Source: Beijerinckiaceae bacterium
GTDB lineage: Bacteria; Pseudomonadota; Alphaproteobacteria; Rhizobiales; Beijerinckiaceae
Direction of reading: 5' to 3'
Assembly: GCA_019745195.1 (NCBI GenBank)
Contig: JAIETL010000062.1
Location: 1 to 64,000 of the forward strand
DNA length: 64,000 nt
Within the stretch, counting starts at the first letter, position 1, and each line of letters starts with the position of its first letter. Shown in pieces: positions 1-64,000 of this stretch. Below the pieces are notes generated by a model. It saw nothing but the letters and a program-made list of their open reading frames with translations. It made no database searches and had not been told where the DNA came from. A program made the position numbers and the translations under genes.

Positions 1-1
1 C

Positions 2-2161
2 GCCCGCCCCCGCGCCGCACGGCCCGCAACCGCCGCGCCCGGTCCCGCCGAACCAGCACCGGCCGTCGCAGCGCCCGGCGCAAACCCCTATGCCGACCCC
101 GCCGCGCCCTACAAGGTCGATCGTTCGGCCTCCGGCAAGCTGACAGAACCGCTGCTCAACACGCCGCGCACGGTCACGACCATCCCCAAGGAGGTCATCG
201 CCGACAAGGGCGCGACCTCGTTCCGCGATCTCGTCCGGACCACGCCCGGCCTGACGCTCGGCACCGGCGAAGGCGGCAACGCCTATGGCGACCGCGTCAC
301 CATCCGCGGTTTCGACGCGCGCAACGACGTCTATGTCGATGGCGTGCGCGACGCAGGCGTCAGCATCCGCGAGAACTTCAACACCGAGCAGGTCGAGGTG
401 CTGAAAGGCCCGTCCGGCACGGTCGGCGGGCGCGGCTCGGCCGGCGGCGCGATCAATGTCGTGACCAAGGCCCCCTCGTTCGTCAACTTCATGGAAGCCG
501 GCGTGCAGTTCGGCACCGATGCGACGAAGCGCGCCACGGTCGATGGCAACTATGTCGTCCATCCCGACATCGCGGTCCGCGTGAACGGCATGGGCCAGCT
601 TGCGGATGTCGCCGGCCGCGACGAGGTGTTCGACAACCGCTGGGGCGGCGCGATCGCCGTGACGTATCGGCCGCTGCAGAACTTCAAGATGACGCTGAGC
701 TATTCGCACACAGACATCGACCAGTTGCCGGACTGGGGCGTGCCCTTCAACACGCGTACGCTGCGGCCCTTCACCGAGAACGGCTTGCGCCGCTCGAACT
801 ATTACGGGCTGCCCAACCGCGACTTCCAGAAGGCGACGCAGGATATCGCCTCGGCCAAGCTCGACTGGGACGTCAACCACTGGCTGAACATCACCAACAC
901 GACGCGCTACGGCTTCTCGGTGCTCGACTATGTCGCCGGCGCACCCGGCACGCCGGTCACCACCGCCGCCAACCCGGCCCTGTGGACCGTGCCATCCACC
1001 GCCAAGAGCCGCTACCAGGACGTCGAGACCTACGCCAACCAGACGCAGGCGACGATGAAATTCGACACTTTCGGCTGGAAGCACACGCTGGTCGTCGGCG
1101 CGGAATTCAGCCGCGAGGACCTGTCGCGCGACACCTATCTGGCGCTCGCCACCGAAGCCTTCGGTGCGGTCAACATTCCCGGCACCACGCTGAACCTGTG
1201 GAATCCGCGCGGCGTCGACATCCCGTTCACCGGAACCTTCGTCAAGACGGGCCGGCCGACCAACGTCATCGTCGACACGGCGAGCCTCTATGCGCTCGAC
1301 ACGATCAACATCCAGGACAAGCTGTTCCTGACCGGCGGCATCCGGATGGAGCACTACGACACCAAAGCGTCCTCGACGGCGGCCAACGGCGTCACGACCG
1401 TGCTCGGGCGCGACGACACGCTGGTCAACTTCAACCTCGGCGCGACCTACAAGCTGCTGCCGGAGCTGGCGATCTACGCCGCCTACGGCACCTCGTCGAA
1501 CCCGTCGGGCGCCGAGCTCGACGGCGGCGGCAACGACTATGGCGGCCTGACCGCGCAGAACGCCACAGTCGGCCCCGAGAAGAACAAGTCCTATGAGATC
1601 GGCGCGAAATGGGAGGCGTTCGACCGCAAGCTGCTGCTGACCGCCGCGCTGTTCCGCACCGAGAAGACCAACGCCCGCGAAACGCTGGGAGCCAGCATCG
1701 TCGGCGGCGGCGAGTACACGGTCGAGGGCGTCGAGTTCAGCGTCGGCGGCAAGGTCTTCGACCGCCTGAGCCTCTTCGGCGGCGCGGTGTTCATGAGTTC
1801 CGAGATCACCAAATCGGTCACCGCCGCCAATATCGGGCGCAAGCTCGCCAATGTGGCGCACGAATCCTTCAGCCTGCTCGCCAAATACGACGTCAACGAC
1901 AAGCTCTCGGTCGGCGCGCAGGCGACCTACACCAGCAAGCAGTTCGGCGGGACGCTGGCCGCCAACAACAACGTCCTGCCCGATGGCTGGCGCTTCGACG
2001 CACTCGCCGAATACAAGTTCACGCCCTCGATCTCGGCGAAGATCCAGGTGCTGAACCTGACAAACGAGGTGCTTTACGACGCATTCTACCGCAGCGGCGC
2101 GCCTTATGTGTACCTCGCGCCGGGTCGCTCCGCGCAGTTCTCGCTCGCCTTCAAGTACTGA
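2..2161 (+). CDS. TonB-dependent catecholate siderophore receptor (5' partial)
   Basis: Outer-membrane beta-barrel receptor that imports ferric siderophores using TonB/ExbBD energy. The frame is open to the left window edge, so the signal peptide and the start lie outside. What is visible is an Ala/Pro-rich linker, then a plug domain with [20 protein letters not shown] and the motif [19 protein letters not shown], then about 600 residues of alternating barrel strands ending in the C-terminal aromatic signature FSLAFKY. The plug motif and the directly following piuC resemble the Fiu/PiuA group of catecholate receptors. The downstream genes (piuC, exbB, exbD, tonB) are on the same strand with short gaps, which suggests a self-contained, iron-repressed operon. 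The promoter is outside the window. The exact siderophore cannot be told from sequence. Confidence 0.93.
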
Positions 2162-2234
2162 CCGCGACGTTCCGAAACCTTCGGCCGGGACGCCCAAGCG
2201 TCGCTCCGGCCGAGAACCGAAAGACCGACAGACG

Positions 2235-2918
2235 ATGCTGCTCTGCGTGCCAGACGTGCTCACGCCCGAACAGGTCGCCCATTGCCGCCAGGTGATGGCG
2301 GGCGCGGCCTGGCAGGACGGGCGCGAGACTGCCGGCGCGCAATCGGCGCAGGTCAAGCTCAACATGCAGTTGCCCGCCGAGTCGAAGGCCGCGCGCGATC
2401 TCGGCGACATCGTGCTCGACGCGCTGGCGCGCAGCCCGCTCTTCCTTTCGGCCGCGCTGCCGCTGCGCATCCTGCCTCCGATGTTCAACCGCTACAGCGG
2501 CGGCCAGACCTTCGGCGTCCATGTCGACAACGCCATCCGGACGGTGCCGGGCTCAGCCGTGCGCATCCGCACCGACCTGTCGGCGACGCTCTTCCTCGCC
2601 GATCCCGAAAGCTACGAGGGCGGCGAACTCGTGGTCGAGACACTGTACGGGACCAACGCCGTCAAGCTGCCGGCCGGCCATCTCGTGCTCTATCCCGCGA
2701 CCAGCCTGCATTGCGTGACGCCGGTGACGGCGGGCGAACGCGTCGGCTGCTTCTTCTGGGTGCAGAGCATGATCCGAGACGAGGGCGCGCGCACCATGCT
2801 GTTCGACCTCGACCGCACGATCCAGGAACTGCAGGCCGAGCGCGGGCTAGAAGACCCCCAGAGCGTGCGCCTGACCGGCATCTACCACAATCTGATCCGC
2901 CAATGGGCCGAGACCTGA
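2235..2918 (+). CDS. piuC: PiuC-type Fe(II)/2-oxoglutarate dioxygenase (PKHD hydroxylase)
   Basis: Non-haem iron oxygenase of the PKHD-hydroxylase family (227 aa), commonly encoded next to Fiu/PiuA receptors and thought to act in iron-siderophore metabolism; its substrate is not established. The iron-binding facial triad is visible as H96-x-D98 in [10 protein letters not shown] and H159 in SLHCVTPV, with R169 in GERVGCFFW as the 2-oxoglutarate anchor. I chose the ATG at 2235, which gives the usual family start [13 protein letters not shown]. An upstream in-frame start at 2106 would add a Ser/Arg-rich tail overlapping the receptor gene and looks spurious. It lies 73 bp after the receptor stop and about 50 bp before a repeat element that precedes exbB. 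Confidence 0.93.
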
Positions 2919-2967
2919 GACCATGAAGGCACCCGCCTGCACCACATGCTCGTCACCCGCTAACGCC

Positions 2968-3074
2968 GTCATCCCGGACGCAGCGAAGCGGAGTTCCGGG
3001 ATCCATCGTAAGGCACTCTGGCGCTCGATGATGGATCCCGGAGCTGCGCGGCTACGCCGCTTGTCCGGGATGAC
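2968..3074. repeat. Dispersed inverted repeat, family A, copy 1
   Basis: Outer arms are GTCATCCCGGA and TCCGGGATGAC. Inner arms are CCGGGATCCATC and GATGGATCCCGG around a short variable centre, so the whole can fold into a long hairpin. Related copies lie at 21103-21214 and 54889-54995. This copy runs through the piuC-exbB junction and ends 5 bp inside the start region of exbB. Confidence 0.9.
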
Positions 3075-3819
3075 GGTGTTGTTTGCGATGAGCTTTGTCG
3101 TGAACGCGGCGCAGGCGCAGGCTCCCACCGTGCCGCATGACCTGTCCCCCTGGGGCATGTTCATGGCCGCCGACATCGTGGTGAAGGCGGTGATGGTCGG
3201 GCTCGCCTTCGCCTCCGTCGTGACCTGGACGATCTGGCTCGCCAAATCGCTGGAGCTTGCCGGTGCGCGCCGAAGGCTGCGGCAGGCCGGCAAGGCGCTG
3301 GCCGGCCCGACCACCCTGAACGAGGCAGGGCTCGCGCTTGGCAAGGGTCATCGCCTCGGCCGGCTGATGGTCACGGCGGCGCAGGAGGAGATCAAGGCGT
3401 CCGTGCAGGCCTATGACAAGGACGGCATCAAGGAGCGCGTCGTCTCGCGGCTGAACCGGATCGAGCTTGCAGCCGGGCGCGACATCGCGCGCGGCACCGG
3501 CTGGCTCGCCACGATCGGCTCGACGGCGCCCTTCGTCGGCCTGTTCGGCACCGTCTGGGGCATCATGAACTCCTTCATCGGCATCTCGAAGGCGCAGACC
3601 ACCAATCTCGCCGTGGTGGCGCCCGGCATCGCCGAGGCGCTGCTGGCGACCGCGATCGGCCTCGTCGCCGCCATCCCCGCCGTGATCGTCTACAATTTGT
3701 TCAGCCGCGCTATCGCGGGCTATCGCGCCGAGGTCGGCGACGCGGCGGCCAGCGTCGCGCGGCTGGTTTCGCGCGACCTCGACAGGGGTCGCAACGGCCT
3801 GCCTCGGGCGGCGGAGTAA
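3070..3819 (+). CDS. exbB: TonB-system energiser ExbB (MotA/TolQ/ExbB proton channel)
   Basis: Inner-membrane proton-channel subunit that with ExbD powers TonB. It has a hydrophobic N-terminus ending AAQAQA (possible signal peptide), a first membrane segment around [20 protein letters not shown], then the conserved ExbB region with [27 protein letters not shown] and a C-terminal pair of membrane helices ([20 protein letters not shown]). The start is uncertain. The frame stays open to an ATG at 2923, but those 49 codons are mostly translated repeat DNA. ATG 3070 (MTVLFAMSF) or ATG 3088 are better starts. ExbD begins 4 bp after the stop, so the genes are surely co-transcribed. Confidence 0.93.
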
Positions 3820-3823
3820 GCCG

Positions 3824-4294
3824 ATGGCCGGCGGCATCAACCAGGGCGGCGGGTTCGGGGCTGACGATCTCGCGGAAAACAGCGAGATCAACGTCACGCC
3901 CTTCATCGACGTCATCCTGGTGCTGCTGATCATCTTCATGGTCGCAGCCCCGCTCTCGACGGTGGACGCGCCCGTCGAACTGCCGGTCTCGACCGCCAAG
4001 CCGCAGCCGCGCCCCGACAAGCCGGTGTTCCTGACGCTGAAGGCCGATCTCTCGATCCTGATCGGCGACCAGCCGCTCAGTGTCGAGCAGCTCGCCTCGG
4101 CGCTCGACGTGCAGACGAAGCTCGACCGCGAACAGCGCATCTTCGTGCGCGCCGACCAGGCCGTGTCCTATGGCGAGGTGGTGCGGCTGATGAACGCGCT
4201 GCGGGCGGCGGGTTATCTCAAGATCGCGCTGGTCGGGCTGGAGGGCGGCGCAAGTTCGCCGGCCGAGGCCGCGCCGAAACCGGCAGCGCCATGA
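3824..4294 (+). CDS. exbD: Biopolymer transport protein ExbD
   Basis: Single-span partner of ExbB (156 aa). A short cytoplasmic N-terminus (ENSEINVTPFID) leads into the membrane helix VILVLLIIFMVAAPLST, with the proton-relay Asp in NVTPFIDVILVLL. A periplasmic domain follows with the typical ExbD end pattern (ADQAVSYGEVVRLMNALRAAGY). The C-terminus is Ala/Pro-rich. It overlaps tonB by the ATGA arrangement at 4291-4294, indicating translational coupling. Confidence 0.95.
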   Translation: MAGGINQGGGFGADDLAENSEINVTPFIDVILVLLIIFMVAAPLSTVDAPVELPVSTAKPQPRPDKPVFLTLKADLSILIGDQPLSVEQLASALDVQTKLDREQRIFVRADQAVSYGEVVRLMNALRAAGYLKIALVGLEGGASSPAEAAPKPAAP

Positions 4295-5115
4295 GCGATT
4301 TCGCGCCCCTGCACGAGAGCGGCCGCTCGAACGCGCTACGGCTCGTTGTGGCGGCCTGCGTCATCGTCGGGCTGCATGTCGGCGGCGTCGCTCTGGCGCT
4401 GGTTACGGGCAAGCAGCCCGAGCAGTCGATGGAGGATGTCGGCGCGCCGATGGTGGTCGAATTCGACGCCATGCCGGTCGCGCCCGAGACCGAGCAGGCC
4501 GAGGCGACGCCGGCCGAGGACGCGCAGGCGGCGGCAGCCGCGCCCGAGGTCACCGAAAAGCTCTCGGCGAAGCAGGAGAACGACCTGCCGGCGGCGGAAG
4601 CCTCGCCCTACCAGGTTCCGCCCGATCTCCAGCTCTCGCAGCAGAAGACCGACAAGAAGCAGGAAGAGGCCGAGGATGGCCAGCCGACCGAGGCGATGGA
4701 CGCCCGCGAGCAGGAGGCCGCGCCGAGCCAGGCGGCAGCCGCCTCCGTCGCCGCCGCGCCGACGACCATGGCTTTGGACGAGCGCGCTGCGGCCCCGGCC
4801 GAGGGCAGCGTCAGCGAGACGCAGGCGCTGCCTCCGGGCTGGCAGAAGGCGGTGATGGCGCATCTCGGCCGACACAAGCGCTATCCGGTCGAGGCGCGGA
4901 TCAGGCATGTCGAAGGCGAGGTGCTGCTGCGCTTCACCATGGACCGCACCGGCAAGGTCCGCAGCGCCAGCCTGACCAAGGGCTCGGGCGCACCCATGCT
5001 CGACGCCGAGGCGCTGGCCATGCTGGTGCGGGCGCAGCCGCTGCCGCCCTTGCCGACGCAGGTGCGGGCTGAACAGGTCGAACTCGTCGTGCCGATCAAC
5101 TACCGGCTGAAATGA
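4291..5115 (+). CDS. tonB: Energy transducer TonB
   Basis: Periplasm-spanning energy transducer (274 aa) that contacts the TonB box of outer-membrane receptors. One N-terminal membrane anchor (residues about 12-34, LRLVVAACVIVGLHVGGVAL) is followed by a long Ala/Glu/Gln/Pro-rich periplasmic linker and a C-terminal TonB domain (about 185-274) with HLGRHKRYPVEARIRHVEGE, the RFTMDRTGKV strand and the family end VVPINYRLK. The linker is acidic (EAEDGQPTEAMDAREQ) rather than the Pro-Lys/Pro-Glu repeats of E. coli. It is coupled to exbD upstream and to the oxidase gene downstream by 4-bp overlaps. Confidence 0.94.
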   Translation: MSDFAPLHESGRSNALRLVVAACVIVGLHVGGVALALVTGKQPEQSMEDVGAPMVVEFDAMPVAPETEQAEATPAEDAQAAAAAPEVTEKLSAKQENDLPAAEASPYQVPPDLQLSQQKTDKKQEEAEDGQPTEAMDAREQEAAPSQAAAASVAAAPTTMALDERAAAPAEGSVSETQALPPGWQKAVMAHLGRHKRYPVEARIRHVEGEVLLRFTMDRTGKVRSASLTKGSGAPMLDAEALAMLVRAQPLPPLPTQVRAEQVELVVPINYRLK

Positions 5116-6215
5116 GCGCGGAGCTGCCGCCCAGGCTGGAGCGCATTCCGCGCGAGATCGCCTGCGCGACCGATTACGAAGCGTTCGCGCGCGCAAGGCT
5201 CGACGACAACGCCTGGGCCTATCTGGCGGGCGCAGCCGGCGACGGCGTGACGCAAGCCGCCAACCGGACCGCCTTCGAGGCGCTTTCGCTGCTGCCAAGG
5301 GTGATGCGCGGCAGCGCCGGGGCCTCGACAAGGGTCTCCCTGCTGGGACACGATCTCGCCCATCCGATGCTGCTGGCGCCCGTCGCCTATCAGCGCCTGT
5401 TCCATCCCGACTGCGAGGCAGCGACCGCCATGGCCGCCTCGGCGGTCGATGCGCTGATGGTCGCGGCCACGCTGTCGAGCCTGCCGATGGAGATGATCGC
5501 GGCGCAGGCGCAGGGCGCGCCGCAATGGTTTCAGCTCTATCTCCAGCCCGATCGCGGCGTGACGCGCGCGCTCCTCCGGCGCGCCGAGGCGGCGGGCTTT
5601 TCCGGGATCGTCCTGACCGTCGATGCGCCGGTCAGCGGCATCCGCAACGCCGAGCAGCGCGCAGGCTTTCACCTGCCGACCGATATCGTCGCGGCCAATT
5701 TCGCAGGCCTTCCTCAGCCGACGCTCCCGCGCGAGGGCCACCCGGTCTTCGACATCGCCATGGCGCATGCGCCGACTTTCGCCGATCTCGACTGGCTGGC
5801 TGCGCAGACGACACTGCCGGTGATCGTCAAGGGCGTCCTGCATGCCGCCGATGCACGCGAGGCGCTGGCGCAGGGCGCGCAGGCCATCATCGTCTCCAAC
5901 CATGGCGGGCGCACGCTCGACACGCTGGTCCCGGCAATCTTGGCCCTGCCGCGCATCGCCGACGCGATCGGAGACGATGCGCCGCTGCTGCTCGACGGCG
6001 GCGTCAGGCGCGGCACCGACGTGCTGAAAGCGCTCGCGCTGGGCGCGCGCGCCGTGCTGGTCGGGCGGCCCTACGCCATGGCGCTGGCGGCGGCGGGGCC
6101 GCTCGGCGTGGCCCATTGCATCAGGCTGCTCGTCGAGGAACTGGCTGTGGCTATGGCGCTGACCGGGACGCGGTCGCTCACTGCGATCGACGGCGACCTG
6201 ATCTGGCGCGGATAG
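5112..6215 (+). CDS. FMN-dependent alpha-hydroxy-acid oxidase (LldD/glycolate oxidase family)
   Basis: TIM-barrel flavoenzyme (367 aa) that oxidises an L-2-hydroxy acid to the 2-oxo acid. Visible family features are the FMN-binding start LLAPVAYQRLFHPDCE, QWFQLYLQPDRG, LTVDAPVSGIRNAEQR, the catalytic SNHGGRTLD with His about residue 264, and the phosphate-binding LLDGGVRRGTDVLKALALGA. The start overlaps the tonB stop by ATGA, so it is the last gene of the iron operon. Its role there is not known; making a 2-oxo acid that feeds the PiuC dioxygenase is one inference. It is cytosolic with no membrane segment, and LldD-type lactate dehydrogenase activity is possible but unproven. Confidence 0.88.
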   Translation: MSAELPPRLERIPREIACATDYEAFARARLDDNAWAYLAGAAGDGVTQAANRTAFEALSLLPRVMRGSAGASTRVSLLGHDLAHPMLLAPVAYQRLFHPDCEAATAMAASAVDALMVAATLSSLPMEMIAAQAQGAPQWFQLYLQPDRGVTRALLRRAEAAGFSGIVLTVDAPVSGIRNAEQRAGFHLPTDIVAANFAGLPQPTLPREGHPVFDIAMAHAPTFADLDWLAAQTTLPVIVKGVLHAADAREALAQGAQAIIVSNHGGRTLDTLVPAILALPRIADAIGDDAPLLLDGGVRRGTDVLKALALGARAVLVGRPYAMALAAAGPLGVAHCIRLLVEELAVAMALTGTRSLTAIDGDLIWRG

Positions 6216-6230
6216 GCCGCAGCAGCGGCC

Positions 6231-7172
6231 TCAGGGCAGCGCAGACGCTGTCGCGACCGGATCGGGATCCGGGCAGGACGCCAGGAAATGCCTGGCGATG
6301 TCGGCGCGCGGCGCGATCCAGGCATCGCCCGATCCCGCGACATGCGCAAGGATGCGATCGAGCGCCGCCATCCGGCCCGGCCGGCCGATCATCCGCAGAT
6401 GCAGCCCGATCGACAGCATTTTCGGCGCGCGTTCGCCTTCCTTCGCCAGCCAGTCGAAGGCGCCGACCACATAGTCGGCGAAATCGTCGCCGCTGAAGCG
6501 GTTGGTGTGGAAGAAGTGCATGTCGTTGGTGTCGAAGGCATAGGGCATCACGAGATGACGCTTGCCGGCGACCGTGACGCGATAGGGCAGGTCGTCGTCA
6601 TAGGCGTCGCTGTCGTAGAGAAAGCCGCCCTCCTCGACGAGCAGGCGGCGCGTGTTGGGCGAGGTCGCCGAGCGCGTATGCCAGCCGACGGGACGCCGCC
6701 CCGTGATCTCGGCGATCGTCCCGACGGTTCGGGCGATCTCAGCGCGCTCCTGCGCTTCGGCCATGCCGGCATGGCTCTGCCAGCGCCAGCCATGGGCCGA
6801 GACCTCGTGGCCGCGCGCGACGGCGTCCCGCGCCAGCTCGGGATTGCGCAGCACGGCGAGCCCGCAGGCGCTGACCGTCGTTTTGACGCCATGGGCGTCG
6901 AGCGCGTCCATCACCCGCCACCAGCCGGCCCGCGTGCCGTATTCGAAATGGCTCTCGATGCAGGGGTCGGGGCCTTCGAGCCTGTGATCGACCTCGTAGA
7001 TGCCCTCGTTGCGACCATCGCCGTCGGAGACGGTGAACTCGGCGCCCTCCTCGAAATTGACCACGAAGGAGACCGCGACCCTGGCGCCGCCCGGCCAGTT
7101 CGGATGCGGGGGTCTGCCGCGATAGCCAGCGAAGTTGCGTTGCGGCAGGGTCGTGTCGGTCTCGCTGCTCAT
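6231..7172 (-). CDS. Polysaccharide deacetylase family protein, PuuE allantoinase-like
   Basis: NodB-homology metal-dependent hydrolase (313 aa) of the PuuE/chitin-deacetylase branch, whose characterised members include a metal-independent allantoinase. Motifs seen are VSFVVNFEEGAE near the N-terminus, the PuuE-like YEVDHRLEGPDPCIESHFEYG, HEVSAHGWRWQSHAG and LSIGLHLRMIGRPGRM. It starts MSSETDTTLPQRNFAGYRGR, also a PuuE-type start. It converges on the iron operon with a gap of 15 bp. No ureide-pathway gene is adjacent, so the purine role is only suggested by family. Confidence 0.82.
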   Translation of the reverse strand: MSSETDTTLPQRNFAGYRGRPPHPNWPGGARVAVSFVVNFEEGAEFTVSDGDGRNEGIYEVDHRLEGPDPCIESHFEYGTRAGWWRVMDALDAHGVKTTVSACGLAVLRNPELARDAVARGHEVSAHGWRWQSHAGMAEAQERAEIARTVGTIAEITGRRPVGWHTRSATSPNTRRLLVEEGGFLYDSDAYDDDLPYRVTVAGKRHLVMPYAFDTNDMHFFHTNRFSGDDFADYVVGAFDWLAKEGERAPKMLSIGLHLRMIGRPGRMAALDRILAHVAGSGDAWIAPRADIARHFLASCPDPDPVATASALP

Positions 7173-7241
7173 GGCGTCAGGTCGTCGGCTTTCGTCTGTT
7201 CCGGCTCGTCCGAAGATTATGACACAGGCAAGCCTCGCGCC

Positions 7242-7763
7242 TCAGCCGAGATCGACCTCGTCGACGGGACGCAGGACGCCGGCATGGAAGAGCAGGGGTT
7301 TGTGCTCGCGGGTGCGGATCGAGACGACCTCGCCGACGAGGATCATGTGGTCGCCGCCGTCATGGCGCGCCCAGACCCGGCATTCCAGCAGCGGCTCGAC
7401 GCCCGCCAGCACCGGCGCACCGGTGACGCCCGGCCCGTGATCGAGCCCGGCGAACTTGTCATCGATCCGGCCCGCGAAGCGCATCGCCAGATCGCTTTGG
7501 CCGGCGTTGAGGAAATGCACTGCATAGGCGTCAGCCGCCATGAAGGCGGCGAAGCTCGCGGTCGCCTTCGCCACGCTCCAGAGCACGAGCGGCGGATCGA
7601 GCGAGACCGAGGCGAAGGAGTTCACCGTCATGCCGACGAGCCTGTCCGCTCCCGCCGCCGTGACGATGGTGACGCCGGTCGGAAACTGGCCGAGCGCTTC
7701 GCGGAAGGCGGCGGCGGTGGGAGGCCTGGCCGGTCCGGGCTGGGGGGGCTTGGTTTGCGGCAT
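7242..7763 (-). CDS. Flavin reductase family protein (FMN-binding split barrel)
   Basis: Small flavin reductase-like protein (173 aa) of the HpaC/DIM6-NTAB type, which supplies reduced FMN/FAD to two-component monooxygenases. It shows the hallmark FPTGVTIVTAAGADRLVG, then GMTVNSFASVSLDPPLVLWS (flavin binding), FAAFMAADAYAVHFLNAGQ and HMILVGEVVSI. I set the start at the ATG at 7763 (MPQTKPPQ). The frame extends upstream to 8003, but that would cover the start of the divergent MFS gene and adds Cys/Arg-rich sequence unlike the family. An ATG at 7838 is an alternative. No partner monooxygenase is adjacent. Confidence 0.85.
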   Translation of the reverse strand: MPQTKPPQPGPARPPTAAAFREALGQFPTGVTIVTAAGADRLVGMTVNSFASVSLDPPLVLWSVAKATASFAAFMAADAYAVHFLNAGQSDLAMRFAGRIDDKFAGLDHGPGVTGAPVLAGVEPLLECRVWARHDGGDHMILVGEVVSIRTREHKPLLFHAGVLRPVDEVDLG

Positions 7764-7926
7764 GCTTCTGGCGGTCTTGACCGTCCGGCGATTTTGGCCT
7801 GCGGAGATACGCGGGGCTTGGCGGGTGCGTCTCATAGACGAATCGGGGCTCGCATCATAGCAAGCTCTTGCGGCCTCGCGGTCGCAGCACGGCGTCGCGG
7901 ATGACGCGACGGAGCCAGCGTTCTCG

Positions 7927-9078
7927 ATGCACAGCCCTATCGCGCCAGCGCCAGACACGATCGGCATCGCGCAGCAGCACGCCACCCGCGTCGCCTTCTT
8001 CATCGCGGGCTTTGCGATCGCGGCCTGGGCGCCGCTGGTGCCCTTCGTGCAGGCGCGGCTCGGGCTCGATGCCCGGGGGCTGGGGCTCGTGCTGCTCTGC
8101 CTCGGGCTGGGCTCGATGCTGGCGATGCCGCTGGCTGGCGCGCTGACGGCGCGGTTCGGCTGCCGGCGGGTGCTCGTCGCCTCGACGCTCGTCGCCTGCC
8201 TCGCCTTCCCGCTTCTGGTGGTCGTCGAGAACTATCTTGCGCTGGCGCTGGCGCTGTTCGCATTCGGCGCGGGCATCGGCTGCCTCGACTGCGCCATCAA
8301 CATCCAGGCGATCATCGTCGAGCGGGCGGCGCGGCGCCCGATGATGTCGGGCTTCCACGGGCTGTTCAGCGTCGGCGGCATCGCCGGCGCGGGCGGCGTC
8401 AGCCTGATGCTGCTGATGGGCCTTACGCCGTTGCCGGCGGCGCTCGTCGTGGTCGGGCTCATCCTGCTGGCGCTGGCCCTGAGCGCACGCCATTTCCTCG
8501 GCGAAGGCGGAGAGAGCTCGCGGAGCGGCTTCGCCTGGCCGCGCGGCGTCGTGCTGCTGATCGGCGCACTCTGCTTCGTGCTGTTCCTGGCCGAGGGCGC
8601 GCTGCTCGACTGGAGCGCCGTCTTCCTGACCAGCGTGCGCGGCGTCGATCCGGCGCAGGCCGGCTTCGGCTACGCCGCCTTTGCCGCCGCGATGACGCTC
8701 GGCCGGCTGCTTGGAGACCGCATCGTCGGGTCTATCGGCGCAGGCCGCATCATCGTGCTCGGAAGCCTGATCGCGGGGATCGGCTTCCTGCTCGCCACGC
8801 TGCTGGCCGACTGGCGTCTGGTGCTCTGCGCCTATGCGCTGGTCGGCCTCGGCTGCTCCAATGTCGTGCCGGTGCTCTATTCTGCGACCGGCCGCCAGCG
8901 CGTCATGCCCGAAAGCCAGGCCGTCTCGGCGGTGACGACACTGGGCTATTCGGGCATTCTGCTCGGGCCGGCCGTGATCGGGCTCATCGCCCAGGCGACG
9001 AGTCTGCCGATCGCGTTCGGCGGCATCGCCGTCATGCTCGCGCTGGCGGCGCTGGCCGGCTCGCGACTGCGCGCATAG
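7927..9078 (+). CDS. MFS transporter, YbjJ-like
   Basis: Twelve-helix major facilitator permease (383 aa). Hydrophobic segments are regularly spaced, with the MFS signature loop between helices 2 and 3 (ALTARFGCRRVLV), a GFHGLFSVGGIAGAGG segment typical of the YbjJ/fucose-permease-like group, and a C-terminal half with GRLLGDRIVGSIGAGRIIVL. It is transcribed away from the flavin reductase gene. Substrate is unknown; YbjJ-like members are annotated only as putative transporters. Confidence 0.85.
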   Translation: MHSPIAPAPDTIGIAQQHATRVAFFIAGFAIAAWAPLVPFVQARLGLDARGLGLVLLCLGLGSMLAMPLAGALTARFGCRRVLVASTLVACLAFPLLVVVENYLALALALFAFGAGIGCLDCAINIQAIIVERAARRPMMSGFHGLFSVGGIAGAGGVSLMLLMGLTPLPAALVVVGLILLALALSARHFLGEGGESSRSGFAWPRGVVLLIGALCFVLFLAEGALLDWSAVFLTSVRGVDPAQAGFGYAAFAAAMTLGRLLGDRIVGSIGAGRIIVLGSLIAGIGFLLATLLADWRLVLCAYALVGLGCSNVVPVLYSATGRQRVMPESQAVSAVTTLGYSGILLGPAVIGLIAQATSLPIAFGGIAVMLALAALAGSRLRA

Positions 9079-9281
9079 AGTCTGGCAAGGCCAGTTGCGC
9101 GAAGGCCGCCACCACCTTCTGTCGACAGCGCCCTGCGCGATCAGACATCGCCTATCCCGACCGCCATGTGTCCGATGCGGGAGGGCCTGTGCGGACCGCC
9201 GCGTCGGCCTGGTTGCGCCGGGTCGCCGCCTGCGCTGAACTCGGGCCTCCCGCCAGCTACGCTGACAAAAAAAGGGGCGCT

Positions 9282-10133
9282 ATGCCGCTCAAGCATATTC
9301 TCGGCCTCGACCACATCGTCGTCACGGTGCGCGATCTCGATGCGGCGGCGGAGCAATGGCGGGGCCTCGGCTTCACGGTCTCGCCGCGCGGCACGCATTC
9401 GGCGCATCGTGGCACCGGCAATTATACCATCATGTTCGGTGAGGATTATCTCGAACTGCTCGGCGTGCTGACGCCGACCGAGCAGAACGCGCCGACGCGC
9501 GACTTCCTCGCCAAACGGGAAGGACTGGAGCGCGCCGCCCTCGTAACCGACGATGCGGCAGCCGGTGCGAACGAACTCAGGAGACGGGGTCTCAGTCCTA
9601 TCGGGCCGGTGCATTTCGGCCGGCCCGTCGATCTACCGGGCGGCCGCACAGGCGAGGCGAGGTTCCACGTGTTCCGCTGGCCTCTCGACCAGAGCCCCGG
9701 AGGATTGCCCATCTTCGCCTGCCAGCACCTCACGCGCGAGATGGTCTGGATTCCGGAACTCCAGCGCCACGCCAATGGCGCGGCGCGGATCGTCCGGATC
9801 GAGGTGCTGGCGGCCGATCCTCAGGCGGCCGCCGCGCATCTCTCCAGGCTGATCGAGGAGCCGATGCGTCAGGATGGCGATGGCTGGCTCGTGCCTTCGG
9901 GCGAAGGGCGCGCCGGCTTCCTGTTCTACAACGCGGCCGGCTTCGCGGCGCGCTATCCGGACGCTGTGCGCGAGGGCGGGACCAGCGAAGGGGCGGCGGC
10001 CGTGGTTTTGGCAACCAGCGACATCGACGTGACGAAGAGCGCTTTGGGTGACAAGTCCGCCGCACATGGCGCGGCGCTCAGCGTTCCGGCCAGCGCCGCC
10101 AACGGCGTCGTTCTCAGTTTTCTGCCGCTGTGA
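9282..10133 (+). CDS. VOC-superfamily (glyoxalase-like) protein
   Basis: Protein of 283 aa with the N-terminal glyoxalase-like fold of Pfam Glyoxalase_3: GLDHIVVTVRDLDAAAEQWRGLGF carries a candidate metal His, GNYTIMFGEDYLELLGVL is a second strand pair, and a later half begins VRIEVLAADPQAAAAHL. I chose the ATG at 9282, preceded by an AAAGGGGC ribosome site. A longer frame back to 9168 has no such site. It is transcribed in the same direction as the MFS gene, 203 bp downstream. Function is not predictable beyond a metal-dependent VOC enzyme or binding protein. Confidence 0.82.
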   Translation: MPLKHILGLDHIVVTVRDLDAAAEQWRGLGFTVSPRGTHSAHRGTGNYTIMFGEDYLELLGVLTPTEQNAPTRDFLAKREGLERAALVTDDAAAGANELRRRGLSPIGPVHFGRPVDLPGGRTGEARFHVFRWPLDQSPGGLPIFACQHLTREMVWIPELQRHANGAARIVRIEVLAADPQAAAAHLSRLIEEPMRQDGDGWLVPSGEGRAGFLFYNAAGFAARYPDAVREGGTSEGAAAVVLATSDIDVTKSALGDKSAAHGAALSVPASAANGVVLSFLPL

Positions 10134-10194
10134 CGGATGCGAGACGCAATCACGGGCCGGGACCTGGAGGCGGCGCTCGCCGGGGCCTGACGGC

Positions 10195-11790
10195 TCACAC
10201 CGCCAGCGCCATGCCGTCCTTGCGGTGGTCGGAGGCGCCGTACATCACGCCGCGTTCGCGATCGAGCTGGACCGCCTGGCAGCCGCCCAGCGGCGACTCC
10301 AGATACTGGATCGCGTGGCCGCGCCCGGCGAGATCGTCAGCGACGCCCTTGGGGATCGTCGTCTCCAGTTGCAGCACCCCATCGACCGCGAAGCTGCGAG
10401 GTGCGTCCGAGGCCTGCTGCAGGTCGAGCCCGCGATCGACCAGCCCCGAGAGGAACTGCGCGTGGCCTGTCGCCTGATACTGACCGCCCATGACGCCGAA
10501 CGCGATGACCGGCTTGCCGTCCCGCTCGATCAGGCCCGGAATGATGGTGTGCATCGGCCGCTTGCCCGGCGCGATGGCGTTGGGGTGGCCCTCGATCAGG
10601 CGGAAACCCGTGCCCCGGTTCTGCAGCAGCACGCCCGATTTCGGCGCATAGATGCCGCTGCCGAAGGCGTGGAAGAGCGAGTTGATGAAGGAGACCATGT
10701 TGCCGTCGCGGTCGACGACGCAGAGATAGACCGTGTCGCGATGCACCGGCATGTCGAAGGCCGACGCCGCGCTCGCCTGCGTCAGGCTGATTTTGTCCCG
10801 CAAGCGGGTGACCGTCGCCTCCGACAGAAGCGCCTCGACGTCGAACGGACTGACGGCGGGGTCCGCGACCAGCGCATCGCGCTGGCGATAGGCCGCCTTG
10901 CTCGCCTCGGCCAGAAGGTGGATGCGGTCGGCCTGGCTGAGCCTGGCGTCAGAGGGGTCGAAGCCGGAGAGGATGCGCGCGATCAGGAGCGCCGCGACGC
11001 CCTGCCCGTTGGGCGGACATTCGACGAGGCGATGGCCGCGATAATCGGTTCCGATCGGCTCGCCATAGTCGGACTTCGTCTTCGCCAGATCCTCGGGCTC
11101 CATCAGCCCGCCCAGCGCCTTCAGCGTCGCGGCGATCTCGTCTGCGACCGCGCCCTCATAGAAGGCGGTGCGGCCCTCCTGCGCGACCCGGCGCAGAGTC
11201 GCGCCGAGTGCAGGATGGACCATCTTCGCGCCGACGCTCGGCGCGACGCCGCCAGGCATGTAGACGGGCGCGCCTGCGCCCTGACGGAGGATGCGCGCGC
11301 CGTTGCGGCCCCAGTCGAAGGCGACGCGCGGCGTGACGACAAAACCCTCCTCGGCGGCGCGGATCGCGGGCTGGATCACCTCGTACAGATCTTTTCGGCC
11401 ATGATCGGCCGAGAGCCGGCACCAGGCGTCGATCGCGCCCGGCACGGTAACGGCGTGGGGCGATTCGAGCCCGATCGTCTCGATGCCTTGAGCCTTGAAC
11501 CAACTCAGTTCGGCTTTTGCCGGCGCGCGGCCCGAGCCGTTGATCGCGACGGGCTTGCCCGAGGCAGGCGCATAGAGCGCGAAGCAGTCGCCGCCGATGC
11601 CGGTCATCAGCGGATCGACGACGCATTGCACGGCGACCGCCGCGATGGCGGCGTCGATCGCATTGCCGCCTGCGCGCAGGATGTCGACGGCGGCCAAGGT
11701 CGCCGCCGGATGCGAGGTCGCGGCGATGCCACGCTCGCCCACCGCAAGCGAGCGCCCCGGCGCCATATAGTCGCGTGATCCCCAGGCCAT
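10195..11790 (-). CDS. ggt: Gamma-glutamyltransferase family (Ntn-hydrolase)
   Basis: Self-processing N-terminal-nucleophile hydrolase (531 aa) that cleaves gamma-glutamyl or related amide bonds. The small-subunit nucleophile is T353 in HRDTVYLCVVDRDGNMVSF, so cleavage before it would give subunits of about 352 and 179 residues. Also seen are the large-subunit start GIAATSHPAATLAAVDILRAGGNAIDAA and the small-subunit glycine region PGKRPMHTIIPGLI and GVMGGQYQATGH. The start at 11790 (MAWGSRDYMAPGRS) fits the family. A longer frame to 11925 is unlikely. No signal peptide is evident, so it may be cytosolic and closer to GGT-like acylases than to the periplasmic glutathione enzyme. Confidence 0.88.
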   Translation of the reverse strand: MAWGSRDYMAPGRSLAVGERGIAATSHPAATLAAVDILRAGGNAIDAAIAAVAVQCVVDPLMTGIGGDCFALYAPASGKPVAINGSGRAPAKAELSWFKAQGIETIGLESPHAVTVPGAIDAWCRLSADHGRKDLYEVIQPAIRAAEEGFVVTPRVAFDWGRNGARILRQGAGAPVYMPGGVAPSVGAKMVHPALGATLRRVAQEGRTAFYEGAVADEIAATLKALGGLMEPEDLAKTKSDYGEPIGTDYRGHRLVECPPNGQGVAALLIARILSGFDPSDARLSQADRIHLLAEASKAAYRQRDALVADPAVSPFDVEALLSEATVTRLRDKISLTQASAASAFDMPVHRDTVYLCVVDRDGNMVSFINSLFHAFGSGIYAPKSGVLLQNRGTGFRLIEGHPNAIAPGKRPMHTIIPGLIERDGKPVIAFGVMGGQYQATGHAQFLSGLVDRGLDLQQASDAPRSFAVDGVLQLETTIPKGVADDLAGRGHAIQYLESPLGGCQAVQLDRERGVMYGASDHRKDGMALAV

Positions 11791-12116
11791 GTCCGTCTCC
11801 AGAAAGCGATGGTCCCATGTGGCACAAAGTTGGGGCGGCGTCATGCCGGCGAAACAGGGTGGCGATCTGCATCCGCCGCTTATGAAGGAGGCTGCATGCC
11901 GTCTCGATGGGCAGCCTGTCGGCATGCCCGCACAGGCGGATCATGACCGGGCGGGCGAGCGACACGAGGTTGGACTGATATCCGTCGATAACGCCGCGAC
12001 CATTGAATCGATCGAACAGATTCCGAGAATCTTAACTGCTCACCTGCGAACGACGAAAGCAGGTTTTTGATCCTGTGTTACGTAGATGATTGATTGGCCG
12101 TTCTGCGAGGTTCGGA
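11791..12116. other. Intergenic stretch with no clear gene
   Basis: About 325 bp between the divergent ggt and small membrane gene. It becomes A/T-richer toward the right end. A 93-codon open frame on the plus strand (11789-12070) has no ribosome site and no recognisable protein pattern. The divergent promoters presumably lie here, but I could not define them. Confidence 0.4.
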
Positions 12117-12440
12117 ATGAGAATATTCAAGGACGGATCAACATTAGGTATACCTATTTTATTGGGGTTTCTGATAACGACATCTTTGGATATCCTGATC
12201 GAGAAATTTGGCTGGGACCGTGGCTGGGATGCGGTTTCAACCTGGGTCACAGGTCTGTCCATCGGAATGTTTGTTCTGATGCTGATGGTAGATGTTGACC
12301 GTTTTCTCGCAAGATTTTTTCAATCAGAAGAAAGCTACCGGAAGTTTTGCTCCAACGTTTTTCTGGGGGTCGCCGTTCTCACCTTCGTCGCCCTGACCGT
12401 GAGATGGTACGTCAGGCACGGTTCCAATTTCTCTATGTGA
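12117..12440 (+). CDS. Hypothetical small three-helix membrane protein
   Basis: A 107-aa protein with three hydrophobic stretches (LGIPILLGFLITTSLDILI; VTGLSIGMFVLMLMV; FLGVAVLTFVALTVRWYV) and a charged loop DRFLARFFQSEESYRKF between the second and third. I recognise no family. The ATG at 12117 has a GAGG ribosome site 6 bases upstream; the alternative ATG at 12090 adds nine residues. Base composition and codon use (many A/T-ending codons) differ sharply from the G/C-ending codons of both neighbours, which suggests recent acquisition. It sits alone between ggt and the thiamine riboswitch. Confidence 0.65.
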   Translation: MRIFKDGSTLGIPILLGFLITTSLDILIEKFGWDRGWDAVSTWVTGLSIGMFVLMLMVDVDRFLARFFQSEESYRKFCSNVFLGVAVLTFVALTVRWYVRHGSNFSM

Positions 12441-12524
12441 CACTTACCGCCTTGCATCGCTACTATGCGTCGGCCATGTCCTTTGCCGGTTGCGCGCCGC
12501 GCCCATCGCGCCTAACCTCCGCGT

Positions 12525-12614
<90 letters not shown>

Positions 12615-12627
12615 CGGCCTGGCCTGA

Positions 12628-15310
<2,683 letters not shown>

Positions 15311-15314
<4 letters not shown>

Positions 15315-15943
15315 GCCTCGACATCCTGCTCTACGGCATCGTCGATCCGCAGATCGCGCGTGGGCGATCGCTCGCCGATCTCGCGGCGGCGGCGGCCAAG
15401 GGCGGCGCGACGCTGATCCAGTACCGCGCCAAGGAGGCCTCGACCCGCGAGATGGTGCACGAGGCGAAGGCGATCCACGCGGCGCTCGCCGGCACGGGCG
15501 TTCCGCTGCTGATCAACGACCGCATCGACGTCGCGCTCGCCTCCGGCGCGGACGGCGTCCATCTCGGGGCCGACGACATGGAACTGGCCGATGCCCGCCG
15601 CCTGCTCGGCGAGGCCGCGATCATCGGGGCTACGCTGAAGCATGAGAGCGAACTGCCCTATCTCGCCTCGGCCCGCATCGACTATGCCTGCATCGGCGGG
15701 GTCTTCCCGACGCAGCACAAGGACAATGCCGATGCGCCGCTCGGGCTCGACGGGTATCGCACGCTGCGTGAAGCGGCACGCGCCGCGCTGGGCGATCTGC
15801 CCATCGGCGCGATCGCCGGCATCACTGCCGGGAATTCCGCATCTGTGATGGCGGCCGGCGCGGACGGCGTCGCCGTCATCGGCGCGATGTTCGCAAGCGA
15901 CGATGTCGAGGGCGCGACGCGGGCCTTGCGCGCGGCGTTGTGA
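15311..15943 (+). CDS. thiE: Thiamine phosphate synthase ThiE
   Basis: TIM-barrel enzyme (210 aa) that joins HMP-PP and thiazole phosphate to give thiamine phosphate. Diagnostic strings are ATLIQYRAKEAS, LLINDRIDVALASGADGVHLG (pyrophosphate/Mg site), GGVFPTQHKDNADAPLG and the C-terminal phosphate loop AIAGITAGNSASVMAAGADGVAVI. The ATG overlaps the thiM stop by ATGA. Ends the operon, converging on the DUF2442 gene with a 9-bp gap. No thiD is present in the operon. Confidence 0.96.
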
Positions 15944-15952
15944 GCGCATCGT

Positions 15953-16366
15953 TCAGGCGGCGGATACACGCTTTGGCCGGCCACCCTTCTGACCATTGCG
16001 CCGCGCGGCTTCCGTCTTCGCAGCTGAACTCGCCCGCCCGCCCGACGCGCCTAGCAAAGCCGCCATCCAGCTTCTCGAGCCGAAGACGCCCTGAAGAAGA
16101 GCCGGCACATAGACATCGACATCGAGCGTAGGCCAAGCGAGGCCAAGGCCCGAGGGGCTGATCTCGATCTGCGAGAGGTCATCGGCAGCCGCCTCCGCCA
16201 GCCCTTCGATGCTGCGGGCAGGCACGGCGAGCTGGACGCCGGTATTGAGATCGACGACGATCCGTGCGGCGCGCCGGTCGTAACGCGCCGACAGGACATG
16301 GCCGGCATCGCGCAGCGCCTGCATGCGCGCCTCGGCCAGTTCCACATCACGATCAGTGATCGCCAT
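15953..16366 (-). CDS. DUF2442 protein, probable antitoxin of a DUF4160/DUF2442 pair
   Basis: A 137-aa protein with a DUF2442-type core: ARYDRRAARIVVDLNTGVQLAVPARSIEGLAEA, then LSQIEISPSGLGLAWPTLDVDVYVPALLQGVFGS. It has an Ala/Gly/Arg-rich basic tail ending GGRPKRV, which could bind DNA. Its start overlaps the end of the DUF4160 gene by 14 bp, so the two form one operon. Such pairs are recurrent and have been proposed as toxin-antitoxin modules; activity here is inference. Confidence 0.8.
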   Translation of the reverse strand: MAITDRDVELAEARMQALRDAGHVLSARYDRRAARIVVDLNTGVQLAVPARSIEGLAEAAADDLSQIEISPSGLGLAWPTLDVDVYVPALLQGVFGSRSWMAALLGASGGRASSAAKTEAARRNGQKGGRPKRVSAA

Positions 16367-16601
16367 GCCGCCTCTCCCATTCCCCGCGCAACTGCATCAG
16401 CGCCTCGTCGAGCCTGCCCTCGATCCGCCGGAGATCGACCCGCCCGAAGCCATAGCTTTCGCGCAATTCGGGCGGACCCTCCGGGCAGTGCAGCAGGAAC
16501 ACTGCCTCGCAGCCCTTGCCCTTCACGTGGACATTGGCCGGCCGGTCATCATTGGGATAGATCACCACACGCAAGCCATCGAACCGCAGAACCGCCGCCA
16601 C
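16353..16601 (-). CDS. DUF4160 protein, probable toxin partner
   Basis: An 82-aa protein with the DUF4160 pattern: FDGLRVVIYPNDDRPANVHVKGKGCEAVFLLH followed by a C-terminal helix (VDLRRIEGRLDEALMQLRGEWERRH). The NDxxPxHxHV-like segment is the family hallmark. Upstream gene of a two-gene minus-strand operon with the DUF2442 gene. Partner genes of this type are small, overlapping and co-inherited; enzymatic activity is not known. Confidence 0.78.
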   Translation of the reverse strand: MAAVLRFDGLRVVIYPNDDRPANVHVKGKGCEAVFLLHCPEGPPELRESYGFGRVDLRRIEGRLDEALMQLRGEWERRHGDH

Positions 16602-16649
16602 CGCGGAAGCTTAGCAGAAACCCAACCGCTTTGGAATGACGAATGCGCG

Positions 16650-17579
16650 CTACTGCGTCGGCGCGAGCGGCAACGAGGCCGGCCTTGGCGCGGCCGGCCT
16701 CGGCCTCGCGGCAGGCTTGGGCGCATCCGTGATGCCGAGCCGCGCCCGGATCGAGGCCGCCCGGGCCTCGGTGATGCGCGCGCCGCAGAAGCCGATCTGG
16801 CCCTCGCGCTGGAAGTCGCGGCAGATCAGCTCGCGCTCGGCCGAGAAGCCGGCCTGCTCGCGCGCGATCGAACGCTGGTCGACCGCGTCGGCCTTGGCGG
16901 TCAGGGCCCGGTAGCCCTCGCGCACGGCGCGCTCGGCCGCGCCGCGCGCGGTCTCGATTTCCTTGGCGCGCGGCGGCAGCGTGCGTGAATCGGGGCCCCA
17001 GAGGCCGCGCGGGTCGATGCGGCATTGCGCGGCCTCGACGAGGCAGGGCTGCGTCGGCTCGACCACGAGGAAGGCCCCGTCCAGCACGTCGAAGACGATC
17101 GGGCAAGCTGCGGCCTCGAGCTTGTAACGCGGCACGCCGGCCGGGCGGCCCATGGCCGTCACGGGCACGGGCGTCTCGCCAAAGGAGACCGCACAGGGCT
17201 CGGTCAGATTCTCGGACTGGAAGCCCTGTACGTTGAGCTTCAGACCATGGCCGGTCGCGGTCTTCTCGAAGGTCGCTTCGCCGAGCCCGCCATTGCGCCG
17301 CAGCGTGCGCCCGAGGATCGCCTCCTCGCCCGCCACCCTGATCGCCGGCATGGAGGGTGGTCGCGGCGTCGCCGGACCCGCCGCAGCGCCGGGCGGCGCG
17401 CTCTGCTGGGCGCCGGCCGGGTTGAAGGGCTGCGCACCGGGAAGCTGCAGCGGCTGGGCCGAGGCACGCATCGCCGGGCCGGCGAGAGCCAGCACGGCGA
17501 GGCCGAGAGCCAGGCAAGTTATTCGACGCAGCGAGCGGTTCAAGACGCGACCCTGAACAGGGGATGGTCGCCCTTGCAT
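16650..17579 (-). CDS. Hypothetical exported protein, Cys-rich C-terminal half
   Basis: A 309-aa protein with an N-terminal signal peptide (hydrophobic [15 protein letters not shown] followed by ASA-Q), a Pro/Ala/Gln-rich linker (about 40-80), a middle domain with two Cys pairs ([34 protein letters not shown]), an amphipathic helical stretch ([17 protein letters not shown]) and a terminal segment [20 protein letters not shown]. The last part recalls LprI-type periplasmic proteins but the match is too weak to name. A tail of Pro/Ala/Arg repeats closes it. The start might be one of several codons near 17543-17579. Likely a periplasmic, disulfide-containing protein. Divergent from dnaK. Confidence 0.7.
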
Positions 17580-17708
17580 GAAATGTCATGCATCCGCGCG
17601 CAAGGGCACGGACGCAACACAACATCAGGAATGCGCCGGAGACGGCACCGGGCCCAGGCGAACCTTCAGGCCGATTCTTAATCGGCTTGACTGTCTTGCC
17701 CCGAATGT

Positions 17709-17738
17709 CTTGCAAGGGGGGGAACCCCCTCCCTATAT
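17709..17738 (+). promoter_or_regulatory. Candidate RpoH (sigma-32) promoter of dnaK
   Basis: CTTG at 17709-17712 and CCCTATAT at 17731-17738 with an 18-base spacer fit the heat-shock sigma consensus CTTG-N17/18-CYTAT. The dnaK start is about 145 bp downstream, leaving a long leader. Between the two boxes is a GGGGGG/CCCCCT run. Confidence 0.65.
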
Positions 17739-17883
17739 ACGCGCCAAGCGGCGGCCCGACCGGCCGCCAGACGTGGAATGCCGGTTTCGCTCGCCGCTTC
17801 GTGGGTGCGGGCCGGTCCATGGGCCGGAAGGCGGCGAGTCAGCCGCCGGCCGGCGATCTGCTCAACTCAAAGGGATCCCCTCC

Positions 17884-19800
<1,917 letters not shown>

Positions 19801-19823
19801 GAGCGCTCTGCCGAAACCGACGA

Positions 19824-19925
19824 CGTCATGGCCGGGCTTGACCCGGCCATTGCGTTACGGGATGGCGTCGTGAAGGAAAACTCGTTGGTCTGACGGAGAT
19901 GGCCGGGTCAAGCCCGGCCGTGACG
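19824..19925. repeat. Inverted repeat (family E) between dnaK and dnaJ
   Basis: Arms begin CGTCATGGCCGGGCTTGACC (19824 onward) and end GTCAAGCCCGGCCGTGACG (to 19925), about 50 bp apart. The left arm also carries its own GCCGGG/CCCGGC hairpin. It can fold at the RNA level in the dnaK-dnaJ spacer and may act as an attenuator or mRNA-stability element; function is inferred only from position. Confidence 0.85.
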
Positions 19926-19951
19926 TGCGGAGCCGGCGAAGGGGCTGATTG

Positions 19952-21103
19952 ATGTCCAAGCGCGACTATTACGAAATCCTCGGCGTCGCCAGGACGGCCA
20001 GCGATGCGGAGCTGAAAAGCGCCTTCCGCAAGCTCGCCATGACCTGTCATCCCGACCGGAACCCCGGCGACAAGGCGGCCGAGGCCAAGTTCAAGGAGTT
20101 GAACGAGGCCTATCAAGTGCTGTCGGACGGGCAGAAGCGCGGGGCCTATGATCGCTACGGCCATCAGGCCTTCGAGCAGGGCGGCGGCCAGCAGGGCCCG
20201 GAGTTCTCCGACTTCATGTCGGACATCTTCGATTCCTTCTTCGGCGACGCGCGCGGGCGCGGCGGGCCGCGCGCCGCCAACGGGCGCGAGCGCGGGGCCG
20301 ATCTGCGCTACAATCTCGAGATCGGGCTGGAGGAGGCCTACTCCGGCAAGAGCGCCTCGATCCGCGTTCCGACCTCGGTCGCCTGCGAGGCCTGCACGGG
20401 TACGGGCGCAAAACCCGGCTCGAAATCGCGGACCTGCCCGACCTGCGGCGGCCATGGCCGCGTCCGCGCCAATCAGGGCTTCTTCTCGATCGAGCGGACC
20501 TGCCCGAGCTGCAACGGACGCGGCGAGATCATCGACGACCCCTGCAAGAGCTGCTCGGGCGCGGGCCGCGTCACCCGCGAGCGTACGCTTTCGGTGACGA
20601 TCCCCGCCGGCGTCGAGGACGGCACCCGGATCAGGCTGGCGGGCGAGGGCGAGGCGGGCCTGCGCGGCGGGCCGGCCGGCGACCTCTACATCTTCCTCTC
20701 GATCAAGCCGCACGCGATCTTCCAGCGCGACGGGGCCGATCTGTTCTGCCGCGTGCCGCTCGGCCTGACCTCGGCCGCGCTCGGCGGCGAAATCGAGGTG
20801 CCGACGCTGACCGGCGAGCAGGCGCGCGTCAAAATCCCCGAGGGCACGCAGACCGGCAAGCAGTTCCGCCTGAAGGGCAAGGGCATGAGCGTGCTGCGCT
20901 CGCGCGAGTTCGGCGACCTCTACATCCAGGTTTTGATCGAGACGCCGCAGAAGCTGACCGCCCGCCAGCGCGAGTTGCTGCTCGAATTCGAGCGCGAAAG
21001 CTCGCATTCGACCCACCCCGAATCCGCCGGCTTCTTCGGCCGGGTCAAGGACTTCCTGGGCGGTCTCGGCGGGGCGGCCTCAACGGCCATCCACCAACAT
21101 TAG
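19952..21103 (+). CDS. dnaJ: Chaperone DnaJ (Hsp40)
   Basis: Class A J-protein (383 aa) that stimulates DnaK ATPase and delivers substrates. The J domain holds HPD at residues 33-35. It is followed by a Gly/Phe-rich stretch, then four zinc-binding CxxCxGxG motifs ([32 protein letters not shown]), and C-terminal substrate domains. The ATG at 19952 gives the universal [12 protein letters not shown] start. The J domain and all four zinc motifs are intact. The stop codon abuts a family-A inverted repeat. Confidence 0.99.
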
Positions 21104-21214
21104 TCATCCCGGGCGTAGCGAAGCGGAGACCCGGGACCCATTCCAGAACGCTTCTCGGAGAGGTTCCGGAATGGGTCCCGGATCGGCGCGGCTTCGCCGC
21201 TTGTCCGGGATGAC
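21103..21214. repeat. Dispersed inverted repeat, family A, copy 2
   Basis: Outer arms GTCATCCCGGG and TCCGGGATGAC; inner arms CCCGGGACCCATTCC and GGAATGGGTCCCGG; a GCTTCGCCGC-type inner element is shared with copy 1. It starts at the last base of the dnaJ stop codon, so it may serve as a 3' processing or termination structure for dnaJ. Confidence 0.9.
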
Positions 21215-21232
21215 CCGTGGTGTAGGGGCGAC

Positions 21233-21262
21233 AAAAAAGCGGGCCGCCCTTCGGCGACCCGC
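21233..21262 (-). terminator. Rho-independent terminator of csbD
   Basis: Read on the minus strand, a G/C-rich stem beginning GCGGG and closing CCCGC around a GAAGG loop region is followed directly by six T residues (A33-A38 on the plus strand). It lies 25 bp past the csbD stop. Confidence 0.85.
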
Positions 21263-21286
21263 TTCTTGGTCAGGCTCTGATCGAGA

Positions 21287-21478
21287 TCAGGCCTTGTCGA
21301 CCACCTTCTTGATGGCGTCCTTGCCCTTGCCGAGCACCTGCTGAGCCTCGCCCTTGCGCTCCTGCGCGATGCCTTCGGCCTCGAGGCCCGGCTTGTTCAG
21401 GGCCTTGCCAGCGGCCTGCTTGACGTTGCCGGCGGCCTCATTGGCCAGACCCTTGACCTTGTCCATCGTGCTGCCCAT
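21287..21478 (-). CDS. CsbD-family stress protein
   Basis: Small hydrophilic, charged helical protein (63 aa) with the CsbD pattern MDKVKGLANEAAGNVKQAAG, AEGIAQERKGEAQQVLGKGK and a Lys-rich end. Family members are abundant stress-induced proteins of unknown mechanism, often in general stress regulons. An EcfG-type promoter match lies 54 bp upstream (21532-21556) and a terminator follows, so this is a single-gene unit. The longer frame to 21688 would read through the promoter and is rejected. Confidence 0.92.
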   Translation of the reverse strand: MGSTMDKVKGLANEAAGNVKQAAGKALNKPGLEAEGIAQERKGEAQQVLGKGKDAIKKVVDKA

Positions 21479-21531
21479 CGGAGCTATCCCTTCCTTGAAT
21501 GTCGTGCCGCCCTTGCGGCTGGTGCCCGAAC

Positions 21532-21556
21532 AACCGGATCGCCCGGCGAAAGTTCC
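21532..21556 (-). promoter_or_regulatory. Candidate EcfG (general stress sigma) promoter of csbD
   Basis: On the minus strand GGAAC (21556-21552), 17-base spacer, GTT (21534-21532). The base before GTT is G rather than the preferred C. It is 54 bp from the csbD start, the expected distance. Confidence 0.65.
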
Positions 21557-21694
21557 CGGCTGTTCCGACCCCCGGCGCAAAAATCCGCCATCCGGTTTTC
21601 CTAGCCCCGCACATGGCCGATCAGGCCTGTGGCGCGAGCCATGTCCAGCCTGTATCGTCAGGTCGTTGAGGCGCATGCGGCAAGGCACGACACG

Positions 21695-22309
21695 ATGGAT
21701 CTGGCGGGACTTCTGGTTTTCGCAGGCGTCTATTTCCTGGCCGTTGCGTCGCCCGGCCCGGCGGTGGCGGCGCTGGCCGCGCGCTCGCTGTCGGGCGGCT
21801 TCCGCCGGTCTTTGCCCTTCGCGGCGGGCATCGTCTTCGGCGACCTGATCTGGTTTTCATGCACGGCGTTGGGCCTCGCCGTGCTGATGCAGGGTTTCCA
21901 CGGCCTCTTCGTCGCGATCAAATATGCCGGCTGCGCCTATCTGCTCTACCTCGCCTGGAAGCTCTGGACCGCCCCGGCCGAGGCGCTGCGGGAGGCCCCG
22001 CAGGCGAAAGGCGAAGGCACCCGGCTGTTTCTGGGCGGCGTCGCGCTGACGATGGGAAATCCCAAGGTGATGGTGTTCTTCCTGTCGATCCTGCCTCTGG
22101 TGGTCGATCTCGACGCGATGACGCCGCTGCTCTTCGTCGAGATCGCCGTACTGATCACGGCGATCATCGGCGCGACCATGCTGGCCTACGCCTTCATGGC
22201 CGACAGGGCGCGCAGGCTGGTCGCGAGCCCGCGCGCAATGCGCCGGATCAACCGCCTGACCGGCGGCGTGGTGGCGAGCGCAGCGGCAGCGATCGCGGCG
22301 CGGGGGTAG
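21695..22309 (+). CDS. LysE/RhtB-family amino-acid exporter
   Basis: Inner-membrane exporter (204 aa) with about six helices. Family pattern: FLAVASPGPAVAALAARSLSGG near the N-terminus (the LysE SPGP motif), FAAGIVFGDLIWF, IKYAGCAYLLYLAWKLW, and the second-half LFLGGVALTMGNPKVMVFFL with the conserved NPK. The ATG at 21695 (MDLAGLLVFAGVYFL) is chosen over a start at 21629, which would add a hydrophilic tail. Divergent from csbD. Substrate unknown. Confidence 0.9.
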   Translation: MDLAGLLVFAGVYFLAVASPGPAVAALAARSLSGGFRRSLPFAAGIVFGDLIWFSCTALGLAVLMQGFHGLFVAIKYAGCAYLLYLAWKLWTAPAEALREAPQAKGEGTRLFLGGVALTMGNPKVMVFFLSILPLVVDLDAMTPLLFVEIAVLITAIIGATMLAYAFMADRARRLVASPRAMRRINRLTGGVVASAAAAIAARG

Positions 22310-22312
22310 GCG

Positions 22313-22750
22313 GTGCTTTCAGACCGACGTGCGTGGTTTGCCGCTCTCTTGCTGATTTGTTCAATCGCGTTGTTTGCCATGGGAGCCAATCTGATACGCG
22401 ATGAGAATGCCTTTCATGCAAACTCGAGCCTTGCTACTGCGCAGATCACGTCAGCATTTCAAAACCGTGGCGGACCACTTTGGAACGTAAAGTACAAATT
22501 CTCTACGCCGGATAACATCGACCGCGTGTACACTGGGCCAAGCCGGATGGCGGAGAATGACCGATATTTCTCCAAGCCGGACGTCGGTAGCGCGGTCCAG
22601 ATCCGCTATCTCCGCACCGACCCGACCCAGAACGCAGTCGCGTCGTATAATGCCTTACACTGGCCGGCCTATCTGAGGTTTGCCTGCGGCCTCCTTGTGC
22701 TTTGGGCAGCTTTTGCGAGATTAAAGGCAATCCTCAGCTCTCGGCGGTAG
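22313..22750 (+). CDS. DUF3592-type membrane protein
   Basis: A 145-aa protein with a hydrophobic N-terminal segment (AWFAALLLICSIALFAMGA), a soluble beta-rich loop (LATAQITSAFQN...WNVKYKFSTPDN...GSAVQIRYLRTDP) and a C-terminal membrane segment (LRFACGLLVLWAAFARL). The layout and the VQIRYLRTDPTQN string match DUF3592 proteins, function unknown. The start is GTG at 22313, 3 bp after the LysE-family stop; ATG 22379 would cut off the first membrane segment. Somewhat richer in A/T than the flanking genes. Confidence 0.72.
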   Translation: MLSDRRAWFAALLLICSIALFAMGANLIRDENAFHANSSLATAQITSAFQNRGGPLWNVKYKFSTPDNIDRVYTGPSRMAENDRYFSKPDVGSAVQIRYLRTDPTQNAVASYNALHWPAYLRFACGLLVLWAAFARLKAILSSRR

Positions 22751-22782
22751 TCAACTGACGACGGATACGGCAAACCCTCGCC

Positions 22783-24618
22783 ATGCCGCTCTCCCGCGAA
22801 TCAGACGCCCGCGCGATCCTCAAATCCGTCTTCGGCTATGACGATTTCCGCCCCGGCCAGTGGGAGGTGATCGAGGCCGCGCTGGCTGGCCGCGACGTTT
22901 TCGCCGTGATGCCGACGGGCTCGGGCAAATCGATGTGCTATCAGGTGCCGGCGCTGGTCGCGGGCGGGCTGACGCTCGTCGTCTCGCCGCTGATCGCGCT
23001 GATGCGCGACCAGGTCGGGCAGTTGACGCGCGCCGGCGTCGCGGCGGCCTCGCTGAATTCGATGAACACGGAGAGTGAGGCGGCGGAGGCCTGGGACAGG
23101 CTCAACGCCGGCGATCTCAGGCTGCTTTTCGTCTCGCCCGAGCGGCTTTCGGGCGAGGGACTGGTCGGCCGCCTGCGCCGGCTCGGCGTGACGCGGCTAG
23201 CCATCGACGAGGCGCATTGCGTCTCGCAATGGGGCCATGATTTCCGGCCCGAATACCGGCTGCTCGCCAAGACGCGCGAGGCGCTGGGCGGCGTGCCGGT
23301 GACGGCGTTGACCGCCACCGCCGACAAGCAGACGCGCGACGACATCGCTCAGCAGCTCTTCCCGCAGCCGCCGCATCTGGTGGTGCATTCCTTCGACCGG
23401 CCCAACCTCAAGCTCGCCTTCGCACCAAAAGACCAGCCGCGGCGGCAGATTGCCGATTTCCTGACCCGGCATCGCGGCGGCTCGGGCATCGTCTACTGCT
23501 CGTCGCGCGGCCGCACCGAGCGGCTGGCCGAGGGTTTGCGCGAGAAGGGATACAACGCCCTGCCCTATCATGCCGGCATGGAGCAGGGGGTGCGCAACCG
23601 CAACCAGGATGTTTTCCTGCAGGAGGACGGCGTCGTCGTCTGCGCCACCATCGCCTTCGGCATGGGCATCAACAAGCCCGATGTCCGCTTCGTCGTCCAT
23701 GCCGACATGCCGGGCTCGATCGAGAGCTACTACCAGGAGATCGGCCGCGCCGGGCGCGACGGGCTGTCGGCCGACACGCTGACGCTTTACGGCATCGAGG
23801 ACATGGCGCTGCGCCGCCGCCAGATCGACGAGAAGGCGATCGACGGCGAGCGCCGCCGCATCGAGCACAAACGCCTCAACGCCATGATCGATCTGTGCGA
23901 GTCGGCCCTATGTCGCCGCAGCGCCCTGCTCTCCTATTTCGGCGAGGAAACCGAAAGCTGCAAACACGGAAATGCGCCGCTCCGCTGCGATCTCTGCGGG
24001 GCGGATGCCCAACTCACCGACGCGACGCTCGATGCGCGAAAGCTGCTCTCGGCGGTGGCGCGCTCGGGCCAGCGTTTCGGGGCGGCCCATCTCGCCGACA
24101 TTCTGACCGGCACTGTGACCGAGGCAATCCGCCGCCAGAACCATGACGGGCTGAAGACCTTCGGCGTCGGAAAGGACAAGCCCAAGAGCGCGTGGACCGC
24201 GCTGGCGCGAAAACTCTTCGCGGCGGGCGCGCTGGCCGAGGCCAGCGTCGAGCATGGCGGCTTCTGCCTCACCGAAAAAGGCGACGAGATCCTGCTCGGT
24301 CGCGAGCCGATCGCGCTCAGGGCCGATCCGCATGCCGGCATCAGGATGCGCCGCGCGCTGCGCGAGGCCGCCCGCGCCGACGGGCTCGACGAGGGCACGG
24401 CCGGGATGTTCGAGCATCTGCGCCGCCTGCGGCTCCAGATCGCTCGCGAGGAAGGCGTCGCGGCCTATATCATCTTCACCGACCGGACTTTGATCGCGAT
24501 GGCGCGCGAACGGCCGCTCGATCTCGACGCAATGCGTGCGATCGAAGGCGTCGGCGAACGCAAGCTCGCGCAATATGGCGAAGCGTTTCTGGAAGCGATC
24601 GCGGGGTTCGAGGGGTAG
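22783..24618 (+). CDS. recQ: ATP-dependent DNA helicase RecQ
   Basis: 3'-5' DNA helicase (611 aa) of recombination and fork repair. Walker A VMPTGSGKSMCYQVPAL, the DEAH box AIDEAHCVSQWGHDFRPEY, the RecQ-Ct zinc-binding region with Cys residues at CRRSALLSYFGEETESCKHGN/LRCDLC, the winged-helix domain, and a C-terminal HRDC domain (REEGVAAYIIFTDRTLIAMA...GVGERKLAQYGEAFLEAI). Complete and of standard length. A perfect inverted repeat follows the stop. Confidence 0.98.
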   Translation: MPLSRESDARAILKSVFGYDDFRPGQWEVIEAALAGRDVFAVMPTGSGKSMCYQVPALVAGGLTLVVSPLIALMRDQVGQLTRAGVAAASLNSMNTESEAAEAWDRLNAGDLRLLFVSPERLSGEGLVGRLRRLGVTRLAIDEAHCVSQWGHDFRPEYRLLAKTREALGGVPVTALTATADKQTRDDIAQQLFPQPPHLVVHSFDRPNLKLAFAPKDQPRRQIADFLTRHRGGSGIVYCSSRGRTERLAEGLREKGYNALPYHAGMEQGVRNRNQDVFLQEDGVVVCATIAFGMGINKPDVRFVVHADMPGSIESYYQEIGRAGRDGLSADTLTLYGIEDMALRRRQIDEKAIDGERRRIEHKRLNAMIDLCESALCRRSALLSYFGEETESCKHGNAPLRCDLCGADAQLTDATLDARKLLSAVARSGQRFGAAHLADILTGTVTEAIRRQNHDGLKTFGVGKDKPKSAWTALARKLFAAGALAEASVEHGGFCLTEKGDEILLGREPIALRADPHAGIRMRRALREAARADGLDEGTAGMFEHLRRLRLQIAREEGVAAYIIFTDRTLIAMARERPLDLDAMRAIEGVGERKLAQYGEAFLEAIAGFEG

Positions 24619-24631
24619 GAGACATCTCGCC

Positions 24632-24706
24632 GTCTTTGCGAGCGCAGCGAAGCAATCCAGCCGTCTCGCGCAAACCTCTGGATTGCTTCGCTGCGCTCGC
24701 AAAGAC
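24632..24706. repeat. Perfect 29-bp inverted repeat (family B) after recQ
   Basis: Left arm 24632-24660 (starts GTCTTTGCGAGCGCAGCGAA) and right arm 24678-24706 are exact reverse complements over 29 bp with a 17-bp loop. It lies between the convergent recQ and adc genes, so it could terminate both. Confidence 0.93.
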
Positions 24707-24710
24707 GATT

Positions 24711-25457
24711 TCACCCCTTCATGTAGTCGTGGATCTTTCGCCCAAACGGCAGGGTCAGGTCGGCGATGAAGTGGTGCGCGCCGAGCACCCGACGCACCGG
24801 CAAATCGGCGACCGGCGCGTTGACATGCGGGACCAGATGCAGCCGGCCGGGACCGATCCAGGAACCCTTGACGGTGATGTCGGTCAGGTTCAGCGCGACG
24901 AGCTGGCAGATCTCCGGCTCGCCGTCGACGCCGGGGATGATCTTGAGGTTGACTTGAGTCTTCGAGAGCATCGCGGTCGTCCTGACGCCGTTGCCGGCCA
25001 GGCTCTCATGCTTGTAGCCCATCGTGCCCATGGCGACCTGCTGGCCGGCATATTCGAGCGTGCCCGTCAGCGTGTCCTTCACCGTCTCCAGTTTGGGATG
25101 GGCGTATTTCTTGGGGAAGCCCCAGATCTCTCGCCCGGCCGAGATGGGCGGTTCGATGTCGAGATACATCTGTGAGACGAAATTGACCTCCTCCTCGCCG
25201 AACAGGCAGGGGATGACGATGCCGGTCTCGGTGTAACTGCCGAAGCCCGAGGAATCCGGCATCTTGATCCATTCATAATGCACCACCGGCTGCGCGATCG
25301 GCATCAGCGGCTCGGGCAGATGATGGCGGATCAGCTCCGGGTCGGTCTCGTAGCTGATGATCATGTATTCGCGGTCGATGAAGCGGTACGGCCCGGCCGG
25401 ATAGCTTGGGCCGGCGAGCGGCATCGAGGGCAGATCGAGGATGTCCTTGCGGTTCAT
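24711..25457 (-). CDS. adc: Acetoacetate decarboxylase
   Basis: Schiff-base enzyme (248 aa) that turns acetoacetate into acetone and CO2. The active-site region REIWGFPKKYAHPKLE carries the Lys pair (K116/K117, one forming the Schiff base and the other lowering its pKa). ADC-family features NFVSQMYLDIEPPISAGRE and YEWIKMPDSS are also present. The start at 25457 (MNRKDILDLPSMPLAGPSYP) fits; the long upstream extension of the frame belongs to antisense sequence. The next minus-strand gene, 168 bp upstream and separated by a repeat, is 3-hydroxybutyrate dehydrogenase, whose product is acetoacetate. Confidence 0.95.
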   Translation of the reverse strand: MNRKDILDLPSMPLAGPSYPAGPYRFIDREYMIISYETDPELIRHHLPEPLMPIAQPVVHYEWIKMPDSSGFGSYTETGIVIPCLFGEEEVNFVSQMYLDIEPPISAGREIWGFPKKYAHPKLETVKDTLTGTLEYAGQQVAMGTMGYKHESLAGNGVRTTAMLSKTQVNLKIIPGVDGEPEICQLVALNLTDITVKGSWIGPGRLHLVPHVNAPVADLPVRRVLGAHHFIADLTLPFGRKIHDYMKG

Positions 25458-25491
25458 GGCGTGGCCTCCATCAAGCTGAAACTGCTTCCTT

Positions 25492-25607
25492 AAGCCCTCA
25501 TCCTGAGGAGCGCCGCAGGCGCGTCTCGAAGGATGCTCCAGCAGTCTCCGGAAACATCTGGAGCATCCTTCGAGACGCCGCTTCGCGGCTCCTCGGGATG
25601 AGGGCTT
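25492..25607. repeat. Dispersed inverted repeat (family C) between adc and bdhA
   Basis: Arms start AAGCCCTCATCCTGAGGAGC and end CTCGGGATGAGGGCTT, with GTCTCGAAGGATGCTCCAG matched by CTGGAGCATCCTTCGAGAC inside. An imperfect hairpin of about 116 bp, of the CTCATCCTGAGGAGC type that I recognise as common in Bradyrhizobium-like genomes. Confidence 0.9.
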
Positions 25608-25624
25608 TGGGTAGACGTCGGCGA

Positions 25625-26407
25625 TTACTGCGCGGTCCAGCCGCCGTCGATCGGCAGGATGACGCCGGTGATCGACTTCGCCGCGTCCGAGGCGAGGAAT
25701 GCCGCCAACGCGGCGACTTCCTCGGAAGTGACGAACTGCTTGGTCGGCTGGGCGTGCAGCAGCACATCCTCGATGACCTGCTCTCTGGTCAGCCCGCGCG
25801 CCGCCATGGTCTCGGGAACCTGCTTCTCGACCAGGGGCGTCCAGACATAGCCGGGGCAGATCGCGTTGACCGTGACGCCGAAGGTCGCGGCTTCCAGCGC
25901 CACCGTCTTGGTCAGGCCGGCGATGCCGTGCTTGGCGGCGACATAAGCCGACTTGAACGGCGAGGCGACCAGGGCATGCGCGGAGGCCGTGTTGATGATG
26001 CGGCCGAATTTCCGCGCTTTCATGCCCGGCAGCGCGGCGCGGATCGAATGGAAGGCAGCCGAGAGGTTGATCGCGATGATTGCGTCCCATTTCTCGACCG
26101 GGAACTCCTCGATGGCCGAGACGAACTGGATGCCGGCATTGTTGACCAGAATATCGACCGAGCCGAACTCGCTCTCGGCCTGCTCGATCATGGCCGCGAT
26201 CGCGCCGCCATGGGCCATGTCGGCGGGGCTGTAGCGGGCGATCACGCCGAAATCGGCCTCGATGCCAGCGCGCTCGGCTTCGATCTCGTCTGGCTTGCCG
26301 AAGCCGTTGATGACGATGTTGGCGCCCTCGCTGGCATAGGCGCGCGCGATGGCGAGCCCAATGCCTGAGGTCGAGCCCGTGACGATGGCCGTCTTGCCTT
26401 GCAACAT
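25625..26407 (-). CDS. bdhA: 3-hydroxybutyrate dehydrogenase (SDR)
   Basis: Short-chain dehydrogenase (260 aa) that converts D-3-hydroxybutyrate to acetoacetate with NAD. Rossmann motif TGSTSGIGLAIARAYA (10-25), NNAGIQFVSAIEEFP, catalytic Ser in INTASAHALVASPFKSAY followed by the YVAAK Tyr/Lys pair, and the BDH-type insert VEKQVPETMAARGLTREQVI with the C-terminus SITGVILPIDGGWTAQ. These variable regions match bacterial BDH rather than generic SDRs. Likely co-expressed with adc and divergent from the patatin-like gene: a 3-hydroxybutyrate/PHB breakdown unit. Confidence 0.94.
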   Translation of the reverse strand: MLQGKTAIVTGSTSGIGLAIARAYASEGANIVINGFGKPDEIEAERAGIEADFGVIARYSPADMAHGGAIAAMIEQAESEFGSVDILVNNAGIQFVSAIEEFPVEKWDAIIAINLSAAFHSIRAALPGMKARKFGRIINTASAHALVASPFKSAYVAAKHGIAGLTKTVALEAATFGVTVNAICPGYVWTPLVEKQVPETMAARGLTREQVIEDVLLHAQPTKQFVTSEEVAALAAFLASDAAKSITGVILPIDGGWTAQ

Positions 26408-26602
26408 CCCGATCTACTCCCGAACCGACGCGCGGAAAGCCCCGTTGCAGCAAGTGCTGAGCCAGCATGCTGACAGAGCGATGACCCTTGCCTGACATGG
26501 CGATGACGCATCGCAGCAAGAGACCGCGACGTCATACGGGTGTCACCCGCAAACACGCAGAAACGAGCGGTTTCTTGCCGTTGTTTCGAGGAGCGCTGCA
26601 GC

Positions 26603-27769
26603 ATGAACGCGTCGATAGGCCTCGATCTCGCGGAAAGGCGCTATCTCGGCTGGCGTCCCGAACGCTGCGACCGGGTCGCGCTCGTGCTGCAGGGCGGCGG
26701 CGCACTCGGAGCCTATCAGGCCGGCGTCTACCAGGCGCTGCACGAGGCCGATATCGAGCCCGACTGGGTCTCCGGGGTCTCGATCGGCGCGATCAACTCG
26801 GCGATCATCGCCGGCAATCCGCGCGAGCGGCGGCTGGAGCGGCTGGAGACCTTCTGGAACCGCATCACCGACCGCAAGGTCTGGTGGTTCACACCGGAGG
26901 GCGACGTCTTCCGCCAGGCCCGCAACGCGACGTCCTCACTTCTGACCACCATCCTAGGCCAGCCCGGTTTCTTCGAGCCGCGCCGCACAAGCGCCTGGCT
27001 GGCGCCGGCCGGCGCACCCGATGCGACGAGCTTCTACGACACTTCTCCTCTGCGCGAGACGCTGCTGGAGCTGGTCGATTTCGACCTGATCAACACCAAG
27101 GCGGTGCATTTCTCGGTCGGCGCGGTCAACGCGCTATCGGGCAATTTCGTCTATTTCGACAATACGCTGGAGGCGATCACGCCCGAGCATGTAATGGCCT
27201 CTGGCGCGCTTCCGCCGGCCTTCCCGACCGTGCAGATCGGCACCGAGCATTACTGGGACGGCGGCATCGTCTCCAACACGCCGCTCCAGCACCTGCTCAA
27301 CCAGGAGGACACGCTGAATTCGCTGATCTTCCAGGTCGATCTGTTCTCATCGCGCGGCCCGATGCCGCGCACGATGCAGGACGTGATGGGCCGGCACAAG
27401 GACATCATGTACTCCTCGCGCACGCGCTACACGACCGACCTTTTTCAGCAGTTGCAGGGCTGGAAGAAGCAGGCGCACAAGGCGCTGACGCATATTCCCG
27501 ACGCCAGCCTGAGCGAGGAGGACCGCACCCTGCGCGACGAACTGGCGCTGATCCCGGAGCACACCATCCTGCAACTGATCTACCAGCAGAAATCCTATGA
27601 GAGCCACGCCAAGGACCATGAGTTCTCGCGCACCTCGATGAAGGAGCACTGGCATTCCGGCTATGAGGACACGCGCCAGACGCTGACCCGCAAGGACTGG
27701 CTGACGATCCCGCCCGACGGCGCCGGCATCGTCACCCATGACGTCCACCGGGATTTCGAGCGGCGCTGA
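26603..27769 (+). CDS. Patatin-like phospholipase/hydrolase (DUF3734 type)
   Basis: Ser-Asp dyad acyl hydrolase (388 aa). Oxyanion loop GGGALGAYQAG (31-41), nucleophile S60 in GVSIGAIN and catalytic Asp about 219 in YWDGGIVSNTP. The C-terminal part (KDIMYSSRTRY... LQLIYQQKSYESHAKDHEFSR) is the DUF3734-type extension. I chose ATG 26603 with an upstream GAGGAG ribosome site. It faces away from bdhA, and genes of this type are repeatedly found beside 3-hydroxybutyrate dehydrogenase in alphaproteobacteria, so a role in PHB granule or lipid turnover is plausible but unproven. Confidence 0.88.
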   Translation: MNASIGLDLAERRYLGWRPERCDRVALVLQGGGALGAYQAGVYQALHEADIEPDWVSGVSIGAINSAIIAGNPRERRLERLETFWNRITDRKVWWFTPEGDVFRQARNATSSLLTTILGQPGFFEPRRTSAWLAPAGAPDATSFYDTSPLRETLLELVDFDLINTKAVHFSVGAVNALSGNFVYFDNTLEAITPEHVMASGALPPAFPTVQIGTEHYWDGGIVSNTPLQHLLNQEDTLNSLIFQVDLFSSRGPMPRTMQDVMGRHKDIMYSSRTRYTTDLFQQLQGWKKQAHKALTHIPDASLSEEDRTLRDELALIPEHTILQLIYQQKSYESHAKDHEFSRTSMKEHWHSGYEDTRQTLTRKDWLTIPPDGAGIVTHDVHRDFERR

Positions 27770-27859
27770 CGGCGCATCTCCGAAGGCGGGCTGCTCCGAA
27801 AACGGATGGCCTCGCGCACGCACGCGCATACGCGTGAAAAAGCCGCACTGAACGTCTAT

Positions 27860-30342
<2,483 letters not shown>

Positions 30343-30379
30343 ACGATCGCGTCGCGACGACCACTGACGAAAGCGGGCG

Positions 30380-31276
30380 ATGGCGTCGAGAGAATCGCCC
30401 GACAACGCCGGCAAGCTCCTCGGCTTCGTCTGGGCCGGCATGTCGGTTGCGATCTTTTCCGGCTGGTTTGTCGTGACGCGCTTCAGCGTCACGCGCGAAC
30501 TCAATATCTGGGACATCACGGCGATCCGCTACGGCATCGGGGCGGCCGTCCTGCTGCCCGTGCTCATACGCAGCCGTCTTTCGCTGCGGGACTGGGGCCT
30601 CGGTCTGGTTTTCGCGATTCTGTGGGGAGCGCCTTTCGCGCTCCTCGTCGCGCTCGGCCTGCAGCTCACCAGCGCAGCCCAGGCGGCCTCGACAGCGCCG
30701 ACCCTGATGCCGGTCTTTGCCGGTTTGATCGCCTGGGCCGCGCTGCGCGAGTTTCCGGGCTGGCCGAGGCTTCTCGGGTATGGCGCGATCAGCGGCGGGC
30801 TTGTTGCACTCACGGCCAGTTATGCGGCGTCCGGCTCCGCCTTCGATCCGACCGGGCTGGCGGCGCTCGCGCTGGCTGCCGCGATGTGGGCCATCTACAC
30901 GCTGATATTCCGCAAGGCCGCGCTGACGCCGCTGCAGGCGGCGGCCCTGATCTGCCTGTGGTCGGCGCTGCTGTTCCTGCCGCCCTATCTCTGGCTTGGC
31001 CTCGGACAGATGGGCCGCGCCTCGACGCAGGAGCTGTTGCTGCAGGGCGGCTATCAGGGCGTGCTGATGAGCGCGGTCGCGATCGTCACCTTCAACCGGG
31101 CCGTCGCCCGGCTCGGCTCCGGCGCGGCGACCGCCGTGATCGCGCTGATCCCGGTCGCGGCGACGCTGATCGCAATCCCCGTTCTCGGCGAAATGCCGGG
31201 CCGCTTGGGCGGCGCGGCCATTTTCGTGATCGTCCTGGGCGTCGTCCTCGCCGCATCGCCCCGGCCCGCCGTCTGA
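30380..31276 (+). CDS. DMT-superfamily (EamA) transporter
   Basis: A 298-aa membrane protein with about ten helices in two EamA repeats (repeat 1 about 12-145, repeat 2 about 155-290). Seen: GFVWAGMSVAIFSGWFVVTRF, FAILWGAPFALLVALGL, AAQAASTAPTLMPVFAGLIAWAAL and the mirror segment ATAVIALIPVAATLIAIPVLGE. Metabolite/drug transporter superfamily; substrate not predictable. Follows gyrB by 37 bp and may be transcribed with it. Confidence 0.88.
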   Translation: MASRESPDNAGKLLGFVWAGMSVAIFSGWFVVTRFSVTRELNIWDITAIRYGIGAAVLLPVLIRSRLSLRDWGLGLVFAILWGAPFALLVALGLQLTSAAQAASTAPTLMPVFAGLIAWAALREFPGWPRLLGYGAISGGLVALTASYAASGSAFDPTGLAALALAAAMWAIYTLIFRKAALTPLQAAALICLWSALLFLPPYLWLGLGQMGRASTQELLLQGGYQGVLMSAVAIVTFNRAVARLGSGAATAVIALIPVAATLIAIPVLGEMPGRLGGAAIFVIVLGVVLAASPRPAV

Positions 31277-31297
31277 GTCGTCTGCTTCGTCCCTCTC

Positions 31298-32227
31298 TCA
31301 AGCCGAGAACACCGACCACCCCGTCGCCTCGGCCAGTCGCTCCAGCGCCTGCGTGCCCAGCATCGAGTTGCCGTTGGCGTTGAGGCCAGGCGACCAGACC
31401 GCAATCGATGCTTTCCCCGGCGCAATCGCGAGGATGCCGCCGCCGACACCGGATTTTCCCGGCAAACCAACCCTGAAGGCGAAATCGCCCGAGGCGTCGT
31501 AGTGGCCGCAGGTCAGCATCAGCGCGTTGATGCGGCGCGCTCGTTGGCCCGAGACGACGCGCGGGCCGCCCGGCTCCAGCAGCCCGCCATGCATCAGGTA
31601 GCGCCCGGCCATGGCGAGCTGGCGGCAGCTCATGGCGATGGCGCATTGATGGAAATAGACGCCGAGCGTCAGCTCCGGCGCGTGGTGGATGTTGCCGAAC
31701 GCCTTCATGTAATTCGCCAGCGCGACGTTGCGGAAGCCGGTCTGCTGCTCGGCGCGGGCGACATGTTCGTCGATGGTGATCGCATCGTCGTCGGCGAGAT
31801 AGCGCACGAAGCGCAGAAGCTCGCCGATGGCGACGCGCGGCTCGTGGCCGGCGAGGTTGACGTCGGCGACGACGAGCGCGCCGGCGTTGATGAAGGGGTT
31901 GCGCGGAATGCCCTGCTCGCGCTCGAGCTGGACGATGGAGTTGAAAGCCGTGCCCGACGGCTCCCGGCCGACGCGCCGCCAGAGCGTGTCGCCGATCTTG
32001 CCGAGCGCCTGCGTCAACGCGAAAACCTTCGAGACGCTCTGGATCGAGAAGGGTTCGTCGGCGTCTCCGGCGGCATGGGCCGTCCCGTCCGCCAAAACGA
32101 CGCAGATGCCGAAGCGGCCGGGATCGACCTTCGCGAGCGGCGGGATATAGGTCGCCACCTCGCCGCGCTCGGGAGCCACGGCCATCGCATCGGCGATGTC
32201 GCGGACGAGCCGCGCGATATCGGTCAC
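31298..32227 (-). CDS. glsA: Glutaminase GlsA
   Basis: Serine-dependent beta-lactamase-fold glutaminase (309 aa) that hydrolyses glutamine to glutamate and ammonia. Catalytic SxxK is in [16 protein letters not shown]; other family strings are [49 protein letters not shown] and [19 protein letters not shown]. The start codon appears to be GTG at 32227. Single gene, convergent with the DMT transporter. Confidence 0.96.
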
Positions 32228-32364
32228 GGCAGTGTCCCCTCTCCGGGTCGCGGGCGCGCAGCAAGCCCGTCCGGGGACGCGCGGTCAAGCCGTCTGCACA
32301 CAGGCTGCCGAGAGGGGCGCGCGTCGCCTCGGCGCACGTCATCGGCCGAAGCAGGCCGCCGCCT

Positions 32365-33171
32365 TCAGTTCGCGCGACGATAGACCCAGACGCGGGCCGG
32401 CGGGATGTTGCGCAGGACCCAGTCGGAGACGAAGGCTTTCAGCCCCGAACCCTTGCGCGGCACCGGCGAGATAACCGAATAGGTGAACTGGATCAGCGGC
32501 GCGCCGTCGGCCAGCAGCGTAAAGGCGTCGCGGGCGAAGGCGCTGCGCATCGCGGGCGGCCGCGAGAACAGCGGCAGGCTGGAGACGACGGCGACCGCCT
32601 TGCCTTCGAGATGGCCGGCCAAGGTCGTCGACAGCGCATAGGCGTCGCCCTCGACCACGGTGGCGCGCGGAAAGCGCTGGCGCAGCAGCGTGCAGAATTC
32701 GGGGCTGTACTCGACGAGGATCAGGCGCGCCTCGTCGATGCCGCGCTCGACCAACGCCTCGGTGACCGGGCCGGTGCCGGGGCCGATCTCGATCACGGGG
32801 CCCGGAACCTCGGGATCGACGAAGGACGCCATGCGCCGCGCCAAGGCCGGCCCCGAAGGCGTCACCGAGCCGGTGCGCATCGGCGCGTCGAGCCAGGAGC
32901 GGATGAAGCGGGCCTCGTCGCCGAGCTTGGTCTTGGCCTCGCCCGCAGCCTTGCTGACGCGCGTCTTGAGGCGGCCCGCCGTATGGCGAACCTCGTCCTC
33001 GACCTTGTAGCGCACGGCCGCGACCTTCAGCCTGACCTCGGCGACGCTGTCGACGAGGTCGGCCGCGGTGACGCGCACCTCGTCCTCGATGCGCGTGGCC
33101 ATGCTGGACTGGCCGATCCGCGCCGAGAGCGAAAGCGGGCGCGCGCGCCCCTGCCGGACAAGTTGAGACAT
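32365..33171 (-). CDS. SAM-dependent methyltransferase, PmtA-like, with N-terminal helical extension
   Basis: A 268-aa class I methyltransferase. The SAM-binding loop VIEIGPGTGPVTEALVERG and the following EYSPEFCTLLRQRFPRATVVEGDAY, SSLPLF and FTYSVISPVPR resemble rhizobial PmtA phospholipid N-methyltransferases (phosphatidylethanolamine to phosphatidylcholine). Unlike PmtA it has about 85 extra residues at the N-terminus: charged and helical, with repeating V-R/K spacing (RIEDEVRVTAADLVDSVAEV, RLKVAAVRYKVEDEVRHTAG) like an amphipathic membrane-surface helix. Substrate is therefore inferred, and a paralogous lipid methyltransferase is possible. Upstream lies the Crp/Fnr gene on the same strand. 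Confidence 0.78.
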   Translation of the reverse strand: MSQLVRQGRARPLSLSARIGQSSMATRIEDEVRVTAADLVDSVAEVRLKVAAVRYKVEDEVRHTAGRLKTRVSKAAGEAKTKLGDEARFIRSWLDAPMRTGSVTPSGPALARRMASFVDPEVPGPVIEIGPGTGPVTEALVERGIDEARLILVEYSPEFCTLLRQRFPRATVVEGDAYALSTTLAGHLEGKAVAVVSSLPLFSRPPAMRSAFARDAFTLLADGAPLIQFTYSVISPVPRKGSGLKAFVSDWVLRNIPPARVWVYRRAN

Positions 33172-33315
33172 CTGACCCCTGACGCCGCTGCGACGGGCAG
33201 CAACAATGACGGAAACATGACGTTACCGACCTGTCATATGGGGTCAAGACGCTTTGAGGTCCAGTAAGTTCCTTGCAGGTCCAGTCAAGTTCCTCAGCGG
33301 ATGCGCGCCTGCGCG

Positions 33316-34071
33316 TCAGATCAGCGGGCGCGGCCGGAATTCCTGCTCGAAGAGCGAGGCCATCCGCGCCGTCAGCCGCGGATTGATGAGCGTCAGCCGG
33401 CCGCCGGCGACCGAGAACAGCCCGGCCCGGCGCAGCCGCGACCAGGTCTTGCTGGTGTGGACGAGCGACAGGCCGAGCGCGTCGGCAAGCTGCTGCTGCG
33501 AGAGCGGAAACGCAAAGCTGCCATCCACCACGAGGCCGAGCGCATCGGCGCGGCGATAGAGCGAGATCACCATGGCGGCGATACGCTCGCTGGCGCTGCG
33601 CTGGCCTACGGAGGTCAGGTTCTCGTCGATCAGGCTCTCCTCGCGCGAACCGAGCCAGGCGATCTCGTAGGACAGGCTCGGCATGCGCACGAACAAATCC
33701 CAGACGCGCTTGCGCGGAAACACGCAAAGCTCGACATCGGTCAGTGCCTCGATGCCGTGCTGGGCGGCGCTGAGCAGCGAGGCCTGCAGGCCCACAAGGT
33801 CTCCGGGAAGCAGGAAGTTCAGGATCTGGCGGCGGCCGTCCGGCAGCGACTTGTAGCGAAAGGCCCAGCCGGAGAAGAGCGTGTAGAGCTCGGCGTCCTC
33901 CTGGCCCGGATGGATGATGTCGCCGCCCGCCTGGACCAGGCGATGATCCACCTTCATCGCCTGGATGAAGCGGACCTCGTCGTCGGGCTTGTCCTTGAAG
34001 GCAGGCTTCAGCCGCAGCGGACAGGCCAGGCATGGCACGCCGAGACGGCTCTCTTTCGCGCTCACCGTCAT
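33316..34071 (-). CDS. Crp/Fnr-family transcriptional regulator
   Basis: A 251-aa regulator with an N-terminal effector domain (cyclic-nucleotide-like beta roll: VQAGGDIIHPGQEDAELYTLFSGWAFRY...GRRQILNFLLPGDLVGLQ) and a C-terminal winged helix-turn-helix (FPLSQQQLADALGLSLVHTSKTWSRLRRAGLF). Cys14 and Cys17 (VPCLACPLR) recall the Fnr cluster motif, but the fourth-Cys pattern of true Fnr is incomplete, so oxygen sensing is uncertain. The ATG at 34071 is chosen over one at 34137. Divergent from the ABC transporter gene and upstream of the PmtA-like gene; its targets are unknown. Confidence 0.88.
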   Translation of the reverse strand: MTVSAKESRLGVPCLACPLRLKPAFKDKPDDEVRFIQAMKVDHRLVQAGGDIIHPGQEDAELYTLFSGWAFRYKSLPDGRRQILNFLLPGDLVGLQASLLSAAQHGIEALTDVELCVFPRKRVWDLFVRMPSLSYEIAWLGSREESLIDENLTSVGQRSASERIAAMVISLYRRADALGLVVDGSFAFPLSQQQLADALGLSLVHTSKTWSRLRRAGLFSVAGGRLTLINPRLTARMASLFEQEFRPRPLI

Positions 34072-34288
34072 GCCTCGACGTCCTTCCCCCAGCCGCCCGG
34101 CAGATTGCCAGCCTTCCGGCATCGGGCTCAAGGTCAAATGACGTAGTATCGCGACTTGTGCATTGCAACATTATGCTGGCAAGGAGGAGGCCTGCAAAGG
34201 AACCAATGGCGGCTTTGCGCGGTTCTCATCGCGCATCTGACGCCGCCGACACGATACGCGCCGTCATAATATCCGGAGCCCCGCGCGC

Positions 34289-36097
34289 ATGACCGACCAG
34301 CCAAGCCTTCCGGCGCGCTCGCGCATGCGCCGCTTCTTTGCGGTCGCCCTTCCGTTCTGGGGCGGGCCGACGCGCTGGCGGGCCTGGTTCCTGACGCTGA
34401 CGGTGCTGGTCTTCGTCGCGGCGCAGATCGCGACTGCCGTCGGCGTCAACGCCTGGAACCGGTTGTTCTTCGACGCGCTGGAGACGCGCAACGCGGCGAC
34501 CGTGTGGAGCGTGGTCGCTTGGCTGCCCCTGCTGGTCGTCGTGTCGTCGCTGACGCTATCGGCGCTGGTGATCAGCCGGATGCTGCTGCAGACGCGCTGG
34601 CGCGAATATCTGACCAAGCGGCTGGCGGGCTGGTGGATCGCCGACCAGCGCTATTACCGGCTGCAGTTCATCGCCAGGGAGCAGACGGCGCCGGAATACC
34701 GAATCGCCGACGATGTCAGGCTCGCGATCGAGCCGCTGGTCGAGTTCGCGATCGGCCTGATCAGCGCGGCTGTCACGGCCGCGACATTCGCGGCGATCCT
34801 GTGGCACGTCGCGGGCTCGGCCTCGTTCACGCTCGGCGGCGTCGCGATCGTGATCCCGAGCTATATGGCGCTCGCGGCGATTCTCTACGCCGTCATCGCC
34901 TCGCTCGCCGCCTATTTCGCCGGTCGGCCGCTTGTCGGGAAGATTTCGGCCAAGAACGAGGCCGAAGCGCAGTTCCGGGCCGAGATGACGCGCTTGCGCG
35001 AGAACGCCGAGAGCATCGCCCTGATCAAGGGCGATGCGGACGAGCGCGCCTCGGTCGGCGAAAACTACGGGCGCGTCGTCTCGGCCTGGCTGAGGGTCAT
35101 CCGTCAGCAGGGCGTGATCGCGCTGGTGCTCAATACCAACGGCGCGCTCTTCCCGATCGTGCCGCTGCTGCTGATCGCGCCGAAATATCTGTCGGGCGAG
35201 GTGACGCTCGGCGCGGTGATGCAGGTCGTCGCCGCGTTCAGCGCCGTACAGGCGGCGCTGATCTGGTTCGTCGACAATTTCGTCAGGCTGGCGGAGTGGT
35301 TCGCCTCGGTCAGCCGCGTCGATGAATTGCAGGAGGCGCTCGAAGCGCTCGATCTCGGCACGATCATGGAAGGCGACACCCGCATCCAGCTCGGCGAAAG
35401 CGAGGACGGCGCGATCCATCTCGAGAACCTCTCGATCGCCCACAGCAACGGCCGGGCCGTGATCACCGACGCCTCGACCGTGATCGGGCTCGGAGAGAAG
35501 GTGCTGATCGTCGGCGAGAGCGGCACCGGCAAGAGCACGCTGATCCGGGCGCTGGCGGGCCTTTGGCCCTGGGGCTCGGGCTCGATCACCGTGCCGCGCG
35601 GCAAATCCATGGCCTTCGTACCGCAGAAACCCTATCTGCCGATCGGCTCGCTGCGCACGGTGCTGCTCTATCCGGAGGCCGAACTGCCGGTGAAGGACGA
35701 GGTCATCGTCGCCGCGCTGAAGCGTTGCGGCCTGGGCTACATGGCCAAGCGCCTCGACGAGACCGACGCGTGGGACCGCATCCTGTCGGGCGGCGAACGC
35801 CAGCGCGTCGCCTTCGCCAGACTCGTGATCCAGCGGCCCGACATCATCATCATGGACGAGGCGACCTCGGCGCTCGACGAGGACAGCCAGAACTCGCTTT
35901 TGGGACTTCTCGAGGCCGAACTGGCGCATGCGACCGTGATCAGCGTCGGCCACAGGCCGGGCCTTGAAGAGTATCACGACCGCAAGATCACGCTGGAGAA
36001 GCGGCTTGCAGGAGCGCAGCTAACCTCGCGACGGCTCGGCAAATCACTGTGGCGCCTGTTCCGGACGAAGCAGGCCGCCAATGACGCGGCGACCTGA
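34289..36097 (+). CDS. ABC transporter, fused permease and ATPase (SbmA/BacA-YddA type)
   Basis: A 602-aa half-transporter. The N-terminal SbmA/BacA-like membrane domain (about 1-340, with RWREYLTKRLAGWWIADQRYYRLQF and IALIKGDADERASVGENYGRV) is followed by an ABC ATPase domain: Walker A VGESGTGKSTLIRALAGLW, Q-loop VPQKPYLPIGSLRT, signature LSGGERQRVAFARLVIQ, Walker B IIIMDEATSALDE. The likely homodimer sits in the inner membrane. Relatives move vitamin B12-like molecules, very-long-chain fatty acids or peptides; substrate here is unknown. A weak EcfG-like match lies upstream. Confidence 0.9.
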   Translation: MTDQPSLPARSRMRRFFAVALPFWGGPTRWRAWFLTLTVLVFVAAQIATAVGVNAWNRLFFDALETRNAATVWSVVAWLPLLVVVSSLTLSALVISRMLLQTRWREYLTKRLAGWWIADQRYYRLQFIAREQTAPEYRIADDVRLAIEPLVEFAIGLISAAVTAATFAAILWHVAGSASFTLGGVAIVIPSYMALAAILYAVIASLAAYFAGRPLVGKISAKNEAEAQFRAEMTRLRENAESIALIKGDADERASVGENYGRVVSAWLRVIRQQGVIALVLNTNGALFPIVPLLLIAPKYLSGEVTLGAVMQVVAAFSAVQAALIWFVDNFVRLAEWFASVSRVDELQEALEALDLGTIMEGDTRIQLGESEDGAIHLENLSIAHSNGRAVITDASTVIGLGEKVLIVGESGTGKSTLIRALAGLWPWGSGSITVPRGKSMAFVPQKPYLPIGSLRTVLLYPEAELPVKDEVIVAALKRCGLGYMAKRLDETDAWDRILSGGERQRVAFARLVIQRPDIIIMDEATSALDEDSQNSLLGLLEAELAHATVISVGHRPGLEEYHDRKITLEKRLAGAQLTSRRLGKSLWRLFRTKQAANDAAT

Positions 36098-36164
36098 GCC
36101 CCGGCAACGGAAAAGAGTCGGCGTTCACGAAACCGGCATTTCCAGGGCGTCTATGCCCCGAAAC

Positions 36165-36189
36165 GGAACCTATGCTTGGGGTCGACGTT
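36165..36189 (+). promoter_or_regulatory. EcfG promoter upstream of the 92-aa exported protein
   Basis: GGAAC (36165-36169), 16-base spacer, CGTT (36186-36189): an exact match to the alphaproteobacterial general stress promoter GGAAC-N16/17-CGTT. It is 53 bp before the ATG at 36243. Confidence 0.82.
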
Positions 36190-36242
36190 AACTCTCCATG
36201 AAACCGGCCTTTGGCGGCCGGTAACGGCGACGGGAGAGACAG

Positions 36243-36521
36243 ATGTTGACCAACAGCCTTGCCCCCATCAAACGCGCCGCCCTTTTCTTCGGCTTCATGG
36301 GCATCGCTGTCGCGACGCTGACCTTGGGCGCCGGCCTCCAGGTTCCCGCCGATCAGAGTTCCACCACCGTCGAGCAGGCCAAGATCGAACGCAACATCCC
36401 GACGGATGCGCAGTTCGCGGCCGTCAACCCCGGACAGCGCACCGTGACCAGCGTCAAGCGCGCCATTCCGAGTTCTCAGCAGGCGCGCCTGGCCGTCTCG
36501 TCAGACAATGTGATGCGCTGA
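36243..36521 (+). CDS. Hypothetical small exported protein, predicted GSR member
   Basis: A 92-aa protein with an N-terminal hydrophobic segment (AALFFGFMGIAVATLTLGAG) as signal peptide or anchor and a polar remainder (QVPADQSSTTVEQAKIERNI). I recognise no family. It has its own exact EcfG promoter upstream and a strong terminator (36600-36626) downstream, so it is a free-standing unit controlled by the stress sigma factor encoded 3 kb away. Probably periplasmic or membrane-anchored. Confidence 0.75.
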   Translation: MLTNSLAPIKRAALFFGFMGIAVATLTLGAGLQVPADQSSTTVEQAKIERNIPTDAQFAAVNPGQRTVTSVKRAIPSSQQARLAVSSDNVMR

Positions 36522-36599
36522 GACTTTTTTGAGCGCGGCTGGAACCCATCGGAGTTTCCGGCGTTCAGCCTCCAGCGCTCCCTCGCGCGACACTTCCAA

Positions 36600-36626
36600 A
36601 AGCCGCCTTCGGGCGGCTTGTTTTTT
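36600..36626 (+). terminator. Rho-independent terminator
   Basis: Eight-base stem AAGCCGCC/GGCGGCTT with a TTCG loop, followed by G and six T. It ends the unit of the 92-aa protein and precedes the transglutaminase gene. Confidence 0.92.
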
Positions 36627-36683
36627 GGCCTGTCACACCGGCATTCCACATTAGCGGACGCGATCCGTTTCCCGAGGACCACT

Positions 36684-37562
36684 ATGTATCTGCGCATCCG
36701 CCATGCGACGACCTACAGCTATGCCGGCCCGGTCCAGTTCGGGCCGCACCGGCTGATGCTGCGGCCGCGCGATTCCTTCGATCTGCGCGTCGTCGATACG
36801 GCGCTGACGATCTCGCCGCAGGCGCGGCTGCGCTGGATGCACGACGCCTATGGCAACTCCGTCGCGATCGCGAATTTCGCAGGTGTCGCCGACAAACTCG
36901 ACATCGTCAGCGAACTGGTGATCCAGCGCTTCGGCTCGGCCCTGCCGCGAACCGAGATCGAAACGACGGGCGCGATCACCGGGGTCGTCTACAGCGAGGC
37001 GGAGCGCGCTGTGCTGGCGCCCTATCTCGACCTCGCCGCCGCCGATCCCGACGGGGTTCTCGACCAGTGGCTGGCGGATTTTCGCGCCCGCATCGGACAG
37101 GGCTCGGGTCATCTTCTGCGCGACCTGGCGCATGGGATCTACACCAGCCTGAGCTACGCTTTGCGCTATGACGAGGGCACGCAGCATCCAGCCGACACGA
37201 TCAGGCAGGCCGCCGGCTCCTGCCGCGACTATGCGTGGCTTTTTATCGAACTGGCGCGACGGATGGGCTTCGCGGCGCGTTTCGTCACCGGCTACATCCA
37301 TGATCGCTCCCCGGACGCGGCCGGGCTGGTCTCGGCTGTGGGGCTGACGCATGCCTGGGCGGACGTCTTCATTCCAGGGGATGGCTGGGTCGAGTTCGAT
37401 CCGACCAACGACCTCGTCGCCGACCGCCAGTTGCTGCGCGTCGCTGTGGCGCGCGTGCCCGAGGACGCCTCGCCGGTTTCGGGCAGCTTCACAGGGCTGA
37501 CCGGCTCGTTTCTGGGCCTCGGCGTCGGCGTCTCGATCGAGATGATCGACGCGCCCGCCTGA
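36684..37562 (+). CDS. Transglutaminase-like protein
   Basis: A 292-aa bacterial transglutaminase-fold protein. The N-terminal beta domain has the family start MYLRIRHATTYSYAGPVQFG and HRLMLRPRDS; the papain-like catalytic triad is visible as Cys in AAGSCRDYAWLFIELAR, His in LTHAWADVFIPGDGW and Asp in FDPTNDLVADRQ. These cytosolic proteins are usually linked to peptide or amide processing; substrates are unknown. The ATG at 36684 is used because the sequence upstream is terminator DNA. Confidence 0.92.
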   Translation: MYLRIRHATTYSYAGPVQFGPHRLMLRPRDSFDLRVVDTALTISPQARLRWMHDAYGNSVAIANFAGVADKLDIVSELVIQRFGSALPRTEIETTGAITGVVYSEAERAVLAPYLDLAAADPDGVLDQWLADFRARIGQGSGHLLRDLAHGIYTSLSYALRYDEGTQHPADTIRQAAGSCRDYAWLFIELARRMGFAARFVTGYIHDRSPDAAGLVSAVGLTHAWADVFIPGDGWVEFDPTNDLVADRQLLRVAVARVPEDASPVSGSFTGLTGSFLGLGVGVSIEMIDAPA

Positions 37563-37571
37563 AGCCAGCTC

Positions 37572-39209
37572 TCAGCCTGCGACGCCGATGCGCCAGGCGC
37601 CAAGCGCCCGGCCCGCCGGCGCCACCGTCTGCACCGCCTCGATCTGGGCGATCAGGCCGGCGAAGAGTTTTGGCGGTTCGCTGTGCGGCAGATCGCGATC
37701 GGCTGTGATCTCGATCTCGATGCCGCCCTCGTCATGGTCGCGCGCCGCGACCGCGATGCTGATGCTGGGCGTGTCGCGTAAGGCGCGCGAGACGACATCG
37801 ACGATGAGGAAGCCGAGCGGGATGATGCGATCGACCGACAGTGCGGCCTGCGTGTCCAAAGTGCCCGAAATCCACTGGTCGCGATTGCGCAGCAGGTTCG
37901 AAATCATGGTCACGACGTCATCGAGGAACAGGTCGACCCGGACCGGCTGCATCTCGCCATCGGCCAGGGTGAAGCGATAGGCGGCCGACAGGACATGGAC
38001 GCGACACTCGGCGTCCGACAGCGCAAGCCTCGCCTCGCCGCGATAGTCGCGCTTGGTCAGGCCGATATAGCTCTGCACCACCTGCAGGCTGTTCTTGACC
38101 CGGTGGTGCAGTTCGCGGACCAGGAAGCGGTTGTCGTCGAGCGCGGTCTGGAGCTTGCGCTGGCGAACCTCCTGCTCATCGACCATGCCGTTAAAGGCTT
38201 CGGCCACGCTGCGGATGTCGGACGGCATGTCGTCGGCGACGACCGCCCGCGCGCTGCTCAGCGTCGAACGCGCCCGCGCGGCCGCCTCGATGCCGCGCAA
38301 CCAGCGAACGCAATGCTGGTCGATCGCCCGCAGATAGACCAGGCAGAGCAGGCCAAGTGTCAGCAGCGGCGCGATCAGCAGCGTCAGGAACTGGATGTAG
38401 GCGGCGCGCTCCGGCGCGCCGTCGAAGGAGGCGATGACATAAAGATCGGGGTCGGCGACCATGCGGGCGACATAGGCGCGTGTTGCGCCGGAGCGGCTGG
38501 GCGCCGACCATTGCATCTGCTGGTCGGGAACCCGCGTCCGCAACGGCAGCCATGACGCATCCGCTTCACCGGAACCGCGCGCGACGACGATGTTTCCGGA
38601 GCGCGAGACGAGCGCGACGTGCATCCCTTCGCCTGCCGATCCGAGATCATAGACCTGGTCGAGCAAGGCGGGGTCGACCGCGAAAAGGCCGCCCGCGCCA
38701 TTGGCGGCGCGGGCGCTGACAACCAGATAGGAAATCCCGCCGATGACGGCTTGGCCATAGCGGACATCGGCGGATTCGGGCCCGCCCCAAGCGGCGATCG
38801 GCGGCATCGTCTGAAGTTCGACCGTCGTCCTCGCAAGATCGGCCGGGCTCACCGCTGCCACCTTCGACGCCGCGCAGGTCCCGCCGGGCACGGTCAGAAG
38901 CACCGCCTCGAACCCCCTGATGCTGTCGAGCACGGCGCGCGCCGTCGCCCCGCAATCCGAAGACACGCCTTCGCCCTGCCGGATGGCGGCGGCCGAGGCC
39001 AGCAGGGTGCGCAATGCGCCGCGATACCAGAGCCGGGTGCGCACCGCGAAATCATCCGCGGCGCGCGCCTGCGACAGGGCGATGGCCGCATTGACCGTGC
39101 GATAGGTGGTGAAGGCTGCGATGGCCGTCAGGCAGGCGATCGGTAGCGCGATCGCGACGAGAAGCGCCAGCAACCGCCCCCTTACCGTACTGAAGCGCGT
39201 CAGTCTCAT
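37572..39209 (-). CDS. HisKA_2-type sensor histidine kinase, degenerate ATPase domain, next to ecfG
   Basis: A 545-aa sensor with membrane helices at about 13-35 and 272-293, a periplasmic sensing domain between them and a HAMP-like linker (EAAARARSTLSSAR). The HisKA_2 dimerisation box RELHHRVKNSLQVVQSYIGL (366-384, phospho-His at 368/369) is intact. The ATPase domain after it (about 420-545) lacks a clear N-box Asn (IVDVVSRALRD where NELVTNAIKHA is usual) and any DxGxG loop, so it may not bind ATP normally. It starts 16 bp after ecfG in the same operon, so it is the natural candidate to control PhyR phosphorylation. A pseudokinase or phosphatase role is inference. Confidence 0.85.
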   Translation of the reverse strand: MRLTRFSTVRGRLLALLVAIALPIACLTAIAAFTTYRTVNAAIALSQARAADDFAVRTRLWYRGALRTLLASAAAIRQGEGVSSDCGATARAVLDSIRGFEAVLLTVPGGTCAASKVAAVSPADLARTTVELQTMPPIAAWGGPESADVRYGQAVIGGISYLVVSARAANGAGGLFAVDPALLDQVYDLGSAGEGMHVALVSRSGNIVVARGSGEADASWLPLRTRVPDQQMQWSAPSRSGATRAYVARMVADPDLYVIASFDGAPERAAYIQFLTLLIAPLLTLGLLCLVYLRAIDQHCVRWLRGIEAAARARSTLSSARAVVADDMPSDIRSVAEAFNGMVDEQEVRQRKLQTALDDNRFLVRELHHRVKNSLQVVQSYIGLTKRDYRGEARLALSDAECRVHVLSAAYRFTLADGEMQPVRVDLFLDDVVTMISNLLRNRDQWISGTLDTQAALSVDRIIPLGFLIVDVVSRALRDTPSISIAVAARDHDEGGIEIEITADRDLPHSEPPKLFAGLIAQIEAVQTVAPAGRALGAWRIGVAG

Positions 39210-39225
39210 CCTGTGATCATGCGCA

Positions 39226-39786
39226 TCAGATGTTGACGATCTCCGAGCCAGCCCGCTGCAGCGCGGCGGCGCTTTGCCGGTCGGGCCCGAGATCGTCGAG
39301 GCCGCCGATGGAGAGAAGCTCGGCGAGCTTTGTGCGGGCGCGGTTCACGCGGCTCTTGATCGTGCCGATGGCGACACCGCAGATCTCGGCGGTCTCCTCA
39401 TAGGACAGACCGGTCGCCCCGACCATGATCAGCACCTCGCGCTGCTCCTCCGGCAGCTTCGCCAGCGCCTTGCGGAAATCGGCGAGGTCGAGATGGCTCT
39501 CCTGATTGCCGCGCACCGCGAGACGCTCGGCGTAGGTGCCCTCGCTGTCCTGCACCTCGCGCCCGCGCTTGCGGTAGAGAGAGTAATAGGTGTTGCGCAG
39601 GATGGTGAAGAGCCAGGCGCGCAGGCTGGTGCCGGGCTCGAACTTCTCCGAATTGCCCCAGGCCTTGAGCAGCGTGTCCTGAACCAGATCGTCGGCGAGC
39701 TGCATCGAGCCCGACAGCGACGCCGCGAACGCGCGCAGGTTCGGAATCTCCTTGATCAGGCCGTCCTTGAACTCAGTGGCGCTCAT
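39226..39786 (-). CDS. ecfG: General stress ECF sigma factor EcfG
   Basis: ECF15-group sigma factor (186 aa). Region 2: FAASLSGSMQLADDLVQDTLLKAW, FEPGTSLRAWLFTILRNTYYSLYRK; region 4: LPEEQREVLIMVGATGLSYEETAEICGVAIGTIKSRVNRAR. It directs transcription from GGAAC-N16/17-CGTT promoters when freed from NepR. Its start overlaps the nepR stop by 14 bp. Several matching promoters surround it in this window. Confidence 0.97.
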   Translation of the reverse strand: MSATEFKDGLIKEIPNLRAFAASLSGSMQLADDLVQDTLLKAWGNSEKFEPGTSLRAWLFTILRNTYYSLYRKRGREVQDSEGTYAERLAVRGNQESHLDLADFRKALAKLPEEQREVLIMVGATGLSYEETAEICGVAIGTIKSRVNRARTKLAELLSIGGLDDLGPDRQSAAALQRAGSEIVNI

Positions 39787-39994
39787 CGGCGGAGTCCCCG
39801 GCGGCGCGGTTTTCCTGCGCTTCGAGTTGCGCGAGCAGCACCAGAAATTTGTCGGGCACCGGCGCGTTGACGATATCGTCGTAATGCGCCTTCAGCGACC
39901 GGCCGATCGATTCCTGGACCTTGGGATCCATAAAAATCTCGGCCTCGTCCTGCCCCCCGGCCGGATCGGCCATCCCCGTCTCGATAGTGCTCAT
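39773..39994 (-). CDS. nepR: Anti-sigma factor NepR
   Basis: A 73-aa anti-sigma factor that holds EcfG inactive until phosphorylated PhyR sequesters it. The conserved NepR core is visible: MDPKVQESIGRSLKAHYDDIV then APVPDKFLVLLAQLE, with a non-conserved acidic N-terminus and short C-tail. ATGs at 39994 and 39997 are adjacent; the GAGGG ribosome site favours 39994. First gene of nepR-ecfG-kinase, divergent from phyR, with an EcfG-type promoter 133 bp upstream suggesting autoregulation. Confidence 0.93.
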   Translation of the reverse strand: MSTIETGMADPAGGQDEAEIFMDPKVQESIGRSLKAHYDDIVNAPVPDKFLVLLAQLEAQENRAAGDSADERH

Positions 39995-40126
39995 CATCGC
40001 CCTCGCGCCCGAGGCGCGCCCGCTTTTCCAGCAGGTCGCACCAATGGTCATTGTCAACACATGCCGGCGGATGATCGACCCGCCGAAGTTTCGCCACTCA
40101 CAAAGCATGCACTCATACGGCACATG

Positions 40127-40151
40127 AACTGGCGGTTCCGGCAAAGGTTCC
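40127..40151 (-). promoter_or_regulatory. Candidate EcfG promoter of nepR-ecfG
   Basis: Minus strand GGAAC (40151-40147), 17-base spacer, GTT (40129-40127); the base before GTT is A. It lies 133 bp from the nepR start in the divergent nepR/phyR spacer. A second GGAAC sits inside the spacer. Confidence 0.55.
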
Positions 40152-40230
40152 CGCAAAAATGCAAAATAAATTGCTTGTCAGGAAGCCGCGCCCAGTGCTC
40201 ATTTCCGCGCACGTGACAAAGGACGGTTTT

Positions 40231-41028
40231 ATGTCGATCGCCAAAGAAATTGCGCCCCATCTGCCTTATTTGCGCCGGTTTGCACGCGCCCTCAGCGGCA
40301 CGCAGGCCGGCGGCGACGCCTATGTCGTCGCCATGCTGGAAGCGCTGATCCTCGATCCGTCATCGTTTCCGCGCGATCTCAACCCGCGCGTCGGCCTCTA
40401 CAACATATTCCTGAAGCTCTGGTCGTCGGTCGGCCTCAACGTCGCACCTGGCGGCCAGGCCGAGCTTGACCGCTCCTCGGCCGAGCGCAACCTCGAAGCG
40501 CTGACGCCCCGGCCGCGACAGGCCTTCCTGCTGCGCACCGTCGAGGGCTTCTCGATCGAGGAGGTCGCTCAGATCATCGACGTCAGCCCCTCGGAAGCCG
40601 CCGGCCTCGTCCAGACCGCCGGTCAGGAGATCGCCGAGCAGGTTGCGACCGACGTCCTGATCATCGAGGACGAGCCGATCATCGCGCTCGACATCGAGAC
40701 CATGGTCGAGGAACTTGGCCACACCGTCACCGGCGTCGCGCGAACGCATCGAGAGGCGATCGCGCTCGTGGCCAAGAAGCGCCCCGGCCTCGTTCTGGCC
40801 GATATCCAGCTTGCCGATGGCAGCTCGGGCCTCGACGCCGTCAACGAGATCCTGGCTTCCATCGACGTGCCCGTGATCTTCATCACCGCCTATCCCGAGC
40901 GCCTGCTGACCGGCGACCGGCCGGAGCCTGCCTTCCTGATCACCAAGCCGTTCCAGCCCGAGGCTGTGAAGGCCGCGATCAGCCAGGCGCTGTTCTTCGA
41001 CCGCCGCGCCGGCCGCAAGGCCGCCTGA
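40231..41028 (+). CDS. phyR: General stress response regulator PhyR
   Basis: Anti-anti-sigma factor (265 aa): an ECF-sigma-like N-terminal domain (1-135, with APHLPYLRRFARALSGTQAG and LTPRPRQAFLLRTVEGFSIEEV) fused to a receiver domain (140-255) with acidic pair E146/D147, phospho-acceptor D191 (LADIQLADG), T219 and K239 (LITKPFQ). When phosphorylated it binds NepR and frees EcfG. I chose the ATG at 40231 (AAAGGA ribosome site) because the earlier in-frame start adds unconserved sequence. Divergent from nepR; a strong terminator follows. Confidence 0.97.
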   Translation: MSIAKEIAPHLPYLRRFARALSGTQAGGDAYVVAMLEALILDPSSFPRDLNPRVGLYNIFLKLWSSVGLNVAPGGQAELDRSSAERNLEALTPRPRQAFLLRTVEGFSIEEVAQIIDVSPSEAAGLVQTAGQEIAEQVATDVLIIEDEPIIALDIETMVEELGHTVTGVARTHREAIALVAKKRPGLVLADIQLADGSSGLDAVNEILASIDVPVIFITAYPERLLTGDRPEPAFLITKPFQPEAVKAAISQALFFDRRAGRKAA

Positions 41029-41050
41029 CGCCACGAAACGCGTCTTCAAA

Positions 41051-41083
41051 GGCCCGCGACGCGTCCCGCGTCGCGGGCCTTTT
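41051..41083 (+). terminator. Rho-independent terminator of phyR
   Basis: A perfect 13-bp stem (GGCCCGCGACGCG/CGCGTCGCGGGCC) with a 3-base loop, followed by four T. It begins 23 bp after the phyR stop. Confidence 0.92.
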
Positions 41084-41101
41084 CGCGTTCTGGCGCGACC
41101 G

Positions 41102-41126
41102 GGAACAATCGCGTGCCGATGATGTT
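41102..41126 (+). promoter_or_regulatory. Candidate EcfG promoter of the 54-aa membrane protein and extensin-like gene
   Basis: GGAAC (41102-41106), 17-base spacer, GTT (41124-41126), preceded by T instead of C. It lies between the phyR terminator and the small gene, 52 bp before its ATG. Confidence 0.65.
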
Positions 41127-41177
41127 TCAGCAGGAGGTTCTGGGGCGGCGGACACGTCTTGCAGAGGAGCAACACCC

Positions 41178-41342
41178 ATGGTGATGACGTTCGTGGCGAC
41201 TGTTGTCGCCGGTGCATCGATCGCGACCGCCCTGTTCGGCGGGCTCATACCCAGCGACGTTCTGGCGGGCGAAGCGCTGTCGCTGGCTTTGGCCGCGACA
41301 GCCACCGCGGCAGTTGCCGGCGCATCCGCTCTGGACGGCTGA
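41178..41342 (+). CDS. Small (54 aa) hydrophobic membrane protein
   Basis: ATG GTG ATG ACG start with a GAGGAGC ribosome site 7 bp upstream; the peptide is MVMTFVATVVAGASIATALF then GGLIPSDVLAGEAL and a second Ala-rich hydrophobic segment. Two membrane segments are likely, separated by a short polar turn. No family recognised. It sits between an EcfG-type promoter and the extensin-like gene (24 bp downstream), so it is probably the first gene of a stress-induced operon. Confidence 0.65.
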   Translation: MVMTFVATVVAGASIATALFGGLIPSDVLAGEALSLALAATATAAVAGASALDG

Positions 41343-41366
41343 GCCGATGCCAGGCGGGGGAGGCGC

Positions 41367-42263
41367 GTGAGGCGGTTTTGCCGCTGTCTGGCGGCCTTGA
41401 TGATCGCGCTGCCGCTTCCGGCTGCCGCTCAGGGCGCTCGCCCGGACGCGGCTGTCGCTGAACCAGCGCCGATGCCGCCACGCCGCCCGGCCAGCCTTCC
41501 GCGCAGCAAAGCTGTTGAACAGCCAGCCTCTGGCGCGCCATCCGCAGCCGAGCCGAAAACCGCTCTGGTCGGAGCGGCCAAAGATGGCGGCACAATCGAG
41601 AGCGCGATGCCGCCCCCGCCCGCTTCGATGTCATGCACGGTCGGGCTCTCGGCGAGCCATGGCGACGGCATATCGCCGATCGATCCAGCGAAGCTGCATG
41701 CCGGGATGGAGGCGGGTTGCCATGTCGAAGAGCCCGTTATCGTCCGCAGGCTGACGCTTCGACAGGGAGAAGCGTCGGAAACGCTTGCGCTCGACCCGCC
41801 CGCGACCATGGCCTGCGACCTTGCCGCATCGCTGGCGCGGTGGGCCCAGACCGGATTGCAGCCTTTGGCGAAGGGGCACTTCTCGCAGCGCGTCACGCGG
41901 TTGCGCGTCGGCGGCGGGCATGAATGCCGGCGGCGCAACCGGTCGAAAGCCGGCCCGCTCAGCGAACATGCAACCGGGCGTGCGCTCGACATTTTCAGCT
42001 TCGTGCTGCAGGGCGCGGAGCGTCCCGAAGCCGCAAGCGAGGCAAGAGGCGCGGCGACTTCGGACGACGGCGGAAAGACAATCACCATCAGCGTCGAACG
42101 TCCGGCGGGGCCGCGGCAACTCGCCTTCATCGAGGCTGTCAGACAATCGGCCTGCGGGGCCTTCATGACGGTTCTTGGACCTGGCTCCGATGCGGCCCAC
42201 GCCAACCATCTGCATCTCGACATCCAGGCGCGACGCTCCAACGCCAGCCGGTTCTGCCAGTGA
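41367..42263 (+). CDS. Extensin-like (D-Ala-D-Ala peptidase-related) exported protein
   Basis: A 298-aa exported protein. Signal peptide (CLAALMIALPLPAAAQ), a Pro/Ala-rich linker, then an extensin_2-type domain: the Cys residues MSCTVGL, AGCHVEEP, MACDLAASLARWAQ, ECRRRN and SACGAFM, plus the M15-peptidase-like metal motifs SEHATGRALDIFSFVL (His, Asp) and ANHLHLDIQ (His). These residues suggest a zinc peptidase fold acting on peptidoglycan in the periplasm. The start is GTG at 41367 after GGGGGAGG; no ATG fits. Likely co-transcribed with the 54-aa gene under EcfG control. Confidence 0.88.
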   Translation: MRRFCRCLAALMIALPLPAAAQGARPDAAVAEPAPMPPRRPASLPRSKAVEQPASGAPSAAEPKTALVGAAKDGGTIESAMPPPPASMSCTVGLSASHGDGISPIDPAKLHAGMEAGCHVEEPVIVRRLTLRQGEASETLALDPPATMACDLAASLARWAQTGLQPLAKGHFSQRVTRLRVGGGHECRRRNRSKAGPLSEHATGRALDIFSFVLQGAERPEAASEARGAATSDDGGKTITISVERPAGPRQLAFIEAVRQSACGAFMTVLGPGSDAAHANHLHLDIQARRSNASRFCQ

Positions 42264-42277
42264 TTACGGTTAAGGGA

Positions 42278-42526
42278 TTAAAGGACGCGAACTCGATGCG
42301 CTGCCGCGAGCGCGGGGCGCACACCTTTCTCGACGGAGCGCTCCCGACGCGCAGAGATCACGGTCAACGCCTCGGTCAGGTCGCAGCCAGCCGCGATCAG
42401 TGCCTCCAGCTCCCACAACCGGAGCGCAATGGGTGCATGGCCACAGCCCGACAGGATCGCGGCATGCAACCCAGACTGAGCAGATTTCTGCAGAAGCTGA
42501 CGGCCTCGGCTATGCGCAAGGATCAT
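42278..42526 (-). CDS. Hypothetical 82-aa protein, predicted GSR member
   Basis: A minus-strand gene supported by its start region: ATG at 42526 with the ribosome site GGAAGG 6 bases upstream, and an exact EcfG promoter (42558-42582) 32 bp upstream. The protein begins MILAHSRGRQLLQKSAQSGL and continues with helical segments (IALRLWELEALIAAGC, LTEALTVISARRERSV), ending VRVL. Codons mostly end in G or C, as in neighbouring genes. It converges on the extensin-like gene with a 14-bp gap. No family recognised; the promoter and ribosome site are the main evidence. Confidence 0.6.
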   Translation of the reverse strand: MILAHSRGRQLLQKSAQSGLHAAILSGCGHAPIALRLWELEALIAAGCDLTEALTVISARRERSVEKGVRPALAAAHRVRVL

Positions 42527-42557
42527 TATCGGCCTTCCACCCGGATTCTTGATCTGC

Positions 42558-42582
42558 AACGCCACATATCCGGTCGGGTTCC
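42558..42582 (-). promoter_or_regulatory. EcfG promoter (minus) of the 82-aa gene
   Basis: Minus strand GGAAC (42582-42578), 16-base spacer, CGTT (42561-42558): exact consensus. The -10 element ends 32 bp from the ATG at 42526. It is back-to-back with the plus-strand promoter at 42594. Confidence 0.8.
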
Positions 42583-42593
42583 ACGTTATGACA

Positions 42594-42618
42594 GGAACTG
42601 TGGAGCGATTGCGGCGTT
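42594..42618 (+). promoter_or_regulatory. EcfG promoter (plus) of the DUF992 gene
   Basis: GGAAC (42594-42598), 16-base spacer, CGTT (42615-42618): exact consensus, 31 bp before the DUF992 ATG. Only 11 bp separate its -35 from that of the minus promoter. Confidence 0.82.
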
Positions 42619-42649
42619 TTCCGGAAACTATCGAGACAGGAGATTTGAG

Positions 42650-43201
42650 ATGTCGAACCGGCCGATCCAACCTGGCGTCGCCAAGGCAGGCCTTCGCGCC
42701 AAGGCAGGCCTTTTTGCCAAGGGGAGCCTCGCCGCGCTCACCATAGCGGCGGCGGTCCTGACGTCGGGCGTCGCCCATGCGCAGTCGGATGCGCCGGCCG
42801 GTCGGCTCAGTTGCGCCGTCGGCAGCGCGATTGGTCTGGTGGTGACCTCGCAGCGTTCGATGGATTGCCGCTTCACGCCCCGGCGCGGACCGACGCAGCG
42901 TTATGTCGGCACGGTTCGCAGCTTCGGCCTTGACCTTGGGTCGATCCGCGGCAGCACGATGTCCTGGCGGGTCTATGGCCCCTATGCCCGTGCGCCGCTC
43001 GGCGCGCTCAACGGGCGCTATGCCGGGGCGAGCGCTGGGGCCTCGGTCGGGACCGGAGCGGCCGCAACGGCCCTGATCGGCGGCGCCGACAACGAGGTCA
43101 GGCTCCAGCCGCTCTCGCTGCAATCCTCGCGGGGGATCAATGTGGCGCTGGGCGTGACCGGGTTCGAGCTGACGCTCGCGCCGTCGCGGGGCCGGCGCTG
43201 A
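42650..43201 (+). CDS. DUF992 exported protein
   Basis: A 183-aa exported protein. Signal peptide (SLAALTIAAAVLTSGVAHAQS), then the DUF992 pattern: GRLSCAVGSAIGLVVTSQRSMDC with two Cys, PRRGPTQRYVGTVRSFGLDLG, and a Gly/Ala-rich membrane-like middle (GRYAGASAGASVGTGAAAT) ending GVTGFELTLAP. Periplasmic or outer-membrane location likely; function unknown. The ATG at 42650 follows GACAGGAG and an exact EcfG promoter, so it is a predicted stress-regulon gene. Confidence 0.88.
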   Translation: MSNRPIQPGVAKAGLRAKAGLFAKGSLAALTIAAAVLTSGVAHAQSDAPAGRLSCAVGSAIGLVVTSQRSMDCRFTPRRGPTQRYVGTVRSFGLDLGSIRGSTMSWRVYGPYARAPLGALNGRYAGASAGASVGTGAAATALIGGADNEVRLQPLSLQSSRGINVALGVTGFELTLAPSRGRR

Positions 43202-43297
43202 CGGCCGCACGAGCCGGCAGGCTCACGTTTCGCTAACCTTGTTCCTGCAAGTTGAATCGAATGCGACGAAATCGCACGTCGATTAAGCGTGATTTCG

Positions 43298-43323
43298 GGA
43301 ACCAAGCGCAAAGCTGTGACGTT
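43298..43323 (+). promoter_or_regulatory. EcfG promoter of the single-domain response regulator
   Basis: GGAAC (43298-43302), 17-base spacer, CGTT (43320-43323). It is 66 bp before the ATG at 43390; the spacer variant N17 is within the known range. Confidence 0.7.
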
Positions 43324-43389
43324 ACCCGAGTACATCACATCCTTTGGGCACATCACACCTGTTACCGTTGAGGAAAGGGAGGCTGGTAG

Positions 43390-43749
43390 ATGTCAAATAT
43401 CCGCATCCTGATCGTGGAAGACGATCCGTTCATCGCGATGGACATCGAATCGGCCGTCGCCGAACAGCTTGGCGACAAGGCCGAACTGATCATCGTCGAA
43501 TCCGTGGAAGATGCCCGCCGGGCGGCGGCGTCGCGCCTGTCCTGCGCCTTGCTCGACATCGACGTCGTCGGCGGCAAGACCTTCGGCGTGGCCGAGAGCC
43601 TGCTTGCCAACGGCACACCCTTCGCCTTCGTATCGGGCTCGACGCCCAACGACGTGCCCCGTCCGCTGCGCGACGTCCGCTTCCTGCGCAAGCCGTTCTC
43701 GACGCGCGAGATCGCCAGCTTCGTTTCGAACGCGATCGAGACCGTCTGA
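43390..43749 (+). CDS. Single-domain response regulator (receiver only)
   Basis: A 119-aa receiver with no output domain. Acidic pair D11/D12, phospho-acceptor D56 in ALLDIDVVGGKTF, Ser82 in FVSGST and Lys101 in FLRKPFSTREI. Lone receivers in the GSR of alphaproteobacteria (SdrG/MrrA type) relay or drain phosphate between HisKA_2 kinases and PhyR, and an EcfG promoter precedes this one. It faces a CHASE3 kinase across an 7-bp gap, a natural partner by position. Confidence 0.9.
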   Translation: MSNIRILIVEDDPFIAMDIESAVAEQLGDKAELIIVESVEDARRAAASRLSCALLDIDVVGGKTFGVAESLLANGTPFAFVSGSTPNDVPRPLRDVRFLRKPFSTREIASFVSNAIETV

Positions 43750-43756
43750 CCGGTTC

Positions 43757-45130
43757 TCAGTCCCGCCTCGGGAACGTCACCGTCACCTTCATGCCCGGCC
43801 GCTCCGCGTGGCCGGGCATGAGCGCGTTTGCGGCCATGACGGCGCGCATGCTGCGGATCAGGCTCGCGATCACGGTCTGGCCCAGCCCCTTCGCGCCGGC
43901 CGTGGGAGGCATGCCGACGCCGTCATCCTCGACGGAAAGCGCCAGTGCCGGAGCGCCATCGAGTTCGCAGGGGGCGAAGCGCACGACGATCCGGCCCTGC
44001 GCGCCGTCCGGGAACGCATGCTTGATCGCGTTCGTCACGAGTTCGTTGACGATCACCACATAGGACACCGCATCGCGGCCAGGCAGCCTGATGTCGTCCA
44101 TCGCCAGTTCGATCTCGATCGGCCGGCCCTCGGTGGCCTTGCCGATCTCCTCGAGCAGATCCTCCATATAGGGCCGGGCGTCGATCTCGTCGGTCTCGAT
44201 GTCGAGGCGCAGCCGCCTCTGGCCGGCCGCGATCGCCTGGATTCGGGACTGCGCCTGCGTCAGGGCGGCTGCAACGGCGGGATCCTTGCTCTGACGGCTC
44301 TGCACGTTCAGCAGCGCCGAGATCATGGCCAGATTGTTGCCGACGCGGTGATTGACGTCGCGCAGCAGCGCCTCGATGCGCAGGCGCTCGTTCTCGAGCT
44401 GTTGCGTGCGCTCGCCGACGATGCGTTCGAGCTGGGCGTTCGAGATCGCCAAGGTGGCGCTGCGCCGCTGCCGCTGGCGCAGTTGCGACCAGGCGGCGAA
44501 GGCGAGACCCGCAAGCGCCACGATGATGCCGGCGCTGGCGAGCAGCCGGCGCTGCTCCTCGCTGCGGTTGAGCGCGACCAGGCGGAGATTTTCGGCGAGC
44601 TGGATCTCCTGAACGGTCTCGCGCAACGCGTTCATCGTCACGACGCCGGCGCCCTCCGCCACTTTGGCGATCGCCTCGCTGCGCCGACCCTCCCGCGCCA
44701 GGGCGACGGTGGCGTCGAGCTCCTGCAGCTTCCCGCGCGCCTCGTCACGCGCCTCGGCGATCCGTCGGCGTTGCTCCGGGTCGTCCGAGGCGAGCCGCTC
44801 GAGCGCGTCGAGTTCCGGCATCGCGGCCGCACGGCCGGAGGTGAAAGGCCCGAGATAGGCCTGATCGCCCGAGAGGAGATAACCGCGCTGGCCGGTTTCG
44901 GCATCGCGCATATGGCCGAGGAAGCGCTCGGCGCGCTCGCGAATCTCGATCGAATGGGAGACTTCGCTCGCCGCATCGCGAGCGCGCGCATTGATCCAGA
45001 CCGCCAGAAGAATAGCGATGCCGACGACGGCGATCGCGGTAATCGTGCCGGCGGCGGAACGAAGCCTGGCTCCCAAGACCGGCATGCTGGGCAGCGCAAC
45101 GCGGCTGCGGGACCTGATCTGAGCAGACAT
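43757..45130 (-). CDS. CHASE3-domain HisKA_2 sensor histidine kinase
   Basis: A 457-aa membrane kinase. First helix near 28-45, CHASE3 periplasmic sensor (ERAERFLGHMRDAETGQRGYLLSGD, the CHASE3 hallmark), second helix (LASAGIIVALAGLAFAAW), coiled coil (RIVGERTQQLENERLRIEALL), then HisKA_2 box RDVNHRVGNNLAMISALLNV and an intact ATPase domain (N-box VNELVTNAIKHAF, G1 VEDDGVGMP, G2 KGLGQTVI). Unlike the kinase next to ecfG, all catalytic motifs are present. The ATG at 45130 is preferred to 45166. Convergent with the lone receiver gene; likely a second input to the GSR. Confidence 0.9.
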   Translation of the reverse strand: MSAQIRSRSRVALPSMPVLGARLRSAAGTITAIAVVGIAILLAVWINARARDAASEVSHSIEIRERAERFLGHMRDAETGQRGYLLSGDQAYLGPFTSGRAAAMPELDALERLASDDPEQRRRIAEARDEARGKLQELDATVALAREGRRSEAIAKVAEGAGVVTMNALRETVQEIQLAENLRLVALNRSEEQRRLLASAGIIVALAGLAFAAWSQLRQRQRRSATLAISNAQLERIVGERTQQLENERLRIEALLRDVNHRVGNNLAMISALLNVQSRQSKDPAVAAALTQAQSRIQAIAAGQRRLRLDIETDEIDARPYMEDLLEEIGKATEGRPIEIELAMDDIRLPGRDAVSYVVIVNELVTNAIKHAFPDGAQGRIVVRFAPCELDGAPALALSVEDDGVGMPPTAGAKGLGQTVIASLIRSMRAVMAANALMPGHAERPGMKVTVTFPRRD

Positions 45131-45169
45131 GGCGACCGTGTTACAGGACGCGATCCACAATCCCAATGT

Positions 45170-45207
45170 AAAAAGACAGGCGCCGCCGTCGCTGGACGAC
45201 GCCTGTC
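45170..45207 (-). terminator. Rho-independent terminator of the YqjD/YqjE-like operon
   Basis: Hairpin with arms GACAGGCG (45175 onward) and CGCCTGTC (to 45207) and an inner CGTC/GACG stem. On the minus strand it is followed by five T (45174-45170). It lies 21 bp after the stop of the minus-strand membrane gene. Confidence 0.8.
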
Positions 45208-45227
45208 AGAAGGTCATAAAAGGGACG

Positions 45228-45653
45228 TCAGGCCTTGTCGCCGTCATCGCCGCCGCCGTTGAAGATCTGCTTGCCCAGCACGGCTGCGAGAACGACGGCC
45301 GCGCCCGCGAGCCCGGCCTTCCAGCCGAGACGCGAGCCCAGCAGCTTGGCTGCGACCGGGGCTGCGACCAGCGCGGTCTGCGCCATCGGGCGCGCAGGCC
45401 GGCGTCGGTTCTTGACGTAGGCCGCGACGCCGAAGCTGATCAGACCCGCCACGAACAATCCACCCGCGATCCACAGGCTGGCGGCGACCGCGCCGTAACG
45501 CAGCATCAGCACGGTATGGAGCGCACCCAGCGCATAGCCGCCGGCGCACAGAACAAGGAAGGCGCCAAAGCCGTAAAGCCCCAGCACCGTCAGGTTGCGC
45601 TTCACCACGCCCGAAATCTCCGAGGTTATGAAGGCTGCGATCCCCCCGAACAT
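45228..45653 (-). CDS. YqjE/holin-X-like membrane protein
   Basis: A 141-aa membrane protein with two long hydrophobic hairpins (LTVLGLYGFGAFLVLCAGGYALGAL; ASLWIAGGLFVAGLISFGVAAYV) and a third near the C-terminus (GLAGAAVVLAAVLG), ending in an acidic tail. The layout matches phage_holin_3_6/YqjE-type proteins, which commonly pair with a YqjD/DUF883 protein, as here (3 bp upstream). No lysis genes are near, so a true phage holin is unlikely. Part of a stress operon under the EcfG promoter at 46120. Confidence 0.78.
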   Translation of the reverse strand: MFGGIAAFITSEISGVVKRNLTVLGLYGFGAFLVLCAGGYALGALHTVLMLRYGAVAASLWIAGGLFVAGLISFGVAAYVKNRRRPARPMAQTALVAAPVAAKLLGSRLGWKAGLAGAAVVLAAVLGKQIFNGGGDDGDKA

Positions 45654-45656
45654 CGC

Positions 45657-46031
45657 TTATCGGGCCGACAGGAAGCCGACGAACAGGCCGATCGCCGCGG
45701 CGACGCCCAGCGCGCGCAACGGCCGCTCCCGGATCTCGTCCTCGATCAGCTTCTGCAGGTCGGTCGCCTGTTCGCGCGCGACCTCGACCAGCTTGTCGGT
45801 ATCGACCCCGGCCGAGCGCAGCCTGCCGGACACGGTCTCGGCCAGTTCCTCGGCCCCGCGCGTCAGGCTCGCCTCGATCTCGCCGGCCTCACGCCTGACG
45901 CTCCGCGCCGCCGCGCGGGCGGTCGATCTGGCCTTGGTCGCGACCTGCTCGGCGCCCGTCTCGATCTCGTCCTTGGCGCGCTTCGCCGCTGAGGCGGCTT
46001 CGTTCTTCACGGAGGCGGTGGGAGTGGCCAT
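45657..46031 (-). CDS. DUF883 (YqjD/ElaB-like) membrane-anchored protein
   Basis: A 124-aa protein: a charged, largely helical body (SAAKRAKDEIETGAEQVATK, EAGEIEASLTRGAEELAETV, ATDLQKLIEDEIRERPLRAL) and a single C-terminal anchor (GVAAAIGLFVGFLSAR) with the ERPLxAxGxAxxxGxxxG pattern of the family. E. coli relatives tether ribosomes to the membrane in stationary phase; that role here is inference. It is the first gene of a two-gene unit with an exact EcfG promoter 89 bp upstream. Confidence 0.9.
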   Translation of the reverse strand: MATPTASVKNEAASAAKRAKDEIETGAEQVATKARSTARAAARSVRREAGEIEASLTRGAEELAETVSGRLRSAGVDTDKLVEVAREQATDLQKLIEDEIRERPLRALGVAAAIGLFVGFLSAR

Positions 46032-46119
46032 TTCGTCTTGTTCCTTGTCGCTCGTCTCGATGTCAGGTCGTGGGTCTGGCGACGGACTTTCGCCCAGGAC
46101 GCCGGGAATACTCGGGCTG

Positions 46120-46144
46120 AACGCATCTGCGGCTTGCCGGTTCC
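46120..46144 (-). promoter_or_regulatory. EcfG promoter of the DUF883-holin-like operon
   Basis: Minus strand GGAAC (46144-46140), 16-base spacer, CGTT (46123-46120): exact consensus, 89 bp from the ATG at 46031. Two more GGAAC-like repeats follow upstream (46150-46165). Confidence 0.8.
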
Positions 46145-46190
46145 TTGCCGGTTCCTCGGCAGTTCCGCCTTGCGCCGTCCTGCGCGCCGC

Positions 46191-47330
46191 TCAGGCCGCC
46201 TTGGGAAGCGCCGGCTCGCCGCTCTCATCCTCGAGCTGCGCCTGCCGATAGGCCGCGAATTCCTCCTGCGCCACCATGGCGACGAGCAGGATCGGAGTCG
46301 AGAGCACCGCCCCGACCGGGCCCCACAGCCAGAGCCAGAAAATGAAGCCGATGAAAACGAGGAAGGGCGACACGGTCAGGCTGCGGCCGACATAGACCGG
46401 CGTGACTGCGTTTCCCTCGATCAGATGCACGATGAAATAGGCCGCGGCGGGCGCGATCGCGGCCAGCAGCGTTGGCGCATCGAGCAAAGCCCCTGCGAAC
46501 ATCGTCACCGTGACGATGATCGGCCCGATGAAGGCGAGATAGTTCATCACGAAGGCGAGCGCGCCCCAGAACACCGGATAGGGCATGCCGGCCAGCCAGG
46601 CGATGATCGCCGTGACCACACCCATGCCGAGATTGATCACCGTCACGAGGCCGAAATAGCGCGCGGTGCGATTCTCGATCTTCTCGAAGAAGGAGCCGGC
46701 CGATTTGCGCGCGCCCCGGCCGAGGCAAAGCCGCAGGATGCGGGCCTTGAAATGCCGGCGCGTCGCCAGCCAGAAATAGACCGTCGCTATGAAGATCAGC
46801 AGGCCGCCGGCCGCGGCCGACGACGACAGCGCGATCGCCATCAGCGGGTCGCCCTGCGAAACCTCGAGTTCGGCCCCACTCTTGCCGGTCAGCGCCGCTG
46901 CCGCGCTCTTGAGCTGGTCGAGCAGATCGACGACGGGCCGCAGCTTGTTCTGAAGCGCGGCAGCCATCTTGGGGCCCTGGTCGCTCCATGCCGCGATCGG
47001 CACCGCCAGAAGCGTCAGCGCGAAGACGATCACGCCGAGACCCAGCAGCACGACGACGGCCGCCGCCAGATGCTGCGGAACGTTGCGGCGCACGAGCCAA
47101 TCGACCAGCGGACCGAGCACCAGCCCGAAGATCACGCCAGCCACGATCGGCATCGCGATGACCTTGGTCAGATGGAGCGCCGCCGTCGCGAGGATGACGA
47201 AGATGCCGATGATGGCGTAGCGGACGATGAGGTCATGCTCTTGCGGCGTTACGTCCTCATGCGTGTCGGCGACGATCTCGGGCTCTTCCCGATAGCGCGG
47301 AAACGGCCTCCAGGCGGATGAGCTGACCAT
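46191..47330 (-). CDS. AI-2E family (PerM/UPF0118) transporter
   Basis: A 379-aa membrane protein with about eight helices in the AI-2E layout: N-terminal pair (YAIIGIFVILATAALHL, MPIVAGVIFGLVLGPLVDWL), a soluble domain (PKMAAALQNKLRPVVDLLDQ), and the conserved second half (RYFGLVTVINLGMGVVTAII, GALAFVMNYLAFIGPIIVTV, VGRSLTVSPFLVFIGFIFWL with GPVGAVLSTPILL). Family members export autoinducer-2 or act as antiporters; substrate here unknown. The gene has its own EcfG-type promoter candidate upstream. Confidence 0.9.
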   Translation of the reverse strand: MVSSSAWRPFPRYREEPEIVADTHEDVTPQEHDLIVRYAIIGIFVILATAALHLTKVIAMPIVAGVIFGLVLGPLVDWLVRRNVPQHLAAAVVVLLGLGVIVFALTLLAVPIAAWSDQGPKMAAALQNKLRPVVDLLDQLKSAAAALTGKSGAELEVSQGDPLMAIALSSSAAAGGLLIFIATVYFWLATRRHFKARILRLCLGRGARKSAGSFFEKIENRTARYFGLVTVINLGMGVVTAIIAWLAGMPYPVFWGALAFVMNYLAFIGPIIVTVTMFAGALLDAPTLLAAIAPAAAYFIVHLIEGNAVTPVYVGRSLTVSPFLVFIGFIFWLWLWGPVGAVLSTPILLVAMVAQEEFAAYRQAQLEDESGEPALPKAA

Positions 47331-47384
47331 GATCGTTCGGTTCCAACGCGCGCGAACCGCGCCCCCCGGCGCGTCGAGAGATAG

Positions 47385-47410
47385 AACGTTGGGCTAGAAG
47401 GGAAAGTTCC
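47385..47410 (-). promoter_or_regulatory. Candidate EcfG promoter of the AI-2E gene
   Basis: Minus strand GGAAC (47410-47406), 17-base spacer, CGTT (47388-47385), 55 bp before the ATG at 47330. Sits in the 88-bp gap after polA. Confidence 0.65.
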
Positions 47411-47418
47411 CCTTCCCG

Positions 47419-50400
47419 TCAGTGTGCCTCGTCCCAGTTCCCGGCCGCCCTGGCGTCGACCTGCAACGGAACCCTCAGCGCCAGCGCCGGGTGCGGGGCG
47501 TCCACCATCACCTTCGTGATCACCGGCAGCGCCGCCTCGACCTGCGCGTCGGGCACCTCGAAGACCAGTTCGTCATGGACCTGCAGCAGCATCCGCGCGT
47601 CGAGCTTCGCTGACGCCAGCGCGGCGTCCATCCGGATCATGGCGCGGCGGATGATGTCGGCGGCCGAGCCCTGGATCGGCGCGTTGATCGCCTGGCGCTC
47701 GACGAAGGCGCGCTCCGAGGGATTCTTGGAGGCGACGGCTGGGAAATGGCAGACGCGGCCGAAGATCGTCGTGACATGGCCATTGGCCCTCACGAAGGTC
47801 TTGGTCTGGTCCATATAGTCGCGGATGCCGGGGAAACGCTCGAAATACTTCCGGATGTAAGCACCTGCCTCCTCGCGGCCGATGCCGAGCTGGTTGGCGA
47901 GCCCGAAGGCCGAGATGCCGTAGATGATGCCGAAATTGATCGCCTTGGCGCGGCGGCGCACCTCGCTCGGCATGCCCGCCACCGGCACGCCGAACATTTC
48001 CGACGCCGTCATGGCGTGGATGTCGATGCCGTCGGCGAAAGCCTGCCTGAGCTGCGGAATGTCGGCGATATGGGCGAGGATGCGCAGCTCGATCTGGCTG
48101 TAGTCGGCCGAGATCAGCTTGTGGCCTTTCTCGGCGACGAAGGCGGTGCGGATTTTGCGCCCGGCCTCGGTGCGGATCGGGATGTTCTGCAGGTTCGGCT
48201 CGGAGGAGGAGAGCCGGCCCGTGGTGGTGGCCGCCAGCGCGAAGGAGGTGTGGACCCGGTTGGTCTGCGGGTTCACATAGGCTGGCAGGGAGTCGGTATA
48301 GGTCGATTTAAGCTTGGCGAGCTGCCGCCATTCGAGGATTTTCGAAGGCAAGGGGTGGCCCTGCTCGGCGAGTTCCTCCAGCACGCCCGCGCCCGTCGCC
48401 CATTGCCCGGTCGCGGTCTTCTTGGCGCCCGAAAGCCCCATCTTGCCGAACAGGATGTCGCCGAGCTGCTTTGGCGAGCCGATGGTGAATTTCTCGCCGG
48501 CGATCTCGTAAATCTCGTCCTCCAGCCGCGCCAGAGACTGGGCGAACTCGCCCGAGAGCCGCGACAGGATCTGGCGGTCGATCGCAATGCCGCGCGCCTC
48601 CATCTTCGCCAGCACATCGACCAGCGGGCGCTCCAGAGTCTCGTAGACGGTTGTCCGACCTTCCGCCGCGAGCCTTGGCTTCAGCACACGCCAAAGCCGC
48701 AACGTCACGTCGGCGTCTTCGGCGGCGTAATCCGTCGCCTTGTCGAGCGCGACCCTGTCGAAGCTCACCTGCGCCTTGCCGGTGCCGGCGACCTGCGCGA
48801 ACGAGATCGTCTCATGGCCGAGATGCAGCTCCGACAGCCTGTCCATGCCGTGATTGTTGTTGCCGGCGTCGAGCGCATAGGAGATCAGCATCGTGTCCTC
48901 GACCGGCGCGACGTCGATTCCGTAGCGCTTGAGCAGGACGAGGTCGTATTTCAGGTTCTGGCCGATCTTGAGCACGCCGGGGTCGGCGAGCAGGGGTTTC
49001 AGCACTGCTACCGCCTGATCGAGCGGGATCTGGCCCTCCAGCATGCCGCCGCCGAACAGATCCGTGCCACCGCGATGCTGCAGCGGGATGTAGCAGGCCT
49101 TGCCGGGCGCGACGGCGAGCGAGACGCCGACGAGATCGGCCTGCATCGGATCGAGCGCGCTGGTCTCGGTATCGAGCGCGATCGCGCCGGCCTCGTAAGC
49201 CCAACCGATCCAGCGTTCGAGATCGGCCAGCGTGCGGACGCATTCGTATCCTGTGCGGTCGATCTTGGCATCGGCCGCCTCGGCCTTGCGGGCAGCCGCC
49301 AGATCGGCGGGCGTCAGCCAGCCATCGGCAGGCGGCTCGGCAGCCGAGGCCTGCGTCGAGAGGCTGGCGGGGGCCGACTGCGCCGGCATCGACGCGCCCT
49401 CGCCCGCATCGCCTCCGGCATAGAGCGCTTTCAACTCCGCGGCGCGCGAGCCGCCCGGAGCCAAAGCCTCGTCGGCGTCGATCGCGGCGACCTCCGCGCC
49501 ATAGGCTTCGGCCACGCGTTTGGTGATGGTGGTGAACTCCATCGCCTTGAGGAAGGCGATGAGTTTTGCGGGCTCGGGCTCACTCAGGGTCAGGTGCGAC
49601 AGCGGCGTCTCGACGGCGACATCATCGACAAGGGTTACGAGTTTTCGAGAGACCAGCACCTTCTCGACCACCTCGGGGTTGGTCAGCGTCTCGCGGCGCT
49701 TGGGTTGCTTGATCTCGCCGGCGCGCGCCAGCAGCGTGTCGAGATCGCCATATTCGCCGATGAGCTGGGCCGCCGTCTTGATGCCGATGCCGGGTGCGCC
49801 GGGCACGTTGTCGGTCGCGTCGCCGGCGAGCGCCTGCACATCGACGACCCGGTTCGGCATCACGCCGAAATACTCGACGACCTCCGGTTCGCCGATCTTG
49901 CGCTCGGCGCGAAAGCCCTTGCCCTTGGCCGCGTCGCCCGAGGCGGGGTCGTACATGGCGACGCCCGGCCCCACGAGCTGCATCAGATCCTTGTCGGCGG
50001 AGACGATCAAAACGTCGGCCCCGGCTGCGCGCGCCTGCCGCGCATAGGTCGCGATCAGGTCGTCGGCCTCGTAGACGTCCTGCTCGACCGGGATCAGCCC
50101 GAAGGCGCGCACCGCCTCGCGCATCAGCGGGAATTGCGGGATCAGATCGGGCGGAGGGTCGGAGCGGTTGCCCTTGTAGGCCGGGTAGATCTCCTTGCGG
50201 AAGGAGTTCTCCGACTTGTCGAAGACGATGGCGAGATGGGTCGGCTTCACGCCGAGCACGCCATCCTTGACGAACTGGAACAGCTTCGTTGCGAACAGCC
50301 GGACCGCGCCCGAGGGCAGGCCGTCGGAGCGGGCATTGTATTTCCGATCCTGGTTGATCGACTGGAAATAGGCCCTGAAGATGAAATTCGAGCCGTCGAC

Positions 50401-50463
50401 CAGAAAGAGATGGTCGCCGGGCTTCAGGTCGGGTGCGGCGGTCTTGTTGGCTGTCTCGCTCAT
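47419..50463 (-). CDS. polA: DNA polymerase I
   Basis: Replicative and repair polymerase (1014 aa) with three domains. 5'-3' exonuclease (1-310, [14 protein letters not shown]); 3'-5' proofreading exonuclease (about 405-600) with the intact DxE pair [21 protein letters not shown] and [12 protein letters not shown], so proofreading looks functional; polymerase domain with [35 protein letters not shown] and [12 protein letters not shown]. The start at 50463 ([12 protein letters not shown]) is chosen over 50475. An Ala/Pro-rich linker (about 350-390) separates the exonuclease domains. Long open frames on the opposite strand are not genes. Confidence 0.98.
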
Positions 50464-50557
50464 GGCGCGGACCATAAGCGCCGCGTGCGGAGCGGTCCAT
50501 TGCGCAGGCGCATCGATTCGCGAGATGCTGCGTCAGAAGCCGTCAGGAAGCTGCGTC

Positions 50558-51223
50558 ATGACCGAGCATGTCTCCATGGAACTGGCCTTCGAACCGGTGC
50601 CGGAGGACCAGATGCTGCCGCGCGCCGAGGCCTTTCTGGCGCGGATGCGCAAGCGCCGCACCGTGCGCGACTATTCCGACCGGCCGGTGCCGCGCGAGCT
50701 GATCGAAACGGCGGTGAGGACCGCCGGGACTGCGCCGTCGGGCGCCAACCAGCAGCCCTGGAGTTTCGTCTGCATCTCCGATCCGGAACGAAAGCGGCTG
50801 ATTCGGGAAGGCGCGGAGGAAGAGGAGCGCGCCTTCTATGCGGGCCGCGCCGGCGAGGAATGGCTCGATGCGCTCAGCCATCTCGGCACCGACGCCAGCA
50901 AGCCCTTCCTGGAGACGGCTCCCTGGCTGATCGCGATCTTCGCCCAACGCTGGGGCGTCGATGCGCAGGGACGCAAGGTCAAGCACTATTACGTGCCGGA
51001 ATCGGTCGGTATCGCGACGGGCTTCCTGATCGCGGCCTTGCACGACGCCGGGCTCGCGACGCTGACGCATACGCCAGCGCCAATGAACTTCCTGAATGCG
51101 ATCTGCGAACGGCCCGACAACGAGAAGGCGCTCATCCTGCTCGTCGTCGGCTATCCGGCGGAACATTGCCGTGTCCCCGCGATCGGCAAGAAGCCGCTCG
51201 CGGAGATCGCGACATTCCTGTGA
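50558..51223 (+). CDS. Nitroreductase family flavoprotein (iodotyrosine-deiodinase-like)
   Basis: FMN-dependent reductase (221 aa). Family strings: [60 protein letters not shown] (phosphate and flavin contacts) and [19 protein letters not shown]. The lid segment ([35 protein letters not shown]) is of the IYD-like type. The ATG at 50558 is preferred with a GGAAG ribosome site; an earlier start at 50381 would overlap the polA leader. Substrate unknown. Confidence 0.85.
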
Positions 51224-51259
51224 GAAGGCAGCAGGTCAGCCGGCCCGGTACGGAGAAGA

Positions 51260-51652
51260 CTATTTCTTTTTGCCGTCCGCGCCGAACTGCTTGAGATAGG
51301 CGACGAGATTCTTGATCTGCGTCTCGTCCTTCAGGCCCGGGAAGACCATCTTGGTGCCCGGCGTCACGCCGCGCGGGTCCTTGATGTAGGTGGTGAAGTT
51401 GGTCTCGTCCCAGGTCTTGTCCAGCGACTTGTAGGCAGCGGAATAGGTGTACGCTGCGGCCGTGCCGGCCTTGCGGCCGTCGAACAGGCCGTTGAGCTGA
51501 GGCCCGACCCCGTTCTTGGCCGTCTCGCCGACCTGATGGCAGGCCCTGCACTGCAGGAAGACCCGTTCCCCGGCGGCTGCATCCTGAGCCTGGGCCGTGA
51601 TCGGCGCGAAGCCGAGGAAACCGGCGGCGACTGCGTAGGCAAGATGTTTCAT
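51260..51652 (-). CDS. Soluble c-type cytochrome (c2-like)
   Basis: A 130-aa class I cytochrome c. Signal peptide (YAVAAGFLGFAPITAQAQ) to the periplasm; haem attachment CRACH (in VFLQCRACHQVGETAKNGVG), GPQLNGLFDGRKAG, YTYSAAYK, and the axial Met in PGTKMVFPGLK. The c2 family carries electrons between the cytochrome bc1 complex and oxidases or the photosynthetic reaction centre. It is divergent from dxs and shares an intergenic region that holds two PpsR-type sites, which makes a photosynthesis link plausible. The ATG at 51652 is chosen. Confidence 0.92.
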   Translation of the reverse strand: MKHLAYAVAAGFLGFAPITAQAQDAAAGERVFLQCRACHQVGETAKNGVGPQLNGLFDGRKAGTAAAYTYSAAYKSLDKTWDETNFTTYIKDPRGVTPGTKMVFPGLKDETQIKNLVAYLKQFGADGKKK

Positions 51653-51845
51653 TGTGAGCATCCTCCGTAGACTTCGTCTAACTCAATTAGCGCGTCGCCG
51701 GTTCCGCGCAAGCCTTGCGGCCGGCAACAGGGTCACGTCCGCTCGGGCCGCCATCACGGCCTCGCGAGTCGCAATCCCGCGGGCGGCGACTCCGCCCGCT
51801 CGTGAGGCGACCAAAGCGATTGCATCTCCCGCGACTCCTTCGTAG

Positions 51846-51887
51846 TGTATCGTTCAGTTGACAGCAATGTGTTAATCTACCTTGACA
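51846..51887. promoter_or_regulatory. Tandem PpsR/CrtJ-type operators upstream of dxs
   Basis: Two exact TGT-N12-ACA palindromes: 51846-51863 (TGT ATCGTTCAGTTG ACA) and 51870-51887 (TGT TAATCTACCTTG ACA), 6 bp apart. They sit 26 bp upstream of dxs and about 195 bp upstream of the divergent cytochrome gene. PpsR/CrtJ represses bch and crt genes under oxygen by cooperative binding to paired sites. Confidence 0.72.
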
Positions 51888-51913
51888 CATATGCCTAGCG
51901 ACGGGGATGCGAC

Positions 51914-53890
51914 ATGCTGGAGACCCCCCTTCTCGACACCGTCTCGGTTCCCGCCGACATGCGGCGCTTCCAGCCGGAGCAACTGAGGCAACTCGCCGAC
52001 GAACTCCGCGCCGAGATGATCGATGCGGTCTCGGTGACGGGCGGCCATCTCGGGGCCGGGCTTGGCGTGGTCGAGCTGACCGTGGCGCTGCATCACCTGT
52101 TCGACACGCCGCGCGACACGCTGATCTGGGACGTTGGCCACCAGGCGTATCCGCACAAGATCCTGACCGGCCGGCGCAACCGCATCCGCACGCTGCGGCA
52201 GGGCGGCGGCCTCTCGGGCTTCACCAAGCGCGAGGAGAGTGAATACGACCCGTTCGGCGCGGCCCATACCTCGACCTCGATCTCGTCGGCGCTCGGTTTC
52301 GCCGTCGCGCGCGACCTGAAGGGCGAGGCCGGCCATGTCGTCGCCGTGATCGGCGACGGGGCAATGTCGGCCGGCATGGCCTATGAGGCGATGAACAATG
52401 CCGGCGCGCTCGGCAAACGCCTGATCGTGATCCTGAACGACAACGACATGTCGATCGCGCCACCCGTGGGCGCGATGTCGGCCCATCTTGCCAAACTGCT
52501 CTCGGGAAAAGCCTATCTTTCGCTGCGCGACCATGGCCGGCAGCTCACCAAGAGGTTCGGCAAGCGCATCGACAAGACCGTCACGCGGGCGATCGAGCAT
52601 GCGCGCGGCTACCTGACCGGCGGCACGCTGTTCGACCAGCTCGGCTTCTATTATGTCGGCCCGGTCGACGGCCATAACCTCGACCACCTGCTCCCCGTTC
52701 TGCGCAATGTCCGCGATGCGGGGCAGGGCCCGATCCTCGTTCATGTCGTGACGCAGAAGGGCAAGGGCTATGCGCCCGCAGAAGCCAGCGCCGACAAATA
52801 TCACGGCGTCGTCAAGTTCAACGTCCTGACCGGCGCGCAGGAGAAGCCCCCCTCCAACGCGCCGTCCTACACAAAAGTCTTCGCCAACGCGCTGGTGAAG
52901 GAAGCCAGCGCCGACGACAAAATCGTCGCGATCACCGCCGCGATGCCGTCCGGCACCGGGCTCGACCTCTTTGCCAAGACACATCCTTCCCGCTTCTTCG
53001 ACGTCGGCATCGCCGAGCAGCATGGCGTCACCTTCGCGGCCGGGCTCGCCTGCCAGGGCTTCAAGCCGTTCTGCGCCATCTATTCGACCTTCCTGCAGCG
53101 CGCCTATGACCAGATCGCCCATGACGTGGCGCTGCAGAAGTTGCCTGTGCGCTTCGCCCTCGACCGGGCCGGGCTGGTCGGCGCCGACGGGCCGACCCAT
53201 GCCGGCGCGTTCGACACCGCCTATCTCGGCTGCCTGCCGGGCTTCGTGCTGATGGCGGCCGGCGACGAGGCCGAACTCGTCCATATGGTCGCGACCGCGC
53301 GCGCCCATGACGAGGGGCCGATCGCCTTCCGCTATCCGCGCGGCGACGGCATGGGCGTCGAGATGCCCGAAGTGGGTGTGCCGCTCGAGATCGGGCGCGG
53401 GCGCATCGTCAAGGAGGGCACGCGGGTTGCGCTTCTCTCCTACGGCACGCGGCTTGCGGAATGCCTGCGGGCGGCCGAAGCGCTCGATGCGCATGGCCTC
53501 TCGACCACGGTCGCCGACGCGCGCTTCGCCAAGCCGCTCGACCGGGCGCTTATCCGGCGGCTCGCGCGCAATCACGAGGCGCTGATCACGGTCGAGGAGG
53601 GCTCGGTCGGGGGCTTCGGCTCCTTCGTGCTGCATGCGCTCGCCGATGACGGCCTGTTCGAGAACGGGCTGAAGGTGAAGACGCTGCATCTGCCGGACCT
53701 GTTCCAGGACCATGACACGCAGCCCCGCATGTATGCCCAGGCCGGGCTCGACGCGGATGCGATCGCGGCGACCGCGATCAGTCTTTGCCGGCCCGGTGGG
53801 GCCGTGCTGCGCGCCGCCGGCGCGAACGGGCTCAGACTTCTGCCCTCGCATCATGCCGGGACCGCCGCCCTGCACGGAGCCTCGACATGA
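51914..53890 (+). CDS. dxs: 1-deoxy-D-xylulose-5-phosphate synthase
   Basis: TPP-dependent first enzyme of the MEP isoprenoid pathway (658 aa): pyruvate plus glyceraldehyde-3-phosphate to DXP. Thiamine motif [91 protein letters not shown]. The start at 51914 gives a somewhat short N-terminus ([19 protein letters not shown]). Overlaps ispH by ATGA and heads an isoprenoid/pigment operon; a photosynthesis-linked dxs copy is typical of purple bacteria, so a housekeeping copy may exist elsewhere. Confidence 0.97.
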
Positions 53891-54852
53891 ACGCGATGCT
53901 CCCCGTCAGACGCCCGCTCGCCGTCCTGCTGGCGAAGCCGCGCGGTTTCTGCGCCGGCGTGGTGCGCGCCGTCGAGATCGTCGAGCGCGCCGTCCAGCAG
54001 CATGGCGCGCCGGTCTATGTCCGTCACGAGATCGTGCATAACACCCATGTCGTCGAGGGCCTGCGCGCGCAAGGGGCCGTCTTCGTCGGCGAGGTCGATC
54101 AAATCCCCGCGGGCGCGACCACGATCTTCTCGGCCCATGGCGTCTCGAAAGCGGTCGAGGCGGCCGCCGCCGCGCGCGGGCTCGACGTCATCGACGCGAC
54201 GTGTCCGCTCGTCCAGAAGGTTCACAACCAGGGCCGGCGCTATGCCGAGATGGGCTATGACGTCGTGCTGATCGGCCATGAGGGCCATGCCGAGGTCGAG
54301 GGCACGCGCGGGCAGATTTCCGGCCGGCTCCATGTCATCGCCAGCGCCGACGAGGTCGCGGATCTTCTGGTGCGCGACGACGGCAAGGTCGCCTACATCA
54401 CCCAGACCACGCTCTCCGTGCAGGATACGCGCGACGTGATCGCGGCGCTGAAGCGGCGCTTCCCCGAGATCGTCGGGCCCGACACGCGCAACATCTGCTA
54501 CGCGACGCAGAACCGGCAGGCGGCGGTGCAGGCGATGGCCCCGCTCTGCGACCTGATCCTGGTGGTCGGCTCGCGCTCGTCCTCGAATTCGAGCCGCCTG
54601 CGCGAGGTCGGCGAGATCGCCGGCGTCGAAAGCCATCTGATCGAGGGGCCGGACGCCATCATTGAGGGCTGGTTCGACGAGGTCGAGACCGTCGGGTTTT
54701 CGGCAGGCGCGTCGGCGCCCGAGCGGCTGATCCAGGAGACGATCGACCGTTTGCGCCGATTCCGGGACGTCAGCGTGCGCGAACTCGACGGCACGGAGGA
54801 GGAAGTCGTCTTCCGCCTGCCGCAGCGCCTTGCCGAGGCGGTCGCGTCCTGA
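53887..54852 (+). CDS. ispH: 4-hydroxy-3-methylbut-2-enyl diphosphate reductase IspH
   Basis: Fe-S enzyme of the last MEP step (321 aa), making IPP and DMAPP. The three cluster Cys are visible: C22 ([14 protein letters not shown]), C106 ([12 protein letters not shown]) and C204 ([12 protein letters not shown]), with [26 protein letters not shown] and [13 protein letters not shown]. Translationally coupled to dxs. Together they supply prenyl precursors to the carotenoid genes crtI/crtB downstream. Confidence 0.97.
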
Positions 54853-54888
54853 TTGTCTGTCTGATCAGGGTGGCTCGGAACCTCCACC

Positions 54889-54995
54889 GTCATCCCGGAC
54901 AAGCTGCGGAGCAGCACCGATCCGGGATCCATCATCGGGTGACACAGTGCTCCATGATGGATCCCGGAGCTCCGCTTGGCTACGTCCGGGATGAC
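54889..54995. repeat. Dispersed inverted repeat, family A, copy 3
   Basis: Outer arms GTCATCCCGGAC and GTCCGGGATGAC; inner CCGGGATCCATCAT and ATGATGGATCCCGG match copy 1 closely. It lies between ispH and bchI, 55 bp before the bchI start, where it could split the operon's transcript. Confidence 0.92.
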
Positions 54996-55050
54996 GGCGG
55001 TGGGTTTCACAGGCTCGCTCGCTAAACCCGTACAAAGGCTCTCTCTCCGC

Positions 55051-56040
55051 ATGGCTACGCCTTTTCCGTTCTCGGCCATTGTTGGACAGGAGGAGATGAA
55101 ACGGGCGCTGCTGCTGGCGGCGATCGACCCGACGATCGGCGGCGTGCTCATCTTCGGCGACCGCGGCACCGGCAAATCGACCGCGATCCGCGCGCTGGCG
55201 GCCCTGCTGCCGCCGATGAAAGCTGTCGTCGGCGACCCCTACAACCGCGCGCCGGACCGCGCCGCCAAAGGCCAGAAGAGCCATCTCGTCCCCGTGCCGG
55301 TGGTCGATCTGCCGCTTGGCGCGACCGAGGACCGCGTCGTCGGCGCGCTCGATCTGGAGAAGGCGCTGGCGAGCGGCGAGAAGGCCTTCCAGCCCGGCCT
55401 GCTGGCGCGCGCCAATCGCGGCTTCCTTTACATCGACGAGGCCAATCTGCTGGAGGACCATCTCGTCGACGTGCTGCTCGATGTCGCGGCCTCGGGCGAG
55501 AACGTCGTCGAGCGCGAGGGGCTGAGCATCCGCCATCCGGCTCGCTTCGTGCTGGTCGGCAGCGGAAATCCCGAAGAGGGCGAACTGCGCCCGCAACTGC
55601 TCGACCGTTTCGGGCTTTCGGTCGAGGTGACGACGCCGGGCGACCTCCCGACGCGCATCGAGGTGGTGAAGCGCCGCGACGCCTTCGACCGCGATCCCGA
55701 CGGCTTCATCGCGCTCTGGCGAGGCAAGGACGAGGCGATCGGGCGAAAGCTCACGGCGGGGCGCAAGAAGCTCGCGACGATCGCGACCTCCGAGGCGGCG
55801 CTGACGCGGGCGGCGCAGCTCTGCCTGCATCTCGGCACCGACGGCCTGCGCGGCGAACTCACCCTGATTCGGGCGGCGCGGGCTCTCGCGGCGCTGGAGG
55901 GCAAGGCCGAGGTGTTGGACAGCCATATCCGCAGCGTCGCGCCGATGGCGCTGCGCCATCGGCTGCGCCGCAACCCGCTCGACGAGGCGCGCTCGACCGT
56001 GCGCGTCGACCGCGCGCTGGAGGAGATTTTCGGGCCATGA
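55051..56040 (+). CDS. bchI: Magnesium chelatase ATPase subunit BchI
   Basis: AAA+ subunit (329 aa) of Mg-protoporphyrin chelatase, first committed step to bacteriochlorophyll. The characteristic start [20 protein letters not shown], Walker [16 protein letters not shown] (36-44), [16 protein letters not shown], Walker [21 protein letters not shown] and sensor region [25 protein letters not shown] match BchI rather than CobS or generic MoxR. The ATG at 55051 is used (an in-frame start at 54976 lies in the repeat). Overlaps bchD by ATGA. The partner BchH is not in the window. Confidence 0.95.
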
Positions 56041-57809
56041 GCGAGGCCGGCGACAGCACCGCCGTCGCCACGCCCTCGCTCTGGCGGATGGCCGAGCTTG
56101 CGGCGGCTCTCGTCGCGCTCGATCCGGCCGGCATCGGCGGCGTGACCTTGCGCGCACCGGCCGGCCCGCCGCGCGATGCCTGGCTTACTCGGCTAACGAC
56201 CTTGCTCGGCGACAGGCCGCTGCTGCGGATGCCTGCCGGCATCGGCGATGCGCGCCTGCTCGGCGGGCTCGACCTGACCGCGACGCTGGCCTCGGGCCGC
56301 CCTGTCGCCGAGTGCGGCCTGCTGGCGCAAGCGGATGGCGGCGTCGTGCTGGCGAGCATGGCGGAGCGGCTCAGCCCTGCCACCGCAGCACGGATCGCCT
56401 TTGCGATGGATTCGGGCGAGGTCGCAATCGCGCGCGACGGGTTGACCGAGGGAAGTCCGAGCCGATTCGGTCTCGTCGCTCTCGACGAGGGCATCACGCC
56501 CGACGAGCGCCCGCCCGAAGCGCTGACCGAGCGGCTGGCGCTAAGGCTTGATCTCGGCGCGTTGTCGCATCGCGATATAGAGCCGGCTATCTTTATGGTT
56601 GAGGATGTTGCCGAGGCCCGACGGCGACTGCTCGATGTGCAGATCGACGACGCGGCCATCGAGGCGCTTTGCACGGCAGCGCTTTCGCTCGGCATCGGCT
56701 CAGCGCGCGCGGCGCTGCAGGCAGTCAGGGTTGCGCGCATGATCGCTGCGCTGATGGGCCGCGACGTGGTCGGGCAGGAGGATGTCGCGCTCGCCGCAGC
56801 GCTGGTGCTCGCGCCGCGCGCGACGCGGATACCGGCATCGGACGAGGAGGAGGCGCCCCCTCCCCCGCCCGAGCAGCCAGACGATCCGCCATCGGACACG
56901 CAAAGCGAGGACAAGGACCAGCCCGCCGATCTCGACGACCTCGTGCTGGAGGCGGCCAAGGCCGCGATCCCCGCCGGGTTGCTCGCACAATTGCTGGCGC
57001 AGACCGGGCGGGTGCGGGCGCGCTCGTCCGGCAAGGCCGGCCAGTTTCAGAAGGCCGCGCTGCGCGGCCGCATCGTCGGATCGAAATCCGGCGAATTGCG
57101 TGGGGGCGTGAGGCTCGACGTGGTCGAGACCCTGCGCTCCGCCGCGCCGTGGCAGGTGCTGCGCCGTCGCGAGCCGGGCCTAGCAGGCCGCGCCGGCATC
57201 ATCGTGCGCCGCGACGATTTTCGCGTCGCGCGCTACAAGCAGCGCTCCGAGACAGCGACGCTGTTCGTCGTCGATGCGTCTGGCTCCTCGGCGCTCCAGC
57301 GGCTGGCCGAGGCCAAGGGCGCGGTCCGGCTGCTGCTCGCCGAATGCTATATCCGCCGCGACGAGGTCGCGCTGATCGCCTTCCGCAAGACAGAGGCCGA
57401 ACTCGTGCTGCCGCCGACGCGCTCGCTGGTCGCGGCCGAACGCGCGCTTGCGGCGCTGCCGGGCGGCGGCGCGACGCCACTGGCGACGGCGATCGGGGCG
57501 GCGGCGGCGCTCGCCGACGCGGTCCGGCGCAAGGGCCGGACCCCGGCGATCGTGTTCATGACCGACGGCCGCGCCAATATCGACCGCGACGGCCAGCCGG
57601 GGCGCGCCAAGGCGCAGGCCGATGCGATGACGGCGGCGAAGGCCTTGCGGGGGGAGGGCGTGAGCACGCTGCTGATCGACACCTCGCCGCAGCCGACGCC
57701 GCAGGCCGCCGAACTCTCGGACGCGATGGGCGCGCGTTATGTGCCGCTGCCGCATGCGGATGCCGCGGGCGTGAGCCGGGCGGTGACCGCGCTGCTGCCG
57801 GGGCGTTGA
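56037..57809 (+). CDS. bchD: Magnesium chelatase subunit BchD
   Basis: A 590-aa protein: an N-terminal AAA-like domain without a proper Walker A (as in BchD generally), an acidic/Pro-rich linker (about 262-300: [20 protein letters not shown]) and a C-terminal integrin I domain with the metal-ion site [17 protein letters not shown] near residue 409 and [17 protein letters not shown]. It assembles with BchI into a ring that acts on BchH. Coupled to bchI by a 4-bp overlap. A long hairpin repeat follows before bchO. Confidence 0.95.
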
Positions 57810-57849
57810 GGGGGGATGAGAAACGGTTTTGCAGGGCTCGCCGATAGAA

Positions 57850-58003
57850 CCCCTCCCCCTCGTGGGGAGGGGCAGGGGTGGGGGGCGAGCGACCGGGCGA
57901 GCGGCATCGGCCAAAAAGTGCTGCTTGGTAGAACCTCTTCAATCAATCGCTCGCCCGGTCGTTCGCCCCCCACCCCCATCCCCTCCCCACAAGGGGGAGG
58001 GGA
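57850..58003. repeat. Large inverted repeat (family D) between bchD and bchO
   Basis: Left arm includes CCCTCCCCCTCGTGGGGAGG and GGGGGGCGAGCGACCGGGCG; right arm includes CGCTCGCCCGGTCGTTCGCC and CCCTCCCCACAAGGGGGAGG. The arms match imperfectly over about 53 bp with a loop of about 50 bp. It fills most of the 224-bp bchD-bchO gap; no gene is visible there. Confidence 0.88.
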
Positions 58004-58033
58004 GGCGCTCGTCCTGCGCGCGTCCGGCCCGCC

Positions 58034-58921
58034 ATGACAGCCCTCTCCTGGCCCAGCGACGGCCGCGACTGGCCCAACCGCGAGACGAGCCGCTTTCTGT
58101 CCGCCGGCGGCTTGCGCTGGCATGTGCAGGTCATGGGCGCCGGCCCCGTGCTGCTGCTGCTCCACGGCACGGGCGCCTCGACGCATTCCTGGCGCGATCT
58201 CGCGCCCTTGCTGGCGGCCGATTTCACCGTGGTCGCGCCGGATCTGCCGGGCCATGGTTTCACCCAGTCTCCCCATAGCGACCAGCTCTCGCTGCCGGCG
58301 ATGGCGCGCGCGGTCGCTGCGCTGCTCAAGGCGCTCGATCTCGCGCCCGATCTCGTCGTCGGCCATTCGGCTGGGGCCGCGATCGGCCTGCGCATGGCGC
58401 TGGACGGTAGCATCGCGCCAAAGGTTCTGGTCAGCCTGAACGGCGCGCTTTTGCCGTTTCGCGGCGTCGCCGCGCAGCTCTTTCCCTCGCTGGCGCGTCT
58501 GCTCGTGCTGAATCCCTTCGTGCCGCGCCTGTTCGCGTGGAGGGCGGGCAGCGCGGGCGCGGTCGATTCACTGCTGCAGGGCACGGGCTCGCGGCTCAAT
58601 GCGCGCGGGCTCGATCTCTATCAGCGCCTGTTCTCGAACCGCGTCCATGTCGCGGCGACGCTGGCGATGATGGCGAACTGGGAGCTCGACACGCTTGGGC
58701 GCAGCTTCGGCAAGCTCGAGCTACCGGTGGTCCTCGCGGTCGCCGCCAACGACAAGGCCGTGCCGCCGGGTGACGCTGCCGAGGTCGCAAGGCGGCTGCC
58801 CAACGCCCGGATCGAGACAATTCCAGCCGCCGGCCACCTCGCTCATGAGGAGAGGCCAGCCGAGATCGCGGCGCTGATCCGGCGCGTGGCGAAGGAGCAC
58901 ATCGCGCTTGCGTCCGGTTGA
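58034..58921 (+). CDS. bchO: Alpha/beta-hydrolase BchO
   Basis: A 295-aa alpha/beta-hydrolase of the BchO (Mg-chelatase-associated) type: LRWHVQVMGAGPVLLLLHGTGAST (oxyanion), VVAPDLPGHGFTQSP, nucleophile Ser in LVVGHSAGAAIGLRMAL, NGALLPFRGVAAQLFP typical of BchO, and catalytic His in AAGHLAHEERP. Its position after bchI-bchD and before crtI-crtB is that of bchO in the Rhodobacter cluster. Enzymatic role is unproven. It ends 22 bp before crtI. Confidence 0.9.
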   Translation: MTALSWPSDGRDWPNRETSRFLSAGGLRWHVQVMGAGPVLLLLHGTGASTHSWRDLAPLLAADFTVVAPDLPGHGFTQSPHSDQLSLPAMARAVAALLKALDLAPDLVVGHSAGAAIGLRMALDGSIAPKVLVSLNGALLPFRGVAAQLFPSLARLLVLNPFVPRLFAWRAGSAGAVDSLLQGTGSRLNARGLDLYQRLFSNRVHVAATLAMMANWELDTLGRSFGKLELPVVLAVAANDKAVPPGDAAEVARRLPNARIETIPAAGHLAHEERPAEIAALIRRVAKEHIALASG

Positions 58922-58922
58922 A

Positions 58923-58952
58923 TGACATATACGATGTCAATCTATGTTGACG
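58923..58952. promoter_or_regulatory. Palindromes at the crtI start
   Basis: TGACAT-ATACG-ATGTCA (58923-58939) is a perfect 6-5-6 dyad. Overlapping it, TGTCAATCTATGTTGACG (58935-58952) is one base short of TGT-N12-ACA. The second spans the crtI ATG (58944). Likely an operator of the crtIB unit. Confidence 0.5.
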
Positions 58953-60491
58953 GATATTGCCCCTCCCGATCTGGTGTCCCGATCGGCCCGTCAGTCGAGG
59001 CCGGATAAGCGCCCGCATGCGCTCATCATCGGCGCGGGCTTCGGCGGGCTCGCGGCGGCGATCAGGCTCGGCGCGCGCGGCTACCGCGTCACCGTGCTGG
59101 AGCGGCTTGACCAGCCCGGCGGGCGGGCGCGTGTGTTCCGGCAGGACGGCTTCACCTTCGACGCCGGCCCGACGATCGTCACCGCGCCCTTCCTGTTCGA
59201 GGAACTCTGGACGTTGTGCGGACGGCGGATGAGCGAGGATGTCCGCCTGACCGCGCTCGACCCGTTCTACCGGCTGCTCTTCGACGACGGAACGGTGCTC
59301 GACTGCAACGATGACGACGCGGCGATGCGGGCCCGGATCGCCGCCTTCGCGCCCGCCGATGTCGCCGGCTACGAGACCTTTCTGAAAGAGGCCGAGGCGA
59401 TCTACAAGGTCGGCTTCGAGCAACTCTCGGACGTGCCCTTCAGCACGCTCGCCGACATGCTGAAGGCGTTGCCGGCCATGGCGCGGCTGCGCGCCGACCG
59501 CAGCGTCTACGGCCTCGTCTCGCGCCATGTGAAAAACGAACGGCTGCGCACGGCGCTGAGCTTCCACCCGCTCTTCATCGGCGGAAACCCCTTCGCGGTG
59601 ACGGCGATCTATGCGCTCGTCATTCATCTCGAGCGCAAATACGGCGTGCATTTCGCCCATGGCGGCACAGGCGCGCTGGTCGATGGGCTGGTTGGGCTGA
59701 TCGAGGGCCAGGGTGGCGCGATCCGCCATGGCGCGGAGGTCGCGGAGATCACGGTCGCGGACGGGGCGGCGACCGGTGTCAGGCTCGCCGATGGCGAGAC
59801 GCTCACCGCCGACATCGTCGTCTCCAACGCCGACGCGGCCTACACCCACGGAACGCTTCTGCCGGCGGCTCACCGCAAGCGCTGGAGCGACCGCAAGCTC
59901 GCCAAGGCGCGCTATTCGATGAGCGTCGTGGTCTGGTACTTCGGCACGCAGGGCCGTTATGAGGACGTGCCGCATCACACAATCCTGTTCGGGCCGCGCT
60001 ATCGCGGGCTGATCGACGACATTTTCGAGCGGAAGATGCTGGCGGAGGATTTCAGCCTCTATCTGCATCGGCCGACCGCCACCGACCCCGCGCTCGCGCC
60101 GCCGGGTTGCGACGCCTTCTATGCGCTCGTGCCGGTGCCGAATCTGCAGGGCGCGACCGATTGGGAGCGCCAAGCCGAACCCTTCCGGCAGGCCATCCAG
60201 CAGCGGCTGGAGGCGACCGTGCTGCCCGGCTTGAGCGAGCGCATCGTCACCTCGCGGCTGATGACGCCGCCCGATTTCCGCGACGACTACCTCTCGGTGC
60301 ATGGCGCGGCCTTCGGGCTGGAGCCGCGCCTGCTGCAGAGCGCCTGGTTCCGCCCGCATAATCTCAGCGAGGAGGTCGACCGGCTCTATCTGGTCGGCGC
60401 GGGCACGCATCCCGGCGCCGGCCTTCCCGGCGTTTTGTCCTCGGCCAAGATCCTCGACACGGTGGTTCCCCATGCGACCGAACTGGCCTGA
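58944..60491 (+). CDS. crtI: Phytoene desaturase CrtI
   Basis: FAD-dependent carotenoid desaturase (515 aa) that introduces double bonds in phytoene. FAD-binding start PHALIIGAGFGGLAAAIRLGARGY (25-48), VTVLERLDQPGGRARVF, DGFTFDAGPTIVTAPFLFEE, and the C-terminal FAD contact RLYLVGAGTHPGAGLPGVL of bacterial CrtI. No membrane helix is required. Overlaps crtB by 20 bp. The number of desaturation steps (neurosporene or lycopene) cannot be told. Confidence 0.96.
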   Translation: MLTDIAPPDLVSRSARQSRPDKRPHALIIGAGFGGLAAAIRLGARGYRVTVLERLDQPGGRARVFRQDGFTFDAGPTIVTAPFLFEELWTLCGRRMSEDVRLTALDPFYRLLFDDGTVLDCNDDDAAMRARIAAFAPADVAGYETFLKEAEAIYKVGFEQLSDVPFSTLADMLKALPAMARLRADRSVYGLVSRHVKNERLRTALSFHPLFIGGNPFAVTAIYALVIHLERKYGVHFAHGGTGALVDGLVGLIEGQGGAIRHGAEVAEITVADGAATGVRLADGETLTADIVVSNADAAYTHGTLLPAAHRKRWSDRKLAKARYSMSVVVWYFGTQGRYEDVPHHTILFGPRYRGLIDDIFERKMLAEDFSLYLHRPTATDPALAPPGCDAFYALVPVPNLQGATDWERQAEPFRQAIQQRLEATVLPGLSERIVTSRLMTPPDFRDDYLSVHGAAFGLEPRLLQSAWFRPHNLSEEVDRLYLVGAGTHPGAGLPGVLSSAKILDTVVPHATELA

Positions 60492-61530
60492 GCCCGCCCC
60501 CGCCGATCTCGACGCGTGCAACCGCCTGCTCAGGGCGGGCTCGAAATCCTTCTATGCCGCCTCGCTGCTGCTGCCGCGTCAGACGCGGGGACCGGCGACC
60601 GCGCTCTACGCCTTCTGCCGGCTCGCCGACGACGCGATAGACGAGGGTCCGGGCGACGCGGCGACCATCGACGCGCTCAGGGAGCGGATCGCGGCGGCCT
60701 ATGCCGGCCGCCCGCAGGACCATGCCGCCGACCGCGCCTTCTCCGCCACCGTCCGGCGCTTCGCCCTGCCGGAAGCCGTGCCGCTGGCGCTGATCGAGGG
60801 TTTTGCCTGGGATGCGCAGGCGCGTCGATACGAGACCTTCGAGGAGCTTTGCGACTATGCCGCCCGCGTTGCGGGCTCGGTCGGCGTGATGATGGCGACG
60901 GTGATGGACCGGCGCTCTGCGGATGTGCTGGCGCGCGCGGCCGATCTCGGCGTCGCCATGCAACTCACCAACATCGCCCGCGACATCGGCGAGGATGCGC
61001 GCAAGGGGCGGCTCTATCTGCCGCTCGCCTGGCTGCGCGAGTCCGGCATCGACCCGGAGGCGTTTCTCGCGAAACCTGAGTTCACCCCGGCGCTGGGCGG
61101 GCTCGTCGCCAAATTGCTGACGGAGGCGGAGCGGCTCTATGCCCGCGCCGATTCCGGCATCGGCCAACTGCCGGCCGGCTGCCGCGCCGGCATCCGCGCA
61201 GCGAGGCTGATCTATGCCGAGATCGGCCACGAGGTCGTCCGCGCCGGCTGCGATTCCGTCTCGCGGCGCGCGGTCGTGTCGAAGAGCCGCAAGGTCGGGC
61301 TGCTGGCGCGCTCGCTGCTCGCAAGCCCGCCGGACGCCACGCGGCTCGCTCTTCCGCCGCTGCCGGCGAACGCCTGGCTCGTCGCGGCCGTGACGACGCT
61401 GCATCCGGCGCGCCGGAGCGCTCGTATCGTCGATGTGCCGTGGTGGAACCTCAGCGGCCGCACCCGGACCGTGATCGAGATGTTCGAGCGGCTGGGGCGG
61501 ATCGAGCGTTCCGCGATGCGCGGCCCCTGA
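60472..61530 (+). CDS. crtB: Phytoene synthase CrtB
   Basis: Squalene/phytoene synthase (352 aa) condensing two GGPP. The two Asp-rich motifs are visible: CRLADDAIDEG near residue 50 and LTNIARDIGEDARKGRLYLP near 170. The ATG at 60472 overlaps the crtI end. No crtE (GGPP synthase) is present in the window, so GGPP must come from elsewhere. A 56-aa small membrane gene follows by 15 bp. Confidence 0.96.
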   Translation: MRPNWPEPAPADLDACNRLLRAGSKSFYAASLLLPRQTRGPATALYAFCRLADDAIDEGPGDAATIDALRERIAAAYAGRPQDHAADRAFSATVRRFALPEAVPLALIEGFAWDAQARRYETFEELCDYAARVAGSVGVMMATVMDRRSADVLARAADLGVAMQLTNIARDIGEDARKGRLYLPLAWLRESGIDPEAFLAKPEFTPALGGLVAKLLTEAERLYARADSGIGQLPAGCRAGIRAARLIYAEIGHEVVRAGCDSVSRRAVVSKSRKVGLLARSLLASPPDATRLALPPLPANAWLVAAVTTLHPARRSARIVDVPWWNLSGRTRTVIEMFERLGRIERSAMRGP

Positions 61531-61545
61531 CCGGGAGGCGTTACG

Positions 61546-61716
61546 ATGTCGTCCACTTTCATGGTCATGGCCGAGATGCTGATCACGCTTGGGGTCTGCC
61601 TCGGCTTCGGCTTCCACCAGCTCTGGGACCTGCGGCGGCTCAAGGCCAAGGCCGCCGCCGAGAAGGCGGCGGCCGAACGACAGGCCGGGACCGGAGGAGC
61701 CCTCAGCGGTTCCTGA
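61546..61716 (+). CDS. Small (56 aa) single-span membrane protein after crtB
   Basis: ATG at 61546 after a GGGAGG ribosome site. The peptide has one hydrophobic segment ([20 protein letters not shown]) then a basic, Ala-rich amphipathic helix ([20 protein letters not shown]). No family recognised. It is 15 bp downstream of crtB and probably the last gene of that operon; its 3' end overlaps the convergent enoyl-CoA hydratase gene by 14 bp. Confidence 0.68.
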
Positions 61717-62476
61717 AATCGGGCTTCCGCTTCTCGACGAAGGCGGCCATGCCCTCCTTCTGATCTTCGGTGGCAAACAGCGCCGAGAAGATGCGGCGCT
61801 CGAAGCGCAGGCCCTCGCCAAGCGTCACCTCGAAAGCGCGGTTGACTGCTTCCTTGGTCATCACGACCGAAGGCAGCGACTTGGCGGCGATGCCGTCTGC
61901 CGCCTTCATCGCCTCTGCCATCAGGTCTGCGAGCGGAACGATGCGGGCGACGAGGCCGGCGCGTTCGGCCTCGTTGACATCCATCATCCGGCCGGTGAGG
62001 CACATATCCATCGCCTTGGCCTTGCCGACTGCCTTGGTCAGGCGCTGCGTGCCACCCGCGCCCGGAATGACGCCGAGATTGATTTCTGGCTGGCCGAATT
62101 TCGCATTGTCGGCTGCGATGATGAAATCGCACATCATGGCGAGTTCGCAGCCGCCGCCGAGCGCGAAGCCCGCCACCGCCGCGATGATCGGCTTGCGGCG
62201 CTGGCCGATGCGGTCCCAGTCGGCGAAGCGGTCGTCGAGATAAGTCTCGGGGAAGGTGCGGCTCTGCATCTCCTTGATGTCGGCCCCGGCGGCAAAAGCC
62301 TTCTCCGACCCCGTGATGACCATGCAGCCGATGCCGGCGTCGCGCTCGAAGCCGTCGATCGCCGCATTGACCTCGCCGATGAGCTGGCCGTTGAGCGCGT
62401 TCAGCGCCTGGGGCCGGTTCAGCGTGATCACGCCGACCTTGCCCTTCGTCTCGACGAGAATGGTCTCATAAGCCAT
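61703..62476 (-). CDS. Enoyl-CoA hydratase/crotonase family
   Basis: Crotonase-fold enzyme (257 aa), hydrating 2-trans-enoyl-CoA. Signature [18 protein letters not shown], oxyanion-hole strand [11 protein letters not shown], and the catalytic region [44 protein letters not shown] with both catalytic Glu (GGCE and PEINLG). It looks like a short-chain housekeeping crotonase. Single gene, convergent with the crtB operon. Confidence 0.96.
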
Positions 62477-62589
62477 GGCGGCCTCCCGGATGCTCTTGAG
62501 GCAGCTTTAGCGAGGCTGGACCCTGCGGTCCATGCGCGGGCGCGCACGGCGCGATGGGCGGCTCGCGCCGTGCGCGGATGAGCTCGCAA

Positions 62590-63591
62590 CTACCGGCGCG
62601 GCAGGCCCGGCGGCGGGGCGGGTTTGGCCCAGCCCAGCGCCACCATGCGGCCGATCAGGCCGGGCGGGGCCTGGCGCGGGTCGCGTATGGTCTGGAGCGT
62701 GGCCTTCAGCTTGGCGATGCCCTGGTCCATGCCGGTGGCGAGCCGCTGGCCCGCGTTCTTCGGCAGGCGGTTGGTGGCGACGAAGATGATCTTGCGGTTG
62801 CGCGGGCCCAATGTCGTCTCGATATCGGCGGCGACCTCCTCGCAGAAGCGCTGACGCCAGCCGCGCTGCTCGTCCTTGAGGCGGTATCCGGACCACCGGC
62901 GCGGGGGCTGCCCGGCCTGGTCGAGCGAGCGGAACTCGGCCGCGCCGGCATAGGCGTCCATGCCGACGGGCCGCATCACATTGTGCTGCAGGCAGACGGC
63001 GACGTTGCCGGGGTTGGTCAGGCGGTTCAGGCCGCCGTTGACGACAGGCTGGTCGCTGAAGTCGAAGCGGTCGTCATTGCCGTTGAAGGCGTCGACCGCC
63101 AGGATCGCGCCGAGCTTCTCGAGACCGCCCGGCGCGCGCAATGCCGCAGCGATCGCCCTGACCCCGCTCTTGTTGCCCTGTTCGCGCGCCTTGGCGGCCG
63201 CGCTTTCCAGATTGATCAGGCCCTCGAAAAAGGCCGTCTTGACCCAGCTCACCCCGCCAGCGCCCCGCAGATCCTGCTCGAACGCCAGAATATCGGGGGA
63301 GACCTGGCCGCCGAAGGCCTCTCCGTCGCGCTTCTCGCTCTCGACGAAGCTGGCGAGCTCCCTGAGTTCGACCGGCGTCAACTGCCGCGTCGCCATGGTG
63401 CTGTCGACCGCCCTCATGTTTCGCAGCGCATGGGCCATGTTGCGCGGATCGTTCTTCTGGCCGGTGTTGTCGCGCTTGACCACGATCTTCTCGACCGCGC
63501 CGACCAGAAGATAGACCGGCCGATGCGGATCGAGCTTCGTCGCGGCGAAGATGTCGTCGGCCACGATCTGACCGTTCACGTTCAAGCTCAT
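62590..63591 (-). CDS. Unrecognised protein with atypical-kinase-like motifs
   Basis: A 333-aa soluble protein in no family I can name firmly. Visible: a candidate nucleotide-binding Lys in VEKIVVKRD (K39), a helical middle, then LGAILAVDAFNGNDDRFDF (160-178), GNVAVCLQHN (195-204) and VGMDAYAG (209-216). The order D167..N172-D-D174-R, GN, D212 mirrors the catalytic loop (N-x-D-R) and metal Asp of PI3/4-kinase and actin-fragmin-kinase-like folds. That reading is inference from motif spacing. No signal peptide or membrane segment. It lies downstream of mutM on the same strand with a 156-bp gap. Confidence 0.6.
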   Translation of the reverse strand: MSLNVNGQIVADDIFAATKLDPHRPVYLLVGAVEKIVVKRDNTGQKNDPRNMAHALRNMRAVDSTMATRQLTPVELRELASFVESEKRDGEAFGGQVSPDILAFEQDLRGAGGVSWVKTAFFEGLINLESAAAKAREQGNKSGVRAIAAALRAPGGLEKLGAILAVDAFNGNDDRFDFSDQPVVNGGLNRLTNPGNVAVCLQHNVMRPVGMDAYAGAAEFRSLDQAGQPPRRWSGYRLKDEQRGWRQRFCEEVAADIETTLGPRNRKIIFVATNRLPKNAGQRLATGMDQGIAKLKATLQTIRDPRQAPPGLIGRMVALGWAKPAPPPGLPRR

Positions 63592-63747
63592 GGTCCAGCC
63601 CCCCCTTGTCCACGGCGATTAATGCGCGTCGCGGTTCGGGAAGCAAACAACAACGCGCGCGCCGGCGATGTTTCGCAAGGAACAGCCATGCATCCGGCGG
63701 CGCGGATGATTGCGATTCACCGGAAAAGGCCGAGAATGACGCTGCCG

Positions 63748-64000
63748 TTACCGTCGCGGCTGGCAGCTCTCGCAAAGGAAGGTCGAGCGGCCGGATTGCA
63801 CCAGCCTGCTGATCGCCATGCCGCAGCCGGGCGCGGTGCAGGGCTGCCCCTCGCGGTCATAGACCTTGAAGCGATGCTGGAAATAGCCGAGCGAGCCGTC
63901 GGCATGGGCGAAGTCGCGCAAGGTCGAACCGCCGGAGACCAGCGCCTCCTCGAGCACCTCGCGAATGATTTTGGCCAGAGCATGAGCCGCCGGGCGCGGA
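63748..64000 (-). CDS. mutM: Formamidopyrimidine-DNA glycosylase MutM (3' end; start outside window)
   Basis: The C-terminal part of the base-excision repair glycosylase that removes 8-oxoguanine. It shows the helix [22 protein letters not shown], then [22 protein letters not shown] and the zinc finger: Cys pairs QPCTAPGCG (C-x4-C) and FLCESC (C-x2-C), with SGRSTFLC containing the DNA-contacting Arg. The N-terminal catalytic Pro domain lies beyond the right edge. Its 3' end faces the kinase-like gene. Confidence 0.95.

Follow-up and report, generated by a model that had tools for sequence, protein, structure and literature searches.

The anti-sigma factor NepR is laid out as two helices with flexible tails. 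The EcfG motif has been given as GGAAC-N16-CGTT, and nepR itself is described in the same source as usually missed by automatic annotation because of its size (PMC7083833). Studies in E. coli describe another type of arrangement, the bidirectional promoter, in which a pseudo-symmetrical sequence engages RNA polymerase in two orientations; according to that account, one direction can be repressed when the other is strongly activated, and in the five bidirectional promoters tested there basal activity was too low for competition (PMC12825309). A DUF992 protein of Brucella appears in PMC6377625 as an uncharacterised outer-membrane protein.

The window, that is the whole stretch of 64,000 nucleotides analysed here (contig JAIETL010000062.1, positions 1 to 64,000), carries a control cluster of the general stress response (GSR) and inside it a small minus-strand ORF of 82 codons plus stop (42278–42526). 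Our preferred reading is that this ORF is a small gene transcribed from an EcfG-type promoter and that its product may act by binding a partner; the gene and its regulation, taken together with this looser partner-binding idea, are given a probability of about three in four, and the first part by itself, a real gene under EcfG control, is predicted from the sequence with near certainty.

The cluster begins with a HisKA_2/HWE histidine kinase gene identified by domain match (37572–39209, minus), which adjoins ecfG (39226–39786, minus; Pfam Sigma70_r2 and Sigma70_r4_2, named from its place beside nepR and phyR). The nepR frame (39776–40156, minus) has its NepR domain at residues 81–115 (Pfam NepR, E = 3.5e-14) and its true start is probably further inside the frame, and phyR (40159–41028, plus; Pfam PhyR_sigma2 and PhyR_sigma-like) encodes the anti-anti-sigma response regulator, so that EcfG, NepR and PhyR are all encoded in this genome. 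The small ORF occupies the space between an extensin-like gene with which it is convergent (41367–42263, plus; PF06904, E = 9.5e-41), 14 bp separating the two ends, and a divergent DUF992 gene (42650–43201, plus; PF06186, E = 1.1e-43; match in 63 of the 67 genus genomes). Further on, an EcfG-type site with an N17 spacer (43298–43323, plus) precedes a single-domain response regulator gene (43390–43749, plus) with a weak receiver match below the Pfam cut-off (Response_reg, E = 0.049), and a CHASE3/HisKA_2 histidine kinase gene, again from a domain match, follows on the minus strand (43757–45166). These genes were looked for in 32 loci of a wider-profile set (25 Bosea, 6 Rhizobiales/Hyphomicrobiales bacterium and 1 Methylobacterium sp.), in 31 of which the small frame is identical to one among the frames of the 67 genus genomes. 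DUF992 and, by tblastn, the response regulator were matched in 32/32 loci, the extensin-like gene in 29/32 and the CHASE3 kinase in 27/32; phyR, nepR, ecfG and the first kinase were present in 31/32, the miss being a truncated locus of 4,447 bp (L078), and an exact N16/17 site lies within 200 bp upstream of the response regulator gene in 31/32.

Other EcfG-type sites occur in the same region. An exact site at 36165–36189 (plus) lies 53 bp before a 92-codon frame (36243–36521, plus) that has no Pfam match at E ≤ 0.01 and is matched in 59 of the 67 genus genomes, its own included; another exact site (36541–36565, plus) is followed after 52 bp by a transglutaminase-like frame with a TTG start (36618–37562), and an exact N17 site (47385–47410, minus) lies 54 bp before an AI-2E-transporter-family gene (46191–47330). 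Additionally, a near-consensus site with one mismatch (40127–40151, minus) stands before the NepR domain and fits nepR-ecfG autoregulation.

A motif scan of the window recovered the two exact GGAAC-N16-CGTT sites between the small ORF and the DUF992 gene, at 42558–42582 (minus) and 42594–42618 (plus), both with a GGAAC -35 box, a spacer within 16–17 bp and a CGTT -10 box. As the preliminary description had stated, their -35 boxes are separated by 11 bp (42583–42593), the DUF992 ATG at 42650 lies 31 bp past the -10 box of the plus site, and a GGAAGG ribosome site precedes the minus-frame ATG. This ribosome site (42533–42538, minus) lies 6 nt before the ATG (42524–42526). The closeness of that ATG to the minus-site -10 box also stands, with a distance of 31 bp in place of the 32 given before. 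Seven EcfG-type sites with spacers of 15–17 were counted in the window against 1.06 expected, a number reached in 0 of 100 shuffles. Genome-wide, on the other hand, exact N16/17 sites are not enriched (83 vs 84 for a reversed-pattern control), so one exact site is weak evidence and most exact matches are background; the exact motif alone was dropped as a mark of regulon membership for this reason. From the same site counts, about 0.01 back-to-back pairs whose -35 boxes lie no more than 30 bp apart are expected per genome, and by eye the sole such pair among the 83 listed genome sites is the one at this locus. The preliminary description had argued that such a double coincidence would hardly arise by chance; the argument carries weight for the pair with its conservation and fails for single exact sites, which stand at the genome-wide background. 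What is decisive for the reality of the observation is that the frame and both sites are conserved in relatives. A sigma-70-like match of 9/12 at 42656–42627 (minus; 1 found vs 0.1 expected) may be a second promoter for the small gene and counts against the preferred reading.

The small gene was found with a profile made from six sequences in 58 of the 67 Bosea genomes (own included), as a single copy never interrupted by a stop, and the DUF992 gene adjoins the small frame on the opposite strand in every one of the 58 carriers. A frame that is not conserved past its promoter had been named as an outcome that would speak against the proposed small, unnamed stress gene; such conservation was observed, and together with protein-level selection and promoter retention it supports that proposal and the reality of the small gene. 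One carrier with Ns in the frame (G034) was excluded from the codon, length and start counts, leaving 57 of 58; the sequence sets comprise 39 of the 58 proteins (A2) and 37 of the 54 distinct cores (A3), and 14 of 46 pattern stretches were not confirmed with the wider profile. GGA or AGG occurs within the 12 nt ending 4 nt before the chosen start in 56 of the 57 members. Start codons were picked by eye and 19 of 57 are GTG, which counts against the preferred reading, as does the divergence of the window's own member, with LRLW in place of PPFW. With the window protein alone as query against 61 genomes, nine weak non-self matches were obtained (E 0.002–0.008); read in frame, eight of them are the small gene at this locus and one (L007) is a chance match.

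The nine genus genomes without the small gene also weigh against the preferred reading; eight of them measure 3.2–3.9 Mb and the ninth (G015) 4.5 Mb. G015 retains phyR, nepR, DUF992 and the regulator, with a one-mismatch N17 site towards DUF992; it gave no small-gene match, its DUF992 match is preceded by 700 bp free of exact EcfG sites, and the stretch fetched has no extensin match. By eye, a decayed remnant of the small frame can be seen in it (L067, about 1500–1800). The joint absence of the small gene and of exact sites in G015 counts in favour of the preferred reading. Among the DUF992 copies without the small gene (in five non-carrier genomes, plus four second copies in carriers), exact sites were found in two. 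In G082 an exact EcfG site points towards a DUF992 copy beside which the small gene is absent. In G080 (L070), a genome without the small gene, an exact EcfG-type site precedes a more distant DUF992 copy and points away from it.

Both promoters are kept in the relatives, although not to the same degree. The small-ORF site is exact in 56 of 58 carriers and has one mismatch in the other two, with a spacer of 16 in 53 and of 17 in five. The DUF992 site, counted as matches in register with the small-ORF site, is found in 56 of 58 carriers, exact in 43 and with one mismatch in 13 (eight CGCT, three CATT, one CGGT and one in the -35 box). The promoter of the small gene is thus held more strictly than that of the DUF992 gene (56/58 vs 43/58 exact). 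Both members are exact in 41/58, and the 17/58 carriers lacking at least one exact member count against the preferred reading. In the 53 small-ORF promoters with an N16 spacer, information reaches 2.0 bits at all five positions of the -35 box and at the final three of the -10 box, with 1.73 at the -10 C, whereas 14 of the 16 spacer columns lie at 0.01–0.73 bit, the exceptions being one of 1.01 and one of 1.77 just before CGTT; the boxes are conserved while the spacer drifts, the pattern looked for in an EcfG promoter. The DUF992 promoter, unlike that of the small ORF, has extra conserved bases, TGTGG directly after GGAAC plus T17 and G20, which may reflect a further factor or some structural constraint. 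Eight carriers (L048, L053, L054, L057 and others) have CGCT as the DUF992 -10 box with the opposite small-ORF promoter still exact, and they look as though the promoter pair were drifting to a one-sided bias. The -35 gap varies in length from 7 to 11 bp among the 56 carriers with both sites. Given the footprint of the polymerase, two holoenzymes at such a spacing would crowd each other, and competition between the two promoters is plausible from this gap.

Selection on the frame was found at the protein level. The core LRLWELEALIAAGCDLTEALTVISARR (residues 35–61) corresponds in the family to a conserved pattern of 27 residues, PPFWELExLIxxGxxxxxALxxxAxRR. The pN/pS ratio was 0.27 in this core against 0.75 in the N-terminal and 0.80 in the C-terminal flank (248 pairs, 57 sequences). 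In a six-frame test on the core DNA (664 pairs), the predicted frame gave 0.34 and the others 0.46, 1.18, 1.27, 2.22 and 2.22; none of the 57 cores has a stop when read in the predicted frame, against 7 to 42 of 57 for the other five readings, and the three codon positions have mean entropies of 0.72, 0.55 and 1.40 bits. All these values are descriptive because the sequence pairs are non-independent. A conserved frame and an excess of synonymous change are both present, and the ratios, the frame test and the codon entropy point to a translated gene with one constrained segment. The flanks evolve almost freely, which counts against the preferred reading.

Searches outside the genus yielded no credible relative in three sets of genomes, which overlap and include some genus members: 298 of the family (at most 27 candidates scored each; weak matches, the best one examined), 397 of the order (at most 12 each; three matches, all of the same genus) and 385 of the class (at most 21 each). 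With these numbers of candidates scored per genome, distant relatives could be missed. The family search separated 23 same-genus genomes (E ≤ 1.4e-10) from 48 others at E 0.002–0.1, and the best of these 48 (G606, E = 0.00225) was rejected: the match spans 14 residues of a frame of 34 codons, and no cluster gene was found within the 4 kb fetched. The class search returned the own genome plus two weak matches (E = 0.006 and 0.009). No significant Pfam, NCBIfam or PHROGs match to the small protein was obtained (nothing better than E = 0.015); three pattern matches in viral contigs were not confirmed, plasmids gave nothing significant (one match, E = 0.7), and searches of the open literature found no published account of the gene. 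The family therefore matches no library searched and, among the searched genomes, is found in one genus alone.

AlphaFold2 predicted two helices for the small protein from 32 sequences (residues 37–45 and 50–66), with a mean pLDDT of 94 for residues 41–50 and 90 for 51–60, and values below 50 for most of residues 1–29 and 70–82. The model of another member has the same two helices at lower confidence, with block means of 87 and 78, and adds a short third piece (residues 64–67). Two features count against the preferred reading, the weakness of the first model overall (pLDDT 61, pTM 0.40) and the absence from the second of any residue at pLDDT ≥ 90. No signal or membrane stretch was seen by eye, and the protein is probably cytosolic. 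A helical hairpin with low-confidence tails suggests a partner-binding protein. Some likeness to UBA and UBA-like domains exists, as the first two helices of the small protein carry the pattern L-xx-L-xxx-G-xxxxx-AL; unlike UBA, the model of the window protein has no third core helix. Weak matches were found in Pfam among 39 members (UBM in two, best E = 0.019; UBA in one, best E = 0.072) and in PDB profiles (UBASH3A chain 2crn, E = 0.21 and, at best, 0.12), and the best Foldseek match was a UBA domain at E = 7.5. With no significant Pfam or fold match, UBA membership was rejected. Membership in the NepR family was likewise rejected, since PF18557 was absent from the E ≤ 1 matches of the 39 members and the hhalign probability was 0.1; this is compatible with a NepR-like mode of action.

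A frame that is open by chance in GC-rich DNA and follows a fortuitous promoter match would accord with the background level of the exact motif in the genome and with the window frame, which stays open well past the promoter on its upstream side (310 codons, counted from a GTG). This explanation is contradicted by the presence of the gene in 58 of 67 genomes, by selection and by the retained promoter, and its probability is close to nil. The minus promoter could also make a regulatory RNA, directed for instance at the extensin-like mRNA near its 3' end, with an incidental frame. This would suit the proximity of the frame end to the convergent gene (-7 to 117 bp in the 28 loci measured); however, the core is under selection in the predicted frame, and neither an Rfam match at the gathering threshold in 41300–43800 nor a terminator-like site in 42200–42700 was found, and we consider the RNA reading very improbable.

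Other explanations accept the gene and differ in what its product does. The small protein might be a stress effector, e.g., one protecting or modulating an enzyme, that is merely located in the GSR cluster and exerts no feedback on the EcfG-NepR-PhyR switch or its kinases. Effectors make up the majority of EcfG targets, the DUF992 and extensin-like neighbours may be envelope proteins, and the profile of the small protein is unlike NepR. Its constant position beside the regulators fits an effector poorly, and the lack of a signal peptide or membrane stretch does not indicate an envelope role; such an effector is a serious contender at somewhat below even odds. Alternatively, the tails and the two-helix core might act as an EcfG-induced, NepR-like feedback regulator that binds the sigma factor or the PhyR sigma-like domain. 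Small size, the modelled tails and helices and the adjacency to ecfG-nepR-phyR are in its favour, but the sequence relation to NepR is missing in the searches above and the Bosea NepR is far better conserved, with a mean column identity of 73% (19 sequences) vs 34% for the small protein (32 sequences), which makes this reading rather unlikely.

Returning to the preferred reading, a working model can be drawn in which PhyR captures NepR and EcfG-RNA polymerase is freed; the polymerase would then start at the back-to-back promoters and transcribe the small gene one way and the DUF992 gene the other. The product would be a small protein made up of a single conserved helical hairpin between flexible tails, and docking of this hairpin onto another protein would be its most likely mode of action according to the models. 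We rate the chances that it acts by partner binding as even. Since the gene lies within the GSR control cluster, a GSR component is a leading candidate partner, although a partner within the GSR is on the whole doubtful. A bolder proposal is that Bosea has gained a fourth protein of the PhyR-NepR-EcfG switch, fast-evolving, with a single hairpin that binds a switch component and a two-way EcfG promoter whose halves are mutually exclusive, the level of the protein in each individual cell being inversely tied to the DUF992 level; this is a long shot. The small gene offers a concrete candidate for a lineage-specific GSR addition beside a well-studied stress switch, and an example of an easily missed small gene that comes to light when a sigma-factor motif is combined with frame conservation and selection on codons.

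Compared with known systems, the small ORF resembles the alphaproteobacterial EcfG regulon genes in having GGAAC-N16-CGTT near its start and the genes of a histidine kinase, EcfG, NepR and PhyR a few kb off; unlike them, it has a product without a significant family match and a promoter that forms a back-to-back pair with another of EcfG type. With the NepR anti-sigma factors it shares a small size, a GSR locus and, in the model, two helices with flexible tails, whereas it shows no sequence or profile similarity to them and is encoded in its own divergent unit rather than in a nepR-ecfG operon. Finally, as in the E. coli bidirectional promoters, divergent transcription starts closely spaced and one polymerase may block the other (PMC12825309). 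Unlike in E. coli, here two complete alternative-sigma promoters stand back to back with their -35 boxes 7–11 bp apart, and the locus offers a natural promoter pair, served by a single alternative sigma factor, on which interference between polymerases is measurable.
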